64,000 nucleotides of DNA from Elusimicrobiaceae bacterium. GTDB lineage: Bacteria; Elusimicrobiota; Elusimicrobia; Elusimicrobiales; Elusimicrobiaceae. Where the stretch lies: NCBI GenBank assembly GCA_016282685.1, contig JAEELM010000008.1:30737-94736 (forward strand). The letters run 5' to 3'. A program made the translations under genes and the position numbers. The notes beneath the pieces are model-generated. The model made no database searches. It worked only from the letters and a program-made list of their open reading frames with translations, and was not told the origin of the DNA. This document shows, piece after piece, positions 1-64,000 of the stretch. The number at the start of each line of letters is the position of its first letter. Within the stretch, counting starts at the first letter, position 1.

Positions 1-2
1 GT

Positions 3-815
3 GTATTAGGGTTAGACTGGAGTGCTCCGTTCATGATGGCATTCCCCTTGGTAGGAGCGGCCGCTTTAGGAGTCAATATCTCTAGGCTCAAAAATACTCG
101 CCCCACCATTTCCCCAACACCCTCTTCTTCAAATCTCTCTTTGTTAGAGAGGTTACGCAACAATAGTTACTTGCGCCTAATGAAGGAAGATCGTTCTATT
201 TTGCCGCTGTTGGGAGGGTTAGTATTAGTTAACGGGATTGAAATGGCCGTTAATAGCGGATTTTTATTATTGCTTCCCTCTCTTACTTCTAATCCATCTT
301 CTCAATACATGTTTGGATTTGCCCAATTTGCGCTTCCTTTTGTATTGGGCAGTTTCTTGGGAAGTAAATTTCTAAAATGGTTCCCTAATCACAATTTAAC
401 GGTCTCCACTACCCTGACTGCAGCAGGAGCTCTCGCCGCCACCCTTTTCACCGGCAATGTTTATGCCCTTACAGCGGCTCTTTTTACTGCAGAGTTAGGG
501 CTTTCCTCCGCTTACACTCTCTCATTCGCCCGGGCAGCTAAAACCCCTCAAACACAAGACAAACTTACCTCTTTACTAATGGCCAGCACCGCAGCTTGTG
601 CGGCTGTTCCCTACATTTTGAGTAATTTGGCTCAACGCTGCATAGATGCCGGCATTTTCTCTGCAACAGATGCTACTGCCGTATCTCTCATTGGAATTCC
701 GGCGTTATTATCAGTAGCGGCTGTCTCTCTATTTAGAAAAATGGAAGGGTTTCCCAAATTACATCTTTGGGAACGATTTAGAAATTGGTTAAAGAGTTTA
801 TGGAAATCCAATTAA
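3..815 (+). CDS. MFS-type membrane transporter, C-terminal part (CDS open through the window start)
   Basis: Reading frame is open upstream of the listed Met (VLGLDWSAPFMMAFP...); multiple hydrophobic helices; followed by a terminator. Confidence 0.6.
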   Translation, partial: VLGLDWSAPFMMAFPLVGAAALGVNISRLKNTRPTISPTPSSSNLSLLERLRNNSYLRLMKEDRSILPLLGGLVLVNGIEMAVNSGFLLLLPSLTSNPSSQYMFGFAQFALPFVLGSFLGSKFLKWFPNHNLTVSTTLTAAGALAATLFTGNVYALTAALFTAELGLSSAYTLSFARAAKTPQTQDKLTSLLMASTAACAAVPYILSNLAQRCIDAGIFSATDATAVSLIGIPALLSVAAVSLFRKMEGFPKLHLWERFRNWLKSLWKSN

Positions 816-842
816 AAAGGTGCCTTAAAAGGCACCTTTTTA
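815..842 (+). terminator. Rho-independent terminator
   Basis: AAAAAGGTGCCTTAAAAGGCACCTTTTT hairpin directly after the stop codon. Confidence 0.8.
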
Positions 843-858
843 ATTAAATAATTTTTCA

Positions 859-2085
859 TTACTCATAACGCAAAGCGTCAATAGGAGTAAGTTTTGAAGC
901 TTTATAAGCCGGATAATAGCCAAAGAAAATACCCGTTGCAGCAGAAAATCCAGCCGATACCAAGATAGCCCAAACAGATAACTGAGCTGATAACGACATA
1001 TATTTTGCCACAAATAGAGTAAATATTATTCCTAAAATAATCCCTATCAATCCGCCTAAACACGAAAGCGTCATAGATTCTACCAAGAATTGTAAACGGA
1101 TATTCCAGCTGGTAGCTCCTATCGCCATACGGATACCGATTTCACGCGTACGTTCCGTAACAGATACGAGCATAATATTCATTACTCCGATACCGCCTAC
1201 AATTAAGGAAACGGCTCCAATAATTCCCAGAAATAAACTCATTGTAGTAGCTGTGCTTTTAGCTTGCTCTACAAAAGAAGCCATATCATCCAATTGGAAA
1301 TCATCCTTTCCAAGTGGGTGAATATGATGAGTATTTCGTACAGCATTTTGAATATCTACCTTAGAATTTTCAATTTGGTTAAAGTCAGCCACCTTAATGA
1401 CTACACGGTCTAATGCACGTCTATTGGAACTACCCCAGCCCGTGTCCATTTTAACTTTCCCGGTAGTATAAGGGATAAGAGCGCCTTCATCGATATTAAA
1501 TCCAAATCCGCTTGAACCTGTTTTCTTCGTAACTCCAACCACTTTAAACGGAATATTATTTAACACAACTGTTTTATCTAGAGGTTCTACATCCCCAAAT
1601 ATGGTTTGTGCGGCGGAAGCTCCGATTACCATTACCTGTCCGTAATCAGCAATTTCTTTTCCGGTGAAAGCACGACCTTTCTCTATTTCCCAACCGTACG
1701 CTTTAAAAATATCAGTATCCGTAGCTAATACACTCAGTCCCACACTTGTATTTTTGTACTTCACATTGAAACTGTTTTGAATGTAAGGAGCCGCCGCATC
1801 CACCCCGTCAATTTGACGAATAGCAATAACGTCATCCATTGTTACATCTTTAGGAGAAGAAATGCTATCGTCTAAATTCCATGGTTGGCGTAAGAAAATA
1901 ATGTTGGTTCCCATATTGGAAAAGCGATCGGAAATACTTTTCTTCGTAGCGGATCCAACAGCTAATACCGTAATGACAGCCGCCACACCGATGATAATAC
2001 CCAAACTAGTCAGCGCTGCACGCATCTTATTGGCGAAGATGGCTTTTAATGAAATTTTAAAAATAGCATACAATGAATCAATCAT
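859..2085 (-). CDS. MacB-like ABC transporter permease (MacB periplasmic core + FtsX)
   Basis: N-terminal SLGIIIGVAAVI, C-terminal GIGVMNIMLVSVTERTREIGIRMAIGA FtsX signature. Confidence 0.92.
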   Translation of the reverse strand: MIDSLYAIFKISLKAIFANKMRAALTSLGIIIGVAAVITVLAVGSATKKSISDRFSNMGTNIIFLRQPWNLDDSISSPKDVTMDDVIAIRQIDGVDAAAPYIQNSFNVKYKNTSVGLSVLATDTDIFKAYGWEIEKGRAFTGKEIADYGQVMVIGASAAQTIFGDVEPLDKTVVLNNIPFKVVGVTKKTGSSGFGFNIDEGALIPYTTGKVKMDTGWGSSNRRALDRVVIKVADFNQIENSKVDIQNAVRNTHHIHPLGKDDFQLDDMASFVEQAKSTATTMSLFLGIIGAVSLIVGGIGVMNIMLVSVTERTREIGIRMAIGATSWNIRLQFLVESMTLSCLGGLIGIILGIIFTLFVAKYMSLSAQLSVWAILVSAGFSAATGIFFGYYPAYKASKLTPIDALRYE

Positions 2086-2768
2086 TTTTTTACCTCATCG
2101 CTGACTTTTTGTCCATCTTTGAATTTAATTAGACGAGTAGCATATTCCGCAATATCCGGCTCGTGTGTAATAAGAATAATGGTTTTGCCCATTTCTTTAT
2201 TCAAACGTGTGAACAAATCCATTACCTCAATACTCATTTTAGTATCCAAGTTACCGGTCGGCTCGTCGGCAAAAATAATGGGGGCATCACATACCAAACT
2301 GCGCGCAATGGCTACACGCTGCTGTTGCCCGCCGGAAAGTTGATTTGGCAAATGATGAGCACGCGCGGCCAAACCAACGGCTTCCAGCGCTTCCATGGCT
2401 TTTTTGTGGCGTTCAGTGGCCGGCGTGTGATTATAAATCATCGGCAGTTCCACATTTTCAATGGCCGTCGTACGTTTGATTAAATTGAATCCCTGAAATA
2501 CAAACCCAATTTTATGATTACGCACACCTGCTAGTTTGGACAGGTCGGTAGCCGTTACATCAATGCCGTCCAATATGTACGTGCCGTGGGTAGGTTTATC
2601 CAAACACCCTAAAATATTCATGAAGGTAGATTTTCCCGAACCAGATGGCCCCATCACGGCCACAAATTCGCCCTTTTCAATGGAAACACTTACACCGTTG
2701 AGGGCTTTTACTTCCACGTCCCCAACGGTATAAATTTTGTATAAATCGCGCGTATCGATGAGTGCCAT
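2082..2768 (-). CDS. MacB/LolD-type ABC transporter ATP-binding protein
   Basis: Walker A GPSGSGKST, signature LSGGQQQRVAIARSL, Walker B IIFADEPTGNLD. Confidence 0.95.
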   Translation of the reverse strand: MALIDTRDLYKIYTVGDVEVKALNGVSVSIEKGEFVAVMGPSGSGKSTFMNILGCLDKPTHGTYILDGIDVTATDLSKLAGVRNHKIGFVFQGFNLIKRTTAIENVELPMIYNHTPATERHKKAMEALEAVGLAARAHHLPNQLSGGQQQRVAIARSLVCDAPIIFADEPTGNLDTKMSIEVMDLFTRLNKEMGKTIILITHEPDIAEYATRLIKFKDGQKVSDEVKK

Positions 2769-2776
2769 ATACTCTC

Positions 2777-4057
2777 CTAACGTCGGCGCATTCCGCCGCC
2801 ACCCATGCCACCTCGCGGCGGAGTCATCCCACCGGCCATACCGGTTGCTTTCAAATTATTTTCACCAACAATCACCATATCGCCTTCTTGAACGTCCCCA
2901 CCGATAATTTCGGTTTTCTTAGTGGCGATAATACCGATTTGTACGTCCACCCGTTTAGGGGATTGCCCTTTTTCCATTTTCCACACGCCCGTATTTTCAT
3001 ACGTTTTTTTGTTACTGGAAGGAGAGAAGCGCAAAGCTTCATTAGGTACGGTAAGTACCCCTTTTTTATCAGTGGTGTAAATCGTCATGGTAGCGGTCAT
3101 ACCCGGTTTTAAACGCAGATCCTGGTTATCAACATCAACAATTACCGTATAAGAAGTGCTGCCGGAAGAACCGGATGAGCCGGACGAATCCACATAGTTC
3201 GTACGCACTTGACGCACCGTTCCTTTGAATTTTTCACCCATGTAACCATCTAATGTAAACTCTGCATTTTGGCCAGCTTGAATTTTTACAATATCGGCTT
3301 CGGACACCTTGGCTTCAATCTGCATTTTGGTTAAGTCCTGTGCTACCACAAATAACTCCGGTGTGGAAAAACCTGCGGTAATCGTTTGCCCTTCACTTAC
3401 TTTCTTGGTGAGGACCACACCATCAATAGGTGAAACAATTTTAGTGTTAGACAAATTTTTCTCGGCCGTATCTAAATTAGACTGTGCCCTTACCACACTG
3501 GCTTGTGCAGAATTTAAAGAGCTCTTCGCATTTATATAGGACAGTTCATATTCTTCCAAATTTACTTTAGATACATAGTTTTTTTCATAAAGCGTTTTAT
3601 AACGGTCATAATTAAGTTTTGCATGATCATACCCTTTTTTGGCAGAAGCATAATTTTCTTTGGCTGAAGACAAGGATGCTTTTGCTTCTTCCAAACTAGC
3701 CAAAATTTGCGTTTGATCAATAACAGCCATTAAATCGCCTTTCTTCACTTCCGAGTTATAATCCACATAAATTTTTAAAATCTCGCCGGACACCAATGCT
3801 CCGACTTGTGTGGTATTAACTGGGTTAATCGGCCCTGAGGCCTCCACAATATCCACAATGTCGCCTTTTTCTACCTTTGCAAAACGAAAGGGAGGCAATT
3901 GCCGGTGTGGTGTCACACAGGACTTTAACCCTACCAACAAGGCTATTAACACAATACCCACAATCACTTTTAACCACCAAGGCATTGCTTTAAATTTAAT
4001 CCAAATCCATTTGATTTTTTCCCAAATGATTTGCAGTATCTTCTTTACTTTTTCCAT
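2777..4057 (-). CDS. MacA-like periplasmic adaptor (HlyD family)
   Basis: Single N-terminal TM, lipoyl/barrel-sandwich and coiled-coil pattern, Gly-rich C-terminus, operon with ABC genes. Confidence 0.9.
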   Translation of the reverse strand: MEKVKKILQIIWEKIKWIWIKFKAMPWWLKVIVGIVLIALLVGLKSCVTPHRQLPPFRFAKVEKGDIVDIVEASGPINPVNTTQVGALVSGEILKIYVDYNSEVKKGDLMAVIDQTQILASLEEAKASLSSAKENYASAKKGYDHAKLNYDRYKTLYEKNYVSKVNLEEYELSYINAKSSLNSAQASVVRAQSNLDTAEKNLSNTKIVSPIDGVVLTKKVSEGQTITAGFSTPELFVVAQDLTKMQIEAKVSEADIVKIQAGQNAEFTLDGYMGEKFKGTVRQVRTNYVDSSGSSGSSGSTSYTVIVDVDNQDLRLKPGMTATMTIYTTDKKGVLTVPNEALRFSPSSNKKTYENTGVWKMEKGQSPKRVDVQIGIIATKKTEIIGGDVQEGDMVIVGENNLKATGMAGGMTPPRGGMGGGGMRRR

Positions 4058-4058
4058 A

Positions 4059-5426
4059 TTAATAAGTCCCCATTGCTTGTTTTAAATCAGCTACGGCAGA
4101 GGCATAGTCATAACGCGCCGTCAGCAGGCTCAATTCAGCGTCGGTATAGGCAGCCTCCGCATCTTTGAGTTCAATAATATCTCCAATTCCCTCATTATAA
4201 CGTCCCTGAGCCAATTCCAAATTCTCTTTAGCTTTCTCCGCATTCAATTGGGCTATTGGAATACTTTCTTTTGATTCTTCCATCTTAATAAAAGCATTCT
4301 GCACTTCCAAAAAGACATTGTTGAGCAAACTACGTGTATTATTTTGTGTGTTTTCCAAATTCAACTGCGCTTGTTTTACCCCGTTGTACGTTTTAAAAGC
4401 ATTAAAAATGGGTATTTCGACTCCTACCGCCAAACGAGTATCTTCATTATCTAAGTGGAAATCATCTCCGCTTTTAGAAAAACCTGCCAAGAAAGAAAAG
4501 GTAGGTAAATATGCCGCTTTGGCTTGATTTAATCTCATTTCGCTTAGTCTAATATCCAAACGTGAGGAATCAACATCCGGCCGGTTTTCATAAGCAGTTT
4601 TAACCGTTTCATCAAATGACAATTCAAAATTTTCTTCTTCAATATTTTCTTCTATATCCAATGTATTAGGGGTTGTGATTCCCAACGTGTTAGCCAACGT
4701 AGCCGAGGCCGTTTTAACAGCGTTTTTAGCACGAATTAGGCGTAATTCTTCATTATTCAAGTTCACCTCTGCCGTTGTTACATCTACTTTTGGACGCAAA
4801 CCCAAACGATAATACTCAGAAGTGCGGTCAAACTGTTCTTTATATACATCACGCGATTGCATACGAATATTTACCGTCCGCAAAGCAGACAGCAAATTGT
4901 AATAGTTTTTCTTTACATCACGAATGATATCGTTTTCTATATTTTTAAATTTTAATTCAGCCTGTTCCACTTCCACTTGTTTCATTCTTACATTACGGAC
5001 CAAATCGGTAATACCCCGTATTGAAAGAGTAGCCTCTGCGGCCACATTTCCATAGTGGTCTTCCACCGTTGGAGAACCAGACGTTTTATGTGCCGTGTAA
5101 GTTTCACTTGCACTGGCAGAAGCTGTCGGTAAAAAATTTCCTTTAGCCAGATTCAATTCCACTTGTGCCATTTTCTTCTGCAAGGAAGCACTTACCGCAG
5201 AGGTACTGTTGGCAAGGGCCAAATTGATACAATCCTGCAAAGATAATGTCCCGTTAATATCTGGAAGGGGGGAGCCATCCAATCCAGTGGTAGCCTGTAC
5301 CCCATACACTTCCTTTGCTGGCGTGTTAGAAACACTCTCCGGGGCTGTAATTACTTTACCCTGTAAGTTCAATGCGGTAAAAACCGCCACGAAACAAATA
5401 ATTTTTTTAAAAATATTCATATTCAT
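4059..5426 (-). CDS. TolC-family outer membrane efflux protein
   Basis: Signal peptide, duplicated OEP helical repeats, first gene of the efflux operon. Confidence 0.9.
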   Translation of the reverse strand: MNMNIFKKIICFVAVFTALNLQGKVITAPESVSNTPAKEVYGVQATTGLDGSPLPDINGTLSLQDCINLALANSTSAVSASLQKKMAQVELNLAKGNFLPTASASASETYTAHKTSGSPTVEDHYGNVAAEATLSIRGITDLVRNVRMKQVEVEQAELKFKNIENDIIRDVKKNYYNLLSALRTVNIRMQSRDVYKEQFDRTSEYYRLGLRPKVDVTTAEVNLNNEELRLIRAKNAVKTASATLANTLGITTPNTLDIEENIEEENFELSFDETVKTAYENRPDVDSSRLDIRLSEMRLNQAKAAYLPTFSFLAGFSKSGDDFHLDNEDTRLAVGVEIPIFNAFKTYNGVKQAQLNLENTQNNTRSLLNNVFLEVQNAFIKMEESKESIPIAQLNAEKAKENLELAQGRYNEGIGDIIELKDAEAAYTDAELSLLTARYDYASAVADLKQAMGTY

Positions 5427-5515
5427 AATATTGTACCAATTAATAGCGTTACTTTTTTTTAACCCTTTCCTTTACATTTTTATTGCACTTCTAACCCAAT
5501 TTCTGTTTTGGTATA

Positions 5516-5857
5516 ATGATACATATGTGGCAAACAGTCCTTTTACTTGGTGCAGCCAATTTATTTATGACGATAGCTTGGTATTGGCACTTAAAATTTA
5601 AATCCAGCGCGCTATGGTTGGTCATTTTCATTAGTTGGGGCATTGCTTTTATTGAATATTGTCTCCAGGTACCCGCTAACCGCATTGGCAGCAATTATTT
5701 TTCCGTTACACAACTTAAAGTAATGCAAGAAGTAATTACACTTGTGGTGTTTTCCGGGTTTTCGGCATGGTATTTCAAGGAAAGCTTTAAATGGAACCAT
5801 CTCATAGGATTTTGTTGTTTAGTAGCTGCCGTCTTTTTTGTATTCAAAAAGTGGTGA
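5516..5857 (+). CDS. DMT-superfamily small membrane protein, DUF486-like
   Basis: 113 aa, four TM helices, VPANRIGS and LKVMQEVITLVVF motifs. Confidence 0.8.
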   Translation: MIHMWQTVLLLGAANLFMTIAWYWHLKFKSSALWLVIFISWGIAFIEYCLQVPANRIGSNYFSVTQLKVMQEVITLVVFSGFSAWYFKESFKWNHLIGFCCLVAAVFFVFKKW

Positions 5858-5903
5858 CACTTATCTGCGCGTAATGTTCCATATTTTTATATAATGTAAG
5901 TAT

Positions 5904-6599
5904 ATGACAAAAAGAATTAGAAAAAATAACACACCTTCTTCTGCTGCTCAAAAACCGGCTGAAGAAAAAGATATTATCATTTCCTTTTTTACCAACATTT
6001 GGAAATCTTGCAAAAAACACAAAAATGCTGTTTTAACTGCACTAGTCATCTTGGTAGTGGCCGGAATCCTTGGTTATGCATACACAGCTTACACACATAA
6101 GCGCACCGAAGATTCTTGGGCTGCTTATTACCAAGCACAATTGGCCTTAATGAGTGGCGACGAAGCTGCCGGGCTGGAAAAATTTGACGCGCTAGCCAAA
6201 GATTTCCCGGGTACCGCAGCTGCCAACTATGGTCAGTTATTGAAGGGAGACATCTTGTATTCCAACGAGAATTACGCCCAAGCAGTAGATGTATATAAAC
6301 CGCTTGTAAACGCTAAACAAGAAATGGCACGTACCGCCGCAACCTTATCATTAGCAGCCGCCTTACAAGCCACCAACGATTATCAAGGTGCCATTGATAC
6401 TGCTTCTAATTTCATTGCGCATAATTCGGAAAGTTTTGCTCTGCCGCAAGCTTATTTAACGCTAGCTATGAGCCAAGAATTAGCCGGCAAAAAACAAGAA
6501 GCATTAGATTCTTATAAATACTTGCTGGAAAATTACACTAAAACTTATTTTGGTTCCGTCGCTAAAGATAAAATTACTGATTTGCAAAAACAAAAATAA
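5904..6599 (+). CDS. TPR-containing membrane-anchored protein (YfgM/BamD-like)
   Basis: Single TM followed by TPR-type repeats. Confidence 0.65.
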   Translation: MTKRIRKNNTPSSAAQKPAEEKDIIISFFTNIWKSCKKHKNAVLTALVILVVAGILGYAYTAYTHKRTEDSWAAYYQAQLALMSGDEAAGLEKFDALAKDFPGTAAANYGQLLKGDILYSNENYAQAVDVYKPLVNAKQEMARTAATLSLAAALQATNDYQGAIDTASNFIAHNSESFALPQAYLTLAMSQELAGKKQEALDSYKYLLENYTKTYFGSVAKDKITDLQKQK

Positions 6600-6602
6600 A
6601 TA

Positions 6603-6636
6603 ATACACCCCGTTTATCATTAAAGCGGGGTGTATT
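6603..6636 (+). terminator. Rho-independent terminator
   Basis: AATACACCCCG...CGGGGTGTATT. Confidence 0.75.
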
Positions 6637-6660
6637 ATGTAATAAACAAAGAGAACAATT

Positions 6661-7881
6661 ATGAAAATAAAACAACTAGCAGTACTCGTCTTATCCGTCC
6701 TAGCCGTTAATTCTTACGGCGCTGGATTTGCCCTGTATGAATACAGTGGCCGTACAACCGCTATGGGTGGAGCCGTAATGGCTAGTGATGCCGAACCCGC
6801 AGCATTAGCGACGAACCCGTCCCTCATTGCCGAATTAGATCGTGTACAGGTGCAAGCATCTGCCACATTGGTACGCCCGGAAGCCACTACCACTATCGCT
6901 GGCAACACCAGTTCTTTTGAAGATGAAACTTTCTTTTTGCCTAGTGCATATGCTACGGCTAAACTCAGTGAGCAAATTAGCTTTGGTATTGGAGCTTTTA
7001 CGCGTTATGGTTTAGGCGGAAAATATAAAAATTATCAAACCTGGACCGGCAGCAACTTGGCCTACGAAGTAAATTTAGAAACCATTTCCATTACACCGAC
7101 TATTGCCGTACACGCTAGTGATGAATGGTCTTTGGCTATGGGATTAGAGGCCATGACCATTGATTTTACCCAAAAGATGTATATGCAGGCCTTGTCCGAT
7201 TCATTTAAAATCCACGGTACGGGTGTGGCCTGGGGGGGAAATTACTCCTTCACCTATCGTCCGAATTGGGCGGAACGTTGGTCTATCGGAGGTATGTACC
7301 GCACGAAGGTCAAACAAGAACTTTCTGGTTATGTACGTACGGCCAGCGGTAACACATACCCGGCCCCGTTGAATATGAAAAATGCAGATGCGTTGGGTTA
7401 TATTACCCTGCCTGACAGTATTTCGTTTGGTACCGCTTTCCGCGCAACCGATAACTGGACATTGGAAGCTGGCATTGTGGGCACTTTCTGGAGTTCTTAT
7501 GACCAAATTTTGATTGAATACAAAAATGAATTTACCAGCCCGGATATTAAGAACCAAAAAAAATACAAAGATGTTATCCGTGTGAACTTCGGTACGGAAT
7601 ATAAGATCAACCAGAACTGGACAGTCCGCGCGGGATACACCTTTGATCAATCTCCTATTAATGACCACTACATGGACACCTTGGTTCCCGCTGATGACAG
7701 ACACCTCCTCAGCACCGGCATAGGATACCGTACGGATACGTGGAGTGCCGATCTGGGCTATTCCCATATCTTCATTAAAGATTTAAGTGGAACTACCAGT
7801 GCACAATATAGCAACTTACCCGCTAAATATACCGATGGTTCTAGTGACGTTATTTCCTTTACCTTCGGCTATAAATTCTAA
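6661..7881 (+). CDS. OmpP1/FadL-family outer membrane transport protein
   Basis: Signal peptide, GAGFALYEYSGRTTAMGGAVMASDAEPAALATNP N-terminal motif, C-terminal aromatic residue FTFGYKF. Confidence 0.88.
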   Translation: MKIKQLAVLVLSVLAVNSYGAGFALYEYSGRTTAMGGAVMASDAEPAALATNPSLIAELDRVQVQASATLVRPEATTTIAGNTSSFEDETFFLPSAYATAKLSEQISFGIGAFTRYGLGGKYKNYQTWTGSNLAYEVNLETISITPTIAVHASDEWSLAMGLEAMTIDFTQKMYMQALSDSFKIHGTGVAWGGNYSFTYRPNWAERWSIGGMYRTKVKQELSGYVRTASGNTYPAPLNMKNADALGYITLPDSISFGTAFRATDNWTLEAGIVGTFWSSYDQILIEYKNEFTSPDIKNQKKYKDVIRVNFGTEYKINQNWTVRAGYTFDQSPINDHYMDTLVPADDRHLLSTGIGYRTDTWSADLGYSHIFIKDLSGTTSAQYSNLPAKYTDGSSDVISFTFGYKF

Positions 7882-7909
7882 AAAGAAAACTAACTAAAAG
7901 GTCCGCTCG

Positions 7910-7931
7910 CAGGGCGGGCCTTTTTCTTTTA
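7910..7931 (+). terminator. Rho-independent terminator
   Basis: GGTCCGCTCGCAGGGCGGGCCTTTTTC. Confidence 0.7.
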
Positions 7932-7958
7932 TATAATATACAGAGAGAGGGGGAATTT

Positions 7959-8918
7959 ATGAGTAATTGTGAAATCAATAACCGTAAGGTAGCTATCGTC
8001 GGATGTGGATTTGTAGGGTCTGCCAGTGCATTTGCACTCATGCAGAGCGGTCTATTTAGTGAAATGGTTCTAATTGACGCCGATCAGCGCAAAGCCGAAG
8101 GCGAAGCTATGGACATTTCCCACGGAGAGGCCTACGCACGCCCCATGAACATCTATGCTGGCAACTATGATGACATCAAAGACGCCGCCATTATTATTAT
8201 CACTGCTGGGGCCAATCAAAAGCCTGGTGAAACCCGCCTGGACCTCGTACAAAAAAATGTAAACATTTTTAAATCTATCGTTCCGGAAATTGCCAAACGT
8301 AAATACAAAGGGATCCTGTTAGTAGTGGCAAATCCCGTTGATATTCTAACTTACACAGCTTTTAAATTAAGCGGTCTGCCAGAGGAACGTGTAATTGGTT
8401 CCGGCACTGTATTAGATACTGCCCGCTTCCGCGAAAATTTGGGAAACCACTTGGGTGTAGACAGCCGCAGTGTACATGCTTTTATCATTGGCGAACATGG
8501 CGACAGTGAAATTGCCGTTTGGAGCACTGCCAACGTGGCTGGTGTGCCGATTAACAAATTCTGCGAAGTTCGTGGCCATTTTGCTCACCAAGAAGCTATG
8601 GAACGCATTGCGCACGAAGTAAAAATGAGTGCATACGAAATTATTGAACGTAAAAAAGCTACTTACTACGGAATTGCCATGGCCGTCAAACGTATTTGTG
8701 AATGTATTGTGAGGGATGAAAAATCAGTCCTGCCTGTATCCAACATGATGCACGGGGCATTTGACATTACGGACATTACCATGAGCATGCCTGCCATTGT
8801 AGGCCGTAACGGCATTGAACTACAAATGCCCATCACGTTAGATGACAAAGAGACAAAAGCTCTGCAAGACTCTGCCTCTTTGCTCAAGAAAACAGCTGCC
8901 AGTGCGGGGATTGAATAG
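7959..8918 (+). CDS. ldh: L-lactate dehydrogenase
   Basis: GCGFVGSASAFAL Rossmann motif, IGSGTVLDTARFR, GEHGDSE active-site motif. Confidence 0.93.
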   Translation: MSNCEINNRKVAIVGCGFVGSASAFALMQSGLFSEMVLIDADQRKAEGEAMDISHGEAYARPMNIYAGNYDDIKDAAIIIITAGANQKPGETRLDLVQKNVNIFKSIVPEIAKRKYKGILLVVANPVDILTYTAFKLSGLPEERVIGSGTVLDTARFRENLGNHLGVDSRSVHAFIIGEHGDSEIAVWSTANVAGVPINKFCEVRGHFAHQEAMERIAHEVKMSAYEIIERKKATYYGIAMAVKRICECIVRDEKSVLPVSNMMHGAFDITDITMSMPAIVGRNGIELQMPITLDDKETKALQDSASLLKKTAASAGIE

Positions 8919-8944
8919 TTTTCATTTTCCTTTTTCATACCCAA

Positions 8945-8998
8945 AAGGCCCAGAAAAACCTGGGCCTTTATTTTTTCATTTTTAGGTCTTAAGACCCT
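8945..8998 (+). promoter_or_regulatory. Tandem inverted-repeat leader (hairpin A AGGCCCAGAAAAACCTGGGCCT, then palindrome B GGTCTTAAGACC)
   Basis: Same two-element layout recurs at 42263-42317 and 43303-43356; hairpin A may also serve as the ldh terminator. Confidence 0.55.
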
Positions 8999-9052
8999 GT
9001 CTTTTTCTCTCTTACTTATCTTAGAATAGAAATATATTTGAGGAGGATTATT

Positions 9053-10450
9053 ATGTCCAAAAAATTATTACTTGCCCTGTTAACTGTTGCCCCAATCTTC
9101 GCCCAGGCACAAGCTTTGGTAGAAACTACTGGCAAAGCCTTACTTGAACAAGGAACAAATGCCGCTACTTCTTCCATAGTAGAAGGTACAACTCGTAGCG
9201 CATTAGAGGCTACTGCCGCCGCACAAATGCACGCGCGTCCGCAGATTTCGGTAACCGTAACCCCAGCGCAAACAGCTGTTCAAATACCACCTACGCAAGT
9301 ACCGGTTGCTAGTACGCCGGCCACTCGGATAACGGGTCCTTCCTCCATACTGCAAATTCCAACTTTACCTCAAGGGGGGGAGAACACATCATCTTTAAGG
9401 AATACCCTCACTACTGCTCTTTCAAGAGTAACCAAACCCCTTGAAGCTGTTGGAAATGCCAAAAAATCAAGATATTACATGGAAGAATTTCCAACTACCA
9501 TAGAAGCGGCCTTCCCGGATAAAATGAATCCCAAAAAATTGGCCGAAGCCAAAAAATTCTATCAAGAATATTTAGCTCGTCCTTATGATTTTGCCGAACA
9601 CTCCAACTACCTTGTATCCATGATTATGCTGGGTTACTTGGGAAAACCGGGGGACGGCTCAGGCCAAGCTATTTTTAATTTCCTCACCTCTTACGACGTA
9701 AGTGAAGAAGCACAGGCTACTGCTGCTTTAATGATACAAAACTCTATTTATTCAGGTGCTGAGTACATAAAAAGTATAAGAACTGAGACTGCTTATCATC
9801 CGGAATTTGACACAACAGAAAGTCTGCGACATGGTACAGCTCTTGCTTTGAAACGAGCTAATCTCTTACAAAACCATCTTGATTCTGACATAGGTTTTTT
9901 CCCATACATAACTGAATCTGTCGGAGCGCGTTGCTTGCTTATGTTGGAAGAATTTGATTTGCTCAACATGTCCATGGAAAGATTAAGCAAAATGACTGTA
10001 GCTATAAATTCCAAACCTATGGATCTGTTTGCAATTAGCAATCCTCATAAATGGATCTGGCGCAAAATTATGCCCTATATGGAATTGGAATATTTGTCCA
10101 ATCATTTGGACCGTTATCTCCCCAGACAAGCACAAAAAGGTTGGCCACTTTCCTTCCCGCAGTGGCACACGGATAACTTAGGATTTGCCGTTGGCGTAAC
10201 CCAAATAGAAAGGAATCGTTTTTTAGAGGTATTTCATTTTCATCAAGATAACTTCCCGTTGGGAGAAAAAATCATGGCCTTTGGTAATAATATACCCGAA
10301 TGGGTACGCGCCGTAGAAGCAAAGCGTTTTTATAGAAAAGGAGATTTTTTTCAAGACACAGATTTTGGCGGAAATCTTGGAGTAACCTTTAAGAGGGGGC
10401 TTTTTTACCTTTCAGGTGATTTTTTTGATCAAGGTGGGTACAAAAAATAA
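9053..10450 (+). CDS. Secreted protein, paralog family 1
   Basis: Track ORF starts at a TTG at 9038; ATG at 9053 is preceded by GAGGAGG. Signal peptide; strongly similar to 10487..11917. Confidence 0.75.
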   Translation: MSKKLLLALLTVAPIFAQAQALVETTGKALLEQGTNAATSSIVEGTTRSALEATAAAQMHARPQISVTVTPAQTAVQIPPTQVPVASTPATRITGPSSILQIPTLPQGGENTSSLRNTLTTALSRVTKPLEAVGNAKKSRYYMEEFPTTIEAAFPDKMNPKKLAEAKKFYQEYLARPYDFAEHSNYLVSMIMLGYLGKPGDGSGQAIFNFLTSYDVSEEAQATAALMIQNSIYSGAEYIKSIRTETAYHPEFDTTESLRHGTALALKRANLLQNHLDSDIGFFPYITESVGARCLLMLEEFDLLNMSMERLSKMTVAINSKPMDLFAISNPHKWIWRKIMPYMELEYLSNHLDRYLPRQAQKGWPLSFPQWHTDNLGFAVGVTQIERNRFLEVFHFHQDNFPLGEKIMAFGNNIPEWVRAVEAKRFYRKGDFFQDTDFGGNLGVTFKRGLFYLSGDFFDQGGYKK

Positions 10451-10486
10451 ACATCTTTTTAAAATAGAAACTAAATGGAAAAAGCA

Positions 10487-11917
10487 ATGTCTAAAAAATT
10501 ATTATTCGCTTTGTTAACTGTTGTCCCGGTTTTGGCTCAAGCACAATTAGCCCCGCTTGGAGAAACTGCTGGCAAAGCTTTAACAGACCAAGCTGCCAAA
10601 GTGTCAACATCTGCCGTAGTGGAAGGAACGACCCGTAGTGCTTTAGAAGCTGCAGCTGCAGCCCAAATGCACGCACCGTTAACGTTAAGAATGCCTGTCG
10701 CTCCAGTAGATGTACCACCGGCTCCACTTCATGAAATCACCCCAGCAGACCAGCTTCTCACGTATTCGGCCATCAAAACCGTAATACCGGCGAATAAAAC
10801 TTCGGCTGTCACGGCAACGTCTCAGGCTAAAGGAATCACACCGGCCATAACACGGGCAGCTCAAGCAGCTTGGGCCAAAATTAAAAGACCGTGGGAAAAT
10901 GCAAAATTTAAAAAACAATTCAAATACTATATGGAGGAATTTCCTACCACCACTGATGCCGCTTTCCAATCCAGAATGACACCGGAGAAAATAGAAGAGG
11001 CCAAGACTTTCTATCAGAATTTTTTGGCTATGCCTTATAATTTTTCGCAGCACCACAATTATTTAATTTCTATGATGATGTTGGCCTACCTGGGCAAAAC
11101 GGGGGATGGTTCCGGCCAAGCCATTTTTGATTTCCTTACTTCTTATGACCTCAGCGCGGAAGCACGGGATACTGCTTTCTTGATGGTGAAAAGTGCTATT
11201 GGTGCACGTCAAGCCAGAGCCACACTGATGCAAAACCCGAATTTCGAACAAATTCCCAATGAGCTGCTGGAAGAAATTCCCCAATCTATGGACCCGCTGG
11301 ACCGTTTTTCTCTCGCAGTGGACCAATTCGCAGCCGTTACAGACATAGTTAAACGCAATACAGCAATTTACGAAAGGCTTACTGATTTGATGGACCGCGA
11401 ACTGGCCGCCGATGTAGGTTTTTTCCCTTATGAAACGGAACTCACCGGCGCACGCTGCTTGATAATGCTGGGAGAGTATGATCTTCTCAACCTTGCTATG
11501 GAACGGTTAAACCAAATGGCCACTATTACTAATTCACAAAGTTGGATGTGGCGCAAAATCATGCCATATATGCAATTGGAATTTTTAACCAATCACTTGC
11601 AAAAATTTCTTCCCAATCAAGCCAAAGAAGGTTGGCCGCTTGTATTCCCCAAGTGGAACACAGAACGATTAGGCTTTCCGGCCATTCCCATTATGACTAT
11701 TGAGGGAAATCGTTTTATAGAGTATTTTAATTTCACCGCAGAAATATGCCCGTTAGGGGAAAAAATAATCGGGAATGACGTCGGAATCGGCGGATGGATT
11801 AGAGCGTTGAAAGCAAAAAAATTCTACAGACCGGGTAGTGCCTTCGACGATGATGCCGATTATTATTATCCTGCATATTTCGACTTTGATTTCTATGAAG
11901 GAGAATATAAGAAGTAA
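10487..11917 (+). CDS. Secreted protein, paralog family 1
   Basis: Shared blocks with upstream gene: EGTTRSALEA.AAAQMHA, YYMEEFPTT..AAF, WRKIMPYM.LE.L.NHL. Confidence 0.75.
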   Translation: MSKKLLFALLTVVPVLAQAQLAPLGETAGKALTDQAAKVSTSAVVEGTTRSALEAAAAAQMHAPLTLRMPVAPVDVPPAPLHEITPADQLLTYSAIKTVIPANKTSAVTATSQAKGITPAITRAAQAAWAKIKRPWENAKFKKQFKYYMEEFPTTTDAAFQSRMTPEKIEEAKTFYQNFLAMPYNFSQHHNYLISMMMLAYLGKTGDGSGQAIFDFLTSYDLSAEARDTAFLMVKSAIGARQARATLMQNPNFEQIPNELLEEIPQSMDPLDRFSLAVDQFAAVTDIVKRNTAIYERLTDLMDRELAADVGFFPYETELTGARCLIMLGEYDLLNLAMERLNQMATITNSQSWMWRKIMPYMQLEFLTNHLQKFLPNQAKEGWPLVFPKWNTERLGFPAIPIMTIEGNRFIEYFNFTAEICPLGEKIIGNDVGIGGWIRALKAKKFYRPGSAFDDDADYYYPAYFDFDFYEGEYKK

Positions 11918-11960
11918 ATTTACAGATACCTCTTTTATAAGGAAAACAGAGCAATAACTT

Positions 11961-12153
11961 ATGTTAAAAAAATTCTTATTTACTCTATTAACTTTTATCC
12001 CGGTTTTATCCAGTGCCCAATTAGTGCCACTGGAAAAAGCCTGGGTTCTCTAGATCCCTAGATTTTGACGTTATGACCGCAGGATTAAAAGGTACAAAGG
12101 TGTATGCTCCCTTTGTTTATGATACAGTAATGAATTGGCATAGCGAAGAATAA
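11961..12153 (+). pseudogene. Remnant of a third family-1 paralog
   Basis: MLKKFLFTLLTFIPVLSSAQLVPLEKAWVL* matches paralog N-terminus (MSKKLLFALLTVVPVLAQAQLAPLGETAGK) then stops; short unrelated-frame tail follows. Confidence 0.65.
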
Positions 12154-12168
12154 TTTGAAAATAAAACA

Positions 12169-12195
12169 ATGCCCCCGGTCAACCCAGGGGCATTC
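12169..12195. terminator. Hairpin terminator
   Basis: AATGCCCCCGGTCAACCCAGGGGCATT. Confidence 0.65.
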
Positions 12196-12292
12196 TTATT
12201 TTGCTATTCTTATTTAAAATCTCTTTTTTCAGGAGATGTTAAGAATCTTCCGACCCTATCTGCCGGTCTGCTACAAAACATATCTACTCCAC

Positions 12293-12318
12293 AAAAAAGC
12301 CCTCTTACGAGGGCTTTT
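12293..12318. terminator. Bidirectional terminator
   Basis: AAAAAGCCCTCTTACGAGGGCTTTT at the end of the minus-strand cluster. Confidence 0.75.
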
Positions 12319-12343
12319 AACAACATTTAGATTCTAATTCTTA

Positions 12344-13087
12344 CTACCACCCTTCACCCCATACGTGACGATGTTGTGTTTGCCACGTTTTCCACAAACT
12401 ACCCGGTATTTCACAATTCTCACCGTTAAGAGTGCGGTAGTAATACTCTAGCCATGAAAGGGCATCATATCCCTGTAAAAAGAAGGTGGATTTCTCTTTA
12501 AAATTGTTATCGGCAAAACCCTTCAAGGATGCTTTCCATTCGCGGATAGAAGTCAATCTATCGTCTAACTCTTTTTGGCTGTAGATACGTTTGTCCGCAC
12601 TCTGCGTCTGTAATTTAAGTTCCGCTTTCATTTTTTCAATAGCACCTTCAGCTCCGGGGCGAATCTTAAAAAAATATTGCTTATTGTATTTAACAAGCCA
12701 ATACCTACTTTCATTTATAACATCTTTAAAAAAATACCATAAACTCGATACTTGTGTGGCATTGTAAAACATAACAGGCTCTTTTTGTAAAATCTCATGT
12801 GCCAGTAATGCTTCTGGAATAGTGGCACGATTTTCCGCCTGCGCTTTTTGGGTCAACCCCACCAGCACCTGCTTCGCAGAGTATTGCCTGTTGGCCACTT
12901 CACTAACAGCACGGGTTATTCTTGCCATATCAGAAATAGCGTTACCCGTTGTGGCGGGAATAACAATTGTTGCCTCTTTTGCCACAGTGGGTTTAACCAA
13001 ATTGACAAGCGCTTTTTCTACCGCTGTTTGAGCGTAGCCTATTAGTGGAAAACAGATACATAAAATTCCTAATAATAATCTTTTCAC
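12344..13087 (-). CDS. Secreted protein, paralog family 2
   Basis: Signal peptide, ATIPEALLAHEIL block, C-terminal WLEYYYRTLNGENCEIPGSLW. Confidence 0.75.
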   Translation of the reverse strand: MKRLLLGILCICFPLIGYAQTAVEKALVNLVKPTVAKEATIVIPATTGNAISDMARITRAVSEVANRQYSAKQVLVGLTQKAQAENRATIPEALLAHEILQKEPVMFYNATQVSSLWYFFKDVINESRYWLVKYNKQYFFKIRPGAEGAIEKMKAELKLQTQSADKRIYSQKELDDRLTSIREWKASLKGFADNNFKEKSTFFLQGYDALSWLEYYYRTLNGENCEIPGSLWKTWQTQHRHVWGEGW

Positions 13088-13102
13088 TTTTGACTTTTTC
13101 TC

Positions 13103-13801
13103 CTATTTAGGTTTCCAGTTTTTCCACAGGCTGACAGGAACATCACTAGGTGTACCTGACAGAGCCAGGTAATAATATTTCAACCATGCCAACGTATCTT
13201 GCCCTTCTAAAATGAAAGTTGGACCTGTCTTTAAATACGGATGAAAAGATGCTAATTGCGAGTTCAAATAGTCAATTCTAAAAAGTCTATCTTTCAGCAC
13301 CTGTTCATCATTTAAAAGCACTATAGGGCTTGTAGTTTGTGCCTGTAACTCCGCCTTCATTTGTTCAATGACAGTCTCAACCGTCGGCCGAATTCTAAAA
13401 TATCGTTTGTCAAGGCCTGTGCCAATACCACTCTGCATAATGCCCGATTTATACGCCCACCAAAGGCTATCCATTTTGGCAAAATTATAAGACGTCATAA
13501 CACTTTTGTTTAAAATCTCATGTGCCAGTAACGCTTCCGGAATAGTAGAACGATTTTCTGCTTTTGCTTTTTTAATTAAAGTATCCATTGTGGGGCCATA
13601 TTGACTGGCAATACTCCTCTTAATTGCCTCTGTAGCTTGCGACAGATCAAAAGTAGCACCTTTTCCCGAAACGGGAATAGTAACCGATACTTCTTTTACT
13701 GCAGGTTTAAGTAGCGCTTCAAGCGCTTTTTCTGCCGCGGTTTGGGCGTGGCTTGCCAATGGCAAAAATGTGCAAAATACAAATAATATTATCTTTTTCA
13801 T
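13103..13801 (-). CDS. Secreted protein, paralog family 2
   Basis: Signal peptide begins at MKKIILFVFC (internal Met of track ORF), giving a 4-bp ATGA overlap with upstream gene; STIPEALLAHEIL; WLKYYYLALSG. Confidence 0.75.
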   Translation of the reverse strand: MKKIILFVFCTFLPLASHAQTAAEKALEALLKPAVKEVSVTIPVSGKGATFDLSQATEAIKRSIASQYGPTMDTLIKKAKAENRSTIPEALLAHEILNKSVMTSYNFAKMDSLWWAYKSGIMQSGIGTGLDKRYFRIRPTVETVIEQMKAELQAQTTSPIVLLNDEQVLKDRLFRIDYLNSQLASFHPYLKTGPTFILEGQDTLAWLKYYYLALSGTPSDVPVSLWKNWKPK

Positions 13802-14514
13802 TTGCGTACTCTCCCGCTCCATCCGCTGACAGGGACATCTATCACCTTTCCGTTAAGCGCACTGTAATAATACTTCAGCCACGCTAGTGCTTCGTACCCA
13901 TCTGTAAAGAAACTTTGTCCTCTATTCGGATCCAACCATTGGACCGCAAATGAGTTCATTTTCGCTTGTAGTTCTTCAATAGTATCAATTTTTCTTTGCA
14001 AGATCGTCTCAGTATTAAAAAGCACTACAGGGCTTGTAGTTTGCAATTGCAGCTCCTCTTTTAGGTTTTCAATATATCCTGCAACTTGCGGACGAAGTAT
14101 ACGATATATGCTATCTGGTGCATGGTATTGGCCACTTTTTACGAGACCTGGTTTATAGGCATACCATAAACTGCCATCATCTTTTCCAACATTATAAAAC
14201 TCCAAAGCCATTGTATTCAACACTTCATACGCCAGTAGTGCCTCCGGAATAGTGGCACGCTTTTCCGCCTTTGCTTTTCGAATCAAATTCGTCATTGTGA
14301 CTCTGGAACCGTATTGACGGGAAATAACGTTCTTAATTGCCGAAGTTGCCTGCGCCAAATCAAACGCAGCCCCTTTCCCCGTAACGGGAACCGTAACCGA
14401 TACTTCTTTTACTGCCGGTTTAAGTAGCGCTTCAAGCGCTTTTTCTGCCGCGGTTTGGGCGTGGCTCACCAGCGGCAAACAGATACATAAAATCCCCAAT
14501 AATAATCTCTTCAT
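13798..14514 (-). CDS. Secreted protein, paralog family 2
   Basis: Signal peptide, ATIPEALLAYEVL block, WLKYYYSALNGKVIDVPVSGW. Confidence 0.75.
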   Translation of the reverse strand: MKRLLLGILCICLPLVSHAQTAAEKALEALLKPAVKEVSVTVPVTGKGAAFDLAQATSAIKNVISRQYGSRVTMTNLIRKAKAEKRATIPEALLAYEVLNTMALEFYNVGKDDGSLWYAYKPGLVKSGQYHAPDSIYRILRPQVAGYIENLKEELQLQTTSPVVLFNTETILQRKIDTIEELQAKMNSFAVQWLDPNRGQSFFTDGYEALAWLKYYYSALNGKVIDVPVSGWSGRVRK

Positions 14515-14547
14515 TTTGATTTTCTCTCCTCAATATTTTTATCTTCA

Positions 14548-15300
14548 TCATCTATATTTAGGTTCCCACGTATTCCATTGGGAAATGGGGAGTGTACAAT
14601 TATTACCAGTGACAGAAAGGTAATAATACTCAAACCATGAAAGGGCATCTTGCCCTTCCAAAAAGAAAGAATGTCTCTTATTTAAATAAGAATCGGCAAA
14701 GTTTCCTAATCTATTTCGTAAATCACGAATGGTAGCAAGTCGGGGAAGCACATCAAATCTGTCACTAAACAAAGGCTTACTGTTGGTTGTTTGCCACGTT
14801 AATTCATTTTTCATATTTTCAATTGCTTGCTCTACTTCCCTTCGCAATTGGCGGTAGGTTGCATCAAGCGAGTGAACCAATCTGCCCTCTCCATTTTCAC
14901 TATATATGCCCTTTCTATAGGCATACCACAAATGTCCGTCATCTTGGCCGGCATTATAGAACTTCACAGGAATCTGATTTAATATCTCGTACGCCAGTAA
15001 TGCCTCTGGAATAGTGGAACGTTTCGCAGCTATAGCTTGTTTGGTTAAAGCCTCTATGGTACCAGTTGTAAATTGATTCATATATGCTTTTCGTTTTGCC
15101 ACAGTGCTAATAAGTTGCCTCATTCGAGCAATATCAAATACAATTCCCTTTCCTGTTAATGGGACAGAAATCGTAGGTGTGAGCTCCTGTGAGATACTGG
15201 CCCCAATCAGTTTTTCTAATGCTCGTCTGACTTGTGAAGTTTGCGCATAACTTGCTGATGCAAAACAAACACATAAAATTGCTAATAATAACTTCTTCAT
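14548..15300 (-). CDS. Secreted protein, paralog family 2 (first gene of cluster)
   Basis: Signal peptide, STIPEALLAYEIL, WFEYYYLSVTGNNCTLPISQW. Confidence 0.75.
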   Translation of the reverse strand: MKKLLLAILCVCFASASYAQTSQVRRALEKLIGASISQELTPTISVPLTGKGIVFDIARMRQLISTVAKRKAYMNQFTTGTIEALTKQAIAAKRSTIPEALLAYEILNQIPVKFYNAGQDDGHLWYAYRKGIYSENGEGRLVHSLDATYRQLRREVEQAIENMKNELTWQTTNSKPLFSDRFDVLPRLATIRDLRNRLGNFADSYLNKRHSFFLEGQDALSWFEYYYLSVTGNNCTLPISQWNTWEPKYR

Positions 15301-15339
15301 AAAACAGCCTCCTATTTACCATTCTAAAAATTCCGTCAA

Positions 15340-15386
15340 TACCCCTACAAGGGCCTTTAGACCTATATACAATATAGGTCCTACCT
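15340..15386 (-). promoter_or_regulatory. Inverted-repeat leader of the family-2 cluster
   Basis: Minus strand reads AGGACCTATATTGTATATAGGTCT-AAAGGCCCTTGTAGGGG: a hairpin-A-like element followed by a second GC hairpin. Confidence 0.4.
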
Positions 15387-15404
15387 AATAACTCATCAAA
15401 TTAT

Positions 15405-16415
15405 CTATATTTTTTTTATGTTGGCAAGCAACTTCTGTACTAGACGGGGAATTGCATATTTTTTCAAGTCCGCCGACTTGATTTTGATAAACTCCGATGG
15501 TAACTTGACCGAGGGGGGGAGTTGGACTTTATAAATAGTACCGTAAATAACCTGGTGGGACAGTACATGTTTAAGCGTTCCCGCCTCAGCAAGTTTGGCC
15601 CCTTTTAACCATGCAACTTTCGGTTTCTCCTCCGTTGGAGTTTCTATTAAAGGAAGTTCATACAAATTTTGCCAAATATCGCCCGCCCCGCGTTTGTGTA
15701 AATAAATAAAATCTCCTTGTACCGCATATATATAGTGAAAATAGCGTGTGGAAATTTTTGTCTTTTTCTCTTTTACAGGCAATTCTTCCGCACGGTTATC
15801 CCGTCGGGCAATACATTGCTTTGAAAGGGGACACCCAGCACATTGCGGTGTTTGTGGGGTACATACCGTCGCACCGAAGTCCATAATAGCTTGGTTATAG
15901 TCCGAGGCGTGCTTTTGATCTAATTGTTCTTGCGCAAGTTGGGCAAATTGTTTTTTACCTTCCGTGCTGTCTATTGGTGTGTCAATTCCAAACACGCGCG
16001 AAAGTACTCGATACACATTCCCGTCAACCACCGCATAAGGCATATTGTAAGCAATGGAACAAATGGCTGCGGCCGTATAATCTCCCACGCCTTTAAGTGC
16101 GCGCACTCCTTCATAAGTAGAAGGGAATTTCCCTTTCATGCTTTTAGCCGCCGCATGCAAGTTCCGTGCCCGGGAATAATACCCAAGCCCCTGCCACAGT
16201 TTAAGAACTTCATCTTCGGAGGCCTTAGCCAAAGCGGAGGGGGAGGGGAATCTTTCCACAAATTTGTTGTAATAAGCCAACCCCTGGGCAACACGCGTTT
16301 GCTGCATGATAATTTCACAAAGCCAAATTTTATAAGGGTCTTTTGTGTGGCGCCACGGTAAATCCCGCTTATAGTGGCTATACCAGTTAAGGAGGGGGGT
16401 GGAAATATTTTTCAT
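15405..16415 (-). CDS. mutY: A/G-specific adenine glycosylase
   Basis: HhH ALKGVGDYTAAAICS, Fe-S CxxxxxxCxxCxxxxxC pattern (CTPQTPQCAGCPLSKQC), WQGLGYYSRARNLH. Confidence 0.93.
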   Translation of the reverse strand: MKNISTPLLNWYSHYKRDLPWRHTKDPYKIWLCEIIMQQTRVAQGLAYYNKFVERFPSPSALAKASEDEVLKLWQGLGYYSRARNLHAAAKSMKGKFPSTYEGVRALKGVGDYTAAAICSIAYNMPYAVVDGNVYRVLSRVFGIDTPIDSTEGKKQFAQLAQEQLDQKHASDYNQAIMDFGATVCTPQTPQCAGCPLSKQCIARRDNRAEELPVKEKKTKISTRYFHYIYAVQGDFIYLHKRGAGDIWQNLYELPLIETPTEEKPKVAWLKGAKLAEAGTLKHVLSHQVIYGTIYKVQLPPSVKLPSEFIKIKSADLKKYAIPRLVQKLLANIKKI

Positions 16416-16759
16416 ACTTTCATTTTACTATTTTTAGATACCCCCTTTTGAAAAGACCCTAGTTCCTACTACCTCCAAACCGCATAAAACAGGCCCATCC
16501 TCCACAATTTTATCTTCCGCAAAATCAGGGCCAATTTTGCAAACAATGCTTTTTAATAGCCTAACCGGGTCGATTGCCAATTTTTGCAAAAATGCAAAAT
16601 TACCGTTTTTTTGCTTTCTCCGGTACCCCAAAAATCTAATTCGAATTGTTATATTAGATTTTTTCCCTTTCAAAAATAGATCAAAAATTCATTTTTGGAA
16701 TGATGTTTTTTGGTGAGATTTCCCATTTCTCGTCGTAGAAATAGACTTATACACATATA

Positions 16760-16824
16760 TTGACATATAATTGACATATAATTTTTTATATTGACATAAA
16801 ATAAAAAAATAAGTATTATATGTC
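16760..16824. promoter_or_regulatory. Operator-like array of GACATATAA sites
   Basis: GACATATAA at 16762-16770 and 16773-16781, GACATAAAA at 16793-16801, inverted TTATATGTC at 16816-16824, upstream of CDS 16876. Confidence 0.5.
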
Positions 16825-16875
16825 TATCTCCGGGTATAAACCCGTTGATAACCCTCTTTTTCAAGGTAAATTTGT

Positions 16876-17448
16876 ATGACAACAGAGAACAATCTAAAAA
16901 TTCGATTTCGCTTACCAAACGGAGAAGAATTTGAGGCCGAAGGCTCCCAAGAATTCATAGAATATCAACGCAATTATTTTTTAAATTTGATTGGGAAGGG
17001 AGGGGGCAACAACACTTCCGCCAACCAAATCCCTTCTGCCCCGGCACCTGTTGTTGTAACACCCACGGTAAAGGAGCAGCAACCTCTTATAACCGACAGC
17101 GAATCCTCCTTATCTCCTGTCCGTTTGTGGGAACGAATTTTACGGGAAGAGGGGAATATCGTCGTATTTCGTAAACATCCCAAGATTTCCCCGCAAGAAG
17201 CTATCTCCGTTCTTCTGGCAGGAGCACGCATTCTATTGCAAAAACAGTCCTGTAGTGCCTTGGAATTATCACGCGCCTGCAAATTATCTGCCATCAATTT
17301 GCCGGGCCGGTTAGATCGCCTATTAGCGGGGGAAATCCAGCAAGGTCTTCTCTCCAGCATGGGAACAAAACGAAGCCGGACGTATTCTTTAACCGAAAGC
17401 GGCTTTACAAAAGCCTTCGTTTTAGGGGAAAAATTGGCCCATCTCTAG
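16876..17448 (+). CDS. Hypothetical protein with C-terminal winged-helix-like domain
   Basis: C-terminal CSALELSRACKLSAINLPGRLDRLLAGEIQQGLLSSMGTKRSRTYSLTESGFTKAF resembles a wHTH; Pro-rich linker. Confidence 0.6.
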   Translation: MTTENNLKIRFRLPNGEEFEAEGSQEFIEYQRNYFLNLIGKGGGNNTSANQIPSAPAPVVVTPTVKEQQPLITDSESSLSPVRLWERILREEGNIVVFRKHPKISPQEAISVLLAGARILLQKQSCSALELSRACKLSAINLPGRLDRLLAGEIQQGLLSSMGTKRSRTYSLTESGFTKAFVLGEKLAHL

Positions 17449-17989
17449 GATTTTCTCCCCAAAATAAGAACTATAGAAGAGAAATAAGAATAAAACGCTT
17501 ATTTTATATATATTTTTTATTTTCCCATTTTCCTCTAACTTTTTAACCAAAAAGATTCCCTCCCTTTTATAAATAAAGAGTATTTCCCAGTTCTATTTTT
17601 TAAATTTCTAAAATTTAACAAAATATAATATTTAATTTTGAAAAGGGGGAGTATTTGTTTTTATATGCACAACTAACGATAATTTTTATTATGTTAATTA
17701 AAATAGATAAAAAAACATTTTTTCTATATATACAATTGAAACTAAATTTCTTTGTTTTATATTTATTTTATAAGATTTTTTACATAATAATTTATATAAA
17801 ATATTATATATTTATTCTAAGCAGAACAAATTATTCTAAATTTTTTATAAAAACAATGCTGATTTTAAAAATAAACTTTGTAATTTTTAATTAAATTTTG
17901 ATTTTTTAAAAATGCAAATTTGGTGTATATTTTGATTTTAAAAAATTTATAACTTTTCCCCCATTTACCGCAAAAAACCGTTTTTTACA

Positions 17990-18310
17990 GATGCCCTAAT
18001 TCAATTTGGGGGTACCTAAGGTATGGGGCAAAACGAATGAGCCCATTGCCTGTTTTTAATCATGCCCACAATTTCCGGCAAAACCAAACAACCTTTGTTC
18101 CTTTTATGATCTAAAAGTGCTAAACAAAGGGGGAAATGGACCATTTTAATGGGTTGCAATAAGGCAAAGGAATGTTATTTTAAGGAATGCTAAACAATAA
18201 AAAGAACTTCCACATGAGCAGCAATCCATAGTATACGTCGAAAAATTTGTTAGGGGGGAGACTTCTTCTTTTCGAAAAAAGAAGAAAAGAGGGGGCTTCT
18301 CCCCCCACCT
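17990..18310. other. Structured non-coding region, possible ncRNA (orientation unknown)
   Basis: No convincing ORF; stems CCTTTGTT/AACAAAGG (18092-18099/18123-18130), CCATTTTAATGG (18041+100), and 18253-18306 composite hairpin. Confidence 0.3.
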
Positions 18311-18334
18311 TTTCTCCTCGGAATTATTAAAAAA

Positions 18335-18360
18335 ATCCCCCTCATTTACCGAGGGGGAAT
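18335..18360. terminator. Hairpin terminator for minus-strand operon
   Basis: ATCCCCCTCATTTACCGAGGGGGAAT. Confidence 0.65.
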
Positions 18361-18378
18361 ATCAACTAAATATATTCT

Positions 18379-19086
18379 TTATTTTTGTTCAGGAGACTGT
18401 CCGGGCATCTGTCCTCTCACATTTTCCCCCAGCCCATCAACTTTCACGCCCTGCATGGCTTTCCGTTTGAGTTCTTCTGGAGAATCGCTCGCAGAGAATT
18501 TTTCATTCGTGGATTTTAAAGCATCAATCGCTGAATTACTAAACGATACATCCGGCGTTTGAGCTAGTCCACCGACGTTCGGTGTAAAAGAGAATGCTTT
18601 TCCTTGTGTAAAATCTTTTGCAGGTGGAAGCGGACTTCCTCCCACATTAGTGGAAGCAACTTTACTGTTTCCCCCCTTCCCTGAACCGGGTTGCGTCGCA
18701 TTTCCCTCGGTTGAGGAAGTTAAAATAGTAGTAGGATGAGAAACAACAACTGTAGTAGTTGGATGAACTACCTGAGTTTGTGTTACCGGATGGAAAACGG
18801 GCTGCGTTGTAGTAGGGTGGAAAACGGCCGTGTGAGTAGATATTGCTTTCCCCCCCACTACAGGAGTAACAGGATGATTCACTGGGGAAAGAGTAGTCGG
18901 TTTTGCTTCCTTTACCACCGTAACTGGATGAACTACCGCCGTAGTCGAAGTAGGTTTTCCCCCAACATTAGCTGTTACAGGATGAGAAGGCACCATTGGA
19001 GTGCTGGGACGAGCATATCCCCCACTATCGGCCAGTAAAAAAAGAAAAAGGAAAAAAGATATTCTTTTCATGAAAAACTCTCTCAT
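18379..19086 (-). CDS. Secreted low-complexity protein with HPxT repeats
   Basis: Signal peptide; seven HP[VT]T units and four NVGG/VVGG units; start could also be Met at 19071. Confidence 0.65.
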   Translation of the reverse strand: MREFFMKRISFFLFLFLLADSGGYARPSTPMVPSHPVTANVGGKPTSTTAVVHPVTVVKEAKPTTLSPVNHPVTPVVGGKAISTHTAVFHPTTTQPVFHPVTQTQVVHPTTTVVVSHPTTILTSSTEGNATQPGSGKGGNSKVASTNVGGSPLPPAKDFTQGKAFSFTPNVGGLAQTPDVSFSNSAIDALKSTNEKFSASDSPEELKRKAMQGVKVDGLGENVRGQMPGQSPEQK

Positions 19087-19682
19087 TTTTTTGCAGGTTG
19101 TTGGGCAGCACCCGCACCACCCATCAATGCTGACAAATCCGGCATTCCGCCATTTGCAGCAGCGCCATCCATTCCTAAAGACTTCATCATCCCTTGAAAT
19201 TGCGCCATAGCAGCTGTAGCCTCTGCAGGAACAGCTTCTGCGGGAGCTCCAGCAACAGGAGCATTCGCTGCAGGCGTGGCAGCAGGAGTATCTTCTTTAG
19301 GTTTTTCTTTCAATTTGGCAGTTATCGGTTGCGGCACAGCCTTAGAAGGTGTTTTAGCGGCTGCCATTTTTGTTTTCTTTTCTGCCACAGAATCAGACGC
19401 TACCACTTTGGGAGTTTCTACCACAGCGGAAGGGACATCTTCTAATCCCTTCATGTCAGCTTCAACCGTCTGACCGGGAACTGCCGGGGCTTGCACTCCT
19501 TGACTCAATTTATAGCGAGAACTATATGTTGTTGCCGTACGAGTTGCAGGCGAATTATTTTTTCCAGTTGAATCATTCGCTTGGGTAACTGAACCAAAAT
19601 TGGAACGAGATGACGGGCCCGCATTAAATGCAAATGCCGGAAAACTCATCACTACACATGCCACAAATAATAAAATCTTCAT
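19083..19682 (-). CDS. Secreted Ala/Pro-rich hypothetical protein
   Basis: Signal peptide; ATGA overlap with the downstream gene. Confidence 0.6.
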   Translation of the reverse strand: MKILLFVACVVMSFPAFAFNAGPSSRSNFGSVTQANDSTGKNNSPATRTATTYSSRYKLSQGVQAPAVPGQTVEADMKGLEDVPSAVVETPKVVASDSVAEKKTKMAAAKTPSKAVPQPITAKLKEKPKEDTPAATPAANAPVAGAPAEAVPAEATAAMAQFQGMMKSLGMDGAAANGGMPDLSALMGGAGAAQQPAKK

Positions 19683-19800
19683 AATTTTCTCCTTACTTTT
19701 TATAGTATATTGTTTAACGTAAAAAAGTCAAGGTAACAAAATTCTATTTCGTAATAAATTGGACTCCATCATTTTCCCCCTTTTATGCTAAACTATTAGT

Positions 19801-21009
19801 GTGAATTCTTCCTTTTACGACATCATTATTGTAGGAGCAGGCGCTAGTGGACTTATCTGTGCACTGGAATGTGCGCGTGCAGGGAAAAAAGTACTGATTC
19901 TTGAAAGACAACCTATCGCCGGGCGAAAAATTTTAGTAAGTGGAAATGGCCGTTGTAATTTTACAAACCGTTTTGTTTCTCCTTCTAAATATTATCCGTC
20001 AAATTCCCCATTGATAAAGAACACATTATCTTCTTTTCCATTTCAAAAATGTGTAGATTATTTTTCTTCATTGGGAATCTTATACGTGGAGGAAGAACAA
20101 GGAAGATTTTTCCCATTTACCGGCAAGGCTACCGCCATCACAGATGCTTTCAAAGCTGCTTTAGCTGAAACTTCCGTTGAAATTGCATACAACCAAGAAG
20201 TCACCCGGATTCAGCATGCCTCATTTTTTACAGTTTACACTAAAGCAACAACATTTAAAGCTAAAAAGCTAGTCCTGGCTTGTGGCTCTTGTGCCTACCC
20301 ACAAGTAAGCGGAACAACTTTGGGTTATACTCTAGCCCAACAACTGGGCCATTCCATCATTTCCCCTATTCCCTCGTTAAGTGGCTGGACATTAAAGGAA
20401 AATTTTTCTCGCTTGAGCGGTATCCGCGCAAAAGTCAAATTAACATTTCAAGAGCATCAAACAGAGGGAGAAATCATCTTCACCAACTACGGAATTAATG
20501 GCCCCGCCGCACTTAACATGACTCCAATTTTAACAAGACTATTATCCAAACAGGCACTTACTGTAACGATTAACTTTCTCGCACAAGTACCACATGTCCA
20601 GGCCTTTTTAGCAGAACGTTTTCGTCAATTTCCCTTTCGAAAGCCAAAAGAATTTTTTGCAGGGATTGTTCATGAGTCGATCGCCAATCTACTCATAGAT
20701 TTCAAAGGGCTGCGCAAAAACAAGCCTTTGCAAGAACAAAATCCTTCTACCTTAAAAAATGCGTTTGAAACACTCGAACATTGGCCCATCACTGTAACCG
20801 GGTTACGTCCTTGGAACGAAGCTATGGTAGCAGCAGGGGGTGTAAATACACGCGAAATAAATTATAATACTTGTGAGTCCCTTTTATGTCCAGGTTTATT
20901 TATTACAGGAGAACTATTGGACATAGATGCAATCAGCGGTGGATACAATTTACATTTTGCCTGGGCATCTGGCTTTTCAGCAGCACAGGAATTAGTGAAG
21001 GAGAAATAG
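19801..21009 (+). CDS. NAD(P)/FAD-dependent oxidoreductase, HI0933/YhiN family
   Basis: GTG start; IIIVGAGASGLICALECARAGKKVLILER, GNGRCNFTN, C-terminal GELLDIDAISGGYNLHFAWASG. Confidence 0.9.
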   Translation: MNSSFYDIIIVGAGASGLICALECARAGKKVLILERQPIAGRKILVSGNGRCNFTNRFVSPSKYYPSNSPLIKNTLSSFPFQKCVDYFSSLGILYVEEEQGRFFPFTGKATAITDAFKAALAETSVEIAYNQEVTRIQHASFFTVYTKATTFKAKKLVLACGSCAYPQVSGTTLGYTLAQQLGHSIISPIPSLSGWTLKENFSRLSGIRAKVKLTFQEHQTEGEIIFTNYGINGPAALNMTPILTRLLSKQALTVTINFLAQVPHVQAFLAERFRQFPFRKPKEFFAGIVHESIANLLIDFKGLRKNKPLQEQNPSTLKNAFETLEHWPITVTGLRPWNEAMVAAGGVNTREINYNTCESLLCPGLFITGELLDIDAISGGYNLHFAWASGFSAAQELVKEK

Positions 21010-21011
21010 TT

Positions 21012-21683
21012 ATGACAGATATGGTCCGAAAAACCACCAGTTTAAACGACCCAAAACACGTCGGATTTATTCGAACGTACTACGTGGATGGAAAAGAAGT
21101 TTATTCCGAAACTTTAAACCAAAATTTAGATATTGAAAAACATTCTGGAAAGCTGCCCGATGGTATCGTGCGTGAATTCTTTGATAATGGAAAAGTTTAT
21201 TTTGAATGTGAAGTAAAAAATGGTCAACGTAACGGATTATGCAAAATTTATTTTGAGAACGGGAAAGTAAATATCGAGAAAAGTTACGTTTTTGGCATGT
21301 TGCAAGGAAAAGTACGCATTTTCCATCCAACAGGGAAACTATACAAGGAATTTTCCTATGTAGACGACATTCAAGATGGGAAACAAACCAAGTATTATCC
21401 TGATGGAAAAATTTTAGAAACTGCTGAATATAAGAAAGGCTTTTTAAACGGACCTTGTAAAATCTATACTCCCGACGGAGATTTGCGTTCGGAATGCACT
21501 TACAAAAACGATAAATTAATTGGGGATAAAATCATTTATCACCCCAACGGAACTATCGCTTTGATTTCTCCTCATAAAGATGGAAAACCACATGGCGTCA
21601 CTAAAAAATATAACGAGACGGGTGATCTAATTGAAGAGTGGTTTTTTGAAGACGGTATTTTAACATTGAAGAAAATTCACTAG
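21012..21683 (+). CDS. MORN-variant repeat protein, YwqK-like
   Basis: Repeated YxxGKxxxExxYxxGxxxG units; ATG at 21012 preferred to the track start at 20886, which overlaps the oxidoreductase. Confidence 0.8.
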   Translation: MTDMVRKTTSLNDPKHVGFIRTYYVDGKEVYSETLNQNLDIEKHSGKLPDGIVREFFDNGKVYFECEVKNGQRNGLCKIYFENGKVNIEKSYVFGMLQGKVRIFHPTGKLYKEFSYVDDIQDGKQTKYYPDGKILETAEYKKGFLNGPCKIYTPDGDLRSECTYKNDKLIGDKIIYHPNGTIALISPHKDGKPHGVTKKYNETGDLIEEWFFEDGILTLKKIH

Positions 21684-21699
21684 TTCTTTCTGGAAAACT

Positions 21700-21730
21700 A
21701 AAAACCCTCGGTTATTAACCGAGGGTTTTT
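21700..21730. terminator. Bidirectional terminator
   Basis: AAAAACCCTCGGTTATTAACCGAGGGTTTTT. Confidence 0.85.
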
Positions 21731-21748
21731 ATGTACTGCTTATATCAT

Positions 21749-22645
21749 TCAATGTTTCTTTTCGTATACAACGGGGGTTGCTTTTTCATCCTTTGCACGT
21801 GCCATAATTTTGTAATGATTATCTTTCACGCCAATACGAAATCCCTTATTGGAAAGCACTTTATTCATGTCTCTTTGAAATTGTACTGGATCTCCCGACA
21901 ACAATACTAAACGCAAAAAATCCGTGGTATAAGAACCATACAATCTTTTGTGAGCATCTTCCAACAAGCCGATATCAAATAAAAATTCTTCTGCTTGACG
22001 AACTTTGATTTTTTCACGCCACGCTGTTCCTCCCCAAACATTGGAATATAAGACATATCCCAATCCAAACAGCAAAACTAATCCAACCACATGAACCAAT
22101 ACCTTTTCTGCCGAAGTTTTACGACGTACGCGTACAACCACACTTTTACATAACATATCATGCAAAGCACGATGGCGATCATCCACAAAAGCCCACAGGA
22201 AACCACAACCTAATAATCCCGCACTTATGTAGTATCCAACTGCACGCAAAAAAGATTTTCCAAATGAAATAGGACCGCTTGTATCTTCTTTCATTACGGC
22301 AATACCCACCAACGCTTTTCCTAAAGATACTCTGTCTCCACAGGAAAAAATTGCTTCATAGAGAATAAATATAACGTTAATGAGTACAATAACTATTATT
22401 AAATTTTCTAGTATGCGGCTAGCAGGTAATACTTTCAACACAACACCTGCCAACAATTGCAATGGAATAAAAATAACCCCGTAGTCAATTAATAATGCAA
22501 TGAAACGCTCCAAGATAGAAGCGTACTCTACTTTTGTCTCAGGTTCAGCATTTTTTTCTGCCGGGACATTGGCAGACGTTTGCTCCATAACATTCACACG
22601 ATTCTCTTCTGTCATATTCATATTCTCCGTGCTCTTATTGTACAA
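21749..22645 (-). CDS. RDD-family membrane protein
   Basis: ASILERFIALLIDYGVIFIP and RVSLGKALVGIAVMKEDTSGPISFGKSFLRAVGY, DDRHRALHDMLCKSVVV. Confidence 0.88.
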   Translation of the reverse strand: MYNKSTENMNMTEENRVNVMEQTSANVPAEKNAEPETKVEYASILERFIALLIDYGVIFIPLQLLAGVVLKVLPASRILENLIIVIVLINVIFILYEAIFSCGDRVSLGKALVGIAVMKEDTSGPISFGKSFLRAVGYYISAGLLGCGFLWAFVDDRHRALHDMLCKSVVVRVRRKTSAEKVLVHVVGLVLLFGLGYVLYSNVWGGTAWREKIKVRQAEEFLFDIGLLEDAHKRLYGSYTTDFLRLVLLSGDPVQFQRDMNKVLSNKGFRIGVKDNHYKIMARAKDEKATPVVYEKKH

Positions 22646-22683
22646 ATTTCTTTTATATTCGCAAAAATGTATTTATCAAAAAA

Positions 22684-23679
22684 CTAATAACCTTTGTCCA
22701 TCTCTAATAAGGCAGCAATCCTCTTTTCAATGGGCGGGTGAGTAGCTAATAAACCACTCATCCAAGAAAACAACTGCATTTTGGATAATGGATTGGCGAT
22801 ACACATAGCAGCCATACTGGGATGAGCATCCAAAGCTTCTACCCGGCTATCAGAAGAGATCTTTCGTAATGCTGAAGCCAACGCCTTTGGGTGGCGGGTC
22901 ATCAAGGCAGCAGTAGCATCTGCTTGATATTCTCGTGTTCGGGAAACAGCCAGGCGAAGTAATGGTGCCATAACATATCCGTATATCATAAAAACAAGGC
23001 CTAAAAGCAACAAAATCAACTGTCCTTTCCCTTTTTGATTAGAACGATTAGAACGAGAAAAAGAACTTCGCAAAAGGATTTCTCCTACAAATGTAAAAAA
23101 CGAAATTCCCGCTACCGTAATCAGCATCAAACGTATATCACGGTTCTCTATGTGGGAAAGTTCATGTGCAATCACTCCTTCCAGTTCCACGCGTTCCAAT
23201 CGTTGAATAATTCCTTTCGTTAAAGCAAGAGAAGCATGTTTAGGATCTCTCCCCGTAGCGAATGCATTTAAGGAATTGTCATCCATGATAAAAATGCGTG
23301 GAATAGGCAATCCCCGTGACATACACAAATTTTCTACTAGGTGATAAATCTCCGGTTGGCTAGCCTCCGTTACACGAACGGCACCAGCACCACTCATCAA
23401 CCATTTATCGCCAAAGAAAAAGGAAATAAGCATCCATATTACAGCCACTGCCCAACTTAACGGAAGCAACACTAATAACGTACCGTGCAACTGTGTCATC
23501 CAATCAGAAGCAGTAGCGGAAGCAGCTTGATAAGTATCCGGTTGGGTAAATGTGCTTGTAAACCAAAAGAACACTGCGAAAACAATCCATGTAAATACAG
23601 CAAATACTACAGGGAAGGCCAATACAAGTAAAACGGTTCGGCGTTTATTTTCCGCAATGTGCTCGTACAAGGTTGCCAT
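22684..23679 (-). CDS. htpX: M48-family metalloprotease HtpX-like
   Basis: HELSHIENRD zinc motif, NAFATGRDPKHASLALTKGI, SRTREYQADATAA. Confidence 0.92.
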   Translation of the reverse strand: MATLYEHIAENKRRTVLLVLAFPVVFAVFTWIVFAVFFWFTSTFTQPDTYQAASATASDWMTQLHGTLLVLLPLSWAVAVIWMLISFFFGDKWLMSGAGAVRVTEASQPEIYHLVENLCMSRGLPIPRIFIMDDNSLNAFATGRDPKHASLALTKGIIQRLERVELEGVIAHELSHIENRDIRLMLITVAGISFFTFVGEILLRSSFSRSNRSNQKGKGQLILLLLGLVFMIYGYVMAPLLRLAVSRTREYQADATAALMTRHPKALASALRKISSDSRVEALDAHPSMAAMCIANPLSKMQLFSWMSGLLATHPPIEKRIAALLEMDKGY

Positions 23680-23688
23680 AACAAATAA

Positions 23689-24264
23689 TTAGAATTCCAC
23701 TTTAACAGCACTTTTGGTTGCTTCTTTTTCAGATGCCTCTAATTCGAAGAAATCTTTCTTTTCTATATTAAACATACCTGCAATGATATTGCTGGGAAAC
23801 TGTTCTATCTTGGTATTCAAAGTCAATACATTCCCATTATAGAATCGGCGAGAAGCTTGGATTTTATCTTCTGTATCACGTAATTCACGTTGCAATTCCA
23901 AAAAGTTGGTATTCGCTTTCAATTCAGGATAATTTTCCGTCAATGCAAAAAGGCTTTTGAGGGTACTAGATATGGCATTTTCATTTTGAATCACATCTTC
24001 CATTTGCCCAGAAGAATTATTCATAGCTGCGGAACGTGCCGCCACCACTTTTTCCAGGGTTCCACTTTCGTGTTGCATATATCCTTTTACCGTATTGACC
24101 AAATTAGGAATTAAATCGTATCGGCGTTTTAATTGAATTTCAATATCACTCCATGCTTCTTTTGTTGCGTTCCGCAACGTTACAAAACTATTATACATGC
24201 TAACCACATAAACAATCGCCAAAACTACCAAAACTAATAGAACCACTAACACAATCATATACAA
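23689..24264 (-). CDS. lemA: LemA-family protein
   Basis: VTLRNATKEAWSDIEIQLKRRYDLIPNLVNTVKGYMQHE, RRFYNGNVLTLNTKIEQFPSNIIA. Confidence 0.93.
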   Translation of the reverse strand: MYMIVLVVLLVLVVLAIVYVVSMYNSFVTLRNATKEAWSDIEIQLKRRYDLIPNLVNTVKGYMQHESGTLEKVVAARSAAMNNSSGQMEDVIQNENAISSTLKSLFALTENYPELKANTNFLELQRELRDTEDKIQASRRFYNGNVLTLNTKIEQFPSNIIAGMFNIEKKDFFELEASEKEATKSAVKVEF

Positions 24265-24320
24265 CCTCCTTATTACGAGTTTCCTATATCATAGCAAATA
24301 TACAGTCAAATCTATATCCC

Positions 24321-25592
24321 TTATTTCTCTTTCATTTTCTTAAACTCTTCCATACTTTGGGACAAATTACGCCCACTGGGTTGTTGATAGGCATACAAAC
24401 CGAATTCCGGTAGAACAGAGAACAAATGATCAAAAATATCACTTTGCAACCCTTCATAATCTGTCCATACGGTAGTATTTAAGAAACAATATATCTCCAA
24501 GGGTAATCCCTGCGCATGTTGAGGCAGCTGACGTACCATCAATGTAAAAGAAGGATCATTGGCCACTACATAAGGACGTGATTTTAAATATAATTCCGCA
24601 TATTTTCGAAATGTTCCCAAATTGGTCAAGTGACGTCCATTAAGCCAATTTTCATGTACGTTATGTGAAGCATTAAAATCAGTAATTTCTTTTTCTTTTT
24701 CTTCCAAATAGTCTTTTAATAAATCTATTTTTTTAAGTCGTTCCAACATAGTCTTATCCAAAAATTTTACCGTATCTACATCCAGGAGAATACTACGCTG
24801 AACACGCCGTGCCTTTGCTTCATACATACCACTCCAGTTTTTAAACGGTTTAGAAATCAAATCATAAGTAGGAACACTGACAATGGTCATATCGAAATTT
24901 TGCACCCGAACGCTAGCAAGGGAGATATCTAAAATATTTCCATCGGCACCTGCAGAATCAACAGTTATCCAATCCCCAATTTTAATTAAATTGTTTGTTG
25001 TCAGTTGGATACTGGCGGCAAAACCTAAGATAGGGTCTTTGAATATCAAGGAGAACACAGCTGCTAATGCAGAAAGGCCTGTGATAATATACATAGGCCG
25101 GCGCCCTAATACCAAAGACAAGAAAAATAATCCCGTCACTAAAAACAAAATAATTTTTACTACTTGCACCAAGCCTTTTATAGGTATATTGGGATTTCTA
25201 CCATAAAGTCGATCTAACGTATTTAAAAATGTGTTGATTAGATAAGAGAAACTAAACAATACAAATAAACCGAGCCCCTTCGTCATTACCGTAGCTAACC
25301 ATTCAATTTTATTACTGATAAAAATGGGATGAAAATTAATGGCGGCCATCGCTGCAATAACAATGCCTAAAGCAGTAAAAAATTTTTTATCCTTAAGCGC
25401 TCTGTACCATCGTTCCGCTTGCAAAAATTTCACAAAAGCCGATAGATAATGATTACAAAACCAAGTAAAAATTTTTGCTAGTACGTACAACAAAAAAACA
25501 AAAACAAGTGCCGATATAATTTGTGCGATTAACGTATGGTGTGTCTGTGGAATCCAAGACATCTTTTGCACACAATGTAAAATAAAATCCAT
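24321..25592 (-). CDS. Mechanosensitive ion channel family protein (MscS/YbdG-like)
   Basis: SLIFKDPILGFAASIQLTTNNLIKIGDWI MscS pore region; five N-terminal helices. Confidence 0.9.
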   Translation of the reverse strand: MDFILHCVQKMSWIPQTHHTLIAQIISALVFVFLLYVLAKIFTWFCNHYLSAFVKFLQAERWYRALKDKKFFTALGIVIAAMAAINFHPIFISNKIEWLATVMTKGLGLFVLFSFSYLINTFLNTLDRLYGRNPNIPIKGLVQVVKIILFLVTGLFFLSLVLGRRPMYIITGLSALAAVFSLIFKDPILGFAASIQLTTNNLIKIGDWITVDSAGADGNILDISLASVRVQNFDMTIVSVPTYDLISKPFKNWSGMYEAKARRVQRSILLDVDTVKFLDKTMLERLKKIDLLKDYLEEKEKEITDFNASHNVHENWLNGRHLTNLGTFRKYAELYLKSRPYVVANDPSFTLMVRQLPQHAQGLPLEIYCFLNTTVWTDYEGLQSDIFDHLFSVLPEFGLYAYQQPSGRNLSQSMEEFKKMKEK

Positions 25593-25628
25593 AACCGCTC
25601 CTTTAAAAAGTTATTATAATTAAAGTGT

Positions 25629-26552
25629 ATGAAAAAAAGCCTATTGCTTGCAATCTTTACCCTACTAATCGGCGCTTGCTATACTCCCATGAACAATTCG
25701 GGGGTATCCACCAATAAACCTTGGTTGGAGGTATCCGGTACGCGGCTGGATTTTAGGGGAGACCAATATGATTCTTGCTTCCAATTTAATATTCGGCTTT
25801 GGCCGCAAGAGGCCGTTGAACGTATCAATCTATCCAAATCCTGTATCACGGCCTGTTGTTGGAGGAGTGAACAAAATGAAGTAGTATTAGATTTTAATAA
25901 GGATTTTGAACAAGAATTAGCACTAAAAGGAAGAGCCCGGAAATATTCTCCCGACAAGATTACTCTTAAGGTAACTCATTCCAATTTTGTAAATCTGACA
26001 AAAGTAACTATTTCTCCCCACGGAGCCATCAACAATAAAGGCTTGTTGAAATTATCCTATGAAGAAGTGGAAAACCCTGCCCGGTTGGCACAACTTCACT
26101 TAGCCCAACAAAATCGTAAATCCGTATCTACTGAGCAGGTTTATACTGCTCCCACAACCGTTTCTAAAACAACTAGACAGAAAAAAGTTGTTTCAAAAAC
26201 AACTATTAGCCAATCTGCCGCCCCTGTAAAAACTGTATCATCCCCAGAGGCTGACAAGGCAAAAGAATTACTACATTTATCCAAAGGAACACAAATTGAT
26301 ACTTACTTCTATCAAATGAATAAAACTTACAACAAACAAGGTGCCGTTTTCTTGTTAAGTGATCGCCTGCTCCAAGCTGCTTTTTATGATAAAAATACTT
26401 ATTTGATTTCTTGCCACGCAAAAGCACGTACGGGTGTGGATGAAACAAATTTAAAAGCAGCGGATTTCCCTTGTGGAAAATGGCTGGTCAATATTATTGA
26501 AGAAACCATAACGCCTTATGATAAAAAAGCAAAGAACATAGCACAATTATAG
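25629..26552 (+). CDS. Hypothetical lipoprotein
   Basis: Lipobox LLIGAC; no recognised domain. Confidence 0.6.
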   Translation: MKKSLLLAIFTLLIGACYTPMNNSGVSTNKPWLEVSGTRLDFRGDQYDSCFQFNIRLWPQEAVERINLSKSCITACCWRSEQNEVVLDFNKDFEQELALKGRARKYSPDKITLKVTHSNFVNLTKVTISPHGAINNKGLLKLSYEEVENPARLAQLHLAQQNRKSVSTEQVYTAPTTVSKTTRQKKVVSKTTISQSAAPVKTVSSPEADKAKELLHLSKGTQIDTYFYQMNKTYNKQGAVFLLSDRLLQAAFYDKNTYLISCHAKARTGVDETNLKAADFPCGKWLVNIIEETITPYDKKAKNIAQL

Positions 26553-26576
26553 TTTCATTAACAATCTAAAGTAAAC

Positions 26577-26605
26577 AAAAACCCCCTCCAAAGAGGGGGT
26601 TAAAA
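26577..26605. terminator. Bidirectional terminator
   Basis: AAAAACCCCCTCCAAAGAGGGGGTTAAAATT. Confidence 0.75.
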
Positions 26606-26620
26606 TTTAACAACACAAAA

Positions 26621-27160
26621 TTAAAAAATAGCCTTCCACTCTCGGTTGGTAAACTGCAGTTCCACCCGGCGGTTAGCTCGACGTCCTTCGCTAGATGTAT
26701 CCAACGTAATAGGGCGTTCTTTCCCGTAAGCGTGGATACGAATACGATCTGCGGCAACTCCACGGCTCACGATATACGATTTTAGAGCAGCGGCACGTGC
26801 CCCAGAAATCCAATAGTTATATTCATCTGTTCCTATGAGGTCGGCATGTCCCTCCATAATCAAATGAATAGATTCATGTTCATTCATTACTGTAGCCACT
26901 TTATCCAATAACTCATAGGCATACTCCGGAGGACGCACAGAGTCAAATTCATACGTAATAGACGGTAATTTTTTAGTCTTATACATCCGTGCTGGCGTCT
27001 GGTTATACAAAGCTGCATTATTTCTGGCTTGCACTTCAATAGCGGGATCTCTTTGCGCAACACGAGGGATAGTATCCTCATCTTTTTGTCTTCTATAACA
27101 TCCCACTAACATACCGCAAGTCAAAATCGCTACTAGAAAAACTCTCAAATTCATACTCAA
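26621..27160 (-). CDS. OmpA-family (Pal-like) lipoprotein
   Basis: Lipobox MLVGC; IHLIMEGHADLIGTDEYNYWISGARAAALKSYIVSRGVAADRIRIHAYGKERP..EGRRANRRVEL. Confidence 0.9.
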   Translation of the reverse strand: MSMNLRVFLVAILTCGMLVGCYRRQKDEDTIPRVAQRDPAIEVQARNNAALYNQTPARMYKTKKLPSITYEFDSVRPPEYAYELLDKVATVMNEHESIHLIMEGHADLIGTDEYNYWISGARAAALKSYIVSRGVAADRIRIHAYGKERPITLDTSSEGRRANRRVELQFTNREWKAIF

Positions 27161-27221
27161 ATCCTCCTGCCATCATTATAGCAAAACAAGTTAGTAGTTC
27201 CCACCTTTTTCTATCCCTAAG

Positions 27222-27553
27222 TTATCAACAGCCTGTGGATAAGCTGTGGATAACTTCGTTATACTCTCTTAACACTCTTGGGTCCAACTGGTTTTTTAAT
27301 ATACACTGGGATAAAAGCTGTGGATAACTCTCTTTTTTTGTGGATAACTTTCAATTTTAATAAGATAAATCTAATATTTAATAATTATTTTATCGTCGAT
27401 ATGATAAAAAAAGTACGTAATTTTAAGGAATTTATTGTTTTTTAAAAAAAATTGTTGACAACCTATCATTTTTATGTTAAGAAAATCCCAAAAATTCCAT
27501 TTTTTTATTGTTTTTTCAACAAAATTTCGGTTGTATTTTCCACATTATCCACA
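27222..27553. other. oriC: Candidate replication origin (oriC): DnaA-box cluster with adjacent AT-rich stretch
   Basis: TGTGGATAA at 27234-27242, 27245-27253, 27319-27327, 27339-27347; TTATCCACA at 27545-27553; one-mismatch TTATCAACA at 27222-27230; very AT-rich 27349-27470. Confidence 0.7.
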
Positions 27554-28470
27554 TGTACAGTTAATTTGATAGATCCCGGTTCTGCCCCAGAACGGACACG
27601 CAACATTCCCAAAGAAGGCTGCCAATCTAAATAAGGAGGACTAGTACGCACAAAAGAAGGAACCAAAACAGTCTTCAGGCCATTAGCCAACGTCGCGTAT
27701 ACCTGTAAAGATAAACTTTTCCCGGCTTGGACAGATAAACTTTTCACTCCCGTCTTTAGATTCAATTTTTTTACTTTTACTTCTTCAGGAGAAGCAAATA
27801 GATAAGTCAAATTTAATCCTTTCAACCAGTCGGTTTCAAAGGGGGCATATTCAAAGGCATACTGCGAACCATACACGGCTCCGGCCGATTCCAAAATAGC
27901 AGATGCAGCGGCTAGTTCTTCCTGAGAACCCATAATAAAAACACGTTTAGGTAAAGTCTCTCCCATTTTATTAATCGCCTTCCCCGGACTTTGTAAAGAA
28001 AGTGCCCCAAAATATTCTTTGTTAGCCAAAGGTAACACGGCTTTCGTTGCTTTCTCTCCCATTGCAGCCAACACCCGCCCCGAGGGATAGGCAACCGTAG
28101 CATAATTGGTATCTATATAAGGGATTAACTCTTGTTCCACAAATTGCGCAAGCTTTTCAGCAAGAGCCAAAAAATCTTCTTCCGGTATAGACAACCCTAC
28201 TAAAAACACTTTATGTTGTTGTGCAAAACGCTGGAAAGCTTCCCGATCGGAACGGTCCAACCCTACAAAATACACAACCGGATAATGTTGGGAAATGGGG
28301 GCTATTTGCGTTGGCAAAAAAACGGTAAGGGTATATTTATTTCCTAAAATTTCGGAAGGGAAAGCAAAGAAAGTTTCCCGGCCGGGAGCCACAAACATAC
28401 GGCTTTCCTCTCCGGAAAAAGAAGGGAAAGAGAGCATTGTTATCGTCAATAAAAATAGTATTTTTTTCAT
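27505..28470 (-). CDS. Putative secreted alpha/beta-hydrolase (esterase-like)
   Basis: Signal peptide; YTLTVFLPTQIAPISQHYPVVYFVGLDRSD and YIDTNYATVAYPSGRVLAAMGEKATKAVL resemble the esterase D-like fold, but the nucleophile motif is degenerate. Confidence 0.5.
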   Translation of the reverse strand: MKKILFLLTITMLSFPSFSGEESRMFVAPGRETFFAFPSEILGNKYTLTVFLPTQIAPISQHYPVVYFVGLDRSDREAFQRFAQQHKVFLVGLSIPEEDFLALAEKLAQFVEQELIPYIDTNYATVAYPSGRVLAAMGEKATKAVLPLANKEYFGALSLQSPGKAINKMGETLPKRVFIMGSQEELAAASAILESAGAVYGSQYAFEYAPFETDWLKGLNLTYLFASPEEVKVKKLNLKTGVKSLSVQAGKSLSLQVYATLANGLKTVLVPSFVRTSPPYLDWQPSLGMLRVRSGAEPGSIKLTVHVDNVENTTEILLKKQ

Positions 28471-28605
28471 GCTTTTATTGTATCATAAATGGGGAGGGCC
28501 TATAACAAATACCTATCTCTTTTCTAGGGCCAAAATGCCCTTGTTTCTTTCCAAGTAAATAGTTATAGTATATATAAGATCCCGTAATAAAAAGGAAATT
28601 ACTAT

Positions 28606-28770
28606 ATGAAAAAGAATGCAAATTTACGTTTTCTCTTGGCTCTCGGAAACACGAAAATTGTACTCGTTGAAGATGACCAAGAAATTAAATTATACTCCAA
28701 ACACGAAGATGACACGAAACACGCAGTCAGTGAAGATCGTGTATTGGATGCTGTAACCTCAATTCGTTAA
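28606..28770 (+). CDS. Small hypothetical protein (54 aa)
   Basis: MKKNANLRFLLALGNTKIVLVEDDQEIKLYSKHEDDTKHAVSEDRVLDAVTSIR*; AAGGAAA upstream; below the ORF-track cutoff. Confidence 0.5.
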   Translation: MKKNANLRFLLALGNTKIVLVEDDQEIKLYSKHEDDTKHAVSEDRVLDAVTSIR

Positions 28771-28802
28771 GTACAATCTGGCTTATATGATATAATGTAT
28801 CT

Positions 28803-29831
28803 ATGAAAAAACTGGGTACATTATTGTTAGTGTTATCATTGGCCATTCCCTTGTCGGCCCAAACTTTATCAGATGCCCTGCCGCTCTTACAAAAAAACAA
28901 AAGAACGGCAGCAGAAGAGCAGCAAGTTCTTCAACTCTTTCGCACCGCTACAGACCCAAGTACAATTTTTGCAGCCGGAGCCAGTTTGGTTAAAATTCCG
29001 CCTGCTAAAACACAAGAGGCCTCTCTCATTAATTTAATCATGCGGCAAAATCAGCCGATTAAAAGTATTTTTGCGGCTATTATTGTTACCGCTATGGGGG
29101 CGCATTACGAAGAATTTCTCCCCCTTTTGGAACAAGGATTAGAAAGCCAAGACTTAGCCTTGCGTTCTTATTGCGCAGGAGCTTACGGCATTTTAAATCC
29201 GGAAAGTAAAGTATATACGGATGATGTCGTACGCTTGTATATTTTTGACCCCCAATTCGCACTACGGGCTATGAATGTGTTGGCTATCACTCCGTCTGAA
29301 CAATTCAAATTTTTCAAAAAAGCATCCGTTGCTAAAGAGCCCCAAACCCGTGCAGCTGCCGCCATGTGGCTAGGGAACTCTCATACAACACAAACCAACC
29401 AACATCTATTGAAAATGGCCAAAACGGAAGAGGATCCTGCAGTCCAAACACAACTCGCTATAGCCTTGGCACTAAATCAGGCCGAGACACTGGAACAAAC
29501 AGCCAAAGGATTAAGCAAGAAATACACTTCCGCCCCTTCCACCACTTATGCATTAGCGCTTGGATTTATGACGGGCAACGCAATTCCTACTTTGCGTCAT
29601 AGCCTGGTAAGCAAAAACAAAAACGAACGTATCAATTCTTTACGTGCTTTAGCGTATATGGCCAACATACTCTCCAATCCGGATGCTTTTGCTTACTCTA
29701 ATGATCGAACTTTTGATGTACAATTGCTTAAAAGTTTTATCCCCCAATTAGGAGTCCTTTCCAAATCGGGTACAGAAATTGAACGCACTTATGCTGATAA
29801 TGCACTACTTCAATTTGAGAAATTAATGTAA
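28803..29831 (+). CDS. HEAT-repeat-like secreted protein
   Basis: Signal peptide LAIPLSAQ; repeated helical ALR/AAAMWLG units. Confidence 0.6.
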   Translation: MKKLGTLLLVLSLAIPLSAQTLSDALPLLQKNKRTAAEEQQVLQLFRTATDPSTIFAAGASLVKIPPAKTQEASLINLIMRQNQPIKSIFAAIIVTAMGAHYEEFLPLLEQGLESQDLALRSYCAGAYGILNPESKVYTDDVVRLYIFDPQFALRAMNVLAITPSEQFKFFKKASVAKEPQTRAAAAMWLGNSHTTQTNQHLLKMAKTEEDPAVQTQLAIALALNQAETLEQTAKGLSKKYTSAPSTTYALALGFMTGNAIPTLRHSLVSKNKNERINSLRALAYMANILSNPDAFAYSNDRTFDVQLLKSFIPQLGVLSKSGTEIERTYADNALLQFEKLM

Positions 29832-29839
29832 GGATTCTT

Positions 29840-30256
29840 ATGAAAGTTAAAAAACTGGTACCACACGCCAAACTTCCTAACCGTGCACATTCCACAGATT
29901 CCGGGGCAGATTTGTTCGCTGTTGAGCGCACCGTTCTCCCCCCACACGCAATTACCAATGTACACACGGGAGTAGCCGTAGAATTGCCTGAAAACACTTC
30001 CGGCATTATTTGGGGAAAGAGCTCCGTGGAGAGTAAAGGCATTAAGGCCATGGCCGGCTTGGTGGATGCCCCTTACCGTGGGGAGTTAATTGTGTGCATG
30101 TACAATTTGAACGATACAGAATTTGTGTTTGAACAAGGTCAAAAAGTAGCCCAATTAGTCGTACTGCAAACGCTTTATCCTTCTTTTGAAGAAGTAGCCG
30201 AATTGACGGACACAACGCGTGGATCAGGTGGTTTTGGCTCTACTGGGAAAAAATAA
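29840..30256 (+). CDS. dut: dUTP diphosphatase
   Basis: AHSTDSGADLFA, GKSSVESKGIKAMAGLVDAPYRGEL, RGSGGFGSTG motif V. Confidence 0.95.
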   Translation: MKVKKLVPHAKLPNRAHSTDSGADLFAVERTVLPPHAITNVHTGVAVELPENTSGIIWGKSSVESKGIKAMAGLVDAPYRGELIVCMYNLNDTEFVFEQGQKVAQLVVLQTLYPSFEEVAELTDTTRGSGGFGSTGKK

Positions 30257-30268
30257 TTTATACACAGA

Positions 30269-30296
30269 AAAATCCCCGCTTTACAGCGGGGATTTT
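30269..30296. terminator. Bidirectional terminator
   Basis: AAAATCCCCGCTTTACAGCGGGGATTTT. Confidence 0.85.
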
Positions 30297-30309
30297 CTAT
30301 ATCACTCAC

Positions 30310-31632
30310 TTAAAACCGAACTATTGAACCAACCTGCACTTTGGAGTTGTCTCTTCCGTACAATTCCTTCATTGTGCCAATCCTATAATGAACACTATTT
30401 CCACCGTTTTTTACATATCCAACACCGGCGAAAAATTGTACATAGTTGCTGTAATCGTACTTAACAACTAAATCAGCCTCTAACGTAGCACTTCTTTCAG
30501 CCAAACGGTCTTGGAAAGAGTATCCGTCCAAAGAGATCTCCCACTTGTCCGCGGGTTTATAATCAAAACCCAAATTAAACAAACGAACAGAACCATATGA
30601 AGAATGAGGCGCCGTGAACAAGCCAAAAACATTTTCGCTCGTCCACAGATTGGCGGAAAAAAGTTCACCCATTATTAACCCCGGTGTATAGTTACCATAC
30701 ACATAGGTCAAACCATTAGAGTAAAGGAACGTTCCGCGTGCCGTAAGGGTACTGCCCAAGTCGGCTGCCACATCTGTTTTTACCATATAGGTGGAATCAA
30801 ACGATCCCTGATGGTGTTCTTTCGGCAGATGATCATATGCCAAATTGCGTGCATATTCAACACTAAACCGATAAATAGCAGGCGTCCAATTCAATTTAGC
30901 ACCATACAAACCATGGTGTCTATATTCGCGTTTATGTGACACAATCGTCATGTAACGGGCCTGGAAATCATACATATAAGCTTGGAGTGTAACTTCATCC
31001 GACGCTTTCCATTTTACATCTCCACCAAAAGTATCTGCTTCGTCCACATAATGAGCATACCCCTGATTATAAAGTTCTTCTGCGTTCCCAATTTTTCCGC
31101 CCATTAACGTAACTTTCCAGAAATCATTGTGATAGGTAAATGTAGCCCCATCCAACGTTTTTGCATACATGCGAGGAGCCGCGTTATAATGGGTGGGACC
31201 AAAATACATAACGGCACTATCTTCTTCACCATAAAACTGACGGCCAACCGTGATATCAAACGCATCAAACAAATCAGTAATTGCCACATTTGCGTTGGCT
31301 AATTTTATGCCGTCCCCGTTTTGGAAACCGTTGTTGGTATAGTTACGATCTCCCCAATCATAAACATATTGCCATAAAAGATTGGCTTTTATGTTTTCTT
31401 TTACGTCTGCCGTAACACCAGCCATTGCGCGGGTCCGGGTACCACGGAACACATCATAATTTCCGCCCCAAATATTGTAATTAAAGGTTGTATTATGGTC
31501 CGTACTGGTGGCAATCGTTTGAACTTCTCCTGTCAGGTGCACTTTGTCCAAGACAGACGCATTAGCCGGGAATGATACAAGCACTGCTAATGATAACAAA
31601 AAAAGAACCTTCTTCATTTTTGTCTCCTTCAC
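30310..31632 (-). CDS. Outer-membrane beta-barrel (porin-like), paralog of 31755..33008
   Basis: Signal peptide; FYGEEDSAVMYFGPTHYNA; C-terminal VGSIVRF. Confidence 0.75.
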   Translation of the reverse strand: MKETKMKKVLFLLSLAVLVSFPANASVLDKVHLTGEVQTIATSTDHNTTFNYNIWGGNYDVFRGTRTRAMAGVTADVKENIKANLLWQYVYDWGDRNYTNNGFQNGDGIKLANANVAITDLFDAFDITVGRQFYGEEDSAVMYFGPTHYNAAPRMYAKTLDGATFTYHNDFWKVTLMGGKIGNAEELYNQGYAHYVDEADTFGGDVKWKASDEVTLQAYMYDFQARYMTIVSHKREYRHHGLYGAKLNWTPAIYRFSVEYARNLAYDHLPKEHHQGSFDSTYMVKTDVAADLGSTLTARGTFLYSNGLTYVYGNYTPGLIMGELFSANLWTSENVFGLFTAPHSSYGSVRLFNLGFDYKPADKWEISLDGYSFQDRLAERSATLEADLVVKYDYSNYVQFFAGVGYVKNGGNSVHYRIGTMKELYGRDNSKVQVGSIVRF

Positions 31633-31705
31633 TAAAAGTAAATACGTCTCTTTTATTGTATTATTTTTTTATAGAAAAATCATCCTGTTAATCAAAGCAA
31701 CAAAC

Positions 31706-31733
31706 AAAAACCCCCGCTTTTAAGCGGGGGTTT
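31706..31733. terminator. Terminator
   Basis: AAAAACCCCCGCTTTTAAGCGGGGGTTT. Confidence 0.85.
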
Positions 31734-31754
31734 ATACTGTTGTTCTAAATTAGA

Positions 31755-33008
31755 TTAGAAGCGAACGAGCATACCGATTTGAGCTTTGGTGTTTTCTTTA
31801 CCCAAAGAGTCCCAATAGACACGGTCCTCATCTCCGTAGAAACCGTCGCCTTTGGTTTGGCTGTATTTTGCATAGCCTAAACCGGCAAACAATTGTACGT
31901 AGTCGTTGTAGTCATATTTGGCGGTTACGTCAAACTCATACGTGGCAGCATGGCGGCCAAAACGATCTTGGAACGAAAATGCATCAAAAGACAATGTCCA
32001 TTGGTCGGCCGGTTTGTAATCTACGCCCAAGTTGAATAAGCGCAAACCATTTGCATATTCATCCATTTCTTCACGCAACAAGTGTCCCACGAGAAGCCCC
32101 GGGGTAAAGTTGCCAAACGCAAAGAAATCAGGCGTTTCATAGTGGAATAAACCGCGCACGGTGAGAGCATCAGCGGCTTTCACACTACCGTCCACTCTTA
32201 CCATGTAGCCGGTATCTTTGTGTTCTTTGATCAAGCGGTCACCGGCAAAGTTGCGGGCATATTCTGCACCCAAGGTGAGCGCTTCCGGCGCAAAAGTAAG
32301 TTTGGTACCATAGAAACCCATATAGTCATTTCCTAAAGTATAATCGTAGTAATAGCTGAAATTGTTACCTTTCCAATCGTAGATATACGCTTGGGCGGTG
32401 AAATCTTCGGTAACATTGAATTTTACGTCCGCACCAAAAATGGAAGTGGGTTCATCATTGTTATAGTCCCAATCTATTTCGTCCATATCGGCAACTTTAC
32501 CACCGATTACGGTAGCGGTTAAAGTGTCGTTGGAATAGACAAATTTAGCAGCATCCAACACGCGGGCATAATAACCGCCTTCAGCGTTGTAGTGGTTCGG
32601 ACCAAAGTACATGACAGCGCTGTTTTCATCGCCGTAGAATTGGCGGCCGATGGTAGCTTCTAAGGCACCGAACAAATTGGAAAATACCAAATTGGCATTG
32701 GCTAAGTACATGCCGTTGGCATTGTCAAAACCGTTGTTGGTATAGTTGTGATTGCCCCAATTGTAAGCATATTGGAACAACAAGTTGGCTTTAACGTCTT
32801 CTACAACGTCAAGGGACAAACCGGCAATAGCGCGCGTCCAAGCACTGCGGTTGTAGGCGGCGTGGTTAATATAGTCAGTTTCCCCGCCGTGTTTGGTGGT
32901 GGAAGCAATCGTTTGAATCTCACCGGTAATTTCTACATTCTTAATTACTGCAGCGCTGGCCGGGAAGGCGATAGCAGCTACGAGTAACAAGCCCAGAAGT
33001 TTTTTCAT
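31755..33008 (-). CDS. Outer-membrane beta-barrel (porin-like)
   Basis: Signal peptide; FYGDENSAVMYFGPNHYNA; C-terminal IGMLVRF. Confidence 0.75.
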   Translation of the reverse strand: MKKLLGLLLVAAIAFPASAAVIKNVEITGEIQTIASTTKHGGETDYINHAAYNRSAWTRAIAGLSLDVVEDVKANLLFQYAYNWGNHNYTNNGFDNANGMYLANANLVFSNLFGALEATIGRQFYGDENSAVMYFGPNHYNAEGGYYARVLDAAKFVYSNDTLTATVIGGKVADMDEIDWDYNNDEPTSIFGADVKFNVTEDFTAQAYIYDWKGNNFSYYYDYTLGNDYMGFYGTKLTFAPEALTLGAEYARNFAGDRLIKEHKDTGYMVRVDGSVKAADALTVRGLFHYETPDFFAFGNFTPGLLVGHLLREEMDEYANGLRLFNLGVDYKPADQWTLSFDAFSFQDRFGRHAATYEFDVTAKYDYNDYVQLFAGLGYAKYSQTKGDGFYGDEDRVYWDSLGKENTKAQIGMLVRF

Positions 33009-33161
33009 TCATTTTCTCCTTGTGTAAAGTTTTAAATAAACTATTTTATTATTGAAACTTATTTAGAAAGTATTTTCAATATCTTTTAAAAATTTCACTT
33101 GACAGGGAAAAACAATGGATTAAATTTTTCGTTTTTCTTCTTTTTAATAATAAGACATAAC

Positions 33162-33188
33162 AAAACCCCCGTCATCGAAGCGGGGGTT
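33162..33188. terminator. Terminator
   Basis: AAAACCCCCGTCATCGAAGCGGGGGTTT. Confidence 0.8.
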
Positions 33189-33208
33189 TGAAAAGATTCA
33201 CTACTACA

Positions 33209-33637
33209 CTAATTCCAAAGAGCCAATTTTGTTACTTTATCTGAACGACGTACTTTTGGCTCTCCAACCAATTCTTGGATATAAGCCTCGCACACGTAAA
33301 TTTTAGTACCCGGCAATAACTGCCCGCCAACGGTATTGTGTTCGTTATCGGCAATTACCACACTGGCATGTACAATAGGTCGGTTATCTTGAATGCTGAT
33401 ATTACCGCTACAATGCACAAGTTCCAATTCTTCTTCAAAAATCGATTTTTCGAATTTCTTTGCGGATTGGTTGTAATAACCGATAGTGGCATTGGATAGC
33501 ATTCCCGTTACATGCACAATACCACATTTCACTTGATTGTCGTGGCAAAAATCAATTAGTTCTTCCAAAAGGTCCTTTCCTTTAGGAAGACGAAACAAAT
33601 AGGTTCTGCCGGTTAAGTAAGGTTTTTCTTCTGCCAT
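33209..33637 (-). CDS. PCC/DUF296-domain protein
   Basis: YLFRLPKGKDLLEELIDFCHDNQVKCGIVHVTGML...HCSGNISIQDNRPIVHASVVIAD. Confidence 0.8.
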   Translation of the reverse strand: MAEEKPYLTGRTYLFRLPKGKDLLEELIDFCHDNQVKCGIVHVTGMLSNATIGYYNQSAKKFEKSIFEEELELVHCSGNISIQDNRPIVHASVVIADNEHNTVGGQLLPGTKIYVCEAYIQELVGEPKVRRSDKVTKLALWN

Positions 33638-33655
33638 AATTTTCTCCTATAAGGC

Positions 33656-35995
33656 TTAGCACCAATGGCTCGCCTTTTTTAAATCGTTCACATACGCTTT
33701 AATAGCGGTGAGCAGCGAAGCTCCGTCCAAATGTGCCTCTTCATACACTTTGGCTGAAGACCCGCTGGAAAGGAATTTTCCCCCTTTATGCGGATACAGC
33801 GAATGTTTTCGCCCTGCCACACTATTTACCCAACAATCCAATGTTGGCAGGGTAAAATCTGTAATACCCATAGATGTTTTAAACAAATCCGGATCAATGA
33901 GTTTGTCTTGTTCCGTTTGAGACAATTGCTCAAAAAGTTCACGGCTGGTAACATAAATGATGTTTACATTTTCTTTTAGTGAGGGAAGAACTTTTTCTAC
34001 TATTTCACGTCCTACCCCCGCCCCTTGTACAAAAATGGTTCCTTCGGCTTTTCCCTGAGCTCTGCGCAAATAATATACGCCATTCATTGCCGCTTCGGCA
34101 TTTTCCACTCCCAAAGCTTTGCGATCCATCAATTTATTGGAAGGACGAATAACAAAGGGAGAAAATATCGCCGGCTTCAAAGACAAAGCACGAGCCACTA
34201 ACGGCCAAATTTCATCTACTTCTAGGGGTGTAATCGTAATACAGGCCCCTTTGGGGAAATTTTCCTGCACCAATTGTAACGCTTGCGGATCTGCATGCGT
34301 AGGGCCGTCTTCCCCTGTGGGCAAACTGGCATGGCCATTGAACAAGATAAATGTGTTAGCTAACTGCCCTGCTTCGCGGGCAGCTTGAACCCCTATCGCA
34401 TGCAAACGAGCAGCCACATGTTCAAAAGCCAGAAAAGCCCCATAAGAAGAAGCTACCCCTATGTGTTTTCCAAATGCAGAAATTCCCGTACAAACAGCTG
34501 CCATACCATCCTCACAAATTCCCCCCGCACTTAACCGACGGGACTGAGGATTTGTTTGGGTGTTAAAATTCCCTGGAGCAAAAGGTTTGGCCACTCCGGC
34601 AGCACCGGTAGAACCATACAAATCAGCAGATGCCATCAGGATAGCGCCTTGGGTATATTTGTTAAGATACCCCAACACATCACCTAACACACCTCGGGTG
34701 GTATAACTTTCCCCCACTTTAAAATTAAATGGAGCTGGCACATTCTTAGGATCTACGTTATAAACTTTTTCTACTTCACCCAAATCTGCACGAACGGTAC
34801 GTTTTTTCGCATCTAAATGTTGAGCTGAAGAGCGAAGTTGAGTAGAAATGTAAGCGGACAATTCTTTATCTTTTTCCAAAGCAGTCCGAATTATCTGCAA
34901 ACTCTCCCACAGATATTTTTCTATATTCTCCGGTGTTTTTTCTCCTTCAAAACGGACCATTTTCACACCGAATGTTTTCTCAAATTCCGCCAAAGAAGCA
35001 TAAAAACCGTCAGAAGCGAATTTATGACCGCCACCGTGAGAAGCTTTCCCTTCTATTCCATACTTCCACCCTTTCGTAGTACGATAAACAATGGCCGTAG
35101 GTTGATGGTTATCTATTTCTTGTGCCAGTTGGTGGGCGATATGAATTTGTTTAAAATCATGTCCATTGGGCACATAAATAACGTTAACGTCATGTATATA
35201 GAAAAACTCAAGAGGGGTCCATTGTACGTAGTCCCCCGGATTTCCATTTTCCGCCGTAACACGTTCGCTTTCTATAGAGGCCTCATTCCAATCCAAGTGG
35301 AAAATAGCATTTTTAAGCTGGGCAGTAGAAGCCATGGCCACAGCTTCACTCACACGTCCTGCTGTTAGCCCCCCCTCTCCTTCTACCATGTGGACACGGG
35401 GGCAATTTTCTCCATACGCATCTGCTGCACCAAAGGCCAATCCTACCCCACTACCGATACCTACCCCACTAGCTCCCGTGCTGGTACGCACAAAAGGAAC
35501 TAACGGTTCCGGATGTCCACCTAATGATTTGGAATGAAATTTATTAAATAACGGTGTCCCTTGCACCGGGTTGTGACGGAAACCAAGCAAATCCTCTAAT
35601 CGCAACTGCATTTTTTCGTTCGCAGGCAAAAAAGCCGTATCTGCCACTCGCACACACTCGTTTCGCAATGCCCACATAGCATACAACCCTAATGCTTTGT
35701 GTCCAGCCGTATAAGAAATAATATCGTTATCCAAGCGCAAGGGGTCTGAAAAATCATACATCATGTGTTTGTACAAAAGGTGCTCCACAAAACGACCGCT
35801 AGAAATGCTCCCCCCCGGATGTCCCGACGTGGGGACATAGTTAAATAAAATCGAAACCAAAGCACGGTACACTACATCCAATCGGGTCAGTTGATTTTCT
35901 TCTTGTATCGGAAGCGCATAAGAAGGGTTATTTAAGTAATCGGTTACATCAAAATATACAGCCCGCTTTTTACTAATTGAAAAGGTTCGGCTCAT
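33656..35995 (-). CDS. Transketolase
   Basis: SGHPGGSISSGRF TPP-binding N-domain, VEGEGGLTAGRVSEA, C-terminal pyrimidine domain; 779 aa. Confidence 0.88.
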   Translation of the reverse strand: MSRTFSISKKRAVYFDVTDYLNNPSYALPIQEENQLTRLDVVYRALVSILFNYVPTSGHPGGSISSGRFVEHLLYKHMMYDFSDPLRLDNDIISYTAGHKALGLYAMWALRNECVRVADTAFLPANEKMQLRLEDLLGFRHNPVQGTPLFNKFHSKSLGGHPEPLVPFVRTSTGASGVGIGSGVGLAFGAADAYGENCPRVHMVEGEGGLTAGRVSEAVAMASTAQLKNAIFHLDWNEASIESERVTAENGNPGDYVQWTPLEFFYIHDVNVIYVPNGHDFKQIHIAHQLAQEIDNHQPTAIVYRTTKGWKYGIEGKASHGGGHKFASDGFYASLAEFEKTFGVKMVRFEGEKTPENIEKYLWESLQIIRTALEKDKELSAYISTQLRSSAQHLDAKKRTVRADLGEVEKVYNVDPKNVPAPFNFKVGESYTTRGVLGDVLGYLNKYTQGAILMASADLYGSTGAAGVAKPFAPGNFNTQTNPQSRRLSAGGICEDGMAAVCTGISAFGKHIGVASSYGAFLAFEHVAARLHAIGVQAAREAGQLANTFILFNGHASLPTGEDGPTHADPQALQLVQENFPKGACITITPLEVDEIWPLVARALSLKPAIFSPFVIRPSNKLMDRKALGVENAEAAMNGVYYLRRAQGKAEGTIFVQGAGVGREIVEKVLPSLKENVNIIYVTSRELFEQLSQTEQDKLIDPDLFKTSMGITDFTLPTLDCWVNSVAGRKHSLYPHKGGKFLSSGSSAKVYEEAHLDGASLLTAIKAYVNDLKKASHWC

Positions 35996-36220
35996 ACTTT
36001 CTCCTCACAGGAAAAACGAAATATCCGTAAAAAATAAAGTTTTTTCTTATTTTTCTGACAATCCGGGTCTTTACATTATACTCCGAAGCTTTGTTTTTTG
36101 CAAGTTTTTTCTTCTCATCCCATGTACGCGCGTTTAGTCCTCGGCGCACTTACATTGCAAGATGTGTAAAATAAAAGTACAATAAAAGGGACTTTAATTT
36201 ATCCTCTGGAGGAATTGAAA

Positions 36221-37198
36221 ATGACTGTCTCTTATAAAGAACTTGGCCTGGTAAATACACGCCAAATGTTCAAAGATGCCATGGCCGGTGGGTATGCAAT
36301 TCCGGCGTATAACTTTAACAACATGGAACAATTACAAGCAATTGTAACTGCTTGTGTACAAACGGGTTCTCCGGTAATTTTGCAAGTATCCAAGGGTGCA
36401 CGTCAATATGCCAATTCCACGTTATTGCGTTGGATGGCTCGCGGTGCGGTGGAAATGATGGCCGAACTGGGCAAACCGGTACCGTTGTGCTTACATTTAG
36501 ATCATGGAGATAGCTTTGAGCTCTGCAAAGACTGCATTGATAACGGCTTTTCTTCCGTAATGATCGATGGTTCTAGCTTACCATACGAAGAAAACGTAGC
36601 TTTAACTAAAAAAGTTGTGGAATATGCACACAAACATGACGTAACCGTAGAAGGTGAATTGGGAGTGCTAGCTGGTATTGAAGATGAAGTTTCTGCCGAA
36701 CACCACACGTATACCGATCCTGCTCAAGTAGAAGATTTTGTAAAACGCACAGGTGTCGATTCTTTGGCCATTTCTATTGGAACTTCCCACGGGGCGTATA
36801 AATTCAAAGTAAAACCGGGTGAAAAACTTCCTGAACTCCGTTTTGATATCTTGGAAGAAGTATCTAAACGCTTACCTGGTTTCCCAATTGTGTTGCATGG
36901 TTCTTCTTCCGTACCACAATGGGCTGTAAAACAAATCAATGAGTACGGTGGAAAATTGGATAACACAGCTGGTATCCCGGAAGAACAATTGCGCAAAGCT
37001 GCCAAATCAGCCGTGTGCAAAATCAACGTAGACTCTGACGGCCGCCTGGTGATGACCGCCACTATCCGCAAAATATTTGCCACAAAACCGGCTGAGTTCG
37101 ATCCACGCAAATATTTGGGCCCAGCCCGTGAAGAACTTATCAAAATGTATGCCGAAAAGAACGAAAAAGTATTCGGTTCGGCTGGCCGTGTAAAATAA
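36221..37198 (+). CDS. fba: Class II fructose-bisphosphate aldolase
   Basis: CLHLDHGDSFELCKDCIDNGFSSVMIDGSSLPYEENVALTKKVVEYAH, LHGSSSVPQ; ATG at 36221 after GGAGG (track start is TTG 36215). Confidence 0.93.
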   Translation: MTVSYKELGLVNTRQMFKDAMAGGYAIPAYNFNNMEQLQAIVTACVQTGSPVILQVSKGARQYANSTLLRWMARGAVEMMAELGKPVPLCLHLDHGDSFELCKDCIDNGFSSVMIDGSSLPYEENVALTKKVVEYAHKHDVTVEGELGVLAGIEDEVSAEHHTYTDPAQVEDFVKRTGVDSLAISIGTSHGAYKFKVKPGEKLPELRFDILEEVSKRLPGFPIVLHGSSSVPQWAVKQINEYGGKLDNTAGIPEEQLRKAAKSAVCKINVDSDGRLVMTATIRKIFATKPAEFDPRKYLGPAREELIKMYAEKNEKVFGSAGRVK

Positions 37199-37210
37199 GT
37201 TTTTACAACC

Positions 37211-37241
37211 AAAAACCCCCGCTGATAAAGCGGGGGTTTTT
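37211..37241. terminator. Bidirectional terminator
   Basis: AAAAACCCCCGCTGATAAAGCGGGGGTTTTT. Confidence 0.85.
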
Positions 37242-37257
37242 GCAAACTTAAAGGGAT

Positions 37258-38433
37258 CTACCCTCTCCTTTTACGAAAAATTTCCGTAACTCGATCGAAA
37301 ATTCCGTGACAATATGCCAGCGTTAACCCGTAATTAGAAACGGGGACTCCCGCTTCTTGTAAAATCTCAAGCCGCCGCATAATTTGTGTGCGTGTTACCA
37401 TGCATCCACCACACTGAATAGCCAAACGAAAAGAAGATAAATCAGCCGGTAAAGCATCTAAATTACTGACCATGGTAAATTGCAATTTTTTCCCTGTAAA
37501 TTGCTGTAAGAGATTAGGAATTTTCACGCGCCCGATATCATCACATTTATTGACGCTATGCGAACAAGACTCCAACATTAAAACCTTGTCATCATCTTGC
37601 AATCGTTCAATACTGGGAGTCCCTTTTAAAAAAGCATCAAAATTTCCCTTCAACCGAGAAAACAAAATACTAAAGCTAGTCAAAGGAATCGTTTGCGGCA
37701 CTACGGAGCTAACATATTTAAATACTTGAGAATCGGTTACTACTAATTTAGGAGAATGACGTTGTAAACATTCACGCAATTCCGTATCTTTAACGCAAAT
37801 GGCAGTTGCTCCAATATCTAACAAATTGCGAATTGTCTGCACTTGTGGCAGAATTAGACGGCCTTCCGGAGCAGAACCATCAATAGGAACTACCAACACC
37901 ACCTCATCTCCAGCCTTTACATAATCATCTAAAATCACATCCGTGGAATAAGAACTTTTTGGTAGATGGCTTTGAATAGCATTTATAAGTGCCGGCACAT
38001 TGGGTTGATAACAAGTAAAATCCACTACATCTGTCCCTTTTATCTCTACATTAGTACGTTGTAAATCGGTTTTATTTTGCACAACAAAGAAGGGAACTTT
38101 CCGAGATAAACAACTTACCATTAGGCTCTTATCGTACTCATCAAAATTACCCGCAAAAACAAGGACGGCCAAATCTACTTGATCCAACGCATCTTGTGTG
38201 CGCTGGACCCGTTTAGTTCCAAGAATAGAAGTGTCATCTACTCCCGCCGTATCCATTAAAACTACAGGGCCAATGCCCAAAATTTCCATTGTTTTTTTAA
38301 CAACATCTGTCGTCGTACCAGGCTGATTCGAAACAACAGAAACTTGCTGCCCAGCTAACGCATTTATGATGGAGCTTTTTCCAGCATTCATCTTGCCAAA
38401 AAATCCAATGTGAGGTCTGTTAAGTTGTACCAT
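37258..38433 (-). CDS. hydF: [FeFe]-hydrogenase H-cluster maturation GTPase HydF
   Basis: G1 GKMNAGKSS, DTAG, and the CxH...CxxC cluster ligand set (ESCSHSVNKCDDIGR ... IQCGGCM). Confidence 0.93.
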   Translation of the reverse strand: MVQLNRPHIGFFGKMNAGKSSIINALAGQQVSVVSNQPGTTTDVVKKTMEILGIGPVVLMDTAGVDDTSILGTKRVQRTQDALDQVDLAVLVFAGNFDEYDKSLMVSCLSRKVPFFVVQNKTDLQRTNVEIKGTDVVDFTCYQPNVPALINAIQSHLPKSSYSTDVILDDYVKAGDEVVLVVPIDGSAPEGRLILPQVQTIRNLLDIGATAICVKDTELRECLQRHSPKLVVTDSQVFKYVSSVVPQTIPLTSFSILFSRLKGNFDAFLKGTPSIERLQDDDKVLMLESCSHSVNKCDDIGRVKIPNLLQQFTGKKLQFTMVSNLDALPADLSSFRLAIQCGGCMVTRTQIMRRLEILQEAGVPVSNYGLTLAYCHGIFDRVTEIFRKRRG

Positions 38434-38512
38434 ATTTTAAGTATATAAAAAAGGAGGCATAAGTGCATAAATTAAGGTATAATAAAATAAGAATTTACTG
38501 ATAGAGGATTCT

Positions 38513-39523
38513 ATGAACAATTTTCAATCGTATCAAAAACAACGAGCAAAACTCGTTGAGAAAAACCTTTCCAAATATATTAAAAAAATCAAAAATGCCC
38601 CTAAAATTTTAACCGATTCTATGGATTATTCCCTCCAGGCCGGAGGGAAACGGGTACGTCCCATCTTGTTAATGGCCACTGCTGAGGCCTTCGGGAAAAA
38701 AGCCACAGATGTTCTTCCGGCTGCCTGCGCGGTGGAAATGCTTCATACTTATTCCCTTATCCATGATGACCTTCCCTCTATGGATAATGATGATTTGCGA
38801 CGTGGAAGACCCACCAATCACAAAGTTTTTGGGGAAGATTTATCCTTGTTAGCCGGAGATGCCTTGTTAACATATGTTTTTGAAGTCTTTGCCCAAAACG
38901 GGAATGTCAAAAATATCGGTGCCCAAAACACATTAACAGCACTGGCTAATTTTGCCAACTGTGCCGGTGCCGCTGGCATGGTAGGGGGTCAAGTGGCCGA
39001 CGTATACGCTGAAGGGATGGGAACACAGGAAGCGCATAGCACGCGGGCGGATAAAATTCGCAAACACTCCAAACTCTTGGCAGACAAATCCCTTCGTTAT
39101 TTCATGCTTCCGCCTTACACCGCCGAGACAACCCCTGAAACCATTTTGAACTACATTCACGCCAACAAAACTGGAGCTCTCATCCGTGGCAGCGTAGAAA
39201 CTGGAGCCTTATTGGCCGGAGCCAAAGGATCAGATCTTAAACACATCAAAACATACGCCAATAACATTGGTTTAGTATTTCAGATTGTGGATGATATTTT
39301 GGATGTAACAGCTTCTGCCAAACAATTGGGAAAATCTAACAGTGATAAAGCCAACGGAAAACTGACCTTCGTTAGCTTGTACGGTTTAGAGGGTAGCCGC
39401 AAACATGCCCAACTGCTTATTGCCAACGCACAAAAAGCACTGGCAAAGTTGAAAAACGTAAAAAAGAAAAATCTTTGGCCCCTTTATGAAATGGCCGAAT
39501 TTTTCAAAACCCGCACCTACTAA
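38513..39523 (+). CDS. ispA: Polyprenyl diphosphate synthase (FPP/GGPP type)
   Basis: First Asp-rich motif DDLPSMDNDDLRRGRPTNHKVFGE, second motif QIVDDILD. Confidence 0.9.
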   Translation: MNNFQSYQKQRAKLVEKNLSKYIKKIKNAPKILTDSMDYSLQAGGKRVRPILLMATAEAFGKKATDVLPAACAVEMLHTYSLIHDDLPSMDNDDLRRGRPTNHKVFGEDLSLLAGDALLTYVFEVFAQNGNVKNIGAQNTLTALANFANCAGAAGMVGGQVADVYAEGMGTQEAHSTRADKIRKHSKLLADKSLRYFMLPPYTAETTPETILNYIHANKTGALIRGSVETGALLAGAKGSDLKHIKTYANNIGLVFQIVDDILDVTASAKQLGKSNSDKANGKLTFVSLYGLEGSRKHAQLLIANAQKALAKLKNVKKKNLWPLYEMAEFFKTRTY

Positions 39524-39532
39524 GAGGGATCT

Positions 39533-41389
39533 ATGAAAGTATTGCCCAGCATTCAAACACCTCATGATTTACGCCTAATCAAAAAGGAACTTCTTCCCAC
39601 TTTATGTGAAGAATTGCGTGCCAGCATTTTGGAGACGGCCAGTAAGAATGGGGGACATTTGGGTTCAAGTTTAGGGGCTGTAGAATTAATTACCGCTCTA
39701 CATTACGTATTTAATACCCCGGAAGATCAAATTGTTTTTGACACTGGACACCAAGCATACGCTCACAAATTATTAACTGGACGGCAAAAAAAATTTTCTA
39801 CTATTCGTAAAAAGGGAGGCCTAAGTGGTTTTCCAAAACGTAAAGAAAGCAAATACGATGCCTTTGGCACAGGCCATGCTTCTACTGCAATTTCCGCTGC
39901 TCTAGGCCTGGCAATTGCACGTGACCAAAAGAAAGAAAATCATAAAGTAATTGCTCTGGTGGGAGATGGTTGCTTAACCGGTGGAATGGCTTATGAGGCC
40001 ATGCAAAATGCCGGTCTGTTACGTACTGATTTACTTGTAATTTTGAACGATAATCAAATGTTTATTTCACAACGGGTCGGGGCTTTGGGAAAGGCTCTTA
40101 CCAAACTACTCGCCACAAAATATGTACAATTAGCCGAAGAGAAAGCCACCAATTTTTTAAAACGTTTTGATGAATTTGGTAATAACGCCGCCAAACTAGC
40201 CAAAAGAGCTCGTTCTATTCTGTTTCCCGGCACTCTGTTCGAAGAAATGGGGTTTCGCTATTTTGGGCCGGTCAATGGGAATGATTTAAATGCTCTATTA
40301 GAGGTATTGGAGACCCTTAAAGATGTAAAAGGGCCCGTTATCCTCCACACCGTTACAAAAAAAGGAAAAGGATACGAACCTGCCGAATTAAATCCCACTA
40401 AGTTTCACGGCGTTGGCATTTTTGATGTGGATACGGGAGATCCCTTGGGAAAATCTAATACCATAACCTTCACTAAAGCCTTTTCAAAAGCTCTTGTAAA
40501 GTTAGCGACTAAAGATTCCTCCATTACGGCAATTACAGCCGCTATGCCAGAAGGAACTGGTTTAGATGCTTTTCGGGAAAAATTTCCTGCTCGTTATTTT
40601 GATGTGGGTATTGCGGAAGAACACGCTGCTACTTTCGCCGCTGGTTTGGCCGCCGGCGGTGTAAAGCCAATTGTAGCACTTTATTCAACTTTCTCTCAAC
40701 GCTGCTACGATCAAATTTTACATGATATTTGTCTCCAGAACTTACCGGTTGTATTTGCATTAGACCGAAGTGGTATCGTCGGAGAAGACGGGCCAACACA
40801 TCACGGCGTTTTTGACATAAGCTTTCTGCGTTCTATTCCCAATTTAATTTTAGCTGCTCCAGCAGATGAAAATGAACTTCAGCATCTACTTAAAACAGCT
40901 TTTGAAGCGAAAGCCCCTTTTATTTTGCGTTATCCCAGAGGAGCTGGTGTAGGAATTACACTCGAAGAAGAATTAAAAACACTTCCCATTGGAAAAGGCC
41001 ATTGGATGAGAAAAGGGAAGGATGCTACCATTTTGGCCATTGGAAATCGAGTCTATCCAGCTATGGAAGCCGCTGAATTATTGGAGAAAAAAGGAATAGA
41101 CTGCGGCGTAGTCAATATGCGATTTGTGAAGCCATTAGATACACAAATTATTGACCAAGCCCTTAAAAATTCCCCGCATCTCATAACGGTAGAAGACAAT
41201 ATGCTGGCTGGGGGATTCGGCTCGGCCGTAGCTGAGTATCTGGCTGACAAAAAATCCCAAGTGCAATTGATTCGTTTGGGAATTGCAGATAAATTTGTAG
41301 AACATGGTAAAGTAACAGAATTATATGAACAATTAGGCTTAGATGCTATGGGTATCGTCCAACGCATTATGCAAGCCCATATCAAGTGA
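39533..41389 (+). CDS. dxs: 1-deoxy-D-xylulose-5-phosphate synthase
   Basis: GGHLGSSLGAVELITALHYVFNTPEDQIVFDTGHQAY, GIVGEDGPTHHGVFD. Confidence 0.96.
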   Translation: MKVLPSIQTPHDLRLIKKELLPTLCEELRASILETASKNGGHLGSSLGAVELITALHYVFNTPEDQIVFDTGHQAYAHKLLTGRQKKFSTIRKKGGLSGFPKRKESKYDAFGTGHASTAISAALGLAIARDQKKENHKVIALVGDGCLTGGMAYEAMQNAGLLRTDLLVILNDNQMFISQRVGALGKALTKLLATKYVQLAEEKATNFLKRFDEFGNNAAKLAKRARSILFPGTLFEEMGFRYFGPVNGNDLNALLEVLETLKDVKGPVILHTVTKKGKGYEPAELNPTKFHGVGIFDVDTGDPLGKSNTITFTKAFSKALVKLATKDSSITAITAAMPEGTGLDAFREKFPARYFDVGIAEEHAATFAAGLAAGGVKPIVALYSTFSQRCYDQILHDICLQNLPVVFALDRSGIVGEDGPTHHGVFDISFLRSIPNLILAAPADENELQHLLKTAFEAKAPFILRYPRGAGVGITLEEELKTLPIGKGHWMRKGKDATILAIGNRVYPAMEAAELLEKKGIDCGVVNMRFVKPLDTQIIDQALKNSPHLITVEDNMLAGGFGSAVAEYLADKKSQVQLIRLGIADKFVEHGKVTELYEQLGLDAMGIVQRIMQAHIK

Positions 41390-41395
41390 GGTTAT

Positions 41396-42211
41396 ATGAA
41401 AAAACAAAAAGTTTCCGCTACCAAACATGGTTCTTCGTATATCAAGGCATATGAAGACGTCGAACTGTTAAAACAAGATATAATGCGCCCGGTGCGTATG
41501 GAATTAGAAGTCCTCAAACCGGAATTGTATTTTAAACATTTTGGCATCAATGAAACAATCGTTTGTTTTGGAAGTGCGCGCATTCCTCAAGGAAAGGATG
41601 TTCAAAAGAAAATTCAACAAGCTCAAAAAGCCTTGGAAAAGGATCCCTCCAATGTTAAATTAAAACAACAACTGGCTGCCATTAAAGGCCTCTCTTCTTT
41701 ATCCAGATATTACGACGAAGCCCGCCGTTTTGCCAAAATTGTTGTAAAAGAATCGCACAACCGCCTGACAATAGTAACCGGAGGAGGCCCTGGTATCATG
41801 GAAGCTGCCAATCGTGGGGCTTTTGAAAACGGGGGGACTTCCGTCGGGTTAAATATCACTTTGCCACATGAACAATTTCCCAATCAATACATTTCCCCGA
41901 ACTTGGCTTTTTTATTCCACTATTTTGCCATTCGTAAAATTCATTTCGTTATGCGTTCCAAAGCTTTTGTGGTATTCCCGGGTGGGTTTGGAACTTTCGA
42001 CGAACTTTTTGAGATCTTAACATTGGTACAAACCGGTAAAAAATCACGTATTCCTGTTATCCTGGTTGGAAAAAGTTTTTGGAATAAAGTGATTAATGTT
42101 AAAGCATTGGCACAATACGGAGTTATCTCAAAAGAAGATGCTGCCGCTCTTCCTATTGTAGATACTGCGGAAGATGCCTGGAAAGAAATTGTCAAATTTT
42201 ATAAACGATAA
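41396..42211 (+). CDS. LOG-family protein (cytokinin riboside phosphoribohydrolase-like)
   Basis: TGGGPGIMEAANRGAFENGG and FPGGFGTFDELFE. Confidence 0.9.
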   Translation: MKKQKVSATKHGSSYIKAYEDVELLKQDIMRPVRMELEVLKPELYFKHFGINETIVCFGSARIPQGKDVQKKIQQAQKALEKDPSNVKLKQQLAAIKGLSSLSRYYDEARRFAKIVVKESHNRLTIVTGGGPGIMEAANRGAFENGGTSVGLNITLPHEQFPNQYISPNLAFLFHYFAIRKIHFVMRSKAFVVFPGGFGTFDELFEILTLVQTGKKSRIPVILVGKSFWNKVINVKALAQYGVISKEDAAALPIVDTAEDAWKEIVKFYKR

Positions 42212-42230
42212 TTGAAATTTCTTTTGTAAT

Positions 42231-42260
42231 AAAAATCCCCGTTTATTACCGGGGATTTTT
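42231..42260. terminator. Terminator
   Basis: AAAAATCCCCGTTTATTACCGGGGATTTTT. Confidence 0.8.
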
Positions 42261-42262
42261 AT

Positions 42263-42317
42263 AGGACCTAAAATTTTCTGGGTCCTTTTTCTTTCTTATC
42301 ATAGGCCCAAGGGCCCT
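42263..42317 (+). promoter_or_regulatory. Tandem inverted-repeat leader (A AGGACCTAAAATTTTCTGGGTCCT; B GGCCCAAGGGCC)
   Basis: Shares layout and spacing with 8945-8998 and 43303-43356. Confidence 0.6.
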
Positions 42318-42378
42318 TTTATTCTTGCTTGTTGTTTTGATTAAATAAAGGAAAAGCGAAAAGTGTGAGGAAATCAAA

Positions 42379-43254
42379 ATGAAAAAATTTGTGTTATGTT
42401 GCTTATGTATCCTCGTTTCTCTATTCACCTATGCCCAAGGCGGTAAAATTTTATCATCGGCAGGAAAAGCATCTGTTCGTACAGGAGAAATGTTAATCCC
42501 GGAAATGGTACCTTCGGCCACAGGTGGATTTATGGGATGTTTTTTCATCTCTCAAATGGAAAAATATTCATGCCCAGCAACTTTATCCCAACAATCGGCC
42601 GCTGCTCCTACTTTGCCAAATGTAAACGTGGATACAGGGGCCTTAGTCAATAAAATTTCCCGAGTTGCTACTGCTCAAATCCGCCCGCCGTTAGTCCCCC
42701 CTCATTTTCAGGGAATTCCTGCATACTTAAAGAAAAATTTAACAGAAGAAGTGCTTCAAAAGACGGAAGGAAGTACTCACCTTTTGGAAGAACCTTTTCC
42801 CGGTTCTGCGGCTTTTTCTTTTAAAGCGGGGAGTTCAGAAGCGGACATGCTATCAACCCAATTAAGACAAGATTTACAATCTGCATTTGAAGAAATGACA
42901 CAAGAGCTGGAGTCACAACTGAAGAATCCTTCTATCACTCCCACTATAGCAGAAGTTCGTGTAGGAAGAATTTTAGATATTCAAACGAGATTGCGCACAA
43001 TAGCCGCTTTATACTTAGAACCAAAAGATGCGCAAATAGTCTTAGCTATCGACACAAAACTCTCTTGGTTTAGGTATTATTATTCTACTCTGGCGGGTAA
43101 TCCAACTGCCATTCCAGGGACTTATCTCCGTTCTAACAAACCGGTTTCCCCCCAAGCACGTTTCCAATCTTGGAATGACACTTTTTGGGGTTCTAATAAT
43201 AAAAAATTATTGATTACACCAAAAGAAATTCTGCCTTATCAACACAACAAATAA
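42379..43254 (+). CDS. Secreted protein, paralog family 2 (divergent)
   Basis: Signal peptide; C-terminal LSWFRYYYSTLAGNPTAIPGTY matches W.[KE]YYY..L.G....P.S.W of the 12.3-15.3 kb cluster. Confidence 0.65.
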   Translation: MKKFVLCCLCILVSLFTYAQGGKILSSAGKASVRTGEMLIPEMVPSATGGFMGCFFISQMEKYSCPATLSQQSAAAPTLPNVNVDTGALVNKISRVATAQIRPPLVPPHFQGIPAYLKKNLTEEVLQKTEGSTHLLEEPFPGSAAFSFKAGSSEADMLSTQLRQDLQSAFEEMTQELESQLKNPSITPTIAEVRVGRILDIQTRLRTIAALYLEPKDAQIVLAIDTKLSWFRYYYSTLAGNPTAIPGTYLRSNKPVSPQARFQSWNDTFWGSNNKKLLITPKEILPYQHNK

Positions 43255-43273
43255 CTATTTCTCCAACAAAAGC

Positions 43274-43302
43274 AAAATCCCCGGTTTTTCCGGGGATTTT
43301 TT
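43274..43302. terminator. Terminator
   Basis: AAAATCCCCGGTTTTTCCGGGGATTTTTT. Confidence 0.85.
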
Positions 43303-43356
43303 AGACCTAGTATTTTCTAGGTCTTTTTTCTTCTATATTGTAGGTCTAAAGACCCT
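43303..43356 (+). promoter_or_regulatory. Tandem inverted-repeat leader (A AGACCTAGTATTTTCTAGGTCT; B GGTCTAAAGACC)
   Basis: Same layout as 42263-42317 with compensatory stem changes. Confidence 0.6.
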
Positions 43357-43396
43357 TTTTCTCTCTTTTTTCATTTGATTAAATAATAGGTAAGAT

Positions 43397-44305
43397 ATGA
43401 AAAAATTATTAATGTTTTGCCTATTCATTTTTTCCATTGGTACCGGTAGCTATGCTCAAGTCTCTAAAATTGTTACCTCTACCGGAAAAACCGCTTTTTC
43501 TGCTATTGAAGAAAATTTACCGACAATGTCAATCGCCATGGCGCCAGCGGCCGGAAGTTACTTTCGAACACAAATATCCACGACTATTCCCAATCCTTCA
43601 ACCATTTCTTACCCACAATCTCTTGCCAATGGAGCATTGACTACTCCTTCCATAAACAATTCTGTAGATGCAAATTATTTATCTGCTCAAATGGCACGCT
43701 CTCTTCGTATAATTTTACCTTTTACCCCAACCGATTTTAAAGAAATACAACGACCGATAGTTGATGATTTAGCAAAAGAAACCTTACGTAAAACTACCGC
43801 AAAATATGACATCTTGGCACGGCAATTTTCTAATGAGCCCTCTATCACCCTTAAAAGGTCTATTTTTGTGAAAGATATAAACGATAGATATGTAAAACTT
43901 TATCAAGGCAGCTTATCATTTATTCAAGAAATGCTAAAAGAATTAAAACAGCAAAACACGCACGAAACAACTATCTCCCCCGTTAAAGCGGAAGTACAAT
44001 TCGGTAGAATTTTAGAAACACAAACCGCTTTACGAAATTTTGCAATTGAATATCTTCTAGATAACTACTATGCAACCGAAGGTGCCTCAAGAAAAATAGT
44101 GCATTTGGATATCCTTCTGTCGCAATTTAGATATTTTTATTCTACGGTTGCGGGGAATCCTTCTGCAGAACCAACGGGAGATCCCGTTATATATACCATT
44201 GTATCAGAAAAAATTCGTTTTATCGTTGAAGATTGGGCTAGGAGTGTCCGGAAAGGAAGGCCATTACTAAAACGATCCGAATTGCCTTTTCAACACCACA
44301 AATAG
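43397..44305 (+). CDS. Secreted protein, paralog family 2 (divergent)
   Basis: Signal peptide; LSQFRYFYSTVAGNPSAEP; same ending (LPFQHHK vs LPYQHNK) as 42379..43254. Confidence 0.65.
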   Translation: MKKLLMFCLFIFSIGTGSYAQVSKIVTSTGKTAFSAIEENLPTMSIAMAPAAGSYFRTQISTTIPNPSTISYPQSLANGALTTPSINNSVDANYLSAQMARSLRIILPFTPTDFKEIQRPIVDDLAKETLRKTTAKYDILARQFSNEPSITLKRSIFVKDINDRYVKLYQGSLSFIQEMLKELKQQNTHETTISPVKAEVQFGRILETQTALRNFAIEYLLDNYYATEGASRKIVHLDILLSQFRYFYSTVAGNPSAEPTGDPVIYTIVSEKIRFIVEDWARSVRKGRPLLKRSELPFQHHK

Positions 44306-44321
44306 CATCTTTAAATCCAAT

Positions 44322-44354
44322 AAAACTCTCCAAATAAAAACTTTGGAGAGTTTT
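44322..44354. terminator. Terminator
   Basis: AAAACTCTCCAAATAAAAACTTTGGAGAGTTTT. Confidence 0.75.
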
Positions 44355-44374
44355 TATCTAAAACGCATCTAAAT

Positions 44375-45118
44375 TTAGTGGGTAATTCTTTCCCAAAAAG
44401 ATTTTGTTTTTTGAGGGAGAAGCTTGGGCTCAATCCACCCCATCAGAATACCTTTTTCATTGATAACCGGCAAAGAGTCTATGCCTCTTTCTACAAAGCA
44501 TTTATGTGCTTTTTCAATTGTATCAGTCAAATGGAGTGATTGAATAGTTGCCATAACAGATCCACAGACAGATTCTTTGCTATAAAACGCAAGTTCCGCC
44601 GTACGAATACCCCCCTTCAAAACGCCTTCTTTATCTGTTACGAAACAGATTAAAGGCAATTTTTTACGAGGTAAAGTTTTTAGCCGTTCAATAAGCAAAT
44701 TTATTTTAGTTTCTGTACGAACTGCCACAAAATCTGTGTTCATCCAACGGGCTACACTCTGCTGGGTATATTGACTGGATTGTTCTAGCAATTGCACGAA
44801 AGATTTATCCAATACTGCACGCAAGCGAGTTTGGTAGGGAGATGAAAATTCTTTCCATAGCTTCAAAGCTTGATTTACTTCCAAATGTGCCAAAATGTAA
44901 GATGCCTGTTTAAGAGGTAATCGACGTAAGACAGCCGCCGCTTTTGCCGGAGTCATTTGATTCATACACGTTACTAATGTATGTGCCTTCAAACCTCCTA
45001 CCAACAAAATAATCTCATGCGTTGCCAAGGTTTCTAAAGCCTTGGCAGCCTGTGAAGGATCAGCCGAAATAAACTTTTCGGTCATTACGGAGGCCAAATT
45101 CTGCATAGGATTATTCAT
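44375..45118 (-). CDS. MgtE-N-like plus CBS-pair cytosolic protein
   Basis: MTPAKAAAVLRRLPLKQASYIL MgtE-N-like repeats, then CBS motifs (LHLTDTIEKAHKCFVERGIDSLPVINEKGILMGWI); no TM segment. Confidence 0.7.
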   Translation of the reverse strand: MNNPMQNLASVMTEKFISADPSQAAKALETLATHEIILLVGGLKAHTLVTCMNQMTPAKAAAVLRRLPLKQASYILAHLEVNQALKLWKEFSSPYQTRLRAVLDKSFVQLLEQSSQYTQQSVARWMNTDFVAVRTETKINLLIERLKTLPRKKLPLICFVTDKEGVLKGGIRTAELAFYSKESVCGSVMATIQSLHLTDTIEKAHKCFVERGIDSLPVINEKGILMGWIEPKLLPQKTKSFWERITH

Positions 45119-45171
45119 ATAATTTATTATAATAAATTAACAAGCCCAAGGGCCAATAACGAGAGGACTTT

Positions 45172-46359
45172 ATGCTATTTAACAAACCGATTCACGAGTT
45201 AACATTTGAAGATGTCGTAGCTTTTTGTGAACGCCAACTCCCGGAGAACAAACAGTTGGATTACAAATATATGCTGCCCAAAAATCATGAGAAATTTGCC
45301 AAAACCATTGCCTCTTTTGCTAATGCCTTGGGTGGTACCATTATCGTGGGCGTTCAAGACGACAAAAATGATAAACCCTGCCCTCCATACACAGGCATTG
45401 CCTACCACGAAAAAATCCGTAATTCTATCGAAGACATCATCCAAACCTATATAGATCCGGTCGTATTTGTAGATATTAATATTTGCGTTAACAAAACAAA
45501 AGATCGTATGTTTATTGTTATTAATATTCCACAAAGTAATTTGACTCCTCATTTGGTAGGGAAACTGAAACGCGCTTATATCCGCACAGGGCAATCTAGC
45601 CGTCCGGAAACAATCGTACATCCGGAAAAGTTGCCTTGGTTATTGGATCATCGTCAAAAATCTGAAAGATTGCGTCATATCTTATACGACAAAGCGGAAA
45701 GCCACTTTGAGAACTACTTAAAGACTCTTACAGCTAATGTAGAACGACAAAGCGTGTGCACCATGTCCGTTGTTCCTATGTATCCTGAAGAACCATTAAC
45801 AGACTATAAAAAACTACCCAAAATTGTGCAAACAGCTTCTGCAAAAGCATCTTACGGGGTAATGGCCAACCCGGTCTACCCTTTAATTTCCGTGCAAGAT
45901 GGAGTGGCTATTATCTCTAATGAACGCGGCATATACAAAATGACAGAATTCAACGCTTATGGACTTTTGATGAATAAACAAATTGTTTCCGCCGAGAAAC
46001 CTGTCAACGGACACCCTTCCAAAACAATTCGTTTGGAAACATTGGGACAGAATTTGACATTATTTCTTCTTACTGCACGAAAATTTTTAGAACAATTGCC
46101 CAGCGGCGGTACTTTTGTATTCCGTTTCAAATTAAATAATATCCGGGCCGTACGTGCCTTATTGGGGAACACACAAGCCACCGTCTTAGAAGATTACTTA
46201 CGCATGGATCGGTCTCTTTCTTTAACCGATCTACAAGGCGGACTGAAGATTTTGTTAGAGGATATTCTGCATGAAGTTGCTTGGTCTTTGGGGATGATTG
46301 TTAAGGAAGAAACCATTACGCAATTGGTACATAACTGCTTAAAGGAAATAAAAGAATGA
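45172..46359 (+). CDS. Schlafen/AlbA_2-domain putative DNA-binding protein
   Basis: QLDYKYMLPKNHEKFAKTIASFANALGGTIIVGVQDDKN ... KRAYIRTGQSSRPE. Confidence 0.8.
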   Translation: MLFNKPIHELTFEDVVAFCERQLPENKQLDYKYMLPKNHEKFAKTIASFANALGGTIIVGVQDDKNDKPCPPYTGIAYHEKIRNSIEDIIQTYIDPVVFVDINICVNKTKDRMFIVINIPQSNLTPHLVGKLKRAYIRTGQSSRPETIVHPEKLPWLLDHRQKSERLRHILYDKAESHFENYLKTLTANVERQSVCTMSVVPMYPEEPLTDYKKLPKIVQTASAKASYGVMANPVYPLISVQDGVAIISNERGIYKMTEFNAYGLLMNKQIVSAEKPVNGHPSKTIRLETLGQNLTLFLLTARKFLEQLPSGGTFVFRFKLNNIRAVRALLGNTQATVLEDYLRMDRSLSLTDLQGGLKILLEDILHEVAWSLGMIVKEETITQLVHNCLKEIKE

Positions 46360-46808
46360 AAGGTTTTACTTTAATTGAAACGTTAGTCGTAGTGGTCATT
46401 ATTGGCATTTTAATTGCTGTGGCTCTTCCCTATTATCGCAATGCAACAGAAAGTGCCCAATTAACGGAATTAGTTGTATTGTGGGGCCGCCAAAAAAATT
46501 TTATTACCGGGAATCAAATGGATTCAGCCCAAGCCGATAAATTAACGCAACACTTGCAAGAAGGAAAATTGAAGAAATTTACGGGACGTATCTTCTGTCG
46601 CGAAAACACCCAAGATTTATGTTGGGAAGCAGAATTTACGAAGATAAATCCAAATGAACCCCTACAATACAAGATACAAACTACAGATAACTTCCGCCAT
46701 TTAGTTTGTATTCCAGAAAATAGTGCTGGGCAAAATTTTTGCGAATCTCAAGCAAACGACACTACCCCCCTTGAACTGAACGGGGCTACCGCTTATCAAA
46801 TCCGTTGA
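46356..46808 (+). CDS. Type IV prepilin-like protein
   Basis: Class III signal MKGFTLIETLVVVVIIGILIAVALPYY; ATGA overlap with upstream gene. Confidence 0.9.
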   Translation: MKGFTLIETLVVVVIIGILIAVALPYYRNATESAQLTELVVLWGRQKNFITGNQMDSAQADKLTQHLQEGKLKKFTGRIFCRENTQDLCWEAEFTKINPNEPLQYKIQTTDNFRHLVCIPENSAGQNFCESQANDTTPLELNGATAYQIR

Positions 46809-46812
46809 GATT

Positions 46813-47802
46813 TTATAAAGATTCCAACATGGCGGGAATTACTTCGTATAGATCCCCTTCCACCGCATAGTGCGCTGTTTTCATAATAGGAGCATTGGGG
46901 TCTTTATTAATTGCCACAACAACATCCGCACCACTCATACCTGCCATGTGCTGAATTTGGCCGGAAATACCACAGGCAATATAAAGTTTAGGTTTGACAG
47001 TACGTCCAGTCAGTCCAATTTGATAACGATAATCAATCCATCCATTATCTACCGGAGGACGCGAAGCAGCAACTGTTCCTCCCAGACGTTCTGCTAATTG
47101 TGCCAATAATTGAAAGCCTTCTTTTTTTCCAATACCGCGGCCACCAGCCACAATAACCTTTGCTTCTGATAAATCCAAATCATTCCCTTTGTTTTTAATA
47201 AATTCTATGAATTTTGCCAAAGAGGTATGTTGGGTCGCATCAAACGGAAAACGGATAATCTCTCCCTTCCGCCCTGGTTGGGGCACCGCTCTTTCATAAG
47301 ACATGGGACGTAAGGAACACATTTCCGGCCTTGTTTTGGCACATGTGATAGTAGCCATTAAATTCCCGCCAAAAGTAGGGCGTGTAGCATAAAGCTGCCC
47401 ATCTTCTTGGTGAATTTGCACATCCGTTGCATCAGCTGTTAATCCCGTTCCAATAAAAACAGCGGTCTTGGCCGATAGAGCACGCCCTCGATTGGTTGCC
47501 GGAATTAAAAATTTATTTGGCTTGTATGTTTTCACAAGAGAATTGAGCACTTTTGCATAAACATCATCTATATAATGTTCCAGATGAACATCATCACATA
47601 TATATACACAATCGGCGCCACGCTCTATTAAATCTTGTGCAAATGATTCTACTTCAAAACCCAAAAGTACAGCACATAATTTTTCATGTAATTCATCCGC
47701 TAATTTACGTCCAGCCGTTAACAATTCATACGCTGTTGGACTTAATTTTCCACGTTGAACTTCCGCAAGAACCCATACATTTTTATAATCCGCTTTCGCC
47801 AT
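46813..47802 (-). CDS. etfA: Electron transfer flavoprotein subunit alpha
   Basis: VIVAGGRGIGKKEGFQLLAQLAERLGGTVAASRPPVDNGW, IACGISGQIQHMAGM, INKDPNAPI. Confidence 0.96.
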   Translation of the reverse strand: MAKADYKNVWVLAEVQRGKLSPTAYELLTAGRKLADELHEKLCAVLLGFEVESFAQDLIERGADCVYICDDVHLEHYIDDVYAKVLNSLVKTYKPNKFLIPATNRGRALSAKTAVFIGTGLTADATDVQIHQEDGQLYATRPTFGGNLMATITCAKTRPEMCSLRPMSYERAVPQPGRKGEIIRFPFDATQHTSLAKFIEFIKNKGNDLDLSEAKVIVAGGRGIGKKEGFQLLAQLAERLGGTVAASRPPVDNGWIDYRYQIGLTGRTVKPKLYIACGISGQIQHMAGMSGADVVVAINKDPNAPIMKTAHYAVEGDLYEVIPAMLESL

Positions 47803-47813
47803 AGTTGAATCCC

Positions 47814-48611
47814 TTAAATAAAATGATTTTCCTTAAGCAACGCTACCAATTTTGTTCCCTTTTCTTTACCGTTATTTCCCTCAACAATCGTAGCTGTATT
47901 TTCATGTTTAGGAGTAAACGATTTCACTACTTTCGTTGGGCAATTTGCAATTCCCAACATTGTTTTATCCGCTTGGATATCATCTGCGTTCCACGTAACA
48001 ATGGTTGCTTTTTTGGCTGCCAAACGACCTTTGACACTTCGAACACGCGGTTTATTAATCTCTTTGACAACTGAAAGAACACATGGAAAAGGCAATTCAA
48101 GCACTTCACTTCCATCTTCCGTCAAACGTTCTACTACAATAGATTTTTTACTTACGCGTATTACTTTCTTTACAAATGCGGCATTAGGAAGGTTGAGCCA
48201 AGCAGAAATTTGCGGACCGATATGGCCGGTATCACTATCATTGGTTTGTTTGCCACAAATAATCAAATCGACCGGAGACAAACCATTAATTTTTTCGATT
48301 CCTTTAGCTAAAGCATAGCTGGTAGACCACGTATCTGAACCTGCCAAAGCACGATCCCCTAATTGATACACTTCATCCGCCCCACGGGCAATGCTATCAC
48401 GCAATACTTGTTGAGCTTGCGGCGGCCCCATGGTAATAACAGAGACACGCCCCCCCTCTTGCTCCTTCAATGTTACCGCTTCTTCCAATGCATATTCATC
48501 AAAAGGATTGATGGCACTTTCCGAGCCGGAACGAATCAAACATCCCGTTGCGGGATCAATTTTTACATTATCAGATTTAGGGGTTTGTTTTACACATACT
48601 AAAATATGCAT
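47814..48611 (-). CDS. etfB: Electron transfer flavoprotein subunit beta
   Basis: MHILVCVKQTPKSDNVKIDPATGCLIRSGSESAINPFDEYALEEA; CGKQTNDSDTGHIGPQ. Confidence 0.96.
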   Translation of the reverse strand: MHILVCVKQTPKSDNVKIDPATGCLIRSGSESAINPFDEYALEEAVTLKEQEGGRVSVITMGPPQAQQVLRDSIARGADEVYQLGDRALAGSDTWSTSYALAKGIEKINGLSPVDLIICGKQTNDSDTGHIGPQISAWLNLPNAAFVKKVIRVSKKSIVVERLTEDGSEVLELPFPCVLSVVKEINKPRVRSVKGRLAAKKATIVTWNADDIQADKTMLGIANCPTKVVKSFTPKHENTATIVEGNNGKEKGTKLVALLKENHFI

Positions 48612-49847
48612 TTACTCCTCCTCTGCTTTGGCTGCATATTCTTTGATAAGTGCCGTTAAAATCTCATTTTTCTGTATATGCACAGTTCCTTCATAAATTT
48701 GGGTAATTTTTGCATCCCGCATATATTTTTCTAATGGAAAATCGCGCATATACGCAATTCCCCCACAAAGCGTTACACATTCATCTGCCACTTCCATAGC
48801 CACATTCGAACAAAACAATTTAGCTTCGGCACTGTATTTCGTCCACCGAGCACCTTTCAACTTTTTCAATTCTTCATGCACAACGGTATTGTTCGCAATC
48901 GCATTTCGAACCGCCGGAATAAACTCCGCATCCATTTTATGCGTCAATGTGTATACAAGAGCACGGCCAGCTTCCGTCTTAGCTGCTAATTCAGCCACCT
49001 TATGCCCCAGGGCTTGAAACGTAATAATAGGTTGTCCGAATTGTTTGCGTGTACGAAGAAAAGGAATCGTGGTATCCAATGCTCCTTGAGCTATACCCAC
49101 AGCTTGAGCAGCCACTCCCGGCCGGGAATAATCTAATGTCTCCTGTAAATACAAAAGGCCACGGCCTTCACTACCCAACAGGTTTTCTCTCGGTACTCGC
49201 ACATTATCGAAAATCAATTCATAAGTAGGGTTAGAACGGATTCCCATTTTTTCTTCTTTTTTACCAAACGAAAATCCGGGCGTTCCTTTTTCAATGACCA
49301 ACAAAGAAATCCCTCTCGCTCCACGTGCGGGATTTGTATTTACGGCAACCGTATAGAAATCGGCTTCCTTGCCGGTAGAAATAAAATGTTTGGTTCCGTT
49401 TACAACATAGAAATCGCCATCTTTTATGGCAGTAGTTTTAAGTGCAGTCGCATCAGAACCGGCTTCCGGTTCTGTCAAGGCAAACGCCCACAATTTTTTA
49501 CCACTTGCCAAATCCGGACACCACTTTTCTCGTTGTTCTGGGGTAGCCGCCAAAAACATAGGAATAGCACCCAAGGCGGAAGTCCCCGGCGTCAAAGCAA
49601 GTCCTGCACAGGCGCGGGAAAGTTCCTCAAAAGCCATTGCCAAACAAGTAATTCCTCCCCCTAAGCCGCCATATTCTTCCGGCAGCCACAAACCAAACAA
49701 CCCCGATTTGCGGTATTCTTCCCACATTTCATAGGAAAAAGCTTCTTTGGCATCCATCTCGGCACGAATCGGTTTTATCTTCTTTTGAGCAAATTCACGT
49801 GTTGTGTTAAGGACTTCTTGTTCCATTTCGTTAATCGCGTAATCCAT
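48612..49847 (-). CDS. Acyl-CoA dehydrogenase (Bcd-like)
   Basis: AFALTEPEAGSDATALKTTA, KMGIRSNPTYELIFDNVRVP, RDAKITQIYEGT. Confidence 0.93.
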   Translation of the reverse strand: MDYAINEMEQEVLNTTREFAQKKIKPIRAEMDAKEAFSYEMWEEYRKSGLFGLWLPEEYGGLGGGITCLAMAFEELSRACAGLALTPGTSALGAIPMFLAATPEQREKWCPDLASGKKLWAFALTEPEAGSDATALKTTAIKDGDFYVVNGTKHFISTGKEADFYTVAVNTNPARGARGISLLVIEKGTPGFSFGKKEEKMGIRSNPTYELIFDNVRVPRENLLGSEGRGLLYLQETLDYSRPGVAAQAVGIAQGALDTTIPFLRTRKQFGQPIITFQALGHKVAELAAKTEAGRALVYTLTHKMDAEFIPAVRNAIANNTVVHEELKKLKGARWTKYSAEAKLFCSNVAMEVADECVTLCGGIAYMRDFPLEKYMRDAKITQIYEGTVHIQKNEILTALIKEYAAKAEEE

Positions 49848-51078
49848 TGGAAGCTCCCTTAGTGCTTTTTTTAAAATTTCGATAACGCCTAAAGAAACGG
49901 CGACGACCTTTGTTTTTCTTGGTTGGAGGAACTAAACTTCTATATAGACGTTCCTGTTTTTTTACCATTGTATTGGCTGTAAATTCAGAAAAATCCCGAT
50001 GGTCTATTGCATTCTCAAACCGCTCACGCAATGCGTTATGTCTCAGTAAAACTTTTAATTTCTCAGCAAATTTATCAATATCTTTCGGGCGAACCAAAAA
50101 ACCTGTCTTATTATTCGTAATTACTTCGCTAATACCGTCCACATCATAACAAACGGCTGGGACTCTCATAGACATAGCTTCTAGCAAAGACATAGGTAAG
50201 CCTTCCCTTAAGGAAACACTGGCATACACATCTGCAATAGCCAGCAATTCAAGGGCATCATTACGCCATCCCGGAAACAAAACATGTTTTTCAATGTTCA
50301 GATTTTCTACTAAATGTGATACCTGCTCTTTAAGAGGTCCTTCTCCCGTAAAAATAAAGTAAACATTTTTCATCTGATTTAATACTTTATAGGCAGCAAA
50401 TACAAAGTGAAGGGGATTCTTGAGAGGTTTACAATTGGCCAATGCCAATACTACTTTGGCATTAGCCGGTATATTGAAAGATGCTTTTTTAGCAACAACG
50501 TCAAATTTAAGTGGCAATATGGGGTTAAAATTTACCCCCGCTCGAATAATTTCGGTACGCACTCCCCTACCGATTCCTAATTCTTTCGCCTCTTGTGCAT
50601 TTTTACGCGAGACAAATACAAGCACTTGAGTAAATTTAGCACAAAATTTTTCTACCGAAACAAAAAACTTAAATTGCTTTTCTCCTTGTTCTTTAGCAAA
50701 ACCAAGACCGTGAAACGTATGTACAACTTTCGCCTTACGCCAAAATACACGCGCTGCTAGCCTTCCTAATACCCCAGCTTTAGGGGAATTAGTATGAACA
50801 ATATCCGGTTTTACTTTCCGCAATACTCGCCCCATCTGCAAAAATGCAAAAAAATCATGAAATACATATTTGAAGCGAATATCATGCTTTAGGGCAGATA
50901 AAAAATAGACATGTTGCTTATCATGCTGTAGTTTATTGTCCAACCGTCCACCGATTCCTGTAGCCAAAAAAGCCTCAAACTGTTGCTTATTTATTGTTTT
51001 GATCGTAGTAAGCACACTGGCTTGGGCCCCACCTTGGTCCATACGAGTAATAAAATATAAAATTTTCGTTTTTTCCAT
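49831..51078 (-). CDS. Glycosyltransferase family 4 (GT-B)
   Basis: RMDQGGAQASVL, VHTNSPKAGVLGRLAA, ADVYASVSLREGLPMSLLEAMSMRVPAV. Confidence 0.9.
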   Translation of the reverse strand: MEKTKILYFITRMDQGGAQASVLTTIKTINKQQFEAFLATGIGGRLDNKLQHDKQHVYFLSALKHDIRFKYVFHDFFAFLQMGRVLRKVKPDIVHTNSPKAGVLGRLAARVFWRKAKVVHTFHGLGFAKEQGEKQFKFFVSVEKFCAKFTQVLVFVSRKNAQEAKELGIGRGVRTEIIRAGVNFNPILPLKFDVVAKKASFNIPANAKVVLALANCKPLKNPLHFVFAAYKVLNQMKNVYFIFTGEGPLKEQVSHLVENLNIEKHVLFPGWRNDALELLAIADVYASVSLREGLPMSLLEAMSMRVPAVCYDVDGISEVITNNKTGFLVRPKDIDKFAEKLKVLLRHNALRERFENAIDHRDFSEFTANTMVKKQERLYRSLVPPTKKNKGRRRFFRRYRNFKKSTKGASNGLRD

Positions 51079-53240
51079 TAGTTAATCGTTCCTGTTGTTG
51101 TATCTATAATTCGTGCTTCCGGGAAATAATACTTGATGATTGCCATGTAGTCCTGGCCTTGCTTGGCCAATCCATTGGCTCCCTGTAAACATAAACCTTC
51201 TCCCAATCCCGTATCATACCCGCGGACCAACACATGTTCTATTGTTTTCCCTTTGTAGAAAGGCACTATATCGAAAAAATTTGAACGCATGGATCCGGCA
51301 CTCAAAATAAACATAATTTCCTGTGGGTCAGTAGTTTGATAGGTTCCTTTTGTTCCTTCAAAACGCATTCCCAAAATACGTCCATTGGGAGAAAAATGAG
51401 TAGGTGTAATAGCCTTTAATTTCCCGATATTTTGTTTGTAAGCAATGCGGCTTTGAATATCCTTTGCCGGATAAAGATAGATCCACTTTATACTGGCCCA
51501 TTGAGTAGGATCTTGAGGACGGGCGTACAAATCCGCCGGGGGATTAGATAACATATATTTAGATATGTTGGCGGGAGAAAATACATAGGCAGGTTTATTT
51601 CCCGTATTTTCAATGGCATTTGCTGCTACCACTCCACAGCTATCATACGAACCGGCTTGCGTTTGCGTTAAACGAATTTTCGCAGACTCCTTTGAAGCCT
51701 CCAGTAATGTTTTAAAAATTAAGTTAATCCCCTTAAATTTAAACTGTTCATCATTATCGGTAATATGATAAGAATCTTGTGCATGTTCTGTTACCGCTTG
51801 CGACAAAGCAGATCGTAAGACAACCGCCAAAGCCTCCAAAGCCGATTCGTTGGTAATTTGTTGTACCTTTGTGGCTAAAAGAGCGGGAATTAAGTCTTCA
51901 GCATATACGTCATTAATAAGCTGGAATCCATCTTCAGTGGGAACCACTATTAGAGTCCCTTTCAGTTCTTTATCGCTCAAATCAGCTGAAAAAATACTTG
52001 TTGCATGAATATCTTTTACCAACAATGTTTTGTGAGATTGTTCAGCCTGGATACGAAACGGACGTACGGAAGAAAATTCAGTTTGCCCTTTCGCATTTTT
52101 GAAATCCACCCCTTTGGTTTGTGGATTAAATTCGATGGTCTTAACAATGTAGGCTGGAAAACGTAACACTTCCCCCAGTTTTTCATCCGTTATACGGGCC
52201 GTTCCTGATGACATAAAAGCCACCTGTTTTAATTGTTGTGGTATTTGCTCACGGTTGGCATATAATGCCATACGGACAGACTCGGAAGGAGTAGATTCAA
52301 GCTCGTGAACTATAGGCTGTTCCAAACGTAAATAAAACAAATAATCAATGCTTTTATCCCCTAACGATTCCCCGTATTTCTCTACTTTAGCCGCCAGCTC
52401 TTTATTTTGAGGATCTAAACTGAACAAAGTGGCATAGTATTGCCAAGCTTGCCGTTTATCTTTTTCTTTCTCAACCAATTTAGCATAAAGAGCTACCGCC
52501 GGATAATTTTTTTCGTCATGAGAAAGAGATTGTTGTAGGAAAACAGGGGCCAAATGGCGGGAAGGTTTCATCTCGGAAGCAATTTTTCCTAACATATACG
52601 ATACAAAAGAAATTGCATAAGGATTAGAGGTATACACATATTGAAATGCGGCTGCGGCTTCTTCTTTATTCCCAGAAAAATACCATGCCAAAGCTGTTCC
52701 CATTTTAGCTGATGAAACATATTCAAAATCCGCCGTCAAATACAATAAATGGTCAAAAGTCTGGCGTGCTTGTTTGTATTTTCCAGCCGATAACAAAATC
52801 CAACCTTTGGTTAATTCTATAAAAGGATCTTCTGAATTGAGAGAACTGGCTTGTTGAATATACGTTACAGCTTGGGAAACCAATCCACGTTGGAGAGATA
52901 GAATTGCCAACTCCAAATTCGCAGCAGAAGACACCTCTTTTTGTGGATCATTTTCATATGTTTTAAGTGAAAAATAACACTCATCTATGTTGCCCGAAAC
53001 ACATTTTTCTGCCACCGTTTTAATTTCCGGCGGGAGCGTATAATCTAACACACTCTTATGCAACAAAGTTTCATTCAGTTTGCTATCGGCACGCTTGGCA
53101 GCAAGGGAAGATTTGTTGACTGTTTTTGCAACCGCTGACGAATCCACTTCTAAACTTTCTTCTGCCTCTTGAGCAAAAGACGCCACAAAGCCTACCAATA
53201 AAAACAGTATTGGGATGGTCCATTTCCTCATATTATTCAT
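51078..53240 (-). CDS. TPR plus SpoIID/LytB-domain protein
   Basis: TPR-like N-half; C-terminal GYDTGLGEGLCLQGANGLAKQGQDYMAIIKYYFPEARI typical of SpoIID. Confidence 0.82.
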   Translation of the reverse strand: MNNMRKWTIPILFLLVGFVASFAQEAEESLEVDSSAVAKTVNKSSLAAKRADSKLNETLLHKSVLDYTLPPEIKTVAEKCVSGNIDECYFSLKTYENDPQKEVSSAANLELAILSLQRGLVSQAVTYIQQASSLNSEDPFIELTKGWILLSAGKYKQARQTFDHLLYLTADFEYVSSAKMGTALAWYFSGNKEEAAAAFQYVYTSNPYAISFVSYMLGKIASEMKPSRHLAPVFLQQSLSHDEKNYPAVALYAKLVEKEKDKRQAWQYYATLFSLDPQNKELAAKVEKYGESLGDKSIDYLFYLRLEQPIVHELESTPSESVRMALYANREQIPQQLKQVAFMSSGTARITDEKLGEVLRFPAYIVKTIEFNPQTKGVDFKNAKGQTEFSSVRPFRIQAEQSHKTLLVKDIHATSIFSADLSDKELKGTLIVVPTEDGFQLINDVYAEDLIPALLATKVQQITNESALEALAVVLRSALSQAVTEHAQDSYHITDNDEQFKFKGINLIFKTLLEASKESAKIRLTQTQAGSYDSCGVVAANAIENTGNKPAYVFSPANISKYMLSNPPADLYARPQDPTQWASIKWIYLYPAKDIQSRIAYKQNIGKLKAITPTHFSPNGRILGMRFEGTKGTYQTTDPQEIMFILSAGSMRSNFFDIVPFYKGKTIEHVLVRGYDTGLGEGLCLQGANGLAKQGQDYMAIIKYYFPEARIIDTTTGTIN

Positions 53241-53266
53241 TATACCAAATCCCCTAAGGAGGGTTT

Positions 53267-56200
53267 TTAACGAGAAGTTTCTATTAGGCCATATCCGGCA
53301 ATTTTTCCTTCACCGTCTTTACATATAAAAACTTCCCATTCCTTGCTTTCATAACGTCCATTATCATGATATAGTTCCAAATAAATTTTGAACATATTTC
53401 CGGATGATTTCTCACATGCTTCTTTGAACCGTTGCAAGGAAAAAGCTTCTTCATGAATTACTTCATGGAAGAAAGATCGACCTAACAAATTATCGGTACG
53501 GCGGCCTGTAAATTCCAAAAAAGGACGATTCACAAACGTCATGCGATAGTTCAAATCTAACATGACGGCCGGTCTGTCCACATATTCCAGGGTACGAGCA
53601 AAGGACCGAGAAGCCTCGTTAAGCATTTTCCCCGTTTTTCGCAATTCAATACGTAATCCCAACCAACGGGCCAAAATACCGGCTAATTCCTCCGCTCCTG
53701 TAGAAAATTGTCCGTGTGGTTCCGTAGAGGCAAAACATAAAGCTCCGATTACTTCATTTCCTACATATACCGGAGCAGCTACCAAAGAATTCCATCCTTT
53801 TTTACAATGAATACATTGTTTGCAGGAACAATTTTCCAAGTCAGACCACAATAATACATTTCCCTCTAATACTCCTTGCAAACATTCATCCAGCTTAAAA
53901 GACATAGCCGTTTCCAAATGTTGTTCGTTGGGAGTTACATGCATTACATACGTCTCCATCCCATTATCTGTTTCATCGAAACGCAAAATGCAACCTACCT
54001 GCATGTGAAAAGCTCCCACACCGAATTGCATAATCTTATCTACTTGTTTAGACAAAGATATATTCGATTCATCCAAAAGACGATAAACCCGGTGAAGATG
54101 TTGGTCCGTTTCCCGACCGGAAGAAACATCTGTTCCCCACAATACCACTTCATCTTTTTCCGTAATAGGAGATGCCGTCATCTCAAAGTAACGCATTTTA
54201 CCGGCTATTTTCCAAGGAATCTCAAAATGAGTGCTCACATTAATAGACAGAGCCTCTTTAACAGAAGATATAATACGACCGGCAATATCTTCTCCCAAAA
54301 ACTCGGACGGATTTTTCCCTAATAAAGACTGCGCCTGACTATTGTCCCAATAAGATAAATTAGAGCAAATATCCTGTACTGTTCCTTCCCTGCTCATTTT
54401 AATGTAAATTCCAGGTAAAGAACGACGAATACTATTTAATTCTAAAGCTTCCTCCGAGTTTCGCACATATTCATTTTTCTTAGAAGAAATATCACGGATG
54501 ATTACCAAAGCTCCCCCTTGTTTTGGCAAATCGAGAGCCGTTATCGTCACTTCCGCTTCGAAAGATTTTCCATCTTTTCCCAACATATTCCACAGGAAGC
54601 GCACTTTCCCTTTTTGGGCTAATTCTTTTTCATACTGAGCAAACGCATGTGTCGTTTTCTTTCGCGGCGTATTTTCGAACAATTCTTGGAATTTTTTATC
54701 CACCAATTCTTCAGCTGTAATACCCAGTTTTTCCAATAAAAATTTATTACCATGGGCAACTTTTCCAAATTTATCATCTTCAATAAAAATGGAAAATACA
54801 ATTCCGTCTGTTGCATCCAACAAAGCATTCAACTGAGCAGAACGTTCCTTCAAAATATACATTAACTGTTGTTGTAAAATAGGATTCTCTTTTTCTTCCC
54901 CTTCAATCTTGGCTGGCTGTTTCAGAGGATTTACAAAAACCACGTAATCAGCTGCTACGCCCTCTTTTGTATCCCTTTTATTGATAGGCACAAAGGTAAG
55001 ATGCAGCGGCAGCTTTCCCTTTTTGCTAATTCGCCCCGGGAATTTTTTAGCAGCCTTGTCAAAATCTAAAGTATAATCCATTTCACTGCGTTGCCCTTGT
55101 CTAAGTTGTTTACGACTGCTCAACCGGATACCTGGGCGAATATACACATTACAATAAAAATTCTTATCATCTGACGTAAACCCTAATAATTCACGGCAAG
55201 CACGGTTCATTACACGAATATACCCATTCTCTTGCAACCTAAAAGCAGGAACTAACCCTTCCTCAAAAACAGCTTTTAGTGTATTTTTGTCCTCTCGAAG
55301 CTCGCGCAAAATGCGATTGTCTGAGGTAATATCTTTGCAGAAACACAATACAATTCTTCTGCCCAAATAGCGCGCAGGCATTGCATCAAATTCCACTTCT
55401 ATCTTTTGTCCATTTTTCTTTATCAATTGCAAGGAGATAGGTTTCCCCGTTCCTTGAGAAGAGGAAAACGCTTCTTCATACTTTTCCTTGAGAAAAAGAT
55501 GAAAATCTCCATCTACTAACTCTTCCAAAGAACGTCCTTTGATTTTTTCAAAACTATCATATCCTAACATACGTAAAAAGGCATTATTAGAATACATTAC
55601 CTTGTGATTCTCTACCATTAAAACAGCTTCTCGCGCATGGTCAATAAGTAATGAATTTTTGTCATTAGCTTCGCGAATCTGTTTTTCCATACGCGTTTTT
55701 GCCGTAATATCCTCGGAAACCGTAAGCAAACAATCCGGGCTTCCATCCTCGTGGTAAACAGGAGTATGTACCGTATGCATGATTTTTACGCCTTCTGCCG
55801 CAGAGGAAATCAATTCCTGAGGAATTTCTTGTTCCTGATGGCTTTCAAAGACACGAATTTCTTTTTCTCGCAAAAATTCCATTTGATCTTTATTAAGATC
55901 CGTACGATACGAATTTTTACCAATTACGGCAGAAGAAGAAACCCCAAAAATTTCTTCACTCTTTTTGTTCCATAAAATATATTTCCCTTCATTATTTTTT
56001 ACAGACAAAGAGACAGGTAAGTTGTTAATAATTGTTTGCAAGAAATTTTTAGATTCTATCAAAGCTTGTTCTTGCATCTTACGCTGCGTAATATCTTCCG
56101 TTAAAGTAATAACAAATCGCTCTTTTCCCTCCACTACCGGGACTTTCACCATGTGCAATAATTTACGTTTTCCATCGCCGGTAACATATTCTTCTTCCGG

Positions 56201-57562
56201 GATATCCAATGTTTTGCGCGAAGCAAGTAACTGCCTTTCACGAGACATATATCCTTCAATTTGTTCAGGCGTTTCATGGGGCAATGTCCCTGTTTTATCA
56301 AACAAAGTAATCGAAGCTACGTTAAATATCGACTCACATTGTTTGTTGCGCAATAATAATTCTCCATTTTCTCCACGGGCATACAATCCAATTGGCATAT
56401 TTTGAACAATGGCACTCAAAATAGTATTAACACGTTTCATCTCATGTTCTTGATGACGAATTTGTGTTACATCTTCAACAATAGACAGCACCAACGGAGC
56501 CACTCCTTTTTCCTTCAAAGGTACTTTTATTAAACGCAAAATTCGTTTATTGCCGGAAGCATCTGTATATTCTTCTTCTGGAAACTCACATTTTCTACCT
56601 TCTTTGAGTATTTTGATTTCCCGTTTGGCTAAATCTTTGGTTTGCTGCTGATCTTGGAATAAATTCGGATATTCTGACAAATCTGCCGGCTCATCAAAAA
56701 CCAAAGTGCTAGATTTGTTATAAAAAATCAAATTACTTTTTTCATCACGAGCGTACAAACCTAACGGAATATTATCCAAAATAGTGCTCAAAATAGCTTT
56801 TGTCTTCTCTAAATCCGCAATTTCCTTCCGTTCATTTGTCACATTTCGGTAAACGGTAGCAATCATATTTTCGGCCCCATTTTCCGCAGGGACAAATGCT
56901 TTTGTCACTTGTAAAAAAATCTCTTCTTTCTGTGAGTTATGATACGACAAAGAAGCCGTCTCAAACGATTGCGTTTGGCACACTGTATCATCCAAACGCT
57001 GCAAAGAGGATACCAATTCTTTTGGAAGAAAAGAGTAAATATATTGTCCATGTAATCTCTTCGACGATATGCCAAACATTGTTTCGGCAAAACGATTACA
57101 CAAAATTACCTTGCCGTATTCATCTTGTAAAGAAACTGCCATCGGGTAGGCATGCAAACAATTTTCCAAGAAAGAAGTTCCTATCGGTGTCTGCGTTTGC
57201 TTATCCAAAGTAATCATGAAAAGCTTTGTTTGTGCCAACGGTGTAACCGTCATATTTACTAATATAGTGTCCGCTTGAGGAGTAATCACCTCATAAAGAT
57301 GCGGTTCTGCCGTAGTCTGCTTAGCGATTTTCTTTACTTTAGAAAAAGACAAGCCCCATTGTTCTACCCCGGTATCTAACATTTGCTCAACTGTACAAGA
57401 CAATAATGCCGCAACTGCAGGGTTGGCCATTACGATCTTATTTTTTTGGTTAACGAGCAACACGGGATAGGGATATTGATCAAAAAACGACAACATCTCC
57501 GGCGACAAATAACGCACTTCTAAGGATGGCTTCTTTTTAGAAGAGAAAAACGGTATTGGCAT
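53267..57562 (-). CDS. Multi-PAS/GAF sensory protein without recognisable output domain
   Basis: About ten PAS-like segments (e.g. ILSTILDNIPLGLYARDEKSNLIFYNKSS, FLQTIINNLPVSLSVKNNEGKYILWNKKS) plus one GAF; no HATPase, GGDEF, EAL or HTH motif seen. Confidence 0.85.
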   Translation of the reverse strand: MPIPFFSSKKKPSLEVRYLSPEMLSFFDQYPYPVLLVNQKNKIVMANPAVAALLSCTVEQMLDTGVEQWGLSFSKVKKIAKQTTAEPHLYEVITPQADTILVNMTVTPLAQTKLFMITLDKQTQTPIGTSFLENCLHAYPMAVSLQDEYGKVILCNRFAETMFGISSKRLHGQYIYSFLPKELVSSLQRLDDTVCQTQSFETASLSYHNSQKEEIFLQVTKAFVPAENGAENMIATVYRNVTNERKEIADLEKTKAILSTILDNIPLGLYARDEKSNLIFYNKSSTLVFDEPADLSEYPNLFQDQQQTKDLAKREIKILKEGRKCEFPEEEYTDASGNKRILRLIKVPLKEKGVAPLVLSIVEDVTQIRHQEHEMKRVNTILSAIVQNMPIGLYARGENGELLLRNKQCESIFNVASITLFDKTGTLPHETPEQIEGYMSRERQLLASRKTLDIPEEEYVTGDGKRKLLHMVKVPVVEGKERFVITLTEDITQRKMQEQALIESKNFLQTIINNLPVSLSVKNNEGKYILWNKKSEEIFGVSSSAVIGKNSYRTDLNKDQMEFLREKEIRVFESHQEQEIPQELISSAAEGVKIMHTVHTPVYHEDGSPDCLLTVSEDITAKTRMEKQIREANDKNSLLIDHAREAVLMVENHKVMYSNNAFLRMLGYDSFEKIKGRSLEELVDGDFHLFLKEKYEEAFSSSQGTGKPISLQLIKKNGQKIEVEFDAMPARYLGRRIVLCFCKDITSDNRILRELREDKNTLKAVFEEGLVPAFRLQENGYIRVMNRACRELLGFTSDDKNFYCNVYIRPGIRLSSRKQLRQGQRSEMDYTLDFDKAAKKFPGRISKKGKLPLHLTFVPINKRDTKEGVAADYVVFVNPLKQPAKIEGEEKENPILQQQLMYILKERSAQLNALLDATDGIVFSIFIEDDKFGKVAHGNKFLLEKLGITAEELVDKKFQELFENTPRKKTTHAFAQYEKELAQKGKVRFLWNMLGKDGKSFEAEVTITALDLPKQGGALVIIRDISSKKNEYVRNSEEALELNSIRRSLPGIYIKMSREGTVQDICSNLSYWDNSQAQSLLGKNPSEFLGEDIAGRIISSVKEALSINVSTHFEIPWKIAGKMRYFEMTASPITEKDEVVLWGTDVSSGRETDQHLHRVYRLLDESNISLSKQVDKIMQFGVGAFHMQVGCILRFDETDNGMETYVMHVTPNEQHLETAMSFKLDECLQGVLEGNVLLWSDLENCSCKQCIHCKKGWNSLVAAPVYVGNEVIGALCFASTEPHGQFSTGAEELAGILARWLGLRIELRKTGKMLNEASRSFARTLEYVDRPAVMLDLNYRMTFVNRPFLEFTGRRTDNLLGRSFFHEVIHEEAFSLQRFKEACEKSSGNMFKIYLELYHDNGRYESKEWEVFICKDGEGKIAGYGLIETSR

Positions 57563-57692
57563 AAGAACCTCTCTTGGTATAGCTTGGTTATATGGTATAT
57601 AAAAGTAACAGAATTTTGCAATCCCTTTTCTGTCTAATCAACTAACCTATTTTTCTTAAAAACATACTACATAGATTTGCTAGGATGATCCT

Positions 57693-58253
57693 ATGAAACG
57701 AATAATTCTATTTCTATCTTATATATTGTTCGTAGGATCTTTGTGCGCCAAACCTTACAAACCCTTCACGTTTCGAGAAGATCCCCAATACCTGTCTACT
57801 CAACTATCGCAAGTAGAGGATACTTGCCCCGGGAAAGATCCGTTTCACATGTTTTCCTGTACAAAAAAACAAGCCGAAGGATTTACTTGCTTTGACGTAT
57901 ACCAAGTAGAAGGAGACCCTATTCCCACTCAACGTTATACTTTATTGGAAGAAACCCTCTCCGAACAATTTAACAGTGCCGATCCTACCTGTAATTTTAC
58001 AGGAGAACTCACCTGTGCTAATTTTTTAATGTCCTTAAATTACAACCTAGATTTTTCCTGGTTTATTGCCAATTTTCCCTCCTCTGCTTTCGCACAGTGC
58101 AGTCAAACCTATACTTGTACACGTATTGCTTGTGGGATTCCTCTCCCCCATCCCCTCGAAAACACCCCACAATCCAAAAAATTAACTTGTGTATATCGAA
58201 AAGAACAAACCTTTTTCGTTGGATCTTCCGTCACATGTAAAAACAAAAACTGA
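57693..58253 (+). CDS. Secreted Cys-rich hypothetical protein
   Basis: Signal peptide; ten Cys in the mature region. Confidence 0.65.
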   Translation: MKRIILFLSYILFVGSLCAKPYKPFTFREDPQYLSTQLSQVEDTCPGKDPFHMFSCTKKQAEGFTCFDVYQVEGDPIPTQRYTLLEETLSEQFNSADPTCNFTGELTCANFLMSLNYNLDFSWFIANFPSSAFAQCSQTYTCTRIACGIPLPHPLENTPQSKKLTCVYRKEQTFFVGSSVTCKNKN

Positions 58254-58303
58254 TTGTAAGTATCTATTTTAGGGTACTATACCTGAAATGCTATAATAGA
58301 TAT

Positions 58304-59050
58304 ATGTTACTAGTTCATTTGCGTACGATATTATCTTTTGCTTTTTATCATCAATTATCTTTCGCCAAAAAGGGGCTCTTGGTCGCTTTTGGAGTTTATT
58401 TATTTTTATTATCTGCGCTAATGGCTTACTTTGCACAAGGGGCCTACCTTAATAAAAATATTCCGCTTTTATTGAAAAATTTTCCGGAAGTTACTTTTGA
58501 AAAAGGTGTTCTTGTTGCCCCGGAAAAGCCTGTTTCTGTCTCTTGGCCGGGCGACAAAGCGGAATTAATATTCGATGCAGCAAAAGATGCCATTCCCCCT
58601 CAATCCGCTCCCGATACGCCGCTTATCTGGGTCAATAACAACCTCATTTACATATTTGCGAACAATCAAGTTCAAAAACAAATACTTCCTTCCGAGTTAA
58701 CATTTACCACTTCTCAAGAAAATTTATCTACTTATCAAAATTCAATCTTGATATCTTTGCGTTTAGCTTTTTTTGTAGTTTCTTTATTTTTAATCATCTT
58801 TTTACTTTGTTTTTCTTTTTGTTTGGCTTTCTCAACAGCAATTGTTTTTCGAATAATTCGAAGAATAGATATTCCCTATTCCATTTTAGTCCGCTGGTCT
58901 TTTTTCCTGTTAGGGCCCTTGTCCGTATTGTGGTATATTCGCCTCTGGATAAATATTCCGTTATTTTCCCTGGCCCAGGTAATTTTATGTATCATTTATA
59001 TGCAACAAATTTTTAATTTTGTATCGGAGGTTCCCCCCCATGCGCATTAA
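58304..59050 (+). CDS. DUF1189-like membrane protein
   Basis: N-terminal TM, extracytoplasmic domain, three C-terminal TMs. Confidence 0.65.
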   Translation: MLLVHLRTILSFAFYHQLSFAKKGLLVAFGVYLFLLSALMAYFAQGAYLNKNIPLLLKNFPEVTFEKGVLVAPEKPVSVSWPGDKAELIFDAAKDAIPPQSAPDTPLIWVNNNLIYIFANNQVQKQILPSELTFTTSQENLSTYQNSILISLRLAFFVVSLFLIIFLLCFSFCLAFSTAIVFRIIRRIDIPYSILVRWSFFLLGPLSVLWYIRLWINIPLFSLAQVILCIIYMQQIFNFVSEVPPHAH

Positions 59051-59387
59051 ACTCATACGCACGTTTTCGGCCGCACATCATTTACCCCACTATGATGGGC
59101 CTTGCCACGATTTACACGGACACACCTGGAAAACCGTTTTTATTATTGAGGGACCGGTACAAGAAAATGGAATGGTTTGTGACTTTAAAAAAATCAAAAA
59201 ATTACTTGATTCTCTATTACCAGATCATCAACTTCTAAACGACATCTTACCCAACCCTACCGCGGAAAATTTAGCTCAGTTCTACTTTAAGAAGATAGGA
59301 AACGAACTAAAGAAACAGAATTTAATTTTAAAAACATTGGAAATATGGGAGAGTGATTATGCCGCCGCTGTTGTGGAAGGTGAATGA
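59040..59387 (+). CDS. queD: 6-carboxytetrahydropterin synthase
   Basis: FSAAHHLPHYDGPCHDLHGHTWK with catalytic Cys and HGH, PDHQLLND, NPTAENL, EIWES; ATG at 59040. Confidence 0.92.
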   Translation: MRIKLIRTFSAAHHLPHYDGPCHDLHGHTWKTVFIIEGPVQENGMVCDFKKIKKLLDSLLPDHQLLNDILPNPTAENLAQFYFKKIGNELKKQNLILKTLEIWESDYAAAVVEGE

Positions 59388-59952
59388 AATATTTTATTCC
59401 ATTCAAGGGGAAGGCCGCCACACGGGTATGCCCGCTGTTTTTTTACGTCTAGCAGGATGTACAATGGGCTGTGCATTTTGTGATACCAAATACGCTTTTA
59501 CCGACGGAAAAACTATGAATAGCTTGCAAATTTTGGTAGAATTAGCCCAATATCCCTGTAAAACCGTTGTTATCACGGGAGGAGAACCCACCGAACAGGA
59601 TTTGCCTGCTTTGATTAATACATTAAAAAGTGCCGGCCATACCGTGCACATTGAAACAAACGGTGCCAAAGATACAGATGTAAGCAAAGCAGACTTCGTT
59701 TGTGTTTCTCCCAAAAAATACGTAGCCAAAGAAATGCTTCAAAAAGCAGATATAATCAAATTGGTTATCAGCCAACAAACAGATTTAGAAGATTTGCAAA
59801 AATATTATCAATATGAAAATGAAAAAACCCAAATTTATCTTCAACCCGAAAGCAACAAACAGGAGAATATAGACCTATGCGTAAAACTAATCAAACAACA
59901 TCCAAGCGCCCGGCTAAGCGTACAATTGCACAAACTAATAAACATAAAATAA
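59359..59952 (+). CDS. queE: 7-carboxy-7-deazaguanine synthase
   Basis: FYSIQGEGRHTGMPAVFLRLAGCTMGCAFCDTKYAF radical SAM motif, VVITGGEP, C-terminal LSVQLHKLINIK. Confidence 0.93.
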   Translation: MPPLLWKVNEIFYSIQGEGRHTGMPAVFLRLAGCTMGCAFCDTKYAFTDGKTMNSLQILVELAQYPCKTVVITGGEPTEQDLPALINTLKSAGHTVHIETNGAKDTDVSKADFVCVSPKKYVAKEMLQKADIIKLVISQQTDLEDLQKYYQYENEKTQIYLQPESNKQENIDLCVKLIKQHPSARLSVQLHKLINIK

Positions 59953-60497
59953 CAGAAGAAAAAGTGCTGCAAAATCTGCGCGAAATTTTAGCCTATATTG
60001 GGGATAATCCCTCCCGAGAAGGTCTTTTAGAAACACCCAAACGTATTGTAAAAAGTTGGAAAAAGCTCTACGGCGGTTACGCTCAAAAACCGCAAGACGT
60101 TTTGAAAACGTTTGTGGAAGGTTCTTGTGAAGAAATGGTGGTACTCAAAGATATTGAGTTTTATTCTACCTGTGAACACCATTTGCAACCTTTTTTCGGC
60201 ACAATCAGTATTGGATATTTGCCCAACGGACGTGTGCTGGGCATCTCTAAATTGGCACGGTTAGTGGAAGTGTTTGCACGCCGTCTCCAAATTCAAGAAA
60301 AATTAGTCGCCCAAATCGCCGACAGCTTAATGGAAACACTTCATCCCCACGGCGTAATGGTAGTGTGTAAAGCCAAACATATGTGCATTAGTTCACGCGG
60401 AATTGAAAAACACAACGCTGTAATGGTTACCAGTGCCATCCGTGGCGCGTTTAAGAAAATGGAAGTACGCAGTGAATTTTTAGAAATGATTAAATAG
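59877..60497 (+). CDS. folE: GTP cyclohydrolase I
   Basis: GDNPSREGLLETPKRIVKSW, STCEHHLQPFFGTISIGYLPNGRVLGISKLARLVEVFARRLQIQE. Confidence 0.96.
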   Translation: MRKTNQTTSKRPAKRTIAQTNKHKITEEKVLQNLREILAYIGDNPSREGLLETPKRIVKSWKKLYGGYAQKPQDVLKTFVEGSCEEMVVLKDIEFYSTCEHHLQPFFGTISIGYLPNGRVLGISKLARLVEVFARRLQIQEKLVAQIADSLMETLHPHGVMVVCKAKHMCISSRGIEKHNAVMVTSAIRGAFKKMEVRSEFLEMIK

Positions 60498-60508
60498 GAG
60501 ATTGCAAT

Positions 60509-60748
60509 ATGAGAATATATATATTACTCATTTTTCCTATTCTTTTTTTAAGTGCCTGCGCACATACTTCGGAAAATATTGTTGGGTATAATGAGAAAGG
60601 CCAAACAATTGTTAAAGTATGTAAATCAAGAGGAACTTTGTCTAACATTGACGCCTTTGGCTCCTCTTGTAAAATTGAATTAAGAGACTATGGACGTGTT
60701 TCCAACACATCAGACACAGTAAATATAATATCGACCGATAAAAGATAG
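60509..60748 (+). CDS. Small lipoprotein
   Basis: Lipobox FLSAC; 79 aa, between folE and folP. Confidence 0.6.
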   Translation: MRIYILLIFPILFLSACAHTSENIVGYNEKGQTIVKVCKSRGTLSNIDAFGSSCKIELRDYGRVSNTSDTVNIISTDKR

Positions 60749-60764
60749 TAAAGTTTCTTTTCTT

Positions 60765-61562
60765 ATGATGACGACACAACTAATGGGCATTATCAATGCC
60801 ACACCGGATTCATTTTACGACGGGAATCCACAAAATAATTTAGATGCGCTTGTAAAAAAGTGTACAGATTTTGTTGCAGACGGCGCTGATATTTTAGATA
60901 TTGGTGGAGAATCCACTCGCCCCGGCGCATCTCCAGTATCCACCGAGGAAGAATTATCACGCGTATTGCCGCTTATTAAAGCAGCCCATAAAAAATGGCC
61001 GAAAATTCCGCTCTCATTAGACACCACCAAACCAGTTGTTGCGTTGGAAGGACTCAAAAACGGCGTGTCCATTATAAATGATGTCAGTGGCACTACCGGC
61101 AAAGAAATGTTCCAGCTCGTAAAAGACTTCAACGCCCAAATTGTCGTCATGCACGCACGTGGCAATCCTCAAAATATGCAAACACTTACCTCTTATAACG
61201 ATTTGATTGGCGAAATTAAAGAGTTTCTGGTGGAAAAAATCGCACAAGCCCACAATTATGGTCTTACAAACGAACAAATTATTATAGATCCCGGCTTTGG
61301 TTTTGCCAAAACGCGTGAACAAAATTATTTACTGCTAAAAAATTTGCACTCTCTCAAAGAATTGGGAGTGCGCCTTCTAATCGGACTATCCCGCAAAACA
61401 TTCCTGGCGCAAAAACGGGAACTTCCTCCAAAACGCAAGGCGCAAACTTTGGCCGCTAATTTAATTGCTCTGGAACAGGGGGCCGATATTTTGCGCGTGC
61501 ACGACGTACGTGACACACGTAAAATAGTAGATTTCTATAAAGAATTGGAGGCAGCAAAATGA
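60765..61562 (+). CDS. folP: Dihydropteroate synthase
   Basis: MGIINATPDSFYDG, DILDIGGESTRPGA, IIDPGFGFAKT. Confidence 0.95.
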   Translation: MMTTQLMGIINATPDSFYDGNPQNNLDALVKKCTDFVADGADILDIGGESTRPGASPVSTEEELSRVLPLIKAAHKKWPKIPLSLDTTKPVVALEGLKNGVSIINDVSGTTGKEMFQLVKDFNAQIVVMHARGNPQNMQTLTSYNDLIGEIKEFLVEKIAQAHNYGLTNEQIIIDPGFGFAKTREQNYLLLKNLHSLKELGVRLLIGLSRKTFLAQKRELPPKRKAQTLAANLIALEQGADILRVHDVRDTRKIVDFYKELEAAK

Positions 61563-61903
61563 CCCATGTCTATTTGACTCAAGCGGGCAATTTTACCGCC
61601 CAGCACAGCCACCAAGGCACCCTGGCTGAAGGGCCCCATACGCATCAATTCATCTATGAAGTTACTTTTTATGGTCCCCTAAATAAGGAAGGATATTTGC
61701 TAGATTTTCGAGATGTACAACAACAGCTGGAAAAAATTGTGTCTCCTCTTAAAAATAAGGATTTAAGTCAATTTTTCAAAAACCCCACCACTGAAAACAT
61801 TTGCATTTGGCTTTACAACCAAGCCTCTCACAAAATGCCGTATGTTAAAAGTGTACGTGTGGCGGAAGAACCTGACCGTTGGATTCAAGTAGGAGATTTA
61901 TAA
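61559..61903 (+). CDS. PTPS/QueD-family paralog lacking canonical catalytic residues; candidate FolB substitute
   Basis: Zn-ligand-type His (QHSH, HTH) and NPTTENI/AEEPDRW retained; catalytic Cys and DH not present; ATGA overlap with folP. Confidence 0.75.
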   Translation: MTHVYLTQAGNFTAQHSHQGTLAEGPHTHQFIYEVTFYGPLNKEGYLLDFRDVQQQLEKIVSPLKNKDLSQFFKNPTTENICIWLYNQASHKMPYVKSVRVAEEPDRWIQVGDL

Positions 61904-61904
61904 T

Positions 61905-62402
61905 ATGGCTACCGCTATTCTGGCACTTGGCAGTAATTTAGATCCGGCTAAAGAAAATATAGATAAGGCCATTAAAGCCTTGTCCAGTGTGGGGAATGTA
62001 AAGGAAATCGCTCCTTATATCGTGTCAAAGCCGGAAGGATATACCCACCAGCCTGATTTCATTAATACAGTTCTGGTCTTGAGCACTCCCTATTTGCCAA
62101 TGCCCTTACTAAAAAAATTAAAAGAATTGGAAAAGCAATTGGGACGCACTCCTACTTTTCCCAACGGGCCTAGAGTCATTGACTTGGACATTTTGTTCTA
62201 TGATAATATGGTCATTTTTGAAGATACGGAAGAATACACCCTGGCCATTCCACATCCGCGAATACAAGAACGAGAGTTCGTATTAAAACCCCTTTCCTAT
62301 ATTCTTCCCGATTACATTCATCCCAAATTAGGTAAACCTATTTATAAATTATATCGCGAACTTATGAAAAAAAAGGGTTTACCAACTTGTAAAATATTGT
62401 AG
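61905..62402 (+). CDS. folK: HPPK, 2-amino-4-hydroxy-6-hydroxymethyldihydropteridine diphosphokinase
   Basis: ILALGSNLDPAKENI, LGRTPTFPNGPRVIDLDILFYDN, IPHPRIQEREFVLKPL. Confidence 0.96.
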   Translation: MATAILALGSNLDPAKENIDKAIKALSSVGNVKEIAPYIVSKPEGYTHQPDFINTVLVLSTPYLPMPLLKKLKELEKQLGRTPTFPNGPRVIDLDILFYDNMVIFEDTEEYTLAIPHPRIQEREFVLKPLSYILPDYIHPKLGKPIYKLYRELMKKKGLPTCKIL

Positions 62403-62452
62403 AATATAGTTGTAGATTAGCTGTACCATTTTAGTAAGGAGAGAAATAAAAA

Positions 62453-63016
62453 ATGAAAAAAGTAATGACTATCTTGGTAGCCGCTCTTTTCTTAGGCGCC
62501 TGCCATTGCACCAAATGCACGAAAAAATCGTGCCAAAAAGCGCCGGTTGCTCCGGCTCCAGTAGTAGTAGTTGCTCCGAAACCTTTACCGCCTGCTCCTA
62601 AACCGCAGCCGAAAGTGGAAGCCAACGACTTTAAAGAAGTGGCTGTTGTCAATCAACAAGCCGAAAACAAAGTCGTTTTGAACTTCAAAGATCCGATCAA
62701 CTTCGCTTATAACAGCGATGTCATCAATGAAGATTCTTTGGAAAGCATTCAAAAAGTAGCCAATGTTTTGAAAAAATATCCGAACGCTACTGTTCACTGC
62801 GTCGGTTACACCGATTCTTTAGGTAACGCCGATTACAACGTAGATCTTTCTCAACGCCGCGCTAAAGCCGTTGAAATGCAACTCGTAAAAGACGGTGTAA
62901 AAGCCGGTAACGTAACCTCCGAAGGTCGTGGTGCTGCTAATCCGATTGCCACCAACAAGACCGCCGCTGGACGTGCTCAAAACCGCCGTGTAGAATTGGA
63001 AGTAACCAACAAATAA
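62453..63016 (+). CDS. OmpA-family lipoprotein
   Basis: Lipobox FLGAC; VHCVGYTDSLGNADYNVDLSQRRAKAVEMQLVKDGV...NRRVEL. Confidence 0.92.
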   Translation: MKKVMTILVAALFLGACHCTKCTKKSCQKAPVAPAPVVVVAPKPLPPAPKPQPKVEANDFKEVAVVNQQAENKVVLNFKDPINFAYNSDVINEDSLESIQKVANVLKKYPNATVHCVGYTDSLGNADYNVDLSQRRAKAVEMQLVKDGVKAGNVTSEGRGAANPIATNKTAAGRAQNRRVELEVTNK

Positions 63017-63038
63017 CTTCCTTTCCAACAAAGAGTTT

Positions 63039-63070
63039 AAAAGGGTCCTGAGAAGGGCCCTTTTAATTTT
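63039..63070 (+). terminator. Terminator
   Basis: AAAAGGGTCCTGAGAAGGGCCCTTTT then T-rich. Confidence 0.75.
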
Positions 63071-63161
63071 TTTCTTCTGTTTTTTCTCTTGTAAAAAATT
63101 TATATACATTTTTTCAAAATTAAGTACAATATATCTATCTAATCTATTAAAGGAGAACCGT

Positions 63162-63800
63162 ATGAAAAAAACGTTGTTATTTGGCATTGCTTGTGCTTTG
63201 CTAATTTCTGCTTGTACTACCCCTGGTAAAAGAACTGCTTGGGGAGCAGCCGGCGGAGCTGCCGTAGGCGCCGCTGCTGGTGCTATCATCTCTCACTCTA
63301 CAGGTGGTAAAAGCGGTACAGGCGCTTTGATCGGTGGCTTAACTGGTTTAGCCGCTGGCGGAGCATTGGGAAATTATTACGATAAGCAAGCCAAAGAATT
63401 GGCCGCCATTGCTGATGTGGTAAAAGGGGAAAATGGCATTCAAGTATTCTTGAAAAACGATATTTTGTTTGATATCGGCAGTGCCGAATTATCTGCCGGG
63501 GCCATTCAAACATTAACCGATCTTAATAAGGTCCTTAAAAAATATCCCAAAAACCGCATTGTTGTACAAGGTTATACGGATTCTACTGGTTCTGATGAAT
63601 TGAACCAAAAATTATCCACCCAACGTGCACAAGCCGTATATAACTACTTAGTCGGCACGGGATTGAAAACATTGAGCATCTCCTACGTGGGTTATGGAAA
63701 AGCCAATCCGATTGCTAGCAATGATACAGAAGAAGGGCGTGCTAAAAACCGCCGCGTCGTATTAGCTATCACTGCTAACGAAAAAGATATTGCTCAATAA
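63162..63800 (+). CDS. OmpA-family lipoprotein with glycine-zipper N-region
   Basis: Lipobox LISAC; AAGGAAVGAAAGAIISHSTGGKSGTGALIGGLTGLAAGGALG; IVVQGYTDSTGSDELNQKLSTQRAQAV. Confidence 0.92.
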   Translation: MKKTLLFGIACALLISACTTPGKRTAWGAAGGAAVGAAAGAIISHSTGGKSGTGALIGGLTGLAAGGALGNYYDKQAKELAAIADVVKGENGIQVFLKNDILFDIGSAELSAGAIQTLTDLNKVLKKYPKNRIVVQGYTDSTGSDELNQKLSTQRAQAVYNYLVGTGLKTLSISYVGYGKANPIASNDTEEGRAKNRRVVLAITANEKDIAQ

Positions 63801-63813
63801 AATAACTGTTTCC

Positions 63814-63845
63814 AAAAAGGGGCCCCGCAAAGGGCCCCTTTTTTC
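63814..63845. terminator. Terminator
   Basis: AAAAAGGGGCCCCGCAAAGGGCCCCTTTTTT. Confidence 0.8.
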
Positions 63846-63891
63846 GTCAAAAAATAGTGGAAAATAACAGTTCAATTTGCTACCATTAATT

Positions 63892-64000
63892 ATGCACACA
63901 ATCAGTCAAGAACAAATTCGCGCGTTATTTAAATTGTTGGAAACAGAATCCGTTCAACACCGGCCCATATTAAAGCAGGCATTATCGGCTGCTATCAAAA
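63892..64000 (+). CDS. Partial CDS running off the window end
   Basis: MHTISQEQIRALFKLLETESVQHRPILKQALSAAIK open to the end. Confidence 0.5.
   Translation, partial: MHTISQEQIRALFKLLETESVQHRPILKQALSAAIK

Follow-up and report, generated by a model that had tools for sequence, protein, structure and literature searches.

The folate operon in the window, a 64,000-nucleotide stretch of an Elusimicrobiaceae genome, raises the question of which enzyme carries out the FolB step when no folB is found and a PTPS-family gene (hereafter X) lies between folP and folK. A sequence-only reading of this DNA had proposed that X replaces FolB, and the locus, the residues of X and its relatives together give a graded answer.

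The operon and the remaining folate genes

Genes at the locus run queD-queE-folE-lipoprotein ORF-folP-X-folK, with profiles confirming every member except the lipoprotein:

59040–59387, + strand: queD (PTPS-I), motif CHDLHGH, with the Cys and no Glu after it (TIGR03367, 2.7e-23)
59353–59952, + strand: queE (TIGR04322, 1.7e-42)
59877–60497, + strand: folE, GTP cyclohydrolase I, whose product is dihydroneopterin triphosphate (TIGR00063, 5.3e-68)
60509–60748, + strand: small lipoprotein-like ORF of 79 aa between folE and folP (no Pfam family)
60765–61562, + strand: folP, dihydropteroate synthase, with an ATGA overlap with X (TIGR01496, 4.9e-90)
61559–61903, + strand: X, a 114-aa PTPS-family protein (range includes the stop codon) proposed to replace FolB (PF01242, E = 2.7e-17)
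61905–62402, + strand: folK, HPPK (TIGR01498, 2.1e-33)

The order from folE to folK that had been read from the letters alone thus stands, with queD and queE directly upstream, as do the exact coordinates of the 114-aa frame and its ATGA coupling to folP: the start codon of X lies within the folP stop (folP ends at 61562) and is preceded by GGAGG, and folK starts 2 nt beyond the X stop. The lipoprotein-like ORF, counted as part of that order, is present here but confined to this species at this place, since tblastn found none in the operons of relatives. X itself is a PTPS-family protein, scoring 63.3 bits against PF01242 (gathering cut-off 22.4), which places it in the PTPS superfamily (PF01242/COG0720); PTPS was the sole family matched in a Pfam scan, the FolB profile PF02152 did not match, and all NCBIfam PTPS/QueD models, TIGR03367 included, scored far under their cut-offs. 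A search for viral relatives of X found none.

The genome that contains the window (G000; 1.42 Mb in 49 contigs, a 91% complete draft) was searched with PF02152 for a canonical folB elsewhere, the check that the sequence-only reading had itself proposed, and gave no match, while the same search recovered FolB in 10 of 14 control genomes. It encodes exactly two PTPS proteins, QueD and X. FolC is present, and DHFR (PF00186) was not found in this genome, though the folate pathway is otherwise there. Absence of DHFR is common in organisms using ThyX; here it is perhaps ThyX-based, or an assembly gap.

Residue signature, classification and fold of X

Across 81 distinct X proteins, drawn from the window's family and from a second, distant group described below, sixteen positions are invariant: F12, A14, H16, H18, E24, H27, H29, F31, N42, E44, D49, R51, L69, T77, E79 and E103. 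This set was gathered by the protein's own motif, so the invariance of H16, H18, E24, H27 and H29 is partly a product of selection; the same residues appear, free of that bias, in 42 aligned loci that were retrieved purely by homology and in the seven proteins of the second group. The spacing H18-x5-E24-x2-H27-x-H29 was constant even in a scan that allowed 4 to 7 residues. For comparison we used 38 other PTPS proteins (QueD, CExxHGH dual-motif enzymes, PTPS-II and Pyrococcus horikoshii PH0634). The codons concerned are:

61604–61606, + strand: His16, zinc-type ligand of FxAxH (81/81)
61610–61612, + strand: His18 (81/81 in X; in other PTPS classes the aligned column is not conserved and has Tyr, Lys, Glu, Leu, Val or His)
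61628–61630, + strand: Glu24, the PTPS-III-type glutamate of ExxHxH (81/81)
61637–61645, + strand: His27-Thr28-His29, the HGH position with Gly replaced (both His in 81/81, with a variable residue between them)
61751–61756, + strand: Lys65-Asn66, at the Asp-His dyad site of other PTPS (Asp-His in 0/81 X against 38/38 others)
61865–61867, + strand: Glu103, the pterin-anchoring glutamate position (81/81)

The residues singled out from the sequence alone (H16, E24, H27-T28-H29, K65-N66 in place of Asp-His, and E103) are all where they were said to be. The change of HGH to HTH is true of this protein, but HTH is no motif in itself, because the middle residue varies across relatives: position 28 is E, T, P, S, D, A, R or another residue, and Gly in only two of the 81, whereas Gly28 and Asp65-His66 occur in all 38 reference proteins. 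The earlier judgement that X is more divergent than a plain Cys-to-Glu PTPS-III is borne out by these two positions. Glu24 aligns with the Glu of PH0634 and of the CExxHGH dual-motif enzymes, the only reference proteins with Glu at this column; QueD never has it. Compared with its counterpart in the nearest relative (L004), the X of the window has a dN/dS of about 0.24 (0.287/1.216), which indicates purifying selection, and the residue pattern, being conserved in 81 distinct proteins, is kept far beyond chance. Residue invariance and dN/dS together rule out a decayed gene, and X is, judged by its sequence, a coherent variant.

Placing this variant among the PTPS classes is less simple. The three zinc-ligand His of the superfamily are present (H16, H27 and H29 in 81/81), and the Asp-His of the PTPS intersubunit catalytic triad is missing. 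X matches neither the PTPS-I motif CxxxHGH (no Cys, no Gly) nor the PTPS-II motif CxxxxxHGH, and the PTPS-IV signature FGPAQ (PMC5445326) was sought in it and is absent. Published motifs assign ExxHGH to PTPS-III, CxxxHGH to QueD and CExxHGH to enzymes serving both pathways, the PTPS-I/III dual enzymes (PMC5041015). With PTPS-III (Plasmodium PTPS and the bacterial and archaeal COG0720 FolB replacers) X shares the Glu three residues before HxH, with no aligned Cys, as well as the zinc-type His, the clustering with folate genes and an organism without FolB; it differs in having ExxHxH with a variable middle residue instead of ExxHGH, in lacking the Asp-His dyad, and in the extra invariant residues His18, Asn42, Glu44 and Arg51. 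Since it fails the published motif and lacks the dyad, we do not file X as a strict PTPS-III, though it most likely works like a PTPS-III enzyme.

As for the suggestion that X is a new FolB-replacing subtype, FolB replacement is supported and the divergence is real, but novelty is limited, in that X was set apart here from the PTPS-I to -IV motifs only and may coincide with a named class, PTPS-V or PTPS-VI. The paper defining those two classes reportedly also described variant PTPS-III signatures in Sulfolobus, with which X may overlap. PTPS-VI is described as a folate enzyme (PMC5041015).

Structurally, AlphaFold predicts X as a confident T-fold monomer (pLDDT 95.8), the active site lying between subunits. 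PH0634 (PDB 2dj6/2dtt) is the closest solved protein in both sequence (about 30% identity) and fold (best PDB match, TM 0.89), followed by QueD and PTPS (TM 0.8–0.9). It shares with X the T-fold, the Glu in ExxH, NPTTE and the C-terminal Glu, and unlike X retains HGH and LDH and has Lys at the His18 column. QueD has the PTPS fold and zinc His, and is encoded in the same operon, but X lacks its Cys, HGH Gly and Asp-His; the dual CExxHGH enzymes have the same Glu as X and keep Cys, HGH and Asp-His, with one protein for queuosine and folate. FolB would share with X its product and pathway position, and also a T-fold, at weak similarity (TM about 0.5) and with no sequence match. In the model, a single long strand (residues 3–18) carries both His16 and His18, which, being two residues apart, would face the same side of it.

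Evolutionarily, the X proteins of the window's family form a clade (98/91), those of the second group another (100/100), and the two join at 91/84, with PH0634 and PTPS-II nearby and the family's QueDs elsewhere. The placement on a PTPS tree that had been proposed as a check thus puts X outside the QueD clade, but an AU test on this short alignment does not reject a joint clade of X and QueD (p = 0.29). We also considered X as a recent duplicate of the QueD encoded in this operon; they stand apart in the tree, though by the same AU value their joint clade is not rejected.

Genomes with and without X

A search of 295 genomes from the phylum found X in 74 of the 79 that belong to the window's family (Elusimicrobiaceae, f1), 56 of them in genus g1 and 18 in g2 and g3. 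FolB occurs in 47 of the 295, all from other families of the class and none overlapping with X; it was found in none of the 79 f1 genomes, which include several that are 98–99% complete and one single contig, and in none of those sampled from the sister family (f2). Ten more distant matches to X in the phylum are QueD-like, and those that were read carry CExxHGH. Gene order queD-queE-folE-folP-X-folK is retained in g1 and g2, and of 60 loci retrieved through homology to X, 57 have both folP and folK beside it; at g3 loci folK follows X and folP does not adjoin it. Many of the related Elusimicrobium and Elusimicrobiaceae MAGs come from rumen and gut samples.

The genomes without X serve as natural controls. 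Two of them in g1 (G216 and G231) are incomplete drafts with zero PTPS matches. The others in f1 fit the prediction of the FolB-replacement hypothesis: in G129 and G135, folK is accompanied by a QueD whose motif is CEALHGH or CERLHGH, and G131, where folK is absent, has CRFLHGH, without the Glu. In f2, which has neither FolB nor X, CENLHGH is present in 31/31 folK-positive genomes, and the Glu is absent from 13 of 21 PTPS entries of folK-negative genomes. This correlation (Fisher 3e-7) is not phylogenetically independent, and correction for kinship leaves only 3–4 well-supported independent pairs, none contrary and too few for significance, so the association is suggestive. That Glu was absent from every QueD examined in X-bearing genomes. 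A single dual-function CExxHGH QueD where folK is present but X and FolB are both absent, and Glu-less QueDs alongside X, support X as the replacement of FolB.

Two further observations concern f2. One genome (G229; L134, L159) has two QueD copies, CANLHGH and CENLHGH, and folK was not found in it. At L132, L133 and L138, FolP and then FolK matches fall within one open frame of 550–690 aa, so that FolP and FolK are probably fused there, unlike in the window.

Outside the phylum, homology led to a Deltaproteobacteria-labelled groundwater MAG (L126) with folP-X-folK in overlapping frames. X was found in 7 of 291 genomes of that MAG's phylum, each time between folP and folK, and these proteins share the X signature; none of the seven has FolB. 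The same genomes encode further members of the PTPS family, and the PTPS-II motif CxxxxxHGH is present in several of these; L210, L211 and L214–L216 represent genomes that carry X together with a PTPS of this biopterin type.

Proposed reaction and alternatives

Functionally, we consider it probable, at roughly 0.8, that X replaces FolB in this folate pathway through a PTPS-III-type reaction, as the sequence-only reading had proposed. No FolB was found in its own genome or in the 79 of its family, folP-X-folK recurs in two distant groups, and CExxHGH QueDs occur in folate-making relatives without X. A PTPS-III reaction is the most likely one given the retained Glu, zinc site and pterin Glu, the position between folP and folK and the missing FolB. 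From this we infer that FolE would supply 7,8-dihydroneopterin triphosphate, the predicted substrate, which X would convert to 6-hydroxymethyl-dihydropterin as PTPS-III enzymes do, with FolP and then FolC continuing the pathway. His16, His27 and His29 would bind zinc, Glu103 would hold the pterin, and Glu24 would be the catalytic acid/base where other PTPS have a Cys. Plasmodium PTPS likewise has a Glu, Glu38, instead of that Cys and needs it to form 6-hydroxymethyl-dihydropterin; a Glu38-to-Cys change abolishes this product (PMC2229834).

Weighing against this reading are the incompleteness of the MAGs, the phylogenetic non-independence of the folK/Glu correlation, the DHFR that was not found among the later steps, and the missing Asp-His, part of the PTPS catalytic triad; a literature search for PTPS catalytic-dyad mutants found no tested precedent for its loss. 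Since the dyad is missing, its role would be either unneeded for the cleavage or assumed by residues invariant in X only, with His18, Glu44 and Arg51 as candidates. A more specific proposal strikes us as evenly poised: X would be a FolB-replacing subfamily that split off anciently, is shared by two or more distant groups of bacteria, and carries out PTPS-III cleavage without Asp-His, with His18 (together with Glu44 or Arg51) standing in. Were it true, the Asp-His dyad would be dispensable for the folate-forming reaction.

Among other explanations, the one that survives best, a possible but clearly lesser prospect, is that X is a true aldolase acting on dihydroneopterin or its monophosphate, after a separate phosphatase, instead of on the triphosphate. 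Monophosphate is possibly used by some archaeal PTPS-III members (PMC5041015), and loss of Asp-His could suit a retro-aldol reaction without triphosphate elimination chemistry, but no Nudix or phosphatase gene lies between folE and folK in the window, where the operon runs from FolE straight to X. We think it unlikely that X has lost all catalysis and serves QueD, FolE or FolP as a structural or regulatory partner, with an unrecognised enzyme providing the FolB activity: the loss of Asp-His from all 81 proteins would suit such a role, whereas the invariant zinc ligands, Glu24, Glu103 and other residues, the low dN/dS, the shared location of X, flanked by folP and folK, in both of the distant groups, and the CExxHGH enzymes that fill the FolB gap where X is absent all speak against it. 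Synthesis of 6-pyruvoyl- or 6-carboxy-tetrahydropterin for biopterin or queuosine, which the PTPS fold and the adjacent queD and queE might suggest, is more improbable still, as X lacks a Cys where catalysis would need it, the operon already encodes a normal QueD, and the second group's X lies between folP and folK, away from que genes. That FolB hides in the missing 9% of the draft, with X an accessory gene, is scarcely credible, being contradicted by its absence from all 79 family genomes, the near-complete ones included, and by the controls in which the search worked.

If X does act as proposed, it would bear on annotation, the FolB step being a recognised gap in many folate pathways and misannotation being widespread among PTPS proteins: the signature [FY]xAxHxH-x5-E-x2-HxH without Asp-His would let seemingly folate-deficient genomes be annotated as folate makers. 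It would also offer a natural experiment on the residues needed for pterin side-chain cleavage, in which the zinc site and the Glu stay and the dyad is lost. Within the family, folate and queuosine duties apparently fall to a single CExxHGH protein in certain lineages, whereas in others QueD and X divide them.

Beyond the folate genes, two consecutive OmpA/Pal-like lipoprotein genes follow the operon (62453–63016 and 63162–63800), and many relatives have OmpA-like genes close to folK. Upstream, on the minus strand (53267–57562), lies a 1431-aa ORF that by eye resembles a multi-PAS sensor; part of it looks GAF-like, and a kinase end is not obvious.
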